A DNA stretch of 45,927 bases from Actinomycetota bacterium. GTDB taxonomy: Bacteria; Actinomycetota; Actinomycetes; Mycobacteriales; Pseudonocardiaceae. Made by a program: the position numbers and the translations under genes. The stretch spans positions 1-45,927 of the forward strand of contig JAJPIR010000040.1 in assembly GCA_021324675.1 (NCBI GenBank). Reading direction: 5' to 3'. The notes below the pieces were generated by a model. That model was not told where the DNA came from. It made no database searches and was given only the letters and a program-made list of their open reading frames with translations. The stretch's first letter is position 1; the number at the start of each line of letters is the position of its first letter. This document shows, in pieces, positions 1 to 45,927 of the stretch.

Positions 1-90
1 CAAACCACGATTTACCACACGCTGTGGGAGCTCACGCTCAACGAGCTGACCACCGGAAGGCGAGATCCGGCACGATTAGGAGCGACGTGA
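1..90 (+). CDS. C-terminal end of an unidentified upstream gene (partial)
   Basis: The first frame is open from the left edge to a TGA and would give a 29-residue tail with ordinary codon use (reads ...IYHTLWELTLNELTTGRR...). Frame 2 stops at once, and frame 3 reads an arginine- and histidine-rich, unlikely peptide. The fragment lies 23 bp before the hydrogenase small subunit on the same strand, so it may be the previous operon member. Too little is present to name a family, and it could be non-coding leader. Confidence 0.35.
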   Translation, partial: QTTIYHTLWELTLNELTTGRRDPARLGAT

Positions 91-113
91 GGTCGCTCGT
101 GGAGTAGGGGATC

Positions 114-1148
114 ATGTCTGAAGAGAGCCCAATTCATATCCTCTGGATCAACTGTGGCCTGTCCTGCGATGGGGACTCGGTTGCGCTGACAGCAGCAACG
201 CAACCGAGTATTGAAGAAATTACGCTGGGAGCACTTCCCGGCCTGCCCAAGATCGCAGTGCACTGGCCCCTGATCGATTTCGAATGCGGCCCGGAACAAG
301 GTGCCGACAACTTCATCGAGTGGTTCTGGAAGGCCGACCGGGGCGAGTTGGAACCCTTCGTTCTCGTCTTGGAAGGCTCCATCCCGAACGAGTCAATCAA
401 CGGCGAAGGTTACTTCACCGGTTTCGGAAGGCACCCGGACACCAACCAACCGATCACCATCAATGAATGGATCGACCGGTTGGCGCCTAAGGCGACGATC
501 GTGCTCGCGGCCGGCACCTGCGCATGCTACGGCGGCATCCACGCCATGTCGGGCAACCCGACCGGTGCCATGGGTGTGCCTGACTACCTCGGCTGGGACT
601 GGAAGTCCAAGGCCGGCATTCCGATCGTCTGCGTGCCCGGTTGCCCGGTCCACCCGGACAACATGTCCGAGACGATCCTGTACCTGCTGTACCAGGCCGC
701 CGGCGCCGCGCCGATGATCCCGCTGGACGAGCACCTGCGCCCGCAGTGGCTATACGGCAAGACGGTGCACGAGGGTTGTGACCGGGCCGGCTACTACGAG
801 CAGGGTGAGTTCGCCAAGAGCTACGACTCACCGAAGTGCTTGGTGAAGATCGGCTGCTGGGGCCCGGTGGTGAAGTGCAACGTGCCCAAGCGAGGCTGGA
901 TCAACGGTGTGGGTGGCTGCCCGAACGTGGGTGGTATCTGCATCGGCTGCACCATGCCCGGATTCCCGGACAAGTTCATGCCGTTCATGGATGCGCCTCC
1001 GGGCTCTCTGGTGTCAGGGACCGCGAGCCTGGCCTACGGCTCGGTCATCCGGTCGCTGCGCAACATCACGCTCAAGAAGACCGACAGCGAGCCCAAGTGG
1101 CGTAAGAAGGGCAACCAGCTCTTGACCGGCTACAAGCCGTCCTGGTGA
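114..1148 (+). CDS. hhyS: Group 1h [NiFe] hydrogenase small subunit
   Basis: This is the electron-transfer subunit of an actinobacterial high-affinity uptake hydrogenase, which carries electrons from H2 oxidation through iron-sulfur clusters towards the respiratory chain. The 344-aa sequence closely resembles the M. smegmatis Hyd2/Hhy small subunit as I remember it. There is no N-terminal Tat signal; the protein begins directly with the Ile-Leu-Trp-Ile strand, as in group 1h. The proximal-cluster motif is C18-x2-D21 instead of CxxC, the aspartate-for-cysteine substitution known for this group. The other cluster cysteines lie in the C-terminal third (GCWGPVVKC and GGCPNVGGICIGC). The start follows a GGAG-containing leader. 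The large subunit follows 32 bp later. Assignment is very secure. Confidence 0.96.
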   Translation: MSEESPIHILWINCGLSCDGDSVALTAATQPSIEEITLGALPGLPKIAVHWPLIDFECGPEQGADNFIEWFWKADRGELEPFVLVLEGSIPNESINGEGYFTGFGRHPDTNQPITINEWIDRLAPKATIVLAAGTCACYGGIHAMSGNPTGAMGVPDYLGWDWKSKAGIPIVCVPGCPVHPDNMSETILYLLYQAAGAAPMIPLDEHLRPQWLYGKTVHEGCDRAGYYEQGEFAKSYDSPKCLVKIGCWGPVVKCNVPKRGWINGVGGCPNVGGICIGCTMPGFPDKFMPFMDAPPGSLVSGTASLAYGSVIRSLRNITLKKTDSEPKWRKKGNQLLTGYKPSW

Positions 1149-1180
1149 TCGCGGACCGGCTGGAGAAAGGCATCTAGACG

Positions 1181-2980
1181 ATGACAACCACAGCAAGGCA
1201 CAGCTCCACCACAGGCCAGCTCACCGAGATGGTCTGGGATCCGGTTACCCGGATCGTCGGTAGCCTTGGCATCTACACCAAGATTGATTTTGCGAACAAG
1301 AGAGTCGCTGAGTGCCACAGCTCGTCCTCGGTGTTCCGCGGCTACTCCATCTTCATGAAGGGCAAGGACCCTCGCGACGCCCACTTCATCACCAGTCGCA
1401 TCTGCGGGATCTGCGGCGACAACCACGCCACCTGTTCGGTTTACAACCAGAACATGGCTTACGGCGTGGTCCCGCCACACCTCGGCGAGTGGTGCATCAA
1501 CCTCGGTGAAGCGGCCGAATACATGTTCGACCACAACATCTTCCAGGAGAACCTGGTCGGGGTCGACTACTGCGAGAAGATGGTCGCCGAGACCAACCCG
1601 GGCGTGCTTGACCAGGCCAACCGCACTGCGGCGCCGAACGAAGAGGCTCACGGATACAAGACCATCGGCGACATCATGCGGGCGCTCAACCCGCTGGCGG
1701 GTGAGTTCTACCGTGAGGCACTGCAGGTCTCCCGCTACACGCGTGAGATGTTCTGCCTCATGGAGGGTCGCCACGTGCACCCCTCCACGCTGTACCCGGG
1801 TGGTATCGGCTGTGTGGCCACCCACCAGCTGTTCACCGACTACTACACCCGCCTCATGCGATACGTGGAGTTCATGAAGCGGGTCGTGCCGCTGCACGAG
1901 GACCTGTTCACCTTCTTCTACGACGCCCTGCCGGGTTACGAAGAAGTTGGTCGGCGCCGGGTGCTGCTGGGTTGCTGGGGCGCTCAGAACGACCCGGAGC
2001 ACTGCGACTTCAACTACCGCAACATGACCAACTGGGGTCGCAAGATGTTCGTCACCCCCGGTGTGGTGGTGGACGGCAAGCTGGTCACCAACGACCTGGT
2101 GAAGATCAACCTCGGGTTGCGGATCCTGCTCGGCCACTCCTACTACGAGGACTGGGAGGGCCAGGAGATCTTCGTCGATCGGGACCCGCTGGGTAACCCG
2201 GTGGACCGGAGGCACCCGTGGAACCAGCACACCATCCCGCGGCCGCAAAAGCGTGACTTCAATGGCCCGTACAGCTGGACCATGTCGCCGCGGTGGTTCG
2301 ACGGCACGGACCACCTTGCCCTGGACACCGGTGGTGGGCCGCTGGCCCGGTTGTGGCCGACGGCACTGTCTGGCCTGGTGGACACCGGCACGGTCAAGGC
2401 CACCGGCAAGAGCATCATCGTCAACCTGCCAAGGACGATGACGAAGCCGGAGGTCTCCTTCGAGTGGAAGATCCCGTACGACAAGCAGGGTAAGCCGCTG
2501 TCGAACGCGATCGAACGCAACCGGGCGCGCAGCTTCTTCCAGGCCTACCAGGCCGCGATGGCGCTGCACTTCGTGGAGAAGGCCCTGGCCGAGGTGCGTG
2601 CTGGTCGCACCAAGACCTGGGAGCCGTTCAAGGTGCCCAAGGAAGCGATCAGCTGCGGGTGGACCGAGGCGGTCCGCGGTGTGCTGTCGCACCACATGGT
2701 GATCCGGGACGGGAAGATCGCCAACTACCACCCGTACCCACCCACTCCGTGGAACGGCAGCGTCCGCGACATCTACGGGACACCGGGCCCCTACGAGGAC
2801 GCCGTGCAGAACACGCCGATCTTCGAGGAGAACCCCCCGGAGAACTTCAAGGGCATCGACATCATGCGGGCCGTACGCAGCTTCGACCCGTGCCTGCCCT
2901 GCGGTGTGCACATGTACCTCGGGAATGGCAAGGAGCTGCAACGCCTGCACACGCCACACTCGTTCACGACTGGTGGCTGA
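1181..2980 (+). CDS. hhyL: Group 1h [NiFe] hydrogenase large subunit (catalytic)
   Basis: This subunit carries the NiFe(CN)2CO active site that splits H2. The 599-aa protein has the N-terminal L1 motif SRICGIC (Cys75, Cys78) and the C-terminal L2 motif DPCLPCGVH (Cys571, Cys574, His577). These four cysteines bind nickel and iron. About 22 residues follow His577, the expected tail removed by the maturation protease encoded downstream. The sequence is nearly collinear with mycobacterial HhyL. A GGAGAAAGG ribosome site precedes the ATG. The next gene starts 4 nt after the stop, so translation is probably coupled. Confidence 0.97.
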   Translation: MTTTARHSSTTGQLTEMVWDPVTRIVGSLGIYTKIDFANKRVAECHSSSSVFRGYSIFMKGKDPRDAHFITSRICGICGDNHATCSVYNQNMAYGVVPPHLGEWCINLGEAAEYMFDHNIFQENLVGVDYCEKMVAETNPGVLDQANRTAAPNEEAHGYKTIGDIMRALNPLAGEFYREALQVSRYTREMFCLMEGRHVHPSTLYPGGIGCVATHQLFTDYYTRLMRYVEFMKRVVPLHEDLFTFFYDALPGYEEVGRRRVLLGCWGAQNDPEHCDFNYRNMTNWGRKMFVTPGVVVDGKLVTNDLVKINLGLRILLGHSYYEDWEGQEIFVDRDPLGNPVDRRHPWNQHTIPRPQKRDFNGPYSWTMSPRWFDGTDHLALDTGGGPLARLWPTALSGLVDTGTVKATGKSIIVNLPRTMTKPEVSFEWKIPYDKQGKPLSNAIERNRARSFFQAYQAAMALHFVEKALAEVRAGRTKTWEPFKVPKEAISCGWTEAVRGVLSHHMVIRDGKIANYHPYPPTPWNGSVRDIYGTPGPYEDAVQNTPIFEENPPENFKGIDIMRAVRSFDPCLPCGVHMYLGNGKELQRLHTPHSFTTGG

Positions 2981-2983
2981 GTC

Positions 2984-3895
2984 GTGCCTGTGAGCAACAC
3001 AACGGATATCCAGGCGATAGGGGAAAGGGTCGAGGCGCTGCTCGCTGAGTTCGCCTCGGCCTCCGACCCCGCGATCGCCGGGCGAGCCGAGGAGCTAGTC
3101 GGCCTGCTCGTCGACTTCTACGGTGCGGGCCTGGCCCGCATCATGGAACTACTCGACAAGCAGGCCGCTGCTCCGCTGCTCGCTGACAAGGCAGTGGCCG
3201 GACTGCTGGTGCTGCACGACCTGCACCCGCAGAGCACCGAGGAACGCGTTCTCGCTGCCCTCGATCGGGTTCGGCCCTACCTCGGTTCGCATGCCGGCGA
3301 CGTCGAGTACCTCGGGCTCGACGATGACGGCACGGTGCGGTTGCGGTTGGCGGGCAGCTGTGACGGCTGCCCGTCCTCCGCGCTCACCGTGAAGATGGCT
3401 ATCGAGAAAGGAATCGAAGACGTCGCCCCCGAGGTCACCAAGGTAGAGGTAGAGGGGATGGTGCCCGAATCGGCTTCGGGCCTGTCCGCGCCCGAGGGGC
3501 GCACCCTGTTGCCACTGGCCCAGGTAAGCAAGCAGCCGGAGACACCCGCGTCGACCTGGGTAGAAATCGACGGGATCGAGAACATCGGTCAAGGCCAGGT
3601 GGTTCCCAAGCTGGTCGCCGACACGGCTGCGGTGGTGTGCAACGTGGCCGGCAGCCTGTACGCCTACGCCGACCGGTGCCCGGCCTGCGGTTCCGGACTG
3701 GCCGGCGGGAAACTCGCGGGCGCTTTGTTGACCTGTCCCGGCTGCACGCAACGTTACGACGTGGTCCGGGCTGGTCGTGGTTGGAGCGACGCCAGCCAGG
3801 CGTCATCGACGGCGGAAGCACACCTGGACCCGCTGCCACTTCTCACCGAGAACGGCGGGGTCCGGATCGCGGTTCCCGCTCAGGCGGTGTCATGA
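2984..3895 (+). CDS. NifU C-terminal domain fused to a Rieske-like domain; hydrogenase Fe-S accessory
   Basis: A 303-aa hydrogenase-operon protein. Residues about 1-80 are helical. Residues about 85-160 form a NifU C-terminal scaffold domain with the cluster pair C126-x2-C129 (SCDGCPSS). Residues about 190-300 look like a Rieske-type ferredoxin domain, but the expected CxH...CxxH ligands are replaced by C232-x2-C235 and C251-x2-C254. By position it corresponds to the Fe-S accessory protein seen beside Hhy- and Huc-type hydrogenases, thought to help electron transfer or cluster supply. The GTG start lies directly after the large-subunit stop; a second GTG 6 nt on is also possible. Its stop overlaps the next ATG. 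Confidence 0.85.
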   Translation: MPVSNTTDIQAIGERVEALLAEFASASDPAIAGRAEELVGLLVDFYGAGLARIMELLDKQAAAPLLADKAVAGLLVLHDLHPQSTEERVLAALDRVRPYLGSHAGDVEYLGLDDDGTVRLRLAGSCDGCPSSALTVKMAIEKGIEDVAPEVTKVEVEGMVPESASGLSAPEGRTLLPLAQVSKQPETPASTWVEIDGIENIGQGQVVPKLVADTAAVVCNVAGSLYAYADRCPACGSGLAGGKLAGALLTCPGCTQRYDVVRAGRGWSDASQASSTAEAHLDPLPLLTENGGVRIAVPAQAVS

Positions 3896-4554
3896 AGGGG
3901 GGGCTGCGGCGCTTCGTAGGAAGCGCCGCTTCCCCACCGCAATCTCCTAGAGATCCCGCAGCAGCTCCGGCCGAACAAGAGGGCGATCGGTGTGAGATGT
4001 GCGCCGTACCGATAGACGACTGGCACGGACACGTGGTTGACATCGAGCACCGCGGTCTGATGTGTACCTGCCGTCCCTGCGCCCTGTTGTTCACCCAAGA
4101 AGGCGCAGGAAGCGGGCGGTACAAAGCAGTTCCCGAACATTACCGTTACGCCGCCGCGGTGCCACTGGCCGAGGCAACGTGGGACTCAATGGAGATTCCG
4201 GTAGCAACAGCGTTCTTTTTCCAAAACAGCGCGCTGGATCGTACCGTCGCGTTCTATCCGAGTCCAGCGGGGGCCACCGAATCGCTGCTGTCCCTGGAAG
4301 CCTGGACGGACCTGCTCGCTGCGATTCCAGAATTCGCTGATCTGCGACCTGATGTCGAAGCGTTGCTGGTGTATAAGGGAGATATCGGGTTCGAGTTCTT
4401 CGCGGTCCCGATCGACGCCTGTTACCAGCTGGTCGGTCTGGTCCGTATGCACTGGCAGGGCTTCGACGGCGGAGAGCAGGCGTGGGCGGAGATCCACAAG
4501 TTCTTCGCCGGTCTGCGGGAGCGCAGCGAACAGGTGGCGGTCACCAATGACTGA
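3892..4554 (+). CDS. Hydrogenase-associated DUF5947-like protein
   Basis: A 220-aa protein of unknown function. The start is the ATG that overlaps the previous stop (ATGA). After a proline- and alanine-rich N-terminus there is a metal-site-like cluster: C34-x2-C37, H45, H47, H53, then C58-x-C60-x2-C63. The rest is an alpha/beta region without further cysteine pairs. I assign DUF5947 from memory of actinobacterial hydrogenase operons; no search was possible. Its place between Fe-S and maturation genes suggests a role in hydrogenase assembly or electron transfer, which is inference. The 3' end overlaps the next gene by 8 nt. Confidence 0.75.
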   Translation: MKGGLRRFVGSAASPPQSPRDPAAAPAEQEGDRCEMCAVPIDDWHGHVVDIEHRGLMCTCRPCALLFTQEGAGSGRYKAVPEHYRYAAAVPLAEATWDSMEIPVATAFFFQNSALDRTVAFYPSPAGATESLLSLEAWTDLLAAIPEFADLRPDVEALLVYKGDIGFEFFAVPIDACYQLVGLVRMHWQGFDGGEQAWAEIHKFFAGLRERSEQVAVTND

Positions 4555-5200
4555 ATTGTCCTTCACCTGCCTTGACGTGCAGCCTGAACGCTACGCCGCG
4601 GCTCCAACGCTGGTGTTCCGGCTGAAGATCAACGTTGCTGCCGAGGAGAAGGTGCGAGCCATCGCCCTGCGGTGTCAGATCCGGGTCGAACCAGGCCGGC
4701 GCAGTTATAAGGACCAAGAAGGCGAGCGACTACTCGAGTTGTTCGGCGGGCGCGAACGCTGGGGCGATTCGCTCAAGCCGTTCCAATTCGCCAACACGTC
4801 GACGACGGTTCCCAGTTTTACCGGTAGCACCGAAGTCGACATTTCCGTGCCATGCAGTTACGACATGGAGGTCACCACAGGCCGATATTTCCATGCACTC
4901 GAGGACGGGGAGGTGCCGTTCATCCTGCTCTTCAGCGGAACGATCTTCGGAGACGGCAAGGACGGCATGTGGATTGAGCAAGTGCCCTGGCACTGCGAAT
5001 GCCGGTACCGGATGCCGGTCGAAAGATGGCGCGAGATGATGGATATTCACTTCCCGAACAGCGGGTGGCTGCGGCTGCGCCGCGACACTATTGACGCGCT
5101 CGCCGAGTTTCGTGCCTCCCGTGCTCTACCCACCTGGGATGACGCCGTCATCGCCGTGCTGGACGCAGCCCGGGAACGCACCGCGGAGGGGAAAACATGA
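4547..5200 (+). CDS. Hydrogenase-associated DUF6084-like protein
   Basis: A 217-aa protein that resembles DUF6084 proteins of actinobacterial hydrogenase operons (family from memory). The N-terminal two thirds look beta-rich, opening LSFTCLDVQPERYAAAP. The C-terminal third is helical with a conserved-looking WHCECRYRMP segment. It has no signal peptide or transmembrane segment. The ATG overlaps the end of the previous gene by 8 nt, and its stop overlaps the next start (ATGA), so all these genes are translationally coupled. Function is unknown; co-occurrence with group 1h hydrogenase is the only clue. Confidence 0.72.
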   Translation: MTELSFTCLDVQPERYAAAPTLVFRLKINVAAEEKVRAIALRCQIRVEPGRRSYKDQEGERLLELFGGRERWGDSLKPFQFANTSTTVPSFTGSTEVDISVPCSYDMEVTTGRYFHALEDGEVPFILLFSGTIFGDGKDGMWIEQVPWHCECRYRMPVERWREMMDIHFPNSGWLRLRRDTIDALAEFRASRALPTWDDAVIAVLDAARERTAEGKT

Positions 5201-6498
5201 CGGCCCCGATGGACATCGCGCGTCAGATCGCCGACGCCGTCCTTTACGAGGGTTACTTGCTCTATCCCTACCGGGCTTCTGCGCGCAAGAATCAAGTCCG
5301 GTGGCAGTGGGGAGTGCTTGTGCCCCCTTCCTATGCCGCCGCCGGGCACGGCGAGCATGCCACCTCCTACAGCGAATGCTTGCTGGAGCCCGGCACTGAC
5401 CCGGTGCTTCACCTCCGCTTGCGGTTCCTGCAACTCCAGCACCGCAGCGGTGGAGAGGGGCCGGTACCCGAGTTCGACGAGGCCGTCGAACACGAGGTTG
5501 ACGCGGTGCTGCCGGTATCAAAGCTGGTCGAGTCCACGCAGGTGGTTCCGGTCGCTATCCGCGGCGGCACGGAGACCACCGACGGCGTCACTCGGGAGCG
5601 CTGGCCGCTAGGCGGCGAGGTGCGGGTGTCTGCGCACGTGCTGGAAGGCCCTTACGGGCTCATGAAGCTGTCGGTTGAGCTGGTCAACACTTCGACGTGG
5701 GCTGACCCGCAGGCAAACCGGAATCTCGCCCTCCGCCACTCACTGATCGCTGCCCACATCGTGCTCGCCGCCACCGACGGGGAGTTCCTCTCCCTGCTCG
5801 ATCCTCCAGAGTGGGCAAAACCAGCAGCGGAAAGCTGCCGTAACGAACGGATCTGGCCGGTGATGGTTGGTGAAGCGGGCAGCCGAAGCGCGCTGCTGAT
5901 CACACCGATCATCCTCTACGACTATCCGCAGATTGCGCCAGAGAGTGCCGGCGAACTGTATGACGGCACCGAGATCGACGAGATCCTCACGCTGCGCACC
6001 ATGACCCTCACCGATGAGGAGAAGGCTGAGGCGCGGGCTACCGACGAGCGAGCCCGCAAGCTCATGGACCGCATCGACTCAATGCCGCCCGAGATGCTCG
6101 ACAAGCTGCATGGCGCCATCCGGTATCTCGGAGAAACTCCCGGCATCCGGAAGGAAGCGGATCCGGTTGAGACGATCACCACTCCGGGAACCCCATGGTG
6201 GGATCCCGGCGCGGACGCCTCAGTAGACCCGGACACCGACAGCGTGACGATAGCCGGGGTCGAGGTTGCCAAGGGTAGCAAGGTTCTGCTCAAACCCGGA
6301 TTGCGGCGGTCCGATGCGCAGGACATGTTCCTCGAAGGTCGTACGGCCACCGTCGAAGCAGTGTTGCTCGACGTCGACGGCAATACTCACGTGGCGGTCA
6401 CCGTTGACGATGATCCCGGCGCGGAGATCTCGGCCGCGCATGGACGGTTTCGCTACTTCGACCCGGAAGAACTTGCGCCGCTCGGAGCCCAGTCATGA
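5197..6498 (+). CDS. Conserved hydrogenase-operon protein of unknown function
   Basis: A 433-aa cytosolic-looking protein without signal peptide, membrane segment or clustered cysteines. I see a beta-rich N-terminal region (about 1-250), a charged helical linker (about 260-315, TDEEKAEARATDERARKL), and a C-terminal small beta domain (about 330-425). The last begins with a PWWDPGADAS segment and has two valine-rich strands and an RFRYFDPEEL ending. The domain order suggests a scaffold or assembly factor, but I recognise no catalytic motif. It overlaps both neighbours by 4 nt, so it is made together with the DUF proteins and the maturation protease. Confidence 0.75.
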   Translation: MTAPMDIARQIADAVLYEGYLLYPYRASARKNQVRWQWGVLVPPSYAAAGHGEHATSYSECLLEPGTDPVLHLRLRFLQLQHRSGGEGPVPEFDEAVEHEVDAVLPVSKLVESTQVVPVAIRGGTETTDGVTRERWPLGGEVRVSAHVLEGPYGLMKLSVELVNTSTWADPQANRNLALRHSLIAAHIVLAATDGEFLSLLDPPEWAKPAAESCRNERIWPVMVGEAGSRSALLITPIILYDYPQIAPESAGELYDGTEIDEILTLRTMTLTDEEKAEARATDERARKLMDRIDSMPPEMLDKLHGAIRYLGETPGIRKEADPVETITTPGTPWWDPGADASVDPDTDSVTIAGVEVAKGSKVLLKPGLRRSDAQDMFLEGRTATVEAVLLDVDGNTHVAVTVDDDPGAEISAAHGRFRYFDPEELAPLGAQS

Positions 6499-7061
6499 CC
6501 GGCACCGTGACCACCATGGTGGCGGGCATCGGCAACATCTTTCTCAGCGATGACGCGTTCGGTTGCGAGCTGGCTCGCCGGCTCAGCACCGAGACGCTGC
6601 CCGACGGTGTGCGGGTGGTTGACTACGGGATCCGTGGCATGCACCTGGCCTACGATCTCATGGATATGGCTCCGGCCACTACGATCCTGCTCGACGCCGT
6701 GTCCCGCGGCGGCGAGCCTGGAACGCTTTATGTGCTCGAGATCGGGCACGGTGACGTGCCCGGCATCGAGCCCTCGGCTGTCGACGCGCACGGGATGACT
6801 CCGGACGCGGTACTCGCATTGCTGGAAAACCTCGGCGGCAACGCGGGGCGGATCCTATTGGTCGGTTGTGAACCGGCCAGCACCGAGGATGGTATCGGGT
6901 TGTCCACAACCGTTTCCGCAGCCGTCGACAGGGCTGTCGGGGTGGTTTTGGATCTGCTCACCGACAAGAAAGGAAGTGAAGCGAATGTTCCGTCTGGTGC
7001 GTCGGCTGGTCTTCTGGGGAACAGTGATCGGCCTGGCCAGTGTAGCGGTACAGGTCTCTAA
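6495..7061 (+). CDS. [NiFe] hydrogenase maturation endopeptidase (HyaD/HybD family)
   Basis: This protease removes the C-terminal tail of the large subunit after nickel insertion. The N-terminal motif VAGIGNIFLSDDAFG matches the family signature; Asp20, Asp67 and His99 occupy the positions of the metal ligands. The functional domain ends near residue 160. The last about 25 residues are glycine- and serine-rich and unlike the family. They are encoded in the stretch that also encodes the next gene in another frame, so they are probably a by-product of the overlap. The gene overlaps the previous stop by 4 nt and lies just before hypC, consistent with a hydrogenase-specific protease. Confidence 0.92.
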   Translation: MTGTVTTMVAGIGNIFLSDDAFGCELARRLSTETLPDGVRVVDYGIRGMHLAYDLMDMAPATTILLDAVSRGGEPGTLYVLEIGHGDVPGIEPSAVDAHGMTPDAVLALLENLGGNAGRILLVGCEPASTEDGIGLSTTVSAAVDRAVGVVLDLLTDKKGSEANVPSGASAGLLGNSDRPGQCSGTGL

Positions 7062-7098
7062 GGACGTGGCTCGCTACAAGCAAATCAGCGAGATGTAA
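6985..7098 (+). CDS. 37-aa single-pass membrane peptide (DUF6893-like) nested in the protease 3' end
   Basis: A short frame starting at an ATG behind a good ribosome site (AAGGAAGTGA, 4-6 nt away). It encodes MFRLVRRLVFWG followed by a hydrophobic segment (about 9-24) and a charged tail (SKDVARYKQISEM). It begins inside the protease gene and overlaps it by 77 nt in a different frame. Basic residues before the hydrophobic stretch suggest an N-in orientation. It resembles DUF6893 small proteins as I remember them. A membrane-anchoring role for the Tat-less hydrogenase would fit but is speculation. Confidence 0.65.
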   Translation: MFRLVRRLVFWGTVIGLASVAVQVSKDVARYKQISEM

Positions 7099-7126
7099 CC
7101 AACTCCCACCACGGAGGTAATAGCTC

Positions 7127-7408
7127 ATGTGCCTCGGCATCCCGGGCGAGGTGATCGAAATCCTGCCCGACCAGCCTGATCTGGCCAAGGTCGACGTCAG
7201 TGGGGTCAAGCGCGCGATCAATATCGGTCTGTTGACCGATGACCCGCCTGTTCCCGGCGATTGGGTTTTGATTCACGTCGGATTCGCGCTATCCAAGATC
7301 GACGAGCAAGAGGCCAAGGCAGCGATGGACTTCCTGATAGGCATCGGTCAGGCCTATGAGGATGAGATCGCCGCCCTGCTCGAATCGCGGATTGACGAAA
7401 GGCAGTGA
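7127..7408 (+). CDS. hypC: Hydrogenase assembly chaperone HypC
   Basis: HypC carries the Fe(CN)2CO unit with HypD and escorts it to the immature large subunit. The 93-aa protein starts with the diagnostic MCLGIPGEV; Cys2 is the metal-binding and chaperone residue. A GGAGG site precedes the ATG by 8-9 nt. A beta-barrel core is followed by an acidic helical tail. The stop overlaps the GTG of hypD. It belongs to the long hydrogenase operon, so it probably serves this hydrogenase specifically. Confidence 0.95.
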   Translation: MCLGIPGEVIEILPDQPDLAKVDVSGVKRAINIGLLTDDPPVPGDWVLIHVGFALSKIDEQEAKAAMDFLIGIGQAYEDEIAALLESRIDERQ

Positions 7409-8553
7409 GCACTATGCGATTCGTCGATGAGTACCGGGATGCCGAAAAGGCCCGTGCGCTCGCCGCTAAGATCGCGGCGTTGTGCGAGCCGGGTCGGCAT
7501 TACAAGTTCATGGAAGTCTGTGGCGGGCACACGCATACCATTTACAAGCATGGGCTGGAGGACTACCTCCCGGAGTCCATCAGCCTGGTGCATGGGCCAG
7601 GCTGCCCGGTGTGCGTGATCCCGATGGGTCGGGTGGACGACGCGATCGCGTTGGCCGAGCAGCCTGATGTGATCATGACGTCCTTCGGCGACATGATGCG
7701 GGTGCCCGGCGGGCGGGGGTCGTTCTTCGACTCCTCGGCCGCCGGCACCGACATCCGGATGGTCTACTCCCCGCTCGACGCGTTGAAGATCGCCCGGCAG
7801 AACCCCGACAAGCACGTGGTCTTCATGGCGATCGGGTTCGAGACCACCGCGCCATCCACCGCGATGACCGTGCTGCGAGCCCAAGCGGAGGGCATCAAGA
7901 ACTTTTCGATCTTCTGCAACCACGTCACGATCATTCCGGCGATCAAAGCTATCTTGGACTCCCCCGACCTGCGGTTGGACGGATTCCTCGGCCCAGGCCA
8001 CGTGTCGACCGTCATTGGCTGCCGGCCGTATGAATTCATCGCCGCTGCGTACGGCAAGCCGCTGGTCACTGCTGGCTTCGAACCGTTGGACATCCTGCAG
8101 TCGGTCTACATGCTCCTCCAGCAGCTGGCCGAGGGCCGATGCGAGGTGGAAAACCAGTACTCCCGGGTAGTGCCGTGGGATGGGAATACGGTGGCGCTGC
8201 GGGCGGTGGCCGAGGTGATGGAGTTGCGTCCCTACTTTGAGTGGCGCGGACTTGGCTTCATTTCCCACTCTGCGTTGCAAGTCCGCGAGAAGTACGCGGC
8301 CTACGACGCCGAGCGGCAATTCACCCTACCCGGCGTCCGGGTCGCCGACCCGAAAGCCTGCCAGTGCGGCGAGGTGCTCAAGGGGGTCTTGAAGCCGTGG
8401 GAATGCAAGGTGTTCGGTACCGCGTGCACGCCGGAGACACCGATTGGCACCTGCATGGTTTCCTCTGAGGGAGCCTGCGCGGCGTACTACAACTTCGGCC
8501 GGTTCAGCCGCCAGCGGGTCCAGGAAGTCAGTATTGAAAGCAGCAGGGCATGA
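7405..8553 (+). CDS. hypD: Hydrogenase Fe-cyanide maturation protein HypD
   Basis: HypD is the Fe-S scaffold on which the Fe(CN)2CO cofactor is built with HypC and HypE. The 382-aa protein has the family motifs CGGHTHTIYKHG (Cys39), GPGCPVCV (Cys67, Cys70), GFETTAPSTA and DGFLGPGHVS. The C-terminal cysteine-rich part (CQCGEVLKG, KPWECKVFG, GTCMVSSEGAC) holds the [4Fe-4S] cluster. The GTG overlapping the hypC stop is taken as start; the ATG 9 nt on would remove only three residues. The stop overlaps the hypE ATG. Confidence 0.96.
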   Translation: MSTMRFVDEYRDAEKARALAAKIAALCEPGRHYKFMEVCGGHTHTIYKHGLEDYLPESISLVHGPGCPVCVIPMGRVDDAIALAEQPDVIMTSFGDMMRVPGGRGSFFDSSAAGTDIRMVYSPLDALKIARQNPDKHVVFMAIGFETTAPSTAMTVLRAQAEGIKNFSIFCNHVTIIPAIKAILDSPDLRLDGFLGPGHVSTVIGCRPYEFIAAAYGKPLVTAGFEPLDILQSVYMLLQQLAEGRCEVENQYSRVVPWDGNTVALRAVAEVMELRPYFEWRGLGFISHSALQVREKYAAYDAERQFTLPGVRVADPKACQCGEVLKGVLKPWECKVFGTACTPETPIGTCMVSSEGACAAYYNFGRFSRQRVQEVSIESSRA

Positions 8554-9740
8554 CTCACCAGAACACCAGCCAGCAGCACGCTGACTGGGCGGAGGCGGCC
8601 GTCGCCGAGCACAGCAAACGCGACGATGACGCTGGTTACTCCGCGCATAAACCCGGGACTGAGCACGCCGGGCGGGAGCAGCTGGTGCTGCAACGCATCG
8701 AACGCGCTCGCAAGGCGCGTCCCCGGGTGCGGGAAAAGCTCATCACCCTTGCGCACGGTGCCGGTGGTAAGGCCACCCAATCACTCATTGAGGCAATCTT
8801 CCTGGACGCCTTTCGCAATCCGTTGCTAGCACCGCTCGAAGACGCCGCGACACTCACCGCTGGTGATGCCCGGCTTGCCTTCACGACGGATTCCTATGTG
8901 GTGTCTCCGTTGTTCTTCCCTGGAGGGAACATCGGAGACCTCGCGGTCAACGGCACGGTCAACGACCTGGCCGTCTCCGGGGCACGACCGGCCCATCTAT
9001 CGGCCGGGTTCATCCTGGAGGAGGGGTTCCCGGTTGAGGATCTGCGGCGGATTGTCCAATCGATGGCGGCGGCTGCGGCCGCCGCTGGAGTGTCCATCGT
9101 CACCGGCGATACGAAGGTTGTCCAGCGAGGAAAGGCGGACGGCTGCTACATCAACACTGCCGGGGTCGGGTTGATCCCTGATGGCTTGACACTGGGTGTG
9201 TCCACAGCACGCCCGGGCGACGTGGTGATCGTGTCGGGTCCGGTGGGCGACCATGGCATCACCGTGATGCTGGAGCGCGGGGAACTGGACCTCGATGCTG
9301 AGCTGGTCTCCGACACCGCACCGGTGCACGAGCTGGTCCGGGGACTGCTCGACGCGGTTGGCCCGGATGTCCGGGCCATGCGCGACGCGACTCGGGGTGG
9401 CGTCGCGACGATCCTCAACGAGGTCGCCACGGCCGCCGGGGTAGCCGTGGTGGTCGATGAGGACTCGGTTCCCGTGCGCCCTGAGGTCCGCGGAGCATGC
9501 GAGATCCTGGGCATCGACCCGCTCTACGTGGCTTGCGAGGGGCGCATCGTGGCGATCGTCGATCCCGCCGCAGCAGACGCCGCGGTCGCGGCGTTGCAGG
9601 CCCATCCTCTTGGCACCGCAGCAACGGCGGTCGGCCGTATCATTGAGGATCCGCCTGGGCTGGTCATGCTCAAGACCGGCTTCGGCGGCACTCGAATTAT
9701 TGATCTACTTGTCGGCGATCCATTGCCCCGGATTTGCTGA
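8550..9740 (+). CDS. hypE: Hydrogenase thiocyanate-forming dehydratase HypE
   Basis: HypE converts the carbamoyl group transferred by HypF to its C-terminal cysteine into thiocyanate, the source of the cyanide ligands. The 396-aa protein ends in PRIC with the reactive cysteine last. The AIR-synthase-like core runs from about residue 60 (LITLAHGAGGKATQSLIEAIF), with an ATP-binding TGDTKVV segment. The first about 55 residues are a hydrophilic extension (QQHADWAEAAVAEHSKRDDD...) that typical 330-350 aa HypE proteins lack. The ATG overlaps the hypD TGA. Confidence 0.95.
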   Translation: MTHQNTSQQHADWAEAAVAEHSKRDDDAGYSAHKPGTEHAGREQLVLQRIERARKARPRVREKLITLAHGAGGKATQSLIEAIFLDAFRNPLLAPLEDAATLTAGDARLAFTTDSYVVSPLFFPGGNIGDLAVNGTVNDLAVSGARPAHLSAGFILEEGFPVEDLRRIVQSMAAAAAAAGVSIVTGDTKVVQRGKADGCYINTAGVGLIPDGLTLGVSTARPGDVVIVSGPVGDHGITVMLERGELDLDAELVSDTAPVHELVRGLLDAVGPDVRAMRDATRGGVATILNEVATAAGVAVVVDEDSVPVRPEVRGACEILGIDPLYVACEGRIVAIVDPAAADAAVAALQAHPLGTAATAVGRIIEDPPGLVMLKTGFGGTRIIDLLVGDPLPRIC

Positions 9741-9759
9741 CCACTTGCCGGGAGGTCCG

Positions 9760-10065
9760 CTGAATCGAACTGAATTGATTGCCGAGATCGTGGCCGATTG
9801 GCCCGAACCCGGTGAGGTTGTGTACATCGAACGTCGGGGCGAAAACTACGCGATTAAACGCACCGGCGACGATGGTGTGCTGCCCGTACCGTCGCCGGAG
9901 GAGTCCCTTCCGGATGCCTGGATTTACTACGGCGGGTGGCAGGAGTACCACCGCAACGACTTGTCGGCATTCTTCGATGACCTGTTCGCCGAGATGGACG
10001 CGGCGGCCGGGGGGCATGACCGTTGCCGGTGGTCGCCGGATGACCCTTGGCCGCACGCCCACTAG
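9760..10065 (+). CDS. Small acidic hydrogenase-operon protein, apparent CTG start
   Basis: A 101-aa unrecognised protein rich in Trp, Tyr, Glu and Asp, with an alpha/beta-like pattern (NRTELIAEIVADWPEPGEVVYIERRGENYAIKR, shown here only as its opening region near residues 2-33). The frame is open and coding-like from hypE onward, but no ATG or GTG occurs near the 5' end. A strong GGGAGG site at 9750-9755 lies 4 nt before CTG 9760, which I take as start. TTG 9775 is the alternative but has poor spacing. It starts 20 bp after hypE and probably ends the operon's core. Function is unknown. Confidence 0.7.
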   Translation: MNRTELIAEIVADWPEPGEVVYIERRGENYAIKRTGDDGVLPVPSPEESLPDAWIYYGGWQEYHRNDLSAFFDDLFAEMDAAAGGHDRCRWSPDDPWPHAH

Positions 10066-10198
10066 GTTTGCCCTACTGGTCGCCCCCTGGATGGCGCGGT
10101 GTGGCCGCCATGGGTGTGCGGCGCACTTCGAGAACATCAAGATCTACAGAACGTGCCCGAGGTTACGGGTCACGACAGGGTATTGAGTCGAGGGCGAG

Positions 10199-11269
10199 AT
10201 GGTTTACCGCCTCCACACGTCCGATCGGACGGCATTCAAGCGTTGCCGCCGGGAATGGGATTTCAGTTCGGCCAACCGGCAAAACCTCGAACCCACTGCC
10301 CAATCTGGCTCGATCGATCTCGAGAAGGCGCTGCGCGATGCGCTCGCCGTTTACTACTTCCCTGGAATGTGGGAATGGGATCGGGCCATCGTGCGGCCGC
10401 TGGTGCACCAGGCACTGGATCGCTCCGTGCGTGGCCAGGCACAGCAAGCCACCGACGATGAGTCGCGGCAGGAATTGCTGGACCGGGGTCATGCACTGCT
10501 CGACGCCTACGCCGCGTGGGCTCCGACCGTCGATCAGTTCACCCCCATTCGCGTGAACACCGACTTCGAGGTGAACATTCCGGACCCGGCGCAGCCCGGC
10601 AGTAACCTACTGACTCCCGCCGGCGACGAGGTCAGGTTCAGCGGCCGGGTCGACCTGCTGGCCATCGACTCCGATGACGCCTACTGGGTCGTTCAGCATC
10701 GGCTGGTCACCGATGGTTGGGCGGATCACGATATCCTCCAACTCGATGAAACGACCATCGCGTGGGCGTGGGCGTGGCCCCAGTTTTATCTGGGAATGCA
10801 AATCTCAGGCACGGTTTATAACGAAGTCCGTGCGGACGCCCAAGTGCTGAGTAACCCGGTCCCGGTGCCGGAAGGGCGCCCGCCAGTGGGTCATCGGCGC
10901 ATGTATGCCCGCAGCGGCACGGTTTCTGGTGAACGGCTGCATGCCGAAGGCACGGATTCATTCCGGCGCACCCGGATCCGGCGCAGCGAGTCCGAACTCA
11001 TGGCCGCCAGCGCGGATTTGGCCGCCGAGGTCGTTGCCGCTACAAGTCCTGATCTTCAAATTTACCCGAGCCCAGCACCGGAGGTGTGCTCGCGCTGCTT
11101 GTATCGCACTCCCTGCCTGATCGTGAACCAGGGCCAGGATCCGGCCGCTGAGCTGTCCACGTCCTACCGGCAGCGGCCGCTGGACACCGTCCAAGAGGGC
11201 CGGCTCGGTGGTGTCACCTGGTCGATGAACCGCGGCGCCGCTCCACCCCCCTGGGCCCGCCAGTCCTGA
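10199..11269 (+). CDS. Cas4/AddB-like PD-(D/E)XK-fold Fe-S protein with altered nuclease site
   Basis: A 356-aa protein built like Cas4/AddB/RecB-type Fe-S nucleases. It has an N-terminal cysteine in FKRCRREWDF (Cys16) and a C-terminal CSRCLYRTPC (Cys297-x2-Cys300-x5-Cys306), the standard four-cysteine [4Fe-4S] arrangement. The first acidic residue is kept (GRVD, Asp152). The second part of the motif, normally D/E-x-K as in VVDYK, reads VVQHR (Gln166, Arg168). Nuclease activity is therefore doubtful. It lies 133 bp downstream of the hydrogenase operon on the same strand and converges on hypF. A role in Fe-S or hydrogenase biology is inference. Confidence 0.8.
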   Translation: MVYRLHTSDRTAFKRCRREWDFSSANRQNLEPTAQSGSIDLEKALRDALAVYYFPGMWEWDRAIVRPLVHQALDRSVRGQAQQATDDESRQELLDRGHALLDAYAAWAPTVDQFTPIRVNTDFEVNIPDPAQPGSNLLTPAGDEVRFSGRVDLLAIDSDDAYWVVQHRLVTDGWADHDILQLDETTIAWAWAWPQFYLGMQISGTVYNEVRADAQVLSNPVPVPEGRPPVGHRRMYARSGTVSGERLHAEGTDSFRRTRIRRSESELMAASADLAAEVVAATSPDLQIYPSPAPEVCSRCLYRTPCLIVNQGQDPAAELSTSYRQRPLDTVQEGRLGGVTWSMNRGAAPPPWARQS

Positions 11270-11295
11270 CTTCTCCGTACTCCACCCACGAAACG

Positions 11296-11357
11296 GCAGT
11301 CTGGATGCAGACTGCTGCCTACCGGGGCCTGATTACCACGTTCTGCATCCAGACTGC
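11296..11357. terminator. Convergent inverted repeat between Cas4-like gene and hypF
   Basis: A perfect 16-bp inverted repeat (11296-11311 and 11342-11357) lies between the converging genes; its right arm is the 3' end of the hypF coding sequence. The left arm also pairs locally (GCAGTCTG GATG CAGACTGC, 11296-11315), so two alternative stems exist. There is no long T-run. A bidirectional terminator is the simplest reading. Confidence 0.55.
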
Positions 11358-13600
11358 GCGGTTGCAGCGGCGACGGCGACTTGTCCGAGGCTGATACCGG
11401 CATCGTTGGGCGGCACGCGGCAATGGGTGAGGACGCGGAAACCCGCGTTCTCCAGGGTGGCCACGGTGCGCTCGAGCAGCAGCACGTTCTGGAAGACACC
11501 ACCGGACAGGGCCGCGACGTTGACGCCGGTGATATCTCGCAACATCAGGCAGACGCGCGCGATGGTATCGGCGAGACCGTGGTGAAAGCGGGTGGCGATC
11601 GCCTCCGGGGCCACGCCCGCTCGGAGATCGGCCATCACGGCCCGTACCAGGTCTGCGCCGTGGACCTGCAACGGGGAGCCCTCGCTGATGGTGGCGGAGT
11701 AGCTGCCGAGTTCGGTGAGGTCGGCTCGCTGCTCGAGTTCCACTGCGGCCTGGCCCTCGTAGTTGATCGAATCGCGGATCCCCAGAATGGCGGCGACCGC
11801 ATCGAACAGGCGTCCGGCACTTGACGTCATCGGGGAGTTCACTTTCCGGGCAGCCATCGCCAGCACCGCGTCCCAGTGCTTAGCGTTGCGCTGGATCAGG
11901 TCCTGCGGCGCGGCTGAACCGAGGTACGCCGCGGCCATCCGCCAGGGTTGTCGGATGGCCGCGGCGCCGCCGGGCAGCGGGACCGGAACGAGATGCGCCA
12001 TGCGCTGGAATCCCGTGAGGTCAGCCAGCAAGAATTCGCCACCCCACAAGGTGCCATCGCTGCCATAGCCCGTCCCGTCGAACGCTACTCCCAGCACCGG
12101 GCCAGCATCACCGTTATCGGCCAGGCAGGAGGCGATGTGCGCGTGGTGATGCTGCACACCCACCAGCTCCACATCAGCCAGGTCGACAGCGTATTTGGTG
12201 GACAGGTACTCCGGATGTAGATCGTGCGCCACTATTTCCGGCGTTATATCGAATAGACGGCGGAAATGCTCAACGCCCTCGGTGAACGAACGAAGTGTCT
12301 CGTAGTTCTCCAGATCGCCGATGTGGTGGGACATGAAGGCATGCCGGCCACGAGCCAGGCAGAAGGTGCTTTTCAGCTCGGCGCCGCAGCCCAGAATCGG
12401 GCAGGAGACCGGTTGGGCCAGGGTCAATGGCTCCGGCGCGTAGCCACGGGACCGGCGCACGGGCAGTTCAGCGCCGCGGAACACCCGGACTACCGAGTCA
12501 TCGGTGCGCATGTGAATGGCCCGGTTGTGAGTCAGGTAGGCATCTGCAATTCCGGTCAACCGCTGCCGGGCATCGTCGTCCTGGTAGGCGATGGGCTCGT
12601 CGGAGATGTTGCCGCTGGTGAGCACGATCGGCGCGGCGATCTCGCGTAGCAGCAGGTGATGCAGCGGTGTGTAGGGCAACATCAGGCCCAGATTGCGGTT
12701 GCCAGGTGCGAGGGCGGGAGCCACGGGCGCGTCGGGGCGCCTGGGCAGCAGCACGACCGGTCGCCGCCGCCCGGACAGCAGCCGCTCCCCCTCCGGATCG
12801 ATCTCGCAAAGCTGCCGCGCACCGTCCAGATCGGCCACCATCACCGCGAATGGTTTGTCTTCGCGGTGCTTACGCGCCCGCAACTCCGCGGTCGCGGCGG
12901 CATCAGCGGCCAGCGCTGCGACGTGGAAGCCACCAAGCCCCTTGACTGCAAGCACCGCACCAGCTCTCAGCAATTCCGCAGCCGCCGCGATTGGCTCACC
13001 GGGCAACTCGGCACCGCTGGCGTCCATTAGCCGGAGCCTGGGTCCGCAGGCCGGGCAGCACACTGGCTGCGCGTGAAAGCGCCGGTCGGCAGGATCGTGG
13101 TATTCACGGGAACAGGCCGGACACATCTCAAACGGAGCCATCGTGGTCAATGGCCGGTCGTAGGGCACGTCCTGCACGATCGTGAATCGCGGACCGCAAT
13201 TGGTGCAGTTGGTAAACGGGTACTCGAAGCGGCGGTCGGCAGGATCAGCTATCTCGCGCAGGCAATCGTCGCACGTGGCGGTATCCGCAGAGATCAAGGT
13301 ATCGCGCCGGCCAGCGGCGTGGCTGGACACAATGTGAAAACCCGGCTCCCCGGTGGGAGCCAGGGAGTGGGTCCGCACATGCTCGATGACCGCTAGCGGC
13401 GGCGCCTGTGCCGGTAACGTGGCGAGGAACTCGCTGACGGCCTGCTCGGCCCCCTCGATCTCCATGAACACGCCAGCGGTGTCGTTGCCCACGCGACCGG
13501 ACAGCCCAAAACGGTTCGCAAGGCCGTGCACATACGGCCGAAATCCCACGCCCTGCACGACGCCTTCGACCCGCACCCCAACCCGGATACTCTGCTGCAC
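11333..13600 (-). CDS. hypF: Carbamoyltransferase HypF
   Basis: HypF makes the cyanide precursor by carbamoylating the HypE C-terminal cysteine with carbamoyl phosphate and ATP. Domains in order: acylphosphatase (about 5-90, VEGVVQGVGFRPYVHG); two zinc-finger units (about 105-185, CDDC...CTNC and CPAC...CCPAC); a YrdC-like domain (about 200-390); and a Kae1-like domain (about 400-755, HHHAHIASCL). I chose GTG 13600 because GGGAG lies 9 nt upstream; an in-frame ATG 36 nt further upstream is possible. It diverges from hypA and converges on the Cas4-like gene. Confidence 0.95.
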   Translation of the reverse strand: MQQSIRVGVRVEGVVQGVGFRPYVHGLANRFGLSGRVGNDTAGVFMEIEGAEQAVSEFLATLPAQAPPLAVIEHVRTHSLAPTGEPGFHIVSSHAAGRRDTLISADTATCDDCLREIADPADRRFEYPFTNCTNCGPRFTIVQDVPYDRPLTTMAPFEMCPACSREYHDPADRRFHAQPVCCPACGPRLRLMDASGAELPGEPIAAAAELLRAGAVLAVKGLGGFHVAALAADAAATAELRARKHREDKPFAVMVADLDGARQLCEIDPEGERLLSGRRRPVVLLPRRPDAPVAPALAPGNRNLGLMLPYTPLHHLLLREIAAPIVLTSGNISDEPIAYQDDDARQRLTGIADAYLTHNRAIHMRTDDSVVRVFRGAELPVRRSRGYAPEPLTLAQPVSCPILGCGAELKSTFCLARGRHAFMSHHIGDLENYETLRSFTEGVEHFRRLFDITPEIVAHDLHPEYLSTKYAVDLADVELVGVQHHHAHIASCLADNGDAGPVLGVAFDGTGYGSDGTLWGGEFLLADLTGFQRMAHLVPVPLPGGAAAIRQPWRMAAAYLGSAAPQDLIQRNAKHWDAVLAMAARKVNSPMTSSAGRLFDAVAAILGIRDSINYEGQAAVELEQRADLTELGSYSATISEGSPLQVHGADLVRAVMADLRAGVAPEAIATRFHHGLADTIARVCLMLRDITGVNVAALSGGVFQNVLLLERTVATLENAGFRVLTHCRVPPNDAGISLGQVAVAAATAQSGCRTW

Positions 13601-13674
13601 AGAACGATTCTCCCGCCCTTGACAAGATCCCTGCACGGGGACTGGACTGGGTGCACAACCGAGGAGGGGTGCAC
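13601..13674. promoter_or_regulatory. Divergent hypF/hypAB promoter region
   Basis: This 74-bp gap separates the divergent starts of hypF (minus) and hypA (plus). It contains a consensus -35 hexamer TTGACA at 13619-13624 pointing towards hypA, with only a weak -10 candidate (TGGACT) 18 nt later. Both ribosome-binding sites also lie here. Transcription start sites are not determined. Confidence 0.4.
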
Positions 13675-14007
13675 TTGCACGAAATGGCGATCACGCAGAG
13701 CGTGGTCCAGGCGGTGTGCGATCGAATGGGTGATGCTCAGATACGCCGAGTCTGCCTGGAGATCGGCACGCTGTCTGGTGTAGTGGCTGATTCTGTCCGG
13801 TTCTGCTTCGATCTTATTACCGAGGGCACCACGCTTGAAGGAGCGTCATTGGAGATCGTCCAGCCCGCGGGAAGAGCGTGCTGCCGGGACTGCGGCGCAG
13901 AATTCGTGCTTAACGATCTACTCGTGCTGTGCGAGTGCGGCAGCGCGAACCGCGAACTCCTTGCGGGCGAAGAACTCAAAATCCGGGAAGTTGAGGTAAT
14001 GGCCTGA
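13675..14007 (+). CDS. hypA: Hydrogenase nickel-insertion protein HypA (TTG start)
   Basis: HypA delivers nickel to the large subunit with HypB. The start is TTG because it restores the invariant N-terminus MHEM, in which Met1, His2 and Glu3 take part in nickel binding; GAGGAGGGG lies 5 nt upstream. The 110-aa protein has a zinc site with C70-x2-C73 and a second pair C86-x-C88, shorter than the usual CxxC. The stop and the hypB ATG overlap by one base (TGATG). It is divergent from hypF. Confidence 0.94.
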   Translation: MHEMAITQSVVQAVCDRMGDAQIRRVCLEIGTLSGVVADSVRFCFDLITEGTTLEGASLEIVQPAGRACCRDCGAEFVLNDLLVLCECGSANRELLAGEELKIREVEVMA

Positions 14008-14765
14008 TGTGTGCAACGTGTGGCTGCTCCGGCGACACTATTCTTGAACCTCACGAGCATGACCACGAGCACCAGCACGAGCACGGGCACGTGCATGGGC
14101 ACAGCCGCCACTCGCAGACCCGGACGGTCACCCTTGAGCAGGCGGTGCTGGCGCGCAATGACGCGCTTGCCGAAGGCAACCGTAAGTGGTTAGCCGAGCG
14201 CAGCATTCTCGCCGTGAACTTGATGAGCTCACCCGGAGCAGGCAAGACCACATTGCTTGAGCGCACCATCCGAGAATTGGGATCCGAGCTCCGGGTGTCG
14301 GTCGTTGAAGGTGACCAGGAGACAGTTCTGGACGCCGACCGGATCCGCGCCACCGGCGCCCCAGCGATTCAGATCAACACCGGCTCCGGGTGCCATCTCG
14401 ACGCAAAGATGCTTTTCAGTGGGCTCCAAACGCTCGATCCACCGGAGGGTTCAGTGGTGCTGATCGAGAATGTAGGAAACTTGGTCTGCCCCGCTTTGTT
14501 CGACCTGGGCGAACAGTCCCGCGTCGTGATCACTTCAGTCACCGAAGGGGCGGAGAAACCGCGGAAGTACCCGCAGATGTTCCGCGCCGCTGATCTGGTG
14601 CTGCTGAACAAGGTCGACCTGTTGCCGTACGTGAAGTTCGATATCGAAGATTTTCTGGACGGTGCCCGGCGAGCGAATCCGGACGTCGAGGTGCTCCAAC
14701 TGTCCGCCACAACCGGTGAGGGTGTCGCCGACTGGTACGGCTGGTTGCGCGCCCGCCTGCCCTGA
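14007..14765 (+). CDS. hypB: Nickel-inserting GTPase HypB
   Basis: HypB is the GTPase that drives nickel loading of the large subunit. The N-terminus has a CATCGC metal motif (residues 2-7) and a histidine-rich stretch with ten His between residues 16 and 35, which can store nickel. The G domain shows GAGKTT (77-82), a GSGCH dimer and metal segment, ENVGNLVCP, and NKVDLL. The 252-aa length is normal for His-rich HypB. It is coupled to hypA by the one-base stop/start overlap and converges on the pspC-type gene. Confidence 0.96.
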   Translation: MCATCGCSGDTILEPHEHDHEHQHEHGHVHGHSRHSQTRTVTLEQAVLARNDALAEGNRKWLAERSILAVNLMSSPGAGKTTLLERTIRELGSELRVSVVEGDQETVLDADRIRATGAPAIQINTGSGCHLDAKMLFSGLQTLDPPEGSVVLIENVGNLVCPALFDLGEQSRVVITSVTEGAEKPRKYPQMFRAADLVLLNKVDLLPYVKFDIEDFLDGARRANPDVEVLQLSATTGEGVADWYGWLRARLP

Positions 14766-14776
14766 TGGACATGCAG

Positions 14777-14968
14777 CTAGTACGGTTGCTTGGGCATGAG
14801 CGCCCACAGAGCAAGGTAAATCACGAACTGTGGCCCGGGTAGCAGGCAAGAAACCAGGAACAGCAGCCTGACTATATTGGCGTCCCAGCCGTAGCGTTGG
14901 GCGATGCCAGCGCACACACCGGCGATCACTCTGCCTTCATGTGGGCGGGTCAATGTCGTTGTGCTCAT
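14777..14968 (-). CDS. PspC-domain small membrane protein
   Basis: A 63-aa PspC-type protein. The opening part reads LTRPHEGRVIAGVCAGIAQRYG, the typical basic GVCAGIA signature. A hydrophobic segment follows (about 30-57, LFLVSCLLPGPQFVIYLALWALMP). PspC-domain proteins sit in the inner membrane and often act in envelope stress responses. I chose ATG 14968 because AGGAGG lies 6 nt upstream; an upstream in-frame ATG would add ten unsupported residues. It is convergent with hypB, 11 bp apart. Confidence 0.88.
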   Translation of the reverse strand: MSTTTLTRPHEGRVIAGVCAGIAQRYGWDANIVRLLFLVSCLLPGPQFVIYLALWALMPKQPY

Positions 14969-15120
14969 CAAAGCCTCCTGAGCGCGGGTAGTTTCCACTG
15001 TCGCTGCACCGTGGCTGACCCGGCCTCAGTGGGTACCCCGAATCTGGTATCGGGGTCGCCCTGAGAAGGCTCGAATGGTGTGAGAGCGCACGCTTCGTTT
15101 TTATCGTCCCAGCGCGGGAT

Positions 15121-15151
15121 CGGCGTCCAGTCGTCCTTGACATGGACGCCG
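15121..15151 (-). terminator. Possible terminator stem after the tandem protoglobin gene
   Basis: A 9-bp perfect inverted repeat (CGGCGTCCA / TGGACGCCG, 13-nt loop) begins 10 bp beyond the stop of the minus-strand protoglobin gene. No T-tract follows, so termination is uncertain. The rest of the interval to the pspC-type gene (14969-15161) shows nothing else I can identify. Confidence 0.4.
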
Positions 15152-15161
15152 AGCCCAGCTC

Positions 15162-16247
15162 CTAGGCAGATGCCAGGTAGGGCTTGAGCAGGATTCCGAG
15201 TTGCAGGGTCAGCATCCGCATCCATGCTTGACCCACCTCCGCAGCCTCCGGCGGCTCGGGGAGCTTGCCAAAAACGTATTCCCCGTCGAGTCCCGGAGCG
15301 ACGGTGTTCAGTGCGGTCATCACTCTCATCTGCACCCAACCCATGAGTGCGATGGTCAAATCAGCCGGGATCACCACATTGGGATGCGTCCCGCCATCCT
15401 TGACGTGGGCGTCGGCCACTCGAGACATATAGGAATGGAAATTGCCATCCATCGGCTTGGTAGTAGTCCGCGTCCACCACCCTTTTAGTGTCATTTTTCG
15501 CTGCGCCAGATGCGAAGTGTCCTGGAAGTATCCAGCAGATTCTGGACGTGAAAGCAAATAATCGTATGCGAGGGTGACCACACCACCGGCGGCCGGTCCC
15601 AGTAGCGGGCCCGTCCTTCGCAGGACAGACGCCTCCTTGGGGCCAAATCCGGCAAAGTCTGCGTATGGATGAAACTCGGCACTTTCATGCTTGCCCAGCG
15701 GCCCGCCCGGTTCGGTAAGGCTTGGCTCCAGCATGATCCCAAGCTGCAGCATGAATTGGTTCATCCATGCGGCTCCGGCAGCCGAGACAGTGGCCACGTC
15801 ACACGTCTCACCCAAGGCCGCGAGGATCTTTCCTTGCAGCCAGGCGGTGAGAGCCAGGACCAGTTGCGGCGGCAGTGCGATCTGCACTCCAGGAAAGGTG
15901 ACTTCCTTTGATCCGATGTGACTGATCTGGCGAACAAAACCTGCGAGGTCGCCATCAAATGGCCCAGCGATCGTCCTGTCTAGCCATTCTTTGATGAGCG
16001 GCTGCCTGATGGGTGGATCCGATCCACCCATCAGACGAGCCGATTCCGGACGCATCATCAGGTATTGAGAGATGGCCTCCGGAATACGGTCGATCACGGC
16101 TGCAATGGCCTGACCGGTCTCCTGGACGGCGACCGCTTCGTACTCTCCGAACCCTGCAAACTCGGCGAGCGGAGCGAATTCCGGCGTTACCAATTGATCG
16201 TAACGTTCAGCCTCGACAAGTTCTTCAGTCGGGTTCTGTACGGTCAT
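15162..16247 (-). CDS. Tandem two-domain protoglobin-like protein
   Basis: A 361-aa protein made of two similar helical domains (about 22-180 and 195-361). Each has the order F-AGFG, helix, RPESA, an EW/GW segment, P-x-D-G and AWM...LQLGI. This resembles protoglobin domains, which bind heme and sense or bind O2, CO or NO. After the P-x-D motif, domain 2 keeps a histidine at the family's proximal position (His281). Domain 1 has glycine there and a histidine two residues earlier (His110). The ATG follows GGGAGGAGG; longer starts upstream lack a ribosome site. Proximity to the hydrogenase island suggests an oxygen- or redox-linked role, by inference only. Confidence 0.72.
   Translation of the reverse strand: MTVQNPTEELVEAERYDQLVTPEFAPLAEFAGFGEYEAVAVQETGQAIAAVIDRIPEAISQYLMMRPESARLMGGSDPPIRQPLIKEWLDRTIAGPFDGDLAGFVRQISHIGSKEVTFPGVQIALPPQLVLALTAWLQGKILAALGETCDVATVSAAGAAWMNQFMLQLGIMLEPSLTEPGGPLGKHESAEFHPYADFAGFGPKEASVLRRTGPLLGPAAGGVVTLAYDYLLSRPESAGYFQDTSHLAQRKMTLKGWWTRTTTKPMDGNFHSYMSRVADAHVKDGGTHPNVVIPADLTIALMGWVQMRVMTALNTVAPGLDGEYVFGKLPEPPEAAEVGQAWMRMLTLQLGILLKPYLASA
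16006..16034. repeat. 29-bp perfect palindrome inside the protoglobin gene
   Basis: Two 14-bp arms (CTGATGGGTGGATC / GATCCACCCATCAG) are separated by one base. It lies in the coding sequence for residues 72-81 of domain 1, in the loop after RPESA. It could be a protein or RNA structural site, or simply the trace of a small inverted duplication. Confidence 0.7.
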
Positions 16248-16641
16248 GATTATCCTCCTCCCGGGCGGGGCGGTCCAACCGCTCATTAGGGTTGAAATCT
16301 GGACGCAGCCCAAGGCTGGATGCCCCTCGCCGATATTGTTGACCCTAGCGCGGCAGTTGTTACGGCGAGGTTTAACCGGTGTGACCAATCGTGAAATAGC
16401 GTTAAAGCATAGTTGCTAAGTTCTCACCATGTGAGTTAGGTAACTGTGATTCAGGGAACAGCGTTTCTCATGTTTTTGCTGGTCATCAGCCAGCTTTCAT
16501 GTTCGCCTATAGGTGGTTTGAGCAAGACACGCCAGGCAGCGTTGCGTCAGTTCCCGTTGCTCAGCCCCGTTGAGCGCCTGTGCAGGCGCGTGCAGGTCTT
16601 TCCTGTGTCAGGGGGCTCGACTTGCGGTGAGTTAGCCCTGC
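16248..16641. other. 394-bp intergenic region upstream of the protoglobin gene
   Basis: The stretch holds the protoglobin ribosome site and presumably its promoter. It is richer in A and T than its surroundings between about 16360 and 16510. A small dyad CTCAC-CAT-GTGAG lies at 16423-16435, with GTGA-type sequences nearby at about 16380 and 16445; a CRP/FNR-type regulator is one possibility. A plus-strand frame at 16446 is not convincing. Nothing else is recognisable. Confidence 0.4.
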
Positions 16642-17772
16642 TCACACGGGTAGCACGGCGAGTTCGCGTGGCCGGTGGTTGAGTCGCCGACCACCGTGTT
16701 CTTCGACCACTACGATGTCCTCGATACGGGCCCCCCAGCGCCCGGGAATGTAGATCCCAGGCTCGATGCTAAACGCCATACCTCGGTCAAGTACCAGGTC
16801 ATTGCCGGCCACGATATAGGGCTGCTCATGCACTTCTAACCCGATCCCGTGGCCGGTGCGGTGGATGAACCGGTGGCCGTAACCGGCATCCCGGATCAGG
16901 CTGCGCGCCGCGTCATCGACGGATTGGGCAGTAGTGCCTGGCGCCACCGCGGCTACCGCCGCTTCCTGCGCCGCCTGCAACACCGCATAGCAGTCGGCGA
17001 CCTCAGAGTATGCCGGTTCGCCCATGGTGTAGGTGCGAGTGCAGTCGGAGAAGTAGCCCTCCGGGGTGGGGCCACCGATGTCGACAACCACAAGGTCCCC
17101 GGGTTGGATTACGCGGTCAGAGACATCGTGGTGTGGGCTGGCCCCGTGCGGACCCGATCCGACGATGACGAATGCCGCGGCCGTGTGCCCCTCCGCCACG
17201 ATCGCGGCCGCCACATCAGCACCCACCTCCGCCTCAGCCCGTCCGACTCGCAGCCACTCCCCCATCCGCGCGTGCACCCGGTCAATTGCTCGGCCGGCGG
17301 TATCCAGCGCTGCTATCTCTGCACTGTCCTTGCGCATCCGCAGCTGCGCCAACACCGTCGAGGCAAGCACCTGCGTGCAGTCAGGCAGCGCTGCCCGCAA
17401 TCCCAGCACATGTGTCGCGGGCATCGCGTCTCCCACCGCTACCCGGGCGGCACCCGAGCCGAACTTCGGTAATACCCGGGCAACTAGGGAGTAGGGATCA
17501 TCACCGTCGGTCCACTCGGCAATCTCCACACCGAGCCGAAGCACAGGAGTGCCGTCCAGGCCCGGTCGTTCCAGCGCGGGCACCACCAACGCCGGATCGC
17601 CCTCGGCGGGCACCACCAGGCAGGTCAGCCTCTCGTGGGACTCGCCGCCGATTCCCAGCAGGTAGCGCAAGTCCGGGCTGGGAGTCAGCAGTAGGGCCTT
17701 CAGGCCAGAAGCGTATGTCGCGTCGCGCGCTCGAGTTAGGCGGGCTGCGAGCGTCTCAAGGGGAGCAGGCAC
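16642..17772 (-). CDS. pepE: M24 family Xaa-Pro dipeptidase/aminopeptidase
   Basis: A metallopeptidase that removes N-terminal residues next to proline. The 376-aa protein has a creatinase-like N-terminal domain (about 1-150) and the pita-bread catalytic domain. The metal ligands are visible: the two aspartates in VVVDIGGPTPEGYFSDC, His in HRTGHGIGLEVHE, Glu in FSIEPGIY and Glu in ARIEDIV. It starts at GTG. The -10-like TAGGCT ends 6 nt before that GTG, so the mRNA is probably leaderless. The position matches M. tuberculosis pepE beside the 5'-3' exonuclease gene. Confidence 0.9.
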   Translation of the reverse strand: MPAPLETLAARLTRARDATYASGLKALLLTPSPDLRYLLGIGGESHERLTCLVVPAEGDPALVVPALERPGLDGTPVLRLGVEIAEWTDGDDPYSLVARVLPKFGSGAARVAVGDAMPATHVLGLRAALPDCTQVLASTVLAQLRMRKDSAEIAALDTAGRAIDRVHARMGEWLRVGRAEAEVGADVAAAIVAEGHTAAAFVIVGSGPHGASPHHDVSDRVIQPGDLVVVDIGGPTPEGYFSDCTRTYTMGEPAYSEVADCYAVLQAAQEAAVAAVAPGTTAQSVDDAARSLIRDAGYGHRFIHRTGHGIGLEVHEQPYIVAGNDLVLDRGMAFSIEPGIYIPGRWGARIEDIVVVEEHGGRRLNHRPRELAVLPV

Positions 17773-17778
17773 ATCGCT

Positions 17779-17784
17779 AGCCTA
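17779..17784 (-). promoter_or_regulatory. Leaderless -10 box of pepE
   Basis: TAGGCT followed by exactly 6 nt and the GTG start fits the TANNNT actinobacterial -10 spacing for transcription beginning at the start codon. Confidence 0.6.
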
Positions 17785-17822
17785 AAACTGAGCGATGTCG
17801 GCGGCTGGCAGGCTCTGCGCTC

Positions 17823-18773
17823 ATGGACGCGCCTTTGCTGCTGATTGATGCCGCGAGCCTGTATTTCCGGGCCTATTACGGTGTGCCGGAGTCCATCACC
17901 GCGCCAGACGGTACGCCGGTCAACGCAGTACGAGGCTTCACCGACATGCTCGCCCGGCTGATCGAGCAGCGCCGCCCAGGTCGCCTGGTCGCCTGCCTGG
18001 ACCTGGACTGGCGGCCGGACTTCCGGGTCGCCGCGATCGCCTCGTACAAGGCGCACCGGGTCGCCAAGGAGGGTGGTCCGGGCGCTCCCGACGTCGAGGA
18101 GGTACCGGACACGTTGAGCCCTCAGGTCCCGCTGATCCTCGACGTACTGGCGGCCGCTGGGTTGGCCACCGCGGGTGCCGCCGGGTATGAGGCTGACGAT
18201 GTGATCGGCACGCTGGTCGCCGCCGAGCGCCGCGATCCCGTGGAAGTGGTCAGTGGCGACCGGGATCTGTTTCAGGTGGTCCGCACTCAACCCACTCCGG
18301 TACGGGTGGTCTACGTCGGGCGGGGGTTGTCCAAGGCCGAGATAGTCAGTCCCGCCGAACTCGCCAGCCGCTACGGGCTGCCGGAGTCCGCAGCCGGGCC
18401 GGGTTACGCGGATCTCGCTGCGCTGCGCGGGGACCCGTCGGATGGGCTGCCCGGGGTGTCCGGTGTCGGAGAGAAGACCGCCGCCACGCTGATCAGCCGA
18501 TTTGGCTCGGTAGAAGGCTTGCTGGCCGCGCTCGACGATCCCGGGTCAGCACTCGCCTCGGGAATGCGGACCAAGCTGCGCGGCGCCCGGGACTACCTGC
18601 AGCTGGCGCCCACGGTGGTGCGGGTAGCCACGGACGCCCCGGTCCAGCTGGACCGCGACGACACGCTGCCCCGCGCGCCCGCTGATCCAGCGGCACTCAC
18701 CGGTCTACAGCGCACCTGGGGCCTCGGCACCACCGTCGACCGTCTCGTCGCAGCGCTTAAGGGCCGTCACTGA
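17823..18773 (+). CDS. 5'-3' exonuclease (PolA N-terminal-like)
   Basis: A stand-alone 5' nuclease of the FEN/PolA N-terminal type, 316 aa. Motifs in order are [16 protein letters not shown] (first metal aspartate), [24 protein letters not shown], and [22 protein letters not shown]. The last is the acidic plus helix-hairpin-helix segment that binds DNA. No polymerase domain follows. It probably acts in repair or RNA-primer removal. It diverges from pepE, and its last codons overlap the end of the GMC oxidoreductase gene tail to tail by 7 bp. The order matches Rv2089c-Rv2090. Confidence 0.92.
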
Positions 18774-20341
18774 CCTGGATCCTCGACGAGCAGGTCGCTG
18801 GCCTTCTCACCGATCATCATGATGGTGATGTTCGGATTGACGGCCGGCAGGAACGGCACGACCGATGCGTCGGCGACGCGTAGTCCCGTCACGCCCTTGA
18901 CCCGCAACCGCGGGTCAAGCACAGCCTGCGGATCGCCCACACCACCCATCCGGGCAGTACCCGCGGGATGGTAGACGGTGTTGTGTGTCTTAACGAGGTA
19001 ATCGATGAGTTCATCGTCAGTGACTGCGTCTGGTCCCGGTGCCAGTTCGCGATGGATCCAGGCTCGCAACGCTGGTTGCGCGGCGATCCGGCGGGCAAGT
19101 CTGATCCCGGCGAGCAGGACAGCTATGTCGTGGCCGGCAGGATCAGTGAAGTACCGCGGATCGATTTTGGGTCGGTCCCGGAAGTCGCGGGAACGCAGCC
19201 GGACTGTTCCGCGGGAACGCCCGCGGGTGACATTTGGTGTCAGGCAGAAGCCATTAGTTGTAGTTGGGTAGCCCCAACGCACGGTGTTCAGGTCAAACGG
19301 GACCGAGCCATAGTGCATCATCAGATCGGGCCGGTCGAGCGCCGGATCGGTGCGAGCGAACAAGCCGATCTCCCACCATTGCGTGGAACAGCTGACCATT
19401 GGTCGTGATGCTTCCCACATGACCAGTCCCTCGACATGGTCGTCAAAATTCGAGCCGACTCCGGGACTGTCCACCAGCACGTCGATGCCAACATCACGGA
19501 GATGTCCGGCCGGCCCGATACCAGACAGCATGAGCAGCTTGGGCGTGTCGATGGCGCCGGTGGACAGGATCACCTCACGCCGTGCGTGAACGTTTCTCGT
19601 ATGGAATGTTGCCGAGTCCAGGTAATCCACTCCAGCCGCCTTCTTGGAGGCATCGAACACCACCTGCTTGGCCCAGGCGCCGGTCCGCACGGCAAGGTTG
19701 CGCCGCCGTCCCATGATCGCGTGCAGGTAGCTGCGCGATGAGGACATCCGCAGGTTGTTCTCGTCAGCATTGATCTGGAAGGAGCCAGCCCCCTCGGTGA
19801 CCGTGACTCCCTCGTTGAACCGCACAGTCGGCAACCCCACTGCCGCCGCGGCCGCCAGGACTGCGAAGCCGCATGGATCATTGGACGCGATCTGCCGCAG
19901 CGTCACCGGACCCGAACGGCCGTGGTGATCACCAGGGCCGTCACTGTTCTCCAACCGTGCCAGCAGCGGCCAGCAGTCGTCGGCGCTCCAGCCGGTACAG
20001 CCCATCGCCGCCCACTCATCGAGATCCTCACGGGGGGTCCAGAACGCGATGCAGGAGTTGTGCGACGAGCAACCGCCGAGCACCCTGGCCCGGGAGTGCC
20101 GCACAAAACTGTTGCCCTTGGCCTGCGGTTCAATCGGGTAGTCCCAGTCGTAGCCAGACCCGAGCAGGTGCGGCCACTGTTCCAGCCGCAGCACCTTCGG
20201 GTCGCCCAGGTCAGATGGACCCGCCTCGAGTAAGCACACCGTGACCGAGGGATCCTCCGATAATCGGGCCGCCACGACACACCCTGCAGAGCCGCCACCC
20301 ACGACGACGTAGTCGTATACCGCTTCCTGAGCACCATTCAT
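18767..20341 (-). CDS. GMC-family FAD oxidoreductase (choline dehydrogenase-like)
   Basis: An FAD alcohol oxidoreductase, 524 aa from the chosen ATG. The N-terminal Rossmann motif is [17 protein letters not shown]. The second GMC signature reads [16 protein letters not shown]. At the C-terminus [14 protein letters not shown] and [14 protein letters not shown] supply the catalytic His and Asn. There is no signal peptide. ATG 20341 begins close to the FAD motif; an upstream ATG (20392) would add 17 residues of unlikely sequence. The substrate cannot be deduced. The promoter region carries a spaced inverted repeat similar to the padR promoter. Confidence 0.9.
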
Positions 20342-20408
20342 ATCTCGATACTCGCGGTGCACCAGCCCAGCACAGAGGATCCTCTCCTGCATTGGCCCCG
20401 TTTATGGC

Positions 20409-20450
20409 GACATATCCGGCTAACGGCGCCTTCAGCACGCCCGATATGTC
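20409..20450. promoter_or_regulatory. Spaced inverted repeat in the GMC/secreted-peptide divergent promoter
   Basis: GACATATC (20409-20416) and GATATGTC (20443-20450) are perfect inverted 8-mers with 26 bp between them, 68 to 109 bp upstream of the GMC start. The right arm in context (CGATATGTCTTCA) matches CGATATATCTTGA upstream of padR at 11 of 13 positions. It is a candidate operator. Confidence 0.5.
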
Positions 20451-20564
20451 TTCATGACCGGGAGCCGTGGCGGAGGTTGCCTCCAGCGCGAACCCGTGCC
20501 ACGGTGGCAACAGATCGACCGGTAACGCGCGTCACACGGGTAGAGACTGAGGGGACACACCACG

Positions 20565-20756
20565 ATGAGCGCTCAGCGAGCGTCCTCCGGGCCAGCACCG
20601 AGACGCGCCCGTGCGCAGTCGGTACGCCACCGCTGCCTGAAGGTGGCGACCGCAGTTGTCCTGGCAGGCGTTTTTCCCCTGGTAGCGGCACCTACGGCGA
20701 TGGCGGGACCAGGGTGTCCAGATATTCCGGGGGTCTGCCCGGGATACCTGGCATAG
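20565..20756 (+). CDS. Small secreted peptide with signal sequence
   Basis: A 63-aa product with a basic N-terminus (about 10-27, six arginines and a lysine), a hydrophobic core (VATAVVLAGVFPLVAAP) and an A-x-A site (TAMA, residues about 43-47). Mature product: about 16-17 residues, GPGCPDIPGVCPGYLA, with two cysteines that could form a disulfide. GAGGGGA precedes the ATG. I know of no function. It is divergent from the GMC gene and convergent with helY. The mature peptide is shorter than typical secreted proteins, so it may be a signalling or surface peptide, by inference. Confidence 0.6.
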   Translation: MSAQRASSGPAPRRARAQSVRHRCLKVATAVVLAGVFPLVAAPTAMAGPGCPDIPGVCPGYLA

Positions 20757-20781
20757 CGCCTTGGGGGTCACCGAATACGTG

Positions 20782-23487
20782 TCACTCGGTACCTAACGCG
20801 ACCACGCCGCGGCGTAGAGCGCGAACTGCACTAGCTGCGGCTAGCCCGACGCCGGAATCATCCCCGGCAACCCCGCGCACCTGGTCGAGTAGGTCCACGA
20901 CCTGCCGGCACCACCGGACGAAGTCCCCGGCGGACAACTCCGCCGCGTTTCCCTGCGCAGCCGCCAGTACCGCTGACAGCGACTCTCCGCGCGCCCACCG
21001 GTACACCGGCCAAGCGAAGCCGAGATCTGGTTCGCGAGTGCGTTCCAGCCGGTGACGCCGCTCATCGGCCTCCAGGTCGGCCCATACCCGGACGGTGGCC
21101 GCCAGCCCATCGCTCACCGGCCCGGACGGGACCCGCGGGGTGGCGTTGTCGCCACGCGACTCGTACACCAGGGCTGACACGACCGCGGCGAGTTCGGCAG
21201 GTGCCAGGCCGTCCCAGATCCCGTGCCGGAGGCACTCTGCGGTCAGCAGGTCGGTTTCCGACCACAACCGGGCCAGGCGGCGACCGTGCTCGGTCAGCTG
21301 CTCGCCTTCCAAGTAACCGCGCTCGGTCAGCAACGCCCGGATCCGGTCGAAAGTCCGCGCCAACGAATGCGTCGTGGCCGCAACCTGCTGGCGCACCGTC
21401 TCGGTTTCGTGGTCTAGCCGGTCATAACGCTCTGCCCACCGGGCATGCGCCTCCCGATCGTCGCAGCCGTGACAGGGATGCGCCCGCAACGCGCGGCGCA
21501 ACGCCGCCAGTTCGGCATCGTCGGCCGCATCGCTGCGCCGCCGAGCCCTGGGCGGCGGCACAATGCCGGTCTCGCGCAGCGCGGACGCCAAGTCCCGGCG
21601 CACCCGGGGAACCCGGTACTCCACGCGTTTGGGTAATCGCATCCGGCCCAGTGCCTGCACCGGCGCCGGGAAGTCGGTAACGGAAAGCCGGCCTGCCCAG
21701 CGATCCTCCGTGAGCACCAGCGGCCGCGGATCGCTGTGAGGATCCTGGACAGTGTCAAGCACCACGGCCAACCCCGACCGGCGGCCGCCGGGAACCGCGA
21801 TGACATCGCCACGCTCCAGCCGGGCCAGTGATGCCGCCACTTCGGCGCGCCGCGCTGCACCGCTGCTGCGAGCCAGCGCTCGTTCCCGTTCGGAGACCTG
21901 CCTGCGCAATCGGGCGTATTCGGAGAAGTCCCCCAGGTGGCAGGCCATCGACTCGGCATAGCCTGCGAGAGCTTCGGCATTGCGATCGATCCGGCGAGCC
22001 AGGCTCACCACCGAGCGATCTGCTTGGAACTGCGCGAAGGATCGTTCGAGCAGTGCGCGTCCGGCAGCCACTCCGACCCGGTCCACCAGGTTGACGGCCA
22101 TGTTGTACCCGGGCCGAAATGAGCTGCGCAGCGGGTAGGTGCGGGTCGAGGCCAGCCCGGCCACCTGCGCGGGGTCGACGCCCGGTTGCCAAAGCACAAC
22201 GGCATGGCCTTCGATGTCGATGCCGCGGCGCCCGGCACGACCGGTGAGCTGGGTGTACTCGCCGGGGGTCAGATCGACGTGGGCCTCGCCGTTGAATTTG
22301 ACCAGCCGTTCTAGCACCACGGACCGGGCCGGCATGTTGATCCCCAGCGCGAGCGTCTCGGTCGCGAACACCGCTTTGATCAATCCGCGGACGAACAGTT
22401 CCTCCACGGTTTCCTTGAACGCCGGCAGCATCCCGGCGTGGTGGGCCGCGATTCCTTTCTCCAGCGCGTCTCGCCAGTCCCAGAAACCGAGTACTCCGAG
22501 ATCACCCTCGGGCACATCGGCGGTTCGGGTATCGACCACGTAGCGGATTTCCGCAGCTTCCTCCGGGGTGGTCAGCCGCAGCCCGTTGCGCACGCACTGG
22601 CTCACCGCAGCCTCGCAACCGGCGCGGCTGAAGATAAATATGATTGCGGGTAGCAGCCCATCCCGTTCCAGCCGTGTGACCACATCCGCCCGGGTCGGTG
22701 GCCGGAACCGGAACGCCCTGTCCCCCCGCCGATCCCAGCCACTGCGTCGTTCCAGCTCGTGCACGCGCTGGACCAGGTGCGGATCGACGGTGAGCCGGCC
22801 GCTACCGGTCTGGTCGGCGAACAGGTCGAACAACCGCGAGCCGACCATCATGTGCTGCCACAGCGGTACCGGGCGGTGCTCGTCGACCACCACAGCGGTG
22901 TCGCCACGCACATCGACGAGCCACTCGCCGAACTCTTCAGCGTTGCTCACCGTGGCGGAAAGCCCGACAAGTTTGACGCTGCCCGGCAAATTAAGGATGA
23001 CTTCTTCCCACACCGCGCCGCGGAACCGGTCGGCGAGGTAGTGAATCTCGTCCATCACGACGTAGGCCAGACCGTCGAGCGCGGCCGATCCGGCGTAAAG
23101 CATGTTGCGCAGCACTTCGGTGGTCATCACAACCACCGGAGCTGATCCGTTGACCGAGGTATCTCCGGTGAGCAGGCCGATAACCTCCGGGCTGTACCGG
23201 GCTACCAGGTCGGCGTACTTCTGGTTGGACAGCGCCTTGATCGGTGTCGTGTAGAAACACTTGCGACCCTGAGCTAAGGCGAGGTGGACGGCGAATTCAC
23301 CAACAACGGTCTTGCCTGCGCCGGTGGGCGCGCACACCAGCGCACCGTGCCCGTCCTCCAGCGCCTCGCACGCTTTGCGCTGGAACGGGTCCAGCGCAAA
23401 GCTCAAGCCGCTGGCAAACTCCTGGAGGGCAGGGAAGGCGCCCCGCCGGCGGGCAGCTGCGTACGCCTCGGCAGGACTGTTAGCCAC
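20782..23487 (-). CDS. helY: Ski2/Mtr4-like DExH RNA helicase HelY
   Basis: A 901-aa ATP-dependent helicase of the Ski2-like group. Walker A is APTGAGKT (about 53-60), the DExH box is DEIH (146-149), and motif VI is QLTGRAGRRGID. The C-terminal part has the winged-helix and helical domains typical of actinobacterial HelY. It probably unwinds structured RNA during degradation or processing. The start is GTG with GGGAGA close before it, so the ribosome site is not ideal. The position beside tatC matches Rv2092c. The C-terminus converges on the secreted-peptide gene. Confidence 0.92.
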   Translation of the reverse strand: MANSPAEAYAAARRRGAFPALQEFASGLSFALDPFQRKACEALEDGHGALVCAPTGAGKTVVGEFAVHLALAQGRKCFYTTPIKALSNQKYADLVARYSPEVIGLLTGDTSVNGSAPVVVMTTEVLRNMLYAGSAALDGLAYVVMDEIHYLADRFRGAVWEEVILNLPGSVKLVGLSATVSNAEEFGEWLVDVRGDTAVVVDEHRPVPLWQHMMVGSRLFDLFADQTGSGRLTVDPHLVQRVHELERRSGWDRRGDRAFRFRPPTRADVVTRLERDGLLPAIIFIFSRAGCEAAVSQCVRNGLRLTTPEEAAEIRYVVDTRTADVPEGDLGVLGFWDWRDALEKGIAAHHAGMLPAFKETVEELFVRGLIKAVFATETLALGINMPARSVVLERLVKFNGEAHVDLTPGEYTQLTGRAGRRGIDIEGHAVVLWQPGVDPAQVAGLASTRTYPLRSSFRPGYNMAVNLVDRVGVAAGRALLERSFAQFQADRSVVSLARRIDRNAEALAGYAESMACHLGDFSEYARLRRQVSERERALARSSGAARRAEVAASLARLERGDVIAVPGGRRSGLAVVLDTVQDPHSDPRPLVLTEDRWAGRLSVTDFPAPVQALGRMRLPKRVEYRVPRVRRDLASALRETGIVPPPRARRRSDAADDAELAALRRALRAHPCHGCDDREAHARWAERYDRLDHETETVRQQVAATTHSLARTFDRIRALLTERGYLEGEQLTEHGRRLARLWSETDLLTAECLRHGIWDGLAPAELAAVVSALVYESRGDNATPRVPSGPVSDGLAATVRVWADLEADERRHRLERTREPDLGFAWPVYRWARGESLSAVLAAAQGNAAELSAGDFVRWCRQVVDLLDQVRGVAGDDSGVGLAAASAVRALRRGVVALGTE

Positions 23488-23599
23488 TCTCCCAGGCTGT
23501 CACATCTACCCCGTTGGCCGCTCTTCAAGTACCGCCAACCTCCCTGCACCGAGCTCTTAACTGCTACCGACCATGTTCAGAGACTGTCCGAGCCAGATC

Positions 23600-24154
23600 T
23601 CATGAATCACTGGGCGTCCCGGTCGAGCCATCAGGACCCTCAGCAAGGATCAGGTACAGCGCCCGCCGGGCGTCGGACAATACCGACTGCGCCGCAGCAA
23701 TCTGAGCCCGCGTGCCGCTGACAGCCACCGCTCTGGCGGCACTGTGTACCTCCGCGATCGCGGTGCGCAGGCCGGGACCCTCGGCATCGCACGCGGTGAT
23801 CGCTGCAAACGGGTCGGTCACACCATGGCGCGGATCGTCCACGTAGGCGCGCCCGGCGTCGGTGAGTGACACCAGCTTGCGTCCGCCCTCGACGGTCACC
23901 GTGACCAGTCCCTCGTCTTCGAGTTGAGCGATGGTCGGGTAGATCGCGCCCGGGCTGGGCTGCCATGCCCCGCCGGTGCGTTCCGTCATGGCCTGCATCA
24001 ATTGGTAACCGTGCATCGGCTGTTCTGCCAGCAGGATCAGGGTGGCAGCACGGACGTCGCCACGCTGCGCCCGGCCACGGCGCGAGCCTCGCAAGGAACG
24101 GTCTCGGCCGGGAAAGCGGCCCCTGCCGCTATGTCTTCGTTCGACGTGCATCAT
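23600..24154 (-). CDS. PadR-family transcriptional regulator
   Basis: A 184-aa regulator. After a basic N-terminal tail rich in Arg and Gly (about 1-35), the PadR winged helix runs from about 35 to 115 (ATLILLAEQPMHGYQLMQAM, then SPGAIYPTIAQLEDEGLV). A helical dimerisation part follows. PadR proteins are usually repressors that respond to small molecules. The ATG is preceded by GGAAGGAG; a second ATG follows directly. The upstream dyads suggest autoregulation. It is an insertion relative to the mycobacterial helY-tatC order. Confidence 0.88.
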   Translation of the reverse strand: MMHVERRHSGRGRFPGRDRSLRGSRRGRAQRGDVRAATLILLAEQPMHGYQLMQAMTERTGGAWQPSPGAIYPTIAQLEDEGLVTVTVEGGRKLVSLTDAGRAYVDDPRHGVTDPFAAITACDAEGPGLRTAIAEVHSAARAVAVSGTRAQIAAAQSVLSDARRALYLILAEGPDGSTGTPSDS

Positions 24155-24175
24155 TGGTCTCTCCTTCCAGTTGAA

Positions 24176-24204
24176 GACATTATCACGATAACACGCGATA
24201 TATC
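24176..24204. promoter_or_regulatory. Candidate PadR operator upstream of padR
   Basis: Contains GACATTATC (24176-24184), the dyad TTATC-AC-GATAA and the palindrome GATATATC (24197-24204). It overlaps a -10-like TAATGT for padR on the minus strand. The half-sites resemble those in the GMC promoter. Confidence 0.5.
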
Positions 24205-24380
24205 TTGATGCAACGATCGTGAAGGTGGCTCGGTTGCTTTCGCTGTGACCGGCCGCGCGGCCGAGAGAGCACGGTGTGGCCACCACAGTGAGCGCGCCGG
24301 GTTCACAGTGCAGGGTGCGGTTGCTCAATCGACGTGGCGCGCAGCGCGCGCTTACGTCTCACCGGCAAACCATCGCCGGG

Positions 24381-25322
24381 TTACGTCGCGTCGTCGTAGC
24401 GGGGGGCAGGATCGTCAGACGCGCGGACAGCCTCGACGTGATGATCCAGCGGCGCGGGCTCGTCGGGGTCGAGGTCATCCCAACCCTGCTCGGCACGGCG
24501 CCGCGCCACGGCCCGGTCATGCGCCCGCGCAATCAACACAGCCGCCTCAAAGAGAACGATCAAGGCAAAAGCCAGGGCCAGCATCGAAATCGGGTCGTTG
24601 CCTGGGGTGGCCACCGCAGCCAATACGAACAGGCCGAACAGGATGCCGCGTTGCCAGCGCTTCAACTTTGCATAGGGCAGCACCCCGACCCGGTTGAGCA
24701 TCACCACCAGCAGCGGCAGTTCGAAGGTCAAGCCGAATACCATCAGCATCGTCAGCAGGAAACTGACATAGGCCTCGCCGGTCAGGGCAGTGATGAATTG
24801 ACCGCCGCCGAGATTCGCCAGAAACAATAGTCCAGTCGGTACTACATAGTAGGCAAGCACGGCGCCTGCGGCAAACAGTACACTGGCTGTACCGACAAAG
24901 CTCAATGCGAACTTGCGCTCATTGGCATACAGTCCAGGAGTGATGAAGGCCCATATCTGATAAATCCAGATCGGGGCGGTCAATATCGCACCAGCGGCCA
25001 AGCTCACCTGCATCCGCAGGGTGAAGACCTCGAACGGAGCAGTCTGCAGCAATTGGCACCGCCCCGGATTCGGGCTTAGCCGCAGTGTCGTGGGCAGTGC
25101 GCAATACGGCCCGGTGAGCAGGTCACCCAGGCTGGGTAAGCCGAACGGCGCGACCCCCCACCAGATGAAACCTACAATGCCGCCAACGGCAACCGCGCAC
25201 AATGCCACGAACAACCGGGTGCGCAGTTCATACAGGTGCTCCATGAGCGTCATGGAGCCATCCGGATTCATTTTGCGTCGGCGGCGTGGGCCGGTAAAAA
25301 GACGTCCCGCCGCGAAACGCAT
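24381..25322 (-). CDS. tatC: Sec-independent translocase subunit TatC
   Basis: The membrane receptor for twin-arginine signal peptides. The protein has a basic N-terminal tail (residues about 8-20, RLFTGPRRRRK), the conserved MTLMEHLYELRTRL before the first membrane helix, and six hydrophobic helices to about residue 255. A charged 45-residue cytoplasmic tail follows. ATG 25322 has GGTGA 5 nt upstream; GTG 25331 is the alternative. It lies 21 bp after tatA, the usual order. The hydrogenase in this window lacks a Tat signal, so its proximity to tat genes is likely coincidental. Confidence 0.95.
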   Translation of the reverse strand: MRFAAGRLFTGPRRRRKMNPDGSMTLMEHLYELRTRLFVALCAVAVGGIVGFIWWGVAPFGLPSLGDLLTGPYCALPTTLRLSPNPGRCQLLQTAPFEVFTLRMQVSLAAGAILTAPIWIYQIWAFITPGLYANERKFALSFVGTASVLFAAGAVLAYYVVPTGLLFLANLGGGQFITALTGEAYVSFLLTMLMVFGLTFELPLLVVMLNRVGVLPYAKLKRWQRGILFGLFVLAAVATPGNDPISMLALAFALIVLFEAAVLIARAHDRAVARRRAEQGWDDLDPDEPAPLDHHVEAVRASDDPAPRYDDAT

Positions 25323-25343
25323 ACCGCTCACCGATCCTGGTCG

Positions 25344-25601
25344 TCAGCCAATAGGGTCGTCGTGGCGCTGGGGTTGCTGGCTGGCAGTCCTGGCCGGGCC
25401 CGCCGACGGCAGGGACTGCGTTTCGGACGCCGGTGAACTCATCTGATCCTGTTCCTGGGAACGCGACGCCTGAGTCTCAGCTTTGAATATCCGGATGGAC
25501 TGCCCGATGGATCGCGCCGCGGTGGGGAGTTTCGTGGCACCGAACAGCACAACCAGCACGGCAAGGAGTATGACGAGCTCCCAACCAGTCGGAATCCCCA
25601 T
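25344..25601 (-). CDS. tatA: Sec-independent translocase subunit TatA
   Basis: The pore-forming Tat component, 85 aa. It has an N-terminal membrane helix ([20 protein letters not shown]), a hinge with FGATKLP, an amphipathic helix ([15 protein letters not shown]), and a polar tail rich in Gln and Ser. GAGGAGG stands 6 nt before the ATG. It is cotranscribed with tatC. Confidence 0.95.
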
Positions 25602-25639
25602 GGTGGCCTCCTCGTATGCCTCCAGGTGCGGCTTTGATG

Positions 25640-25873
25640 CTACGCGGCCGCGGTGTGATGTGAGCCGTCCCCATTGCGATGGAGCCGCTGGTTCACCGCG
25701 AGCCGGAGTTCGGCAATCCGCATGGCCAGCGCCCTTGTTCGGTGTGCGACATGGGCGCGGCTTTCACCTACTGTCTCAGCAAACCGGCGGGCCGAAGCGC
25801 TCAGCCGCACCAGCATCGTGAGCAGCACCACGGCACCCGCGGCAACCGCCAGTACGCTGATCAGGTAAAGCAC
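25640..25873 (-). CDS. Small membrane protein between pafC and tatA
   Basis: A 77-aa protein starting at GTG. It has one N-terminal membrane helix ([22 protein letters not shown]) and a long basic, coiled-coil-prone cytoplasmic helix ([20 protein letters not shown]). It starts 10 bp after pafC. Small proteins are found at this place in other actinobacteria as I remember, but I cannot assign a function. Confidence 0.7.
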
Positions 25874-25883
25874 GGCAATGACC

Positions 25884-26846
25884 TTAACCGGTCACGTTCG
25901 GCGCAGCTGCTGAGGACCTCCGCAGCGCCGCCTGCGCCCGCTGTGCCACCGCGGCAGCCAATTCTGGAGGGTCCCGAACGATGACGTCTGCACCCAACCC
26001 CAGCACCAGCCGCACCATCCAGTCCGTCTCGGCGTAGCGCATCCGCACCGTCGCGGTTCCGCCGTCACCCTCGACGAGCTCCTCGATCGGGTAGTATTCG
26101 GCGACCCAGCGAGCGTCCGGTGCGAGCGTGAGCACCGCGGTCTGCTGGTCAGGCCGAGCACGGAACAGGCCAGCGGAGACGTCGGCAGGGCGGGCATGCG
26201 GTGGTGGCTGCGCCGGCTCATCCAGGGTGATGACGTGCTCGATGCGATCCAGCCGGAACAGCCGCATTTCCTCGACAGCGCGGCACCAGGCCTCCAGATA
26301 GCTACGGCCTTCGACCAGCAACAGGCGCATCGGATCGACGATACGTTCGCTGACCGTGTCCCGGGATGGCGTGTAGTAGCGGATGCACAGGGCGCGTCGG
26401 TGGTCCAGCGCGGCGCGCACCGTGGCGAGTGCGGCCTCTTCCCGGGTCGCCAAGCCGAGTACCACGCCGTCGGTCTGCCCCGCCGCAGCCTCGATCTTGG
26501 CCAGTGCGCGGCGTACCGACCCGGCATCGGCCACGCCAGGCGTGTTGGCAAGCGCTCGCAACGCCACGACTAACGCCGTCGCCTCCGCTCTGGACAGTCG
26601 CAGCGGCCGTCGCATGCCGGCGTCGAAAGTGACCGTCACCGCGTCGCCCTCAAAGGACAGGTCAATCAGATCACCGGGTCCGTAACCGGGCAGCCCGCAC
26701 ATCCACAGCAGCTCCAGATCACGGCGCAGCTGCCGGACTGTGATGGAGAAGTCCGCGGCCACTTCCTCAATCGGTATGCCGGGCCGGACCAGCAGGTACG
26801 GCACCAGCGCCAGCAGCCGCGGCAATCGCTCTGCCACTCCCTCCAT
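25884..26846 (-). CDS. pafC: WYL-domain transcriptional activator subunit PafC
   Basis: With PafB it forms the RecA-independent DNA-damage activator of mycobacteria. The 320-aa protein has an N-terminal winged helix (about 1-75, VRPGIPIEEVAADFSITVRQLRRDLELL), a middle helical part and a C-terminal WYL domain (about 150-320, with RRALCIRYYTPSRDTVSERIVDP and GRSYLEAWC). Start and pafB stop overlap by one base, so the two are translationally coupled. Confidence 0.93.
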   Translation of the reverse strand: MEGVAERLPRLLALVPYLLVRPGIPIEEVAADFSITVRQLRRDLELLWMCGLPGYGPGDLIDLSFEGDAVTVTFDAGMRRPLRLSRAEATALVVALRALANTPGVADAGSVRRALAKIEAAAGQTDGVVLGLATREEAALATVRAALDHRRALCIRYYTPSRDTVSERIVDPMRLLLVEGRSYLEAWCRAVEEMRLFRLDRIEHVITLDEPAQPPPHARPADVSAGLFRARPDQQTAVLTLAPDARWVAEYYPIEELVEGDGGTATVRMRYAETDWMVRLVLGLGADVIVRDPPELAAAVAQRAQAALRRSSAAAPNVTG

Positions 26847-27820
26847 CAGCTGACAGCTCCTGCGGCCGCCGACAAGCGCGCCCGGACCGCATCAGCCAAC
26901 TCGGCGGGCTCCAGTACCACAGCGTCCGGTCCAAGCCCGGCTATCCAGCGGGTTGCGACGTCGTGGCCGGGCAGGTCCACCGTGACGATGTCGCCGGCCA
27001 CTCCGTCCATCGTCATGCTGCCCTGTACCTTGGCGTACCGGCGTAAACCGTTGGCGCGGCCACTGGCCAGCCACAACCGCGCGGTGTGCGCCACCGATGG
27101 CGGCCCCGCGGAACCCGAAACGATCTTGAGAAGATCCACTCCCACAGGGCGCTGGACCGTACCGGCGGTGCCGAGGGTGCGCACCGGACCGACAATCCGG
27201 GAAACCCGGAAACAGCGTGTCGCGTGGCGATCTCGATCATGTCCAACCACGTACCAGCGACCCCGCCAGGACACCACTCCCCATGGCTCGAGCGTGCGCG
27301 GCGTGGGTGGCGCTGCTGGATGTCTGCGGTGGGTGAACGTCACAGCCTGACCCTCCTGCACCGCGGTGATCAGCGGGATCAGCGCCGGCTCAGTGGCCCG
27401 TACCCGCGGTTCGACGACCATCGACGGTTCAGGGTCGACGTCCACTCCAGCAGCGCGGAGTTTCAGCACCGCGCCGTGCGCAGCACCGGCCAGCTGCGGG
27501 GAATCCCATAGCCGGGCAGCGAGCGCTACCGCGGCAGCCTCATCCGGCTCAAGATCGATGTCCGGCAGCTCGTAGTCCCGGCGTGCGATGCGGTATCCCT
27601 CGCCTGCGTCGAACCCCGGTGTTCGGCCAGCCTCTAGTGGGACGCCCAAGTCGCGCAGCTCTGCCTTATCCCGCTCGAACATGCGGGAAAACGCCTCGTC
27701 AGAGGCAGCCTCGGCATAACCGGGAACGATCCGCCGGATGCGCTCTGCAGGCAGGTACTGCCGGGTGGACAGCAGGCAGATGACCAGGTTGACCAGTCGC
27801 TCAGCACGGGAAGTCGACAC
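26846..27820 (-). CDS. pafB: WYL-domain transcriptional activator subunit PafB
   Basis: Partner of PafC, 324 aa. It has an N-terminal helix-turn-helix (about 1-75, ERLVNLVICLLSTRQYLPAERIRRIVPGY) and a WYL domain (VTFTHRR, and LEPWGVVSWRGRWYVVGHDRD near residues 165-200). The start is GTG, with TAGGCT 6 nt before it, a leaderless arrangement. The paf order pafA-pafB-pafC is the standard one. Confidence 0.93.
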   Translation of the reverse strand: MSTSRAERLVNLVICLLSTRQYLPAERIRRIVPGYAEAASDEAFSRMFERDKAELRDLGVPLEAGRTPGFDAGEGYRIARRDYELPDIDLEPDEAAAVALAARLWDSPQLAGAAHGAVLKLRAAGVDVDPEPSMVVEPRVRATEPALIPLITAVQEGQAVTFTHRRHPAAPPTPRTLEPWGVVSWRGRWYVVGHDRDRHATRCFRVSRIVGPVRTLGTAGTVQRPVGVDLLKIVSGSAGPPSVAHTARLWLASGRANGLRRYAKVQGSMTMDGVAGDIVTVDLPGHDVATRWIAGLGPDAVVLEPAELADAVRARLSAAAGAVS

Positions 27821-27826
27821 GGTGGC

Positions 27827-27832
27827 AGCCTA
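27827..27832 (-). promoter_or_regulatory. Leaderless -10 box of pafBC
   Basis: TAGGCT, then 6 nt, then the GTG of pafB. It is identical in sequence and spacing to the pepE and PAC2 boxes. Confidence 0.6.
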
Positions 27833-27848
27833 CGGTGGAGCCGGTGGC

Positions 27849-29207
27849 TCATAGCGAAGCGATGAGCCGCTCCACCCGTTCGTCGACCGCACGGAACGGA
27901 TCCTTGCAGAGCACGGTGCGCTGGGCCTGGTCGTTGAGCTTGAGGTGCACCCAGTCGACGGTGAAGTCGCGGCCGGCAGCCTGCGCGGCGGCGATGAAAT
28001 CGCCACGCAGCTTGGCTCGGGTGGTAGCCGGTGGGGTGTCTTTGGCCGCCTCGATCTCACCGTCGTCGGTCACCCGATCGACCAGTGCCTTGCGTTGCAG
28101 TAGGTCGAACAGCCCGCGACCGCGGCGAATGTCGTGGTAGGCAAGGTCTATTTGGGCGATCCGCGGGTTGGACAGCTCCATCCGATGCTTGGTTCGATAG
28201 CGCTCCACCAGCCGATGCTTGATCGCCCAGTCAATCTCGCGATCGATGAGGCTGAGGTCCTGGCGCTCCACAGCACTGAGGGTGCGGTCCCACAGCTCCA
28301 TGACGCGGTCGGTCAGCGGGTCGGACCCGCGGCGAGCGATGTGATCCACCGCACGCAGGTAATACTCCCGCTGGATGTCCAACGCTGAAGCCTCGCGTCC
28401 GCCGGCCAGCCGCACCCCGCGCCGGCCGGTGAGATCATGGCTGATCTCGCGGATCGCCCGGATCGGGTTGTCCAGTGTGAAATCCCGAAACGCCACGCCC
28501 TCTTCGACCATCTCCAGGACCAGGTTGGCGGTACCCACCTTGAGAAGGGTCGTCACCTCGGACATGTTCGAATCACCGACGATGACGTGTAAGCGGCGGT
28601 ACCTTTCAGCGTCGGCGTGCGGCTCGTCTCGGGTGTTAATGATCGGGCGGGAGCGGGTGGTCGCCGAGGAGACTCCCTCCCAGATGTGTTCAGCACGCTG
28701 TGACAAGCAGTACACCGCACCACGAGGCGTCTGCAGTACCTTGCCGGCGCCGCACACTAGCTGGCGGGTGACCAGGAAGGGCAGCAGCACATCGGCGATC
28801 CGCGAGAACTCGCCAGCCCGGGCGACCAGGTAGTTCTCATGGCAGCCGTAGGAGTTGCCGGCAGAATCAGTGTTGTTTTTGAACAGGAAGATGTCCCCGC
28901 CGATACCCTCGTCAGCCAGCCGACGCTCGGCATCCACCAGGAGATCCTCAAGGATCCGCTCGCCGGCCTTGTCGTGGGTCACCAGCTGGGCCAGGTCGTC
29001 GCACTCCGCAGTGGCGTATTCCGGGTGCGAACCGACGTCAAGGTAAAGCCGTGAGCCGTTGCGGAGAAAGACGTTGGACGAGCGGCCCCACGAGACCACT
29101 CGCCGGAACAGGTAGCGGGCAACCTCGTCCGGCGAAAGCCGGCGCTGGCCGTGGAAGGTGCAGGTAACCCCGAACTCGGTCTCGATGCCGAAGATTCGCC
29201 GCTGCAT
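27849..29207 (-). CDS. pafA: Pup-protein ligase PafA
   Basis: PafA couples the C-terminal glutamate of Pup to lysines of target proteins with ATP. The 452-aa protein has the carboxylate-amine ligase fold. ETEFGV (9-14) binds metal and nucleotide. [16 protein letters not shown] contains the catalytic Asp57, the same number as in M. tuberculosis. Other typical segments are [17 protein letters not shown] and [20 protein letters not shown]. The ATG lies 7 nt after a TACGCT box and is also near GGAAGG. Confidence 0.96.
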
Positions 29208-29214
29208 GCCTTCC

Positions 29215-29220
29215 AGCGTA
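29215..29220 (-). promoter_or_regulatory. -10 box next to pafA start
   Basis: TACGCT, 7 nt before the ATG, fits leaderless or near-leaderless transcription of pafA. Confidence 0.45.
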
Positions 29221-29262
29221 GGCTGCTCGGACCGTCTTGCAGGCCGTCCGTCCGGGCTGACT

Positions 29263-29268
29263 TAAGCT
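29263..29268 (+). promoter_or_regulatory. Leaderless -10 box of the PAP2-DGK gene
   Basis: TAAGCT followed by 6 nt and GTG 29275. The spacing is the same as at pepE, pafB and PAC2. Confidence 0.55.
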
Positions 29269-29274
29269 GTGAAC

Positions 29275-30759
29275 GTGCAGGACTGGTTGCGTAGCGTAGC
29301 GGTGAAGATCCAGGGGATTGACCGTGAGTTGGTACGCCTGAGTGCAGCCATCCCGCACTGGCCTGCCGACGTGGCCCTCAAAGGGCTCACCACCGCCGCC
29401 AACTGCAGCCGGCTGTGGTTCGCGGTCGCCGCGCTGCTGGCCGTCCGTCAAGGTGCCACCCGGCGGGCCGCACTACGGGGTATCGCGGCAATCGGCGGGG
29501 CCAGTTTCACCATCAACGCCATTGCCAAGCCGTTGTGGCCGCGCCTGCGGCCAGCCCATGAAGACTTGCCGATCGCGCGCCGGTTAGCTCTTCGCCATCA
29601 TCCACAGTCGTCCTCGTTCCCCTCTGGGCATGCCGCGTCGGCAGCCGCTTTCGCCACCGCGGTAGCGATGGAGTCTCGCGCCGCCGGGCTTGCCGTCGCA
29701 CCGATCGCCGCGGCAGTGGCGTACTCCCGCGTGCACACCGGCGTTCATTGGCCCTCGGACGTGGCCGTGGGGATGCTGATGGGAAGTGGGATTGCGCTGG
29801 CCACTCGCCGGTGGTGGCCACTGCGGGTCGGCGAATCCGCAGACAGTAGGCATCTGACGCGGGTGCCGACGCTGCCCGACGGTGCGGGCCTCGTCATACT
29901 GGTCAACCCCAGCTCAGGAGAAGAGGGAGAGCACCCCGGCGCGGAATTGGCAGCTGCGTGGCCTGCCGCCCGGCAGGTATTGGCCGAACCTGGCACCGAT
30001 CTGGTCAAGCAACTAGAGGCGGAGCTGGACGCCAGCGAGTCACCGGTGCATGCGCTCGGAGCGGCCGGTGGCGATGGCACGGTGGCCGCAGTGGCCGCAG
30101 TGGCCGCTAACCGGGGGCTGCCGCTGGTGGTGGTCTCTGCCGGCACGCTCAATCACTTCGCTCGTGACATCGGGGTCGCCAGCGTCTCCGACGCCATCGC
30201 CGCGGTACGAGACGGCAGCGCGGTAGCCGTGGATCTGGGCGGGGTGCGCATCGACGGCGGTCCACCCCACTGGTTCGTCAATACAGCGAGCCTTGGTGGC
30301 TACCCCGACCTGGTTGAGCTACGGGAGCGGCGGGAAACACGGTGGGGCAAGTGGCCAGCAGCCGCGCTAGCCCTGATTGAGGTGCTGCGGAAGTCGGATC
30401 CGCTGGTTGCCCACATCGACGACGTGCCACGCAGGGTCTGGCTTGTCTTCGTGGGCAACGGTCTGTACCGCCCGCGTGGCTTTGCCGCCGCGGCCCGGAA
30501 CCGGCTGGACGCTGGTCTGCTCGACGTCCGCTACGTCCGGGCTGACGTGCAGCTATCCCGAACCCGGTTCGTGATCGGTGCGCTCATTGGAGCGCTGCAG
30601 CGAAGCCGCACCTACGTCCAGCAGGAATGTACCGGACTGAAAGTCGAGGTCCTGGGGCCACCGGTTGCGCTGGCTACGGACGGGGAGGTCGTGGCCGAAG
30701 GTAGCCGGTTCGAGTTCTCCATCCAACCAGCTGCGTTGACGGTGTACCGCCCGGACTAG
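29275..30759 (+). CDS. PAP2 phosphatase-diacylglycerol kinase fusion protein
   Basis: A two-enzyme membrane-lipid protein of 494 aa. The N-terminal PAP2 domain has all three motifs: K-x6-RP (85-93, KPLWPRLRP), PSGH (116-119) and SR-x5-H-x3-D (SRVHTGVHWPSD). The C-terminal half is a diacylglycerol/sphingosine-kinase-like domain with LVNPSSG, GGDGT (265-269) and AGTLNHFARD. Such fusions are known in actinobacteria; the pairing suggests interconversion of phosphatidate- and diacylglycerol-type lipids. I chose GTG 29275 because TAAGCT lies 6 nt before it; GTG 29269 abuts that box. It sits between pafA and prcA, diverging from pafA. Confidence 0.9.
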   Translation: MQDWLRSVAVKIQGIDRELVRLSAAIPHWPADVALKGLTTAANCSRLWFAVAALLAVRQGATRRAALRGIAAIGGASFTINAIAKPLWPRLRPAHEDLPIARRLALRHHPQSSSFPSGHAASAAAFATAVAMESRAAGLAVAPIAAAVAYSRVHTGVHWPSDVAVGMLMGSGIALATRRWWPLRVGESADSRHLTRVPTLPDGAGLVILVNPSSGEEGEHPGAELAAAWPAARQVLAEPGTDLVKQLEAELDASESPVHALGAAGGDGTVAAVAAVAANRGLPLVVVSAGTLNHFARDIGVASVSDAIAAVRDGSAVAVDLGGVRIDGGPPHWFVNTASLGGYPDLVELRERRETRWGKWPAAALALIEVLRKSDPLVAHIDDVPRRVWLVFVGNGLYRPRGFAAAARNRLDAGLLDVRYVRADVQLSRTRFVIGALIGALQRSRTYVQQECTGLKVEVLGPPVALATDGEVVAEGSRFEFSIQPAALTVYRPD

Positions 30760-30764
30760 CACGG

Positions 30765-30847
30765 GGTCCAGCGCTGTCAACCGCGTTTGCAGATACGGAG
30801 TGCGGTTTGCCAGCCTCGACCCGCAGTTCGCTTCGCAAACGCGGACC
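30765..30847. terminator. Convergent terminator-like structure between PAP2-DGK and prcA
   Basis: The short gap between two converging genes has nested inverted repeats: GGTCC/GGACC outside, a perfect 10-bp pair CCGCGTTTGC (30781-30790) / GCAAACGCGG (30835-30844), and TGCGG/CCGCA inside. A long stem would form in either transcript. There is no T-tract. Confidence 0.5.
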
Positions 30848-30854
30848 GGGGTCA

Positions 30855-31655
30855 CTAACCGGAACCGGAGTCGCCCGCCGGGTTGTCCCCGCTGCCGTTC
30901 GCCGGCTCGGGGGGCGAAGTGTCGGCGGTTTGCTCGGCAGCCGCCGGGTCAGCATTGCTGAGCAGGGCGCTAAGAGCCGCCCCGGTGACCCGGCGGAATG
31001 CGCGCCGCGGACGCGACCGGTCCAATACTGCTACCTCAAGCTGGCCGACACCCAAGGTGCGCTTGCCGGTGCCATTGACGTTGGTGGAGACCGAGCTCAA
31101 CGCTGCCACCGCAGCGTTGACAGCCTCTGCGGTGTCCATCTCCTTCCGGAAGGACTCCTTGAGCGCCGTAGAGATCACGTCAGCCTGGCCGCCCATCACC
31201 ACGAATTCCGGCTCGTCACCGATGGAGCCGTCGTAAGTGAGGTGGTAGAGCTGGTCAGAGTCCGGGTCGGCGCCCACCTCAGCAACGCACAACTCCACCT
31301 CGAAGGGTTTCTGCTGCTCAGAGAAGATCGTTCCCAGGGTCTGTGCGTAGGCGTTGGCCAGACCGCGCCCCGTCACGTCTCGCCGATCGTAGGAGTAGCC
31401 ACGAAGATCCGCGAGCCGGATCCCGGCCTGGCGAAGGTTCTCATACTCGTTGTAGCGGCCGACCGCGGCAAAACCGATCCGGTCATAGATCTCGGAAACC
31501 TTGTGCAGCGCGGTGGACAGGTTCTCGGCGACGAACAGTACTCCACGTGAATAGCTCAGCACCGCGACACCGCGACCCCGAGCGATGCCCTTGCGGGCCA
31601 GCTCCGAACGGTCGCGCATGACCTGCTCGACCGAGGCGTAGAACGGCATCGTCAC
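30855..31655 (-). CDS. prcA: 20S proteasome alpha subunit
   Basis: The outer-ring subunit of the actinobacterial proteasome, 266 aa. The N-terminal gate region [33 protein letters not shown] and the [13 protein letters not shown] and [12 protein letters not shown] segments match mycobacterial PrcA. A disordered, Glu-, Pro- and Gly-rich tail closes it. The GTG start has AGGAG 8 nt upstream; the ATG two codons later is the alternative. It lies 52 bp downstream of prcB in the pup-prcB-prcA operon. Confidence 0.95.
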
Positions 31656-31707
31656 GGCGAGGACTCCTGGGTGGACATGGAATCGGCGAGAAAAGACGAG
31701 GTTAGCG

Positions 31708-32568
31708 TCAACCGCTTGGCTTGCGCTTGCGGGCTTCGATCACCAGGCTCGCCACCTGACCGGCTTGCTCGTCGGGTATCCGGACGGCTCCATCCGCCGC
31801 GGTGATGGTGATCACTGCCGGGTAGATCTGGCGAACGGGATCCGGACCTCCGGTCGCGGTGTCATCGTCGGCTGCGTCGTACAGGGCCTCCATCGCAACC
31901 CGGACGGCGGCGTCGACGTCTATCGTCGGGTCGTGCAACTTCTTCAACGATGATCGGGCGAACAGCGAACCCGAACCTACAGCGTGGTACCCCAGCGTCT
32001 CGTCGTACCGGCCGCCAACAACGTCGTAGGAGACGATCCGGCCTGCTTGATCCGGGTCGGCGGCGTCGAGGTCGTAGCCGACAAACAGGGGCACCGCCGC
32101 CAACCCCCGCATGGCACCTCCGAGGTTGCCGCGGACCATGCCGGCCAGCTTGTTGGCCTTGCCATCCAGGGTCAGCGACACACCTTCGATTTTTTCGTAA
32201 TGCTGCATTTCCACGGTGAACAGCCGGACCATCTCTACCGCGATACCGGCCGTGCCAGCGATACCGATCGCCGAGTAGTCATCGACGACGAACACCTTGT
32301 CCATATCGCGCTGGGCGATGAGGTTGCCAGCTGTCGCGCGGCGATCCCCCGCAATCAGTACGCCACCGCGGAAGGTAGCCGCCACGATGGTCGTGCCGTG
32401 CCGGCTCATTCCCGGATCGGCGTTGACCGACATGTTCCCCGCGCGGTATCCGGGCAACAGCTCCGGGGAGCTGGCCGCGAGGAAATCAGTGAACGAGGAG
32501 CTGCCCACCATGAAATGCGACGCTGGCAGGGCTGCACCCGGGTATCGCCCGACCGAGGACTGATCCAT
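31708..32568 (-). CDS. prcB: 20S proteasome beta subunit (with propeptide)
   Basis: The catalytic inner-ring subunit, 286 aa as precursor. A 58-residue propeptide ends at SRHG; cleavage exposes Thr59 (TTIVAATF) as the nucleophile, as in M. tuberculosis PrcB. Asp and Lys of the active site are in [11 protein letters not shown] and in DMDKVF. Ser- and Ala-rich sequence in the propeptide resembles the mycobacterial one. The ribosome site AGGAG lies a little far (about 13 nt) from the ATG. Confidence 0.95.
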
Positions 32569-32652
32569 CGGTTGTGATCGTCTCCTAGCTCCCGTTGTCG
32601 CAGCCTCTCCCGTGCCGGACTTCTATGTACCAGTCTGTCACAACGCCATAAC

Positions 32653-32666
32653 GCTCTGTACAGAGC
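32653..32666. promoter_or_regulatory. 14-bp palindrome between pup and prcB
   Basis: GCTCTGTACAGAGC is a perfect palindrome in the 125-bp gap upstream of prcB, 85 bp from its start. It may be an operator or an RNA processing hairpin between pup and prcBA. It does not match the classic actinobacterial LexA box. Confidence 0.4.
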
Positions 32667-32693
32667 ATCGTTCCCGAGCCTGTTGCTGGCCGG

Positions 32694-32885
32694 TCACTGC
32701 CCGCCCTTCTGTACATAGGCACGGACGAAGTCCTCGGCGTTCTCCTCGAGCACATCGTCGATCTCATCGAGAATGGCGTCCACGTCCTCGCCGAGCTTCT
32801 CCCGACGTTCCTGGCCAGCTGGCGCCCCACCAGTCGCCTCGTCGTCTCCGCCGCCGCCTTGGCGTTGCACCTTCTCCTGGGACAT
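32694..32885 (-). CDS. pup: Prokaryotic ubiquitin-like protein Pup
   Basis: The 63-aa protein tag for proteasomal degradation. It is Glu-, Asp- and Gly-rich with an N-terminal MSQEKVQRQGG, a central helix (LGEDVDAILDEIDDVLEENAEDFVRAYVQ) and the C-terminal GGQ. The final Gln must be deamidated by Dop before ligation, consistent with dop directly upstream. GGGAGG lies 6 nt before the ATG; an upstream in-frame start would add 12 residues that Pup lacks. Confidence 0.97.
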   Translation of the reverse strand: MSQEKVQRQGGGGDDEATGGAPAGQERREKLGEDVDAILDEIDDVLEENAEDFVRAYVQKGGQ

Positions 32886-32963
32886 TTCGCCTCCCGGACC
32901 GAGTTGTCTAGAGCCAAACATTACCCAGCAACACCGACAACCGCTGCCACGCCAGTCGGGTGA

Positions 32964-34487
32964 TCAGCCTCGAGTGAGCGCTTCTACCAGCTCAGCAGCG
33001 GTGTTCGAAGCGTCTAGCAATGCTCCGACATGCACGCGGGTCCCTCGCAACGGTTCCAGGGTAGGGATCCGGACCAAGGACTCGCGACCCAAATCGAAGA
33101 TCACCGAGTCCCAGGACGCCGCGGCCACCTCCGTGGGGTAGCGCTCCAGGCACCGGCCGCGGAAGTAGGCGCGGGTATCCTCCGGTGGCCGAGTGATGGC
33201 TGCGCGTACCTCTTCTTCAGTGATCAATCGCTTCATGGAGCCACGTGCCACCAAGCGGTTGTAGAGCCCCTTGTGCAGCCGCACATCGGAGTACTGCAGA
33301 TCCACCAGTTGCAGCCGGGGCGAACCCCATCCCAGACCATCCCGCGCCCGGTAGCCTTCCAGGAGCTGCAACTTGGCCGGCCAGTCCAACCGGTCAGCAC
33401 ACTCCATCGGATCCCGCGCTAGCGCGTCGAGCACCTCCCCCCACGTGCTCAGAACATGCTCGGCGATGTCGGTACCACCATCGGAACTGTTCTCGAGACC
33501 GCCGTTGCGCGCCATGAAGGCGGCGACCCGCTCGTGGTAGGCGCGCTGCAGATCCAAACCGGTGAAATGCCGGCCACCCGAGACTTCCACCGTCGCTTTC
33601 AGGGCGGGGTCACGACTGATCGTGTGCACTGCGCGTACCGCGTCAACCAGGCGTAGGTCATCGAAGCGTTCGCCAGCCTCGATCAGGTCCAGCACAAGTG
33701 CCGTGGTACCGAGTTTGAGATAGGTGGAGTACTCGGCCAGGTTGGCGTCGCCGATGATCACATGCAGGCGGCGGTATTTGTCGGCGTCGGCATGCGGTTC
33801 GTCCCTGGTGTTGATGATGCCGCGCTTGAGCGTGGTTTCCAGGCCGACTTCAACCTCGATGTAGTCCGCTCGCTGGGAAAGCTGGAATCCAGGATGCTCG
33901 CCAGCAGGCCCGATACCCACCCGGCCCGATCCGCAGACCACCTGGCGCGAGACAAAAAACGGTGTCAGACCTGCGATCACCATGGTGAACGGCGTCGACC
34001 GCGCCATCAGGTAGTTCTCGTGACTGCCGTATGAGGCGCCCTTACCATCGACGTTGTTCTTGTACAACTGGAACAGCGGCTGGTCAGGCACGGTGCGTGC
34101 GCGCAACGCAGCCTCTTCCATGATCCGCTCTCCGGCTTTGTCCCAGATCACCGCGTCGCGGGGGTTGGTAACCTCGGGGCTGGAAAATTCCGGGTGCGCG
34201 TGGTCGACGTAGAGCCGGGCTCCATTGGTGAGGATGACGTTCGCCGCACCAAGGTCGTCGAGTTCAGGGTCGGGCTGCGCGAGTCCCGGGACACCCAGGT
34301 CAAACCCGCGGGCATCTCGCAGGGGTGATTCCACCTCGTAGTCCCACCGAGCTCTCTTGGCTCGCGGCACCTCGGCTGCGGCGGCATAAGCGAGCACGAC
34401 CTGGGTTGAGGTCAGCACGGGGTTGGCGGTGCTGTCTCCGGGCACTGAGATGCCGTACTCCACCTCAGTTCCCATGATCCGGCGCAT
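32964..34487 (-). CDS. dop: Pup deamidase/depupylase Dop
   Basis: Dop deamidates the terminal Gln of Pup and removes Pup from targets. From ATG 34487 the protein is 507 aa and opens [14 protein letters not shown], the standard N-terminus. The catalytic Asp95 is in [15 protein letters not shown], the number known from M. tuberculosis Dop. The Dop-specific loop around residues 40-80 ([21 protein letters not shown]) is present and separates it from PafA. There is no ribosome site; TACTGT lies 6 nt before the ATG, so leaderless transcription is likely. Confidence 0.96.
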
Positions 34488-34493
34488 ACCGCA

Positions 34494-34499
34494 ACAGTA
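34494..34499 (-). promoter_or_regulatory. Leaderless -10 box of dop
   Basis: TACTGT, 6 nt, ATG. The matching -35 region would fall at about 34517-34522, inside the inverted repeat listed separately. Confidence 0.55.
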
Positions 34500-34504
34500 C
34501 GTGC

Positions 34505-34540
34505 TTAGTCCCCAGGCAGGCCCGCCTGCCTGGGGACTAA
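34505..34540. promoter_or_regulatory. Perfect 17-bp inverted repeat upstream of dop
   Basis: Arms TTAGTCCCCAGGCAGGC (34505-34521) and its exact complement (34524-34540) with 2 bp between. It spans about -18 to -53 relative to the dop start codon and lies after the SHOCT gene. No T-tract follows on either strand. Its position over the predicted -35 favours an operator; a transcript-end hairpin for the SHOCT gene is the alternative. Confidence 0.7.
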
Positions 34541-34612
34541 TTGGTGTTGCCGCACGCTGTGGAGTGGTTGCTCTCATCCCATCAACCACCCCGGATCCTG
34601 TGTGTACAGGGC

Positions 34613-34879
34613 TCAGCTGGTCCGTAGCACTTCCCTGCGTTGCCGCAACTCCTCTTCGGTGATCTCGCCGCGGGCATACCGCTCGGCGAGAGTCCGCTCA
34701 GCTGCCCCGCGCGCCTGTTGCTTTGGTGACCTGCGGTAGAGGAGGTAACCGGCCACCAACAGCACCAACGCCCAGAACAAGATCGGGAAGATGAGCCACC
34801 AGCCCGGTCCCCCGCCCCCGGGGCCGTGGCCCCAGCCGGGGTATGCGTCGGTCACATAGCTTGCAAGTTCTGCCACCAT
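34613..34879 (-). CDS. SHOCT-domain small membrane protein
   Basis: An 88-aa protein: a Gly/Pro/Trp-rich N-terminus ([13 protein letters not shown]), one membrane helix ([20 protein letters not shown]), a basic linker and a C-terminal SHOCT motif ([22 protein letters not shown]). AAGGAG lies 6 nt before the ATG. SHOCT proteins are widespread, and their exact role is unknown. Its place between dop and mpa is not the core mycobacterial arrangement. Confidence 0.88.
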
Positions 34880-35107
34880 GACGATCTCCTTGTGGTTGGC
34901 TGGCGTAGAAATGCCTTACCGTGTGCCCCCATGCTGCGGGGCGGTATCGGGATCGGCGTCGGCTGTGCAGCGGCACTTGCCGTACGTCCGGCAGCGCAGT
35001 GGTAGCCGGTTGAGTACCCCAGCGGTGGTATCGCGTTTGACACGCGGAGGCAGCCGATGATGCAGTCGGAGCAGGCAGTGCCGGCCGACATGGAGAATCG
35101 AGGTCCC
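34880..35107. other. Intergenic region upstream of the SHOCT gene
   Basis: Together with the mpa terminator, this makes up most of a 307-bp gap between the SHOCT gene and mpa. It should hold the SHOCT promoter. I see no convincing reading frame and no strong repeat in this part. Confidence 0.4.
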
Positions 35108-35142
35108 AAAACCATCGCCACCGGCTGTGACGGTGGCGATGG
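35108..35142 (-). terminator. Intrinsic terminator of mpa
   Basis: Perfect 12-bp stem CCATCGCCACCG / CGGTGGCGATGG with a 7-nt loop. It is followed on the minus strand by TTTTGGG. It begins 44 bp beyond the mpa stop and is the clearest intrinsic terminator in the window. Confidence 0.85.
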
Positions 35143-35186
35143 CAGTGGAGCACCCGTATGTCGTTTTCCGCGACCGTGCGGACCTG

Positions 35187-36971
35187 CTACAGGTACTGGC
35201 CGGTGTTGGTCGCAGTGTCGATGGCCCGGCCGGATTCGGCGTTCTTGCCAGTGACCAGCGTCCGGATGTAGACGATGCGTTCGCCCTTCTTGCCTGAAAT
35301 CCGCGCCCAGTCATCCGGGTTGGTGGTGTTGGGCAAGTCTTCGTTCTCAGCGAACTCGTCGACGATCGAGTCGAGCAGATGGGTCATGCGCAACCCCGGC
35401 TGGCCGGTTTCCAGTACCGACTTGATGGCCTTCTTCTTCGCCCGGTCGACGATGTTCTGGATCATCGCGCCGGAGTTGAAATCCCGGAAGTAGAGCACCT
35501 CCTTGTCGCCGTTAGCGTAAGTCACCTCCAGGAAGCGGTTGTCCTCACTTTCGGCGTACATCCGTTCGACGGTGCCCTGGATCATCGCCTGAATGCAGGC
35601 CTGGCGATCCTGCCCGAACTCAGCGAGATCATCGGCGTGCAGCGGCAATGTGGGGGTCAGGTACTTGGAGAAGACGTCCCTGGCTGCCTCTGCATCCGGA
35701 CGCTCGATTTTGATCTTCACATCGAGCCGGCCAGGGCGCAGGATCGCCGGGTCGATCATGTCCTCACGGTTGGATGCACCGATCACGATGACGTTTTCCA
35801 GACCCTCCACGCCATCGATCTCGCTGAGCAGCTGCGGCACGATCGTTGTTTCAACGTCAGAGGACACCCCGGACCCGCGGGTGCGGAAGATCGAGTCCAT
35901 CTCGTCGAAGAACACGATGACCGGAGTACCCTCTGACGCCTTCTCCCGGGCTCGCTGGAAGATCATTCGAATGTGCCGCTCGGTCTCGCCGACGTACTTG
36001 TTGAGCAGCTCGGGTCCCTTGATGTTCAGGAAGTAACTCTTGGCCTCGCTATCCCCGCGGACCTGGGCCACTTTCTTGGCCAGGGAGTTGGCCACCGCTT
36101 TGGCGATCAGGGTCTTGCCGCATCCCGGAGGGCCGTAGAGCAGTACGCCCTTTGGCGGGCGCAGCTCGTAAGTACGGAACAGGTCGGCGTGCAGGAATGG
36201 CAGCTCGACGGCGTCGCGGATCTGCTCGATCTGGTTGGCCAGACCGCCGATGTCCTCGTAGCGGACGTCGGGGACCTCCTCCAGGACCAGGTCTTCGACC
36301 TCTGCTTTGGGCACCCGCTCGTAGGCGTAAGCCGCCTTGGTATCCACCACGAGGGAGTCACCCGGCTTCAGCGGAACCGCGTCGGGGTTGTCCGGTCCGG
36401 GAAGCAGCGGGTCGGCCAGCCACACCACCCGCTCTTCGTCGGCGTGGCCCACGACCAACGCACGCTGGCCACAGTCCAGCACTTCGCGCAACATGCAGAC
36501 CTCGCCGGTGGACTCAAAGGTGCCGGCCTCGACAACGGTCAGCGCCTCATTGAGCCGCACGCTCTGACCCCGGCGTAGCAGCGGAATCTCCACCGCAGGC
36601 GACACCGCCACCCGCATCCGCCGGCCAGAGGTGAACACGTCGACGGAGCCGTCGTCGAAGCAGGAGAGGAACACGCCATAGCCACTGGGGGGTTGGGCCA
36701 GGCGGTCGACCTCTTCACGCAGCGCAAGTAGCTGGCTGCGCGCTTCCCGCAGGGTCTCGACCAACTTGGCGTTGCGCTCGGTGAGCTGAGCGACCGAGGC
36801 GGACGCCTCGGCCAGCCGCTCCTCGAGTAGCCGGACGTGCCGGGGAGATTCGGTCAATCGGCGACGCAGCAGCGTCACCTCGTCCTCGAGGACCCGGATC
36901 TGGGCGGCAAGCGCAGGATCGACGCGGTTCCGACCCTCAGCAGCTCGGTCGCCGTGATATTCGTGCGGCAC
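35187..36971 (-). CDS. mpa: Proteasomal AAA+ ATPase Mpa/ARC
   Basis: The hexameric unfoldase that recruits pupylated proteins and feeds them to the 20S proteasome. From GTG 36971 (GGGAGGAGG 6 nt upstream) it is 594 aa. It has an N-terminal coiled coil that binds Pup (about 20-92), tandem OB folds (about 95-225), Walker A GPPGCGKT (280-287) and Walker B with DE at 356-357. The C-terminal GQYL supplies the penultimate tyrosine that docks into the alpha ring. An upstream ATG would add 20 residues without a ribosome site. Confidence 0.96.
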
Positions 36972-37079
36972 GAGGCACCTCCTCCCGCATGGTTCTGCCA
37001 GACCATCAACGGTACGGGACCGCAGGCGCAAACCGTGAGTGAACCGCAGATCAAATACCCCCGCACACCAACGTTGCGG

Positions 37080-37976
<897 letters not shown>

Positions 37977-37977
37977 T

Positions 37978-37983
37978 TACTCT
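37978..37983 (+). promoter_or_regulatory. -10 box next to the RecB-like gene
   Basis: TACTCT, 7 nt, ATG. It fits the leaderless pattern seen across this block. Confidence 0.5.
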
Positions 37984-37990
37984 GCCGGCC

Positions 37991-38908
37991 ATGACCGAGA
38001 CCCTGGCTGGCGAGCAGCACACCACCAGCGCCGTTGCCCGCAGGCGACCGGCGCTGTCGCCGTCGCGAGCGGCTGACTTCAAGCAGTGCCCGCTGCTGTA
38101 CCGCTTCCGGGTGGTCGACCGGTTACCCGAGAAGCCGAGCAGGTCGCAGGTTCGCGGCACGGTGGTGCACGCCGTCCTGGAACGGCTTTTCGCGCTGCCC
38201 GCGCACCGGCGCGATCCCGCAACCGGGCGTGCGCTCGTCGCTCCGGCCTGGGATGACGTACTGGCGGCCAGCCCGGAGCTGGCCGAACTATTCGCTGGCT
38301 CGGAGGACCCGGAACACGCGGAATGGCTCGACTCGGCGCGCACGCTTGTCGATGGGTACTTCGCACTGGAAGACCCACGATCAGTTCAACCGGAGGCTTG
38401 CGAATTGCTGGTTGAGGCGGAGCTGAGCACCGGCGATGTCGATGACGGTGAAGCCCTGCTGCTCCGCGGATACATCGACCGGCTCGATGTGGCTACCACC
38501 GGTGAGATCCGGGTGGTGGACTACAAGACCGGCGCCGCGCCGCGGGATGTGTTCGAGGCCAAGGCCTTGTTCCAGATGAAGTTCTACGCGCTGGCCCTGC
38601 TGCGGCTTCGCGGGGTGGTACCGCGCCAGTTGCGGCTGTTGTACCTGGCTGATAGGCAAGCCTTGACCTACACCCCGGACGAGGCCGAACTGATCCGCTT
38701 CGAACGCACTCTCGGCGCAATCTGGTCGGCTATCCGCCGCGCCGCTCGCAGCGGCGATTTCCGTCCCAATCCCAGCCGGATGTGCGGCTGGTGCGATCAC
38801 AAGGCATGCTGCCCGGCGTTCGGCGGCAGTCCACCGCCCTACCCTGGCTGGCCAGACTCCTCCAGCGCCGGCGGCGAGTCCCCCGTCTCCCGGCATGGAG
38901 ACATATAG
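37991..38908 (+). CDS. RecB-family PD-(D/E)XK exonuclease with Fe-S cluster
   Basis: A 305-aa nuclease of the Cas4/AddB type. Cys33 (FKQCPLLYRFR) and C-terminal Cys265-x2-Cys268-x5-Cys274 hold the [4Fe-4S] cluster. The active site is intact: GTVVHAVLE, GYIDRLD (Asp163) and VVDYKTG (Asp177, Lys179). It corresponds to Rv2119. The ATG is 7 nt after TACTCT, so it is probably leaderless. It diverges from trmI and converges on hisG. It is the intact counterpart to the altered protein at 10199. Confidence 0.9.
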   Translation: MTETLAGEQHTTSAVARRRPALSPSRAADFKQCPLLYRFRVVDRLPEKPSRSQVRGTVVHAVLERLFALPAHRRDPATGRALVAPAWDDVLAASPELAELFAGSEDPEHAEWLDSARTLVDGYFALEDPRSVQPEACELLVEAELSTGDVDDGEALLLRGYIDRLDVATTGEIRVVDYKTGAAPRDVFEAKALFQMKFYALALLRLRGVVPRQLRLLYLADRQALTYTPDEAELIRFERTLGAIWSAIRRAARSGDFRPNPSRMCGWCDHKACCPAFGGSPPPYPGWPDSSSAGGESPVSRHGDI

Positions 38909-38969
38909 GGGTGAAACCCGGTGGCAGAATCCCGACATGTCGCCATGACCGCATTCGCAGGATGAGGCC

Positions 38970-39833
38970 TTAAAACCGGCAGGAGCGGATGTCGGTGGCC
39001 AGGATGGCCCTGGCGCCGCGCGCGGACAGCTTGTCCATAATCCGGTTGGCATCGTTGCGTGGCACCATTGCCCGCACCGCCACCCAGTCTGGGTCAGCCA
39101 GCGGCGCCAATGTCGGCGATTCCAGCCCGGGAGTGATGGCCACGGCCTCATCCAGCAGGCTGCGTGGGCAGTCGTAGTCGAGCATCACGTACTGCTGGGC
39201 GAACACCACACCCTGCAGGCGCGCGACGAGTTGTGTTCGTTCAGGCGACGGCTGCGCGCCGGATCGTTCTATTAGCACGGCCTCGGAGGTGCAGATCGGG
39301 TCACCGAAGGCGACCAGGCCGTGCTGGCGCAGGGTGCGCCCAGATCCCACCACGTCAGCAATCGCGTCGGCCACTCCCAGCTGCACGGAGATCTCCACCG
39401 CCCCATCCAGCTGGATGAGGGTGACCTCCACTCCATGCCGGGCCAGGTCCGCTGCAACCAGCCGCGGGTAGGCCGTGGCCACGCGCAACCCATCCAGGTC
39501 ACCGACCTTCCAGTCCCGGCCCACCGGTGCGGCGTAACGGAAGGAGGACCCGCCGAACCCGAGCGCAAGCCGTTCGGTGACCGGCGCCTGCGAGTCCAAT
39601 ACCAGATCCCGTCCGGTGATCCCCAGGTCCAACTCGCCCGAGCCCACATAGACAGAGATGTCCCGAGGCCGAAGGAAGAAGAACTCGACCTCATTGACCG
39701 TGTCGATGACGGTGAGGTCCTTGGGATCGTGCCGTTGCCGGTAACCGGCTTCACCGAGCATCTCCGAGGCCGGTGCCGCCAGGGTGCCTTTACTCGGCAA
39801 GGCGACCCGAAGCATCTTGGAATTCCCGTTCAT
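38970..39833 (-). CDS. hisG: ATP phosphoribosyltransferase HisG (long form)
   Basis: First enzyme of histidine synthesis: ATP + PRPP to phosphoribosyl-ATP. The 287-aa length matches the long form with a C-terminal regulatory domain for histidine feedback. N-terminal motifs are [19 protein letters not shown] and [12 protein letters not shown]; the PRPP loop lies near [21 protein letters not shown] 39833 has GAGGT 4-5 nt upstream, overlapping the hisE stop; an ATG 18 nt on is possible. Confidence 0.95.
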
Positions 39834-39840
39834 GGGCACC

Positions 39841-40104
39841 TCACAAGTAGCGGTAGACGTCGGAGGTGCTGATTCCCCGGCCGAGCATGAGCACCTGCAC
39901 GCGGTAGAGCAGTTGAGAGATCTCCTCTGCCAGCCGTTCGTCGGATTCGTATTCGGCGGCGATCCAGACCTCGCCAGCCTCCTCGAGCACCTTCTTGCCC
40001 TGCGCATGTACGCCGTCGTCGAGTGCCGAAACAGTGCCCGATCCCTCGGGCCTGTTCCGGGCTCGCTCGCTAAGCTCGGCGAACAGATCGTCGAACGTCT
40101 TCAT
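39841..40104 (-). CDS. hisE: Phosphoribosyl-ATP pyrophosphatase HisE
   Basis: Second enzyme of histidine synthesis, 87 aa, of the all-alpha MazG-like fold. [17 protein letters not shown] holds the metal-binding glutamates; the protein opens [15 protein letters not shown]. It is separate from HisI, as usual in actinobacteria. It precedes hisG by 7 bp and follows metH by 17 bp on the same strand, so the three genes may form one transcript. Confidence 0.95.
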
Positions 40105-40121
40105 CCGCAGTCTGCGACCCC

Positions 40122-43100
40122 TCAGGCGTTGAAGTACTTCGCTTCCGGATGGTGCGCGACGATCGCGTCAGTGGACTGCTCCGGGTGCAGCTGGAACTCC
40201 TCGGACAGCGTCACGCCAATCCGGTCCGGCCGGAGCAGCGCGACGATCTTCGCGCGATCCTCTAACTCCGGGCAGGCACCATAGCCCAACGAGTAGCGGG
40301 CACCCCGGTACCTCAGTTTGAAGAAGCCCTCCACATCGGCCGGATCGTCCTCGGCTACCGCCGCTCCGGACGAAAACTTCAACTGTTGCCGGATCCGCTG
40401 GTGCCAGTACTCCGCCAACGCCTCGGTCAGCTGGACGCCCAAGCCGTGCACCTCGAGGTAATCCCGGTAGGCGTCCTTGGCGAACAGCTCAGCGGCGTAG
40501 TCGGCAATCGGCTGCCCCATAGTGACCAGCTGCAAGGGCAGCACGTCCACCTCACCGGCGGCCAATGCTGCTGCCCGCGGCCGGTAAAAGTCTGCCAGGC
40601 AGAGCCGGCGATCGCGGCGCTGGCGGGGGAAGGTGAACCGGCATCGCTCAGCAGCGCCCGGCCGGGGTTCGGTGAGCACGATGAGCGACTCAGACTCCGC
40701 GACCGCTGGGAAGTATCCGTAGACCACTGCAGCGTGTGCCAGCACCCCTTCTGTGGTCAGTCGGTCCAACCAGTAGCGCAGCCGGGGCCGGCCTTCCGTG
40801 TCCACGAGCTCTTCGTAGGACGGCCCGCTTTCGGTCCCTCGGGATCCGCGCAAGCCCCACTGGCCGAGGAAGGTGGCCCGCTCGTCGAGCAGTGCTGTGA
40901 AATCGGCCACGGGGATGCCTTTGACCACCCGTGTGCCCCAAAACGGTGGGGTCGGGACAGGTACGTCGGTGGCCACGTCGGAACGGCCGGCAACGGATTC
41001 ATCAGCAGCTGCCTCCGAAGCCCGGCGCGCCTGCGCGATCCGTAGCGATCGTTCCCGGCGGGCCTTACGCTGCGCGGCTTTGGCGTTTTCCCGGGGGTCG
41101 GCTTCCACCATGCCGCCCCGCTTCCTGGCCATGATCGAGTCCATCAGCCGCAGGCCCTCGAAGGCGTCTCGGGCGTAGCGGACCTCCCCCTCGTAGAGTT
41201 CGGCGAGGTCGTTCTCCACGTAGGCGCGGGTCAGCGCCGCCCCGCCGAGCAGCACCGGGATGCCCGACCGGCCACGGGAATTCATCTCCTCCAAGTTTTC
41301 CTTCATGATCACTGTAGATTTCACGAGCAGGCCCGACATCCCGATCGCGTCGGCATGGTGGTCCGCGGCGGCCTGCAAGATGGTGCTGATGGGCTGCTTG
41401 ATACCGAGGTTGATCACCTCGTAGCCGTTGTTGGACAGGATGATGTCGACCAGGTTCTTACCGATGTCATGGACATCACCTTTGACCGTGGCAAGCACCA
41501 GCCGGCCCTTGCCATCCCCAGCCTCGGAATGCTCCATGTGCGGTTCCAGATGCGCCACTGAGGCCTTCATCACTTCGGCGGACTGCAGGACAAAGGGAAG
41601 CTGCATCTGCCCCGACCCGAACAACTCCCCCACGGTCCGCATGCCCGACAGCAAGGTGTCGTTGATGATCTGCAGTGCAGGCCGCTGTTCCAGGGCAGCG
41701 TCCAAATCCTCGAATAATCCCTCCCGCTCCCCGCTGACGATCCGCCGCTCCAGTCGTTCGAACAGCGGCAGCGCGGCGAGCTCAGCCGCCCGGGACTCCC
41801 TTGATGACGACGTGGTCACACCTTCGAACAGCGCCATCAGCCGCTGCAGTGGGTCGTAGCCGTCGCGGCGCCGGTCATACACCAGATCGAGTGCCACGGC
41901 CCGCTGTTCATCCGGGATCCGCGCCATGGGAATGATCTTCGAAGGGTGCACGATTGCGGTGTCCAGACCCGCCTGCACGCACTCATGCAGGAAAACCGAG
42001 TTGAGCACCTGCCGAGCAGCTGGGTTGAGCCCGAAGGACACATTGGACACGCCGAGAGTCGTGTGCACCTCCGGGTACCGCCGCTTGACTTCGCGGATCG
42101 CCTCGATGGTCTCCACTGCATCACGGCGTGTTTCTTCCTGGCCGGTGGAGATGGGGAAGGTGAGGCAGTCGACGATGACATCACAGGTCCGCAGCCCCCA
42201 TGTGGCGGTCAGGTCGTCGATCAACCGCGAGGCGACCTGGACCTTCCACTCCGCGGTGCGGGCCTGGCCCTGCTCGTCGATACACAGCGCCACGACAGCG
42301 GCACCGTGCTCGCGGACTAGCTGCATGACGCGCTGATAGCGCGAATCGGGCCCGTCGCCGTCTTCGTAGTTCACCGAGTTCACCACGCACCGCCCGCCGA
42401 GCCGTTCCAGCCCGGCGCGCAGCACCGCGGGCTCGGTGGAATCCAGCATGATGGGTAGCGTCGATGCGGTGGCCAACCGCCCGGTCAGCGCAGCCATGTC
42501 AGCGGTGCCATCACGTCCGACGTAGTCCACGCACACGTCAATCAGATGCGCGCCGTCACGCGTCTGCGCGCGGGCGATCTGGACGCACTCTTCGAAGCGC
42601 GCGGCGAGCATGGCCTCCCGGAACGCCTTCGATCCGTTAGCGTTGGTCCGTTCGCCGATCATCAACACACTGGCGTCCTGGCGGAAGGGCACCGCGACAT
42701 ACAGCGACGACACCCCGGGCTCGGGGCGCGGGCGGCGGCGCCGAGGGGTCAGTTCGGCCACCGCTTGCGCTACCGCGGCGATGTGCCGGCAGGTTGTGCC
42801 GCAACACCCACCGACCAGTCGCACACCGAACTCGGTGACGAAACTAGCCAGCGCCGCAGCCAGCTCCTCCGGGCTCAGGGGATATACCGCTCCCCCGGTG
42901 CCAAGCTCGGGCAGTCCAGCATTGGGCATCACCGACAGCGGGATTCGAGAGTATTTCGCCAGCTGCCGCAGGTGTTCACTCATCTCAGCCGGGCCGGTAG
43001 CACAGTTCAGCCCGATCAGGTCGATCCCCAACGGTTCTAGCGCGGTAAGCGCGGCACCGATCTCGGTGCCCAGCAGCATCGTCCCGGTGGTCTCCACGGT

Positions 43101-43673
43101 GACCTGGACGATGATGGGGACGTGCCGACCCTCCGCGACCATCGCGCGCCGTGCTGCAATCACCGCGGCTTTGCACTGTAAGAGATCCTGGCTGGTCTCC
43201 ACCAGCACCGCGTCGACTCCACCGGCAAGCAAGCCGCGAACCTGCTCGATGTAGGCGTCGCGCAACTCGCGGAAGGCGATGTGCCCAAGGGTGGGCAGTT
43301 TGGTGCCGGGCCCAACTGATCCGAGCACGAAGCGGGGGCGCTGTGGCTGGGCGAATTCCTCTGCTACCTCGCGGGCCAGTGTGGCACCGACCTCAGCCAG
43401 TTCCCGGATGCGGTCTGCTATGCCGTACTCGGCGAGATTGGCCAGATTGGCGCCGAAGGTATTGGACTCCACCGCGTCGGCACCCGCCTCCAGGTACCCG
43501 CGGTGCACCGCACGGACGACATCCGGACGGGTGACGTTGAGGATCTCGTTGCAACCCTCCAGGCCGGCGAAGTCATCCAGCGTCAGGTCTGCCGACTGCA
43601 ACATCGTGCCCATCGCCCCGTCGGCGACCACGACACGATGCGCCAGGACGTCGAGCAGCGATGACAAGGCCAT
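40122..43673 (-). CDS. metH: Cobalamin-dependent methionine synthase MetH
   Basis: Transfers a methyl group from methyltetrahydrofolate to homocysteine by way of cobalamin. The 1183-aa protein has all four modules. The homocysteine domain covers about 1-310, with zinc cysteines in GGCCGTTC. The pterin domain covers about 330-600. The cobalamin domain has DVHDIGK at 733-739, with His735 as lower cobalt ligand. The SAM-binding activation domain is at the C-terminus (about 880-1183), containing [21 protein letters not shown] stands 7 nt before the ATG, which leaves no room for a leader riboswitch. Confidence 0.96.
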
Positions 43674-43680
43674 ACGATTC

Positions 43681-43686
43681 AGACTA
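43681..43686 (-). promoter_or_regulatory. -10 box next to metH start
   Basis: TAGTCT, 7 nt, ATG. It suggests a leaderless metH mRNA. Confidence 0.5.
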
Positions 43687-43755
43687 GAGCAGCGATTTTC
43701 TGGCTAGGTGGGAATTGCGACGTATCGCGGCGCGGCCAGCGAGGCCCAGGAGCCG

Positions 43756-43761
43756 TAGGCT
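43756..43761 (+). promoter_or_regulatory. Leaderless -10 box of the PAC2 gene
   Basis: TAGGCT, 6 nt, GTG. Box and spacing are identical to those of pepE and pafB. Confidence 0.6.
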
Positions 43762-43767
43762 AGCGCG

Positions 43768-44673
43768 GTGACCTATGCGGACTACTCCGGTAGCGACTCG
43801 GCGGCGCGCCGATCGTCGCTGCCCGAGCTCACTTCGCCGGTGCTGGTCGCCGCATTCGAGGGCTGGAATGACGCCGGGGACGCTGCGAGCACGGCCATCG
43901 AGCACCTGCAGCTGAGCTGGGATGCAAAACCTCTGGCCGAGATTGATCCTGAGGACTATTACGACTTCCAGGTCACCAGACCCACCACCAAACTGGTGGA
44001 CGGGATCACGCGGCGTATTGACTGGCCCACCACCCGCCTCTCGGTGTGCCGGCCCCCTGGAGCCGACTTCGACGTGGTGCTCGTGCACGGCATCGAGCCG
44101 AACATGCGCTGGCGGTCGTTTTGCAAGGAACTGCTCGGCTATGTCATGGACCTCGGGATCACCAGTGTGGTGACGCTGGGTGCGCTGCTCGCCGACACCC
44201 CGCACACCCGCCCGGTGCCCGTCACCGGCACCTCATACGACGCGGCCTCGGCTGCCCGGTTCCAGCTGGAACGCTCCAAGTACGAGGGCCCTACCGGGAT
44301 CGTGGGTGTTTTCCAGGACGCATGTGTGCAGGCTGGAGTGCCGGCCATCTCGTTCTGGGCCGCGGTGCCGCACTACGTCTCGGCCCCGCCCTCTCCGAAG
44401 GCCACCTTGGCACTGCTGCACCGGGTGGAGGAAGTACTCGACCTCGAGGTGCCGCTGGGTGCGCTGCCCGAAGAATCCGAGGAGTGGGAGGCGACCGTCA
44501 GCGAGATGGCTGACGAGGATGACGAGGTCGCCAGCTACGTGCGTGCTCTGGAAGAGCGTGGTGACACCGAGATCACGCTGCATGAGGCCAGCGGGGATGC
44601 TATTGCCGCGGACTTCGAGCGTTACCTGCGCCGCCGCCGCCCCGGGGGTACCTCCGGACCACGCGGACTGTGA
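43768..44673 (+). CDS. PAC2 (proteasome assembly chaperone 2) family protein
   Basis: A 301-aa protein of the PAC2 family, corresponding to Rv2125. The core (about 20-230) includes VLVAAFEGWNDAGDAAS, a VLVHGIEPNMRWRSF segment, and ITSVVTLGALLADTPHTRPVP. The C-terminal tail is acidic and ends RRRRPGGTSGPRGL. Despite the name, a role in proteasome assembly in bacteria is unproven. It diverges from metH and converges on the phosphodiesterase gene. The start is GTG directly after a TAGGCT box. Confidence 0.92.
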   Translation: MTYADYSGSDSAARRSSLPELTSPVLVAAFEGWNDAGDAASTAIEHLQLSWDAKPLAEIDPEDYYDFQVTRPTTKLVDGITRRIDWPTTRLSVCRPPGADFDVVLVHGIEPNMRWRSFCKELLGYVMDLGITSVVTLGALLADTPHTRPVPVTGTSYDAASAARFQLERSKYEGPTGIVGVFQDACVQAGVPAISFWAAVPHYVSAPPSPKATLALLHRVEEVLDLEVPLGALPEESEEWEATVSEMADEDDEVASYVRALEERGDTEITLHEASGDAIAADFERYLRRRRPGGTSGPRGL

Positions 44674-44703
44674 GGGGTGTGCGGTACCCACTCGCGTTCC
44701 CGC

Positions 44704-45927
44704 TCACGACTCGTAGACCAGCGCGGGTACTAGCTGTTCCTCGGGGGTCAGCGAACCGTGGTGGCCGATCAACCGGCTCAGCTTGGGACTGACCTGGGAT
44801 CGGACCACGGCGAACTCTGCCCGGGCGGCGACGATGACGTCCCCGATGCGGTCGCGGATGTGGTTCTCGACCAGGGGACCGAACCACCCGGCCGAGATGG
44901 CTTCGTCACGGGTGAGGATCCAGGCGCGATCTCCTATCACATCACGCCAGGTGCCAAGCACATCGTGGATGGCTCCTGGCTCGGTGTAGACATACCGGGC
45001 GCGCGCGTCTCCGCCCAGCAGGCGCACCCCGGCTTGCAACACCGGCTCGGTGTCGAAATCAAGCCTGCCTTCCTCGGGCACGGTCACCATGCCGTGGTCT
45101 GCGATCACCACAAGCCGGACGCCTCGCGGGAGGCCTTCGACGATAGTGGTCACCAGGTGGTCGACGTGGCGCAGCTGCAGCCGCCAGGGCAACGACCCGA
45201 CGCCGTAAACATGGCCGAGTAAATCCAGGTCACCGTGATAGGCGTAGCAGAATCTCCGTGCTCTGCTAGACGCCACAGACAGCGCGGCCAAGACGTTGCC
45301 CGCCAGATCGCCCAACGCGTGCACGCCCTTCATCTCGCCACCACGCAACGCTGCGCGGTTCAAACCTGACCCCCGATGAATCTCCGGAACGGCCAGGGTC
45401 ACATCCACTCCGGCAGCTGCGGCGCGCTCCAAGGCGGTAGGTCGCGGCTGGATGTCCTCGGGCACGAACCGTTCACGAAGATCGACGCGGCGGCCGCCGC
45501 CGTGGGTGTGCCAGCTCAACGCGTTGATGAGGCCGCCGTCAGGAACAGCGAAGGAGAAGCCGACGATCCCGTGCTGGCCCGCAGGCATACCCGTGCCGAT
45601 AGCGGCCACACCGGCGGCCGTCGTTGCGGGAAACCCGGCGATGATCGGCTGGCGTCCCGCGGCCAGCGAACTGAGGAATGGGGCGTCAACGGAGTGCTCC
45701 TGCAGTGCAAGCCAGCCGAGGCCGTCCACGAGCAGCAGGCACGCACCGTCCGTCGGGGTGAGCTGTAATGCATTGGCGAAGCCGGCGACTCCCAGACCGG
45801 CTAGCAGGGAGGGCACGACGTCGGCGAGCGATGCATGCTGGCCGTGGGATAGCAGCGGTGTCGCCGATCCCGATGCCTCGCCCCTGCCAGCAGGTCTCGG
45901 AGTCGATGCCTCGACCCTGCCAGCAGG
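44704..45927 (-). CDS. Alkaline-phosphatase-superfamily phosphodiesterase/pyrophosphatase (5' end missing)
   Basis: A nucleotide pyrophosphatase/phosphodiesterase-like enzyme. ACLLLVDGLGW carries the first metal aspartate. FPATTAAGVAAIGTGM carries the nucleophile Thr. VIADHGMV carries the Asp-His metal pair. A GTG at 45816 exists, but the same frame stays open and coding-like to the window edge, reading LLSHGQHASLADVVPSL before it. The real start therefore lies outside. The extension includes two copies of an 11-residue repeat (PAGR-V/G-EAS-x3). At least 407 residues are present. Substrate unknown. Confidence 0.85.
   Translation of the reverse strand, partial: PAGRVEASTPRPAGRGEASGSATPLLSHGQHASLADVVPSLLAGLGVAGFANALQLTPTDGACLLLVDGLGWLALQEHSVDAPFLSSLAAGRQPIIAGFPATTAAGVAAIGTGMPAGQHGIVGFSFAVPDGGLINALSWHTHGGGRRVDLRERFVPEDIQPRPTALERAAAAGVDVTLAVPEIHRGSGLNRAALRGGEMKGVHALGDLAGNVLAALSVASSRARRFCYAYHGDLDLLGHVYGVGSLPWRLQLRHVDHLVTTIVEGLPRGVRLVVIADHGMVTVPEEGRLDFDTEPVLQAGVRLLGGDARARYVYTEPGAIHDVLGTWRDVIGDRAWILTRDEAISAGWFGPLVENHIRDRIGDVIVAARAEFAVVRSQVSPKLSRLIGHHGSLTPEEQLVPALVYES
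45871..45927. repeat. 33-bp tandem repeat at the right edge
   Basis: Two 24-bp copies (45871-45894 and 45904-45927), identical except for one base, are spaced 33 bp apart. The period is 11 codons, and the repeat lies in frame in the phosphodiesterase gene, encoding PAGR(V/G)EAS. The array may continue beyond the window. Confidence 0.75.

Follow-up and report, generated by a model that had tools for sequence, protein, structure and literature searches.

Genes and features at the locus

The window, by which we mean the whole stretch of 45,927 nucleotides analysed here, belongs to a draft genome (G000); those of its close relatives that have names are MAGs of Pseudonocardiales and Pseudonocardiaceae. 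The features needed in what follows are these:

114..1148, + strand: hhyS, hydrogenase small subunit (PF14720, PF01058)
1181..2980, + strand: hhyL, hydrogenase large subunit (family match)
2984..3895, + strand: NifU-Rieske protein (family match), which we take to be of the HhyE type
3892..4554, + strand: DUF5947 protein (family match; start read from the sequence)
4547..5200, + strand: DUF6084 protein (family match; start read from the sequence)
5197..6498, + strand: conserved 433-aa protein of the Hhy operon (locus comparison)
6495..7061, + strand: hydrogenase maturation protease (Pfam/NCBIfam)
7127..9740, + strand: presumably hypC, hypD and hypE (named from the sequence)
About 9760..10065, + strand: small102, the partner gene, 101 aa, with an apparent CTG start and a C-terminal DRCRW..D.PWP motif (homologue comparison)
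10199..11269, + strand: degenerate PD-(D/E)xK (phrog_1218 / Cas4-like) protein, 356 aa (open ORF, profile matches)
10244..10246, + strand: codon of C16, first predicted cluster ligand (kept in 34/34 bacterial rows)
10652..10654, + strand: codon of D152, retained motif II aspartate (A, P or E in 6/36 bacterial rows)
10694..10702, + strand: codons of Q166-H167-R168, replacing D/E-H-K (alignment to relatives)
11087..11116, + strand: C297 to C306, C-x2-C-x5-C (kept in 36/36 bacterial rows)
11333..13636, - strand: presumably hypF, convergent (named from the sequence)
13684..14765, + strand: presumably hypA and hypB (named from the sequence)
37991..38908, + strand: intact RecB/Cas4-like nuclease gene (PDDEXK_1, E 2.9e-39; V-V-D-Y-K and cysteines), the control of the original prediction

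Pfam and NCBIfam identify the products of hhyS and hhyL as NiFe hydrogenase subunits; from the gene context and from the label given in the original prediction, we take them to be those of an Hhy (group 1h) [NiFe]-hydrogenase. It is probably with these genes that a soil bacterium oxidises hydrogen present in trace amounts. The gene at 10199..11269 stands between small102 and the convergent hypF, in line with hypE and downstream of it. Its frame is open and its dN/dS against nine homologues is 0.13-0.22, by which a decaying pseudogene was ruled out: the gene is under purifying selection.

The 356-aa protein has four cysteines in all (C16, C297, C300 and C306), in exactly the C...C-x2-C-x5-C layout that had been predicted, and from these the four-cysteine Fe-S site of Cas4 is predicted in it. 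The active site D ... (D/E)xK is not intact: the motif stretch reads V-V-Q166-H167-R168, and the reading of Q-H-R in place of D/E-x-K was borne out when the protein was aligned on the E-H-K of phage enzymes. The protein passes the Pfam model PDDEXK_1 (PF12705) narrowly, with 23.4 bits against a cut-off of 22 (E 6.5e-5, residues 68-165). It had no match at E 0.1 in NCBIfam, the cas4 model included, nor among the PADLOC models at the same limit, Cas4 models included; on the latter result, membership of a CRISPR or defence system was ruled out. Within the family the Pfam match is better for the members at L050 and L033 than for the window protein, whereas at E 0.1 Pfam gave nothing for two A-type members (L046 and L053).

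Phage relatives

The 356-aa protein matches the exonuclease profile phrog_1218 with an E-value of 2.3e-21, and a tblastn search of phage records with it gave six matches, one in a Weizmannia phage and the others in five Bacillus phages, which cover 90% of the protein at 25-26% identity. When the profile of the bacterial family was compared with the enzyme of Bacillus phage BSP7, hhalign gave a probability of 99.9% (E 2.5e-31, 320 columns) and placed Q-H-R on E-H-K. The alignment of the bacterial family to the phage enzyme is secure, and the phage exonucleases of phrog_1218 are the nearest active-looking relatives that we found. With the BSP7 enzyme as query, 104 phage records were matched, 40 of them listed; we picked 12 relatives by eye so as to have a diverse set. 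In every one of the 12 we find H46, D152, D or E166, H167, K168, Q185 and the four cysteines. Phage rows stand without a cysteine in column 297 of our count because nine of the 12 have C-x3-C, shifted by one, the cysteine itself being present in each.

These PHROG 1218 enzymes (of Bacillus phage BSP7 and of Gordonia, Rhodococcus, Nocardia and Streptomyces phages) are homologous to the window protein over most of its length and share the four-cysteine site with it, those of BSP7 and Youna2 being 24-28% identical to it; of the set H, D, D/E-H-K, Q, which the 12 phage proteins keep, the window protein keeps D152 and the middle H167. It has, unlike the 12 phage proteins, a YYFPGMW segment and a C-terminal tail. 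A long branch separates the phage rows from the bacterial rows in the tree, and for this reason we claim no direction of transfer. A search of viral contigs gave two weak loci, which were left out of the analysis, and no match for the phage query.

The original prediction had used the RecB-like gene at 37991 as an internal control, with the same cysteines and an intact D-Y-K. Those features are indeed present; the comparison itself had to be dropped, since hhalign found no significant alignment of that protein to the family profile (3.4% probability), and the phage homologues make a better control. The protein encoded at 37991..38908 does match phrog_1218 (E 2.6e-19), but it matches phrog_69 better (E 2.6e-32).

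Searches of PDB sequences with the 356-aa protein and with the bacterial profile gave no match. When the phage rows were included in the profile, the only solved chains at E <=1 were four UvrD/Rep-type helicases, with a weak best E of 0.0098; we take these chains to be AdnAB. An AlphaFold2 model built from 14 alignment rows has an unusably low confidence (mean pLDDT 43.9, pTM 0.31); for what such a model is worth, its order of helices and strands at 87-212 fits the expected alpha-beta-beta-beta-alpha-beta core.

Conservation of the cysteines and of the catalytic residues

The bacterial alignment has 37 rows, two of which are pieces of one broken gene. The label A-type is given to rows (22 in all) with a link to hydrogenase genes or small102, and to rows that the tree groups with these. 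In the tree calculated without the phage rows and without D_L052, the A-type rows stand together on one side of a modestly supported branch (65/79); in the tree with phages the A-type grouping is not resolved.

Each of the four ligand cysteines is present in every bacterial row counted, C16 in 34 and C297, C300 and C306 in 36 each. We estimated roughly the chance that four random columns would all be invariant: it is 3e-4 in the A-type rows and 3e-5 in all bacterial rows. The catalytic positions behave differently. At position 168 lysine is found in 0/36 bacterial rows (R in 30, Q in 4, L in 2) as against 12/12 phage rows; position 166 has Q and E in 11 rows each, then R (4 rows), D (3), V, T and I (2 each) and K (1); D152 persists in 30 of the 36, the other six having P, A or E. 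Between 166 and 168 only H167 is invariant, and besides it there are arginines that do not vary in the alignment. Within the A-type rows, Q or L stands at 168 in 6/22, one of Q, R, K, V and T at 166 in 19/22, and P or A at 152 in 3/22; more generally H46, D152, D/E166 and Q185 are all variable there.

As support, the original prediction had named the conservation of Q-x-R, or of another non-catalytic set, together with the cysteines in homologues next to the hydrogenase. Q-x-R itself is not conserved in this way. All ten full-length rows that we checked from the window's genus and its sister locus L028 read Q-H-R, at a synonymous divergence that is not small (dS from the window above 1 in eight of nine comparisons), and Q166 is fixed nowhere else; two hydrogenase-linked homologues read D-H-R. 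The variation at 166 in the bacterial rows rules out Q-x-R as a new conserved signature. A hydrogenase-linked homologue with an intact D/E-x-K, which would have counted against the original prediction, was looked for and found at none of the 16 linked loci.

The replacement of lysine by arginine calls for some caution. The ratio K/(K+R) is 0.05 in the 356-aa protein, the second lowest among 33 genes of the window, whose mean is 0.21; the intact nuclease of the same window retains its catalytic lysine. In a lysine-poor proteome such as this, K to R was ruled out as a sufficient proof of inactivity. Since a lysine-poor proteome makes this change weak evidence when taken alone, our argument for loss of catalysis rests on the whole set of lost residues. 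On that set, canonical catalysis has very probably been lost in the window protein, and for the A-type proteins together the statement that the cluster site was kept and cleavage lost is well supported at the level of sequence. This half of the original prediction, that selection kept the cluster and not DNA cleavage, therefore stands for the ligand cysteines and the catalytic set of the A-type rows. Relatives away from any hydrogenase also have R at 168, with the same cysteines kept, so that the lysine loss seems to be older than the hydrogenase link.

The genomes of the window's genus hold a second member of the family, paralogue B, which reads E-H-R; all nine of its rows retain H46, D152 and Q185. 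We do not call this paralogue dead, because at the five catalytic positions it departs from the phage set by the change of K to R alone. The A-type gene is found in 10/11 genomes of the genus and the paralogue in 11/11.

The partner gene and the C-terminal tail

Directly upstream of the gene at 10199..11269 lies small102, which the original prediction had left unmentioned. Its product has no match in Pfam. Near its C-terminus DRCRW and PWP are invariant in 16 rows. At 9757-9765 the apparent CTG start comes shortly after a GGAGGT stretch; the start codon is CTG in the nine genus and sister loci that we checked, and ATG or GTG in five more distant relatives.

The gene small102 adjoins the A-type gene in 17/20 assessable loci, the three where it was not found being L030, L081 and L082; L029 and L083, cut by contig ends, were left out of this count. 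It follows the A-type gene at L053 instead of preceding it. In the phylum sample it was found in four genomes out of 396, and all four also have an A-type gene; it was looked for without success in G073 and G088, where the family is represented by no more than fragments at the ends of contigs.

All 16 hydrogenase-linked proteins, and 2/6 unlinked A-type proteins, have the C-terminal tail W[SG][MF].RGA.PP. It was not found in the two paralogues whose sequence extends that far. The tail could be a docking motif.

Association with the hydrogenase

Linkage to hhy or hyp genes is observed at 16 of the 22 A-type loci: ten in the window's genus, L028, L030, L046 (on a plasmid of M. intracellulare), L047, L050 and L080. 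The six A-type loci that do not adjoin hydrogenase genes are L053, L056, L079, L081, L082 and L083, and five of these six lie in genomes that have hhyL.

In the 22 genomes that carry the family (including one with an unclassified copy, G055, and two with fragments, G073 and G088), hhyL was found in 18. The four without an hhyL match (G005, G009, G049 and G247) are all fragmented drafts, and in G005, G009 and G247 the family gene lies beside hyp genes despite the absence of an hhyL match. One genome of the window's genus (G007) has the paralogue, with neither the A-type gene nor hhyL detected.

In the phylum sample hhyL is found in 38/396 genomes at 64% identity or more, and a family copy was detected in 5 of these 38. 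In the order sample hhyL is found in 59/298 genomes (64 matches less 5 genomes at only about 40% identity), and 7/8 carriers of the family have it. Once the query genome is removed, hhyL occurs in 4/5 carriers against 37/395 genomes of the phylum sample and in 6/7 carriers against 58/297 genomes of the order sample, with hypergeometric p-values of 3.1e-4 and 2.6e-4 that ignore relatedness. The distribution of the family is patchy: 1/66 genomes in the class of G262, 1/3 in that of G073 and 2/2 in the family of G150. Single absences of the family are uncertain, because in each genome no more than five or six top-ranking candidates were scored.

We compared the hhyL regions of 14 more genomes, eight with no detected copy of the family and six carriers with the copy on another contig. 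As far as the contigs and the fetched stretches reach, the Hhy core genes are the same with or without a family copy; some of the regions lacked a match to one core gene or another, as L088 did for the protease and L090 for DUF5947. Hence we regard the family module as an add-on. This shared operon core, together with the 33 of 38 hhyL genomes in which no copy was detected, means that the family is not needed for Hhy in general. The tie to the hydrogenase is likely but optional; for the window protein itself we consider a functional tie to Hhy quite probable.

Possible functions

Our leading, still tentative explanation is that of a pseudonuclease with a predicted structural metal cluster, recruited together with small102 as an optional accessory module of Hhy. 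The window protein would share ancestry with the phage Cas4-type exonucleases of phrog_1218, and would have lost most of the PD-(D/E)xK active site while keeping the four-cysteine site. This site would most likely hold a cluster stapling the N and C termini of the fold, an idea that we draw from the precedent of AddB and Cas4, whose cluster is described in PMC3466216 as important for integrity or stability. In the same source, every Cys-to-Ala change in the Cas4 Sso0001 gave insoluble protein. By analogy, the cluster of the window protein may be purely structural. The metal bound at the four cysteines, predicted to be an Fe-S cluster, might also be zinc: iron is uncertain there because DUF3799, a related structure, has zinc at the equivalent cysteines (PMC3466216).

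Some actinobacteria would then have recruited the protein and small102 as an optional Hhy accessory module, acting through protein contacts, as a scaffold or chaperone in the maturation or assembly of the enzyme. Such a role is favoured by the position of the linked genes among hyp genes (hypE, hypF, hypA, hypB); we put it forward as a possibility only. With similar reserve, one may picture a phage-type Cas4 exonuclease domesticated in actinobacteria, which lost catalysis, kept its metal-cluster staple and, with a small partner dedicated to it, took on a lineage-specific role in building, protecting or tuning the enzyme scavenging atmospheric H2.

Among known systems, Cas4 of CRISPR and solo-Cas4 share with the window protein the cysteine layout and, judged by sequence family, the RecB-type fold class; their family models do not match it and their catalytic motif is not found in it. 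The nuclease domains of AddB and AdnAB are likewise PD-(D/E)xK domains with an Fe-S staple, and the weakly matched solved chains are UvrD/Rep-type helicases; AddB and AdnAB are large helicase-nucleases, and the window protein has no helicase. As described in PMC5704561, the Cas4-like nucleocapsid protein of TTV1 is a nuclease with a lost activity and a new role, and so offers a precedent for exaptation, but it is a virus structural protein, unlike ours.

Several other functions were weighed against the accessory module. The dead nuclease could still bind DNA, the state of its cluster controlling the hydrogenase genes. The nuclease ancestry, the invariant arginines and H167, and the divergent placement beside hydrogenase genes at L046 and L080, an arrangement common for regulators, all speak for such a redox sensor. 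We nevertheless hold it to be unlikely: no helix-turn-helix or other regulator domain was matched in Pfam or NCBIfam, the window gene lies in line with hypE and downstream of it, and the protein and its partner are acidic (pI 5.3 and 4.4), though this last point is weakened by the fact that 11/12 phage enzymes are acidic too.

The module may also have some other task and merely spread with hydrogenase islands. This would account for the patchy distribution, for the plasmid location in M. intracellulare, for the unlinked A-type loci and for the paralogues away from hydrogenase genes. Hitchhiking on a single island accounts poorly, however, for the presence of hhyL in the genomes of five of the six unlinked A-type loci, and we rate this alternative a little below the sensor.

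A role of the cluster as an electron carrier that donates to or accepts from the hydrogenase, as invariant cysteines encoded within a hydrogenase operon might suggest, is improbable: the same cysteines occur in relatives with no hydrogenase linkage, the AddB/Cas4 cluster serves integrity or stability (PMC3466216, as above), and the operon already has a NifU-Rieske protein; in M. smegmatis, Hhy activity depends on HhyE, a putative Fe-S protein that is NifU-like (PMC6883350). Equally improbable is that the protein is still a nuclease in which arginine or some other residue stands in for the lysine, for which the frequent D152 and the paralogue that keeps H46, D152, E166 and Q185 could be invoked, and against which the A-type substitutions at 168, 166 and 152 weigh.

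If the accessory-module explanation is right, a DNA-processing enzyme has been reused in energy metabolism, from a bacterial Cas4-like branch that retains the ligand cysteines without the catalytic set, and a two-gene module is to be added to the parts list of Hhy, of which the neighbours DUF5947 and DUF6084 are themselves without known function in Pfam. The link to the hydrogenase is testable, as carriers and non-carriers of the same hydrogenase both exist. Judged by their titles and abstract openings, none of the papers listed in a survey covering few subscription journals describes a gene of this kind in a hydrogenase cluster; searches by term gave no match to "nuclease" in PMC6883350 and PMC4767420, nor to "hydrogenase" in PMC5704561.

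Other loci of the family

In the window genome the E-H-R paralogue (L018, G000:C208:57100-58089) has an in-frame TAG right after the first cysteine of the C-terminal cysteine motif. The relatives aligned to it are open at this position, and the TAG is either a sequencing error or a real loss. No hydrogenase gene was matched in the paralogue stretches of the genus loci inspected. At these loci another gene comes after the paralogue; in L033 (L033:9947-11763) this second gene belongs to the endonuclease/exonuclease/phosphatase family (PF03372).

The draft genomes G150 and G247 have three family members each, in unlike neighbourhoods (loci including L048, L051, L049 and L052); L049 and L052 lie near what we take to be an rlmN-like gene and a DNA methylase-like gene. 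Finally, the record of the M. intracellulare plasmid labels the product of L046:13120-14175 as HypE; this product matches HhyS with 77% identity, and for this reason the label looks wrong.
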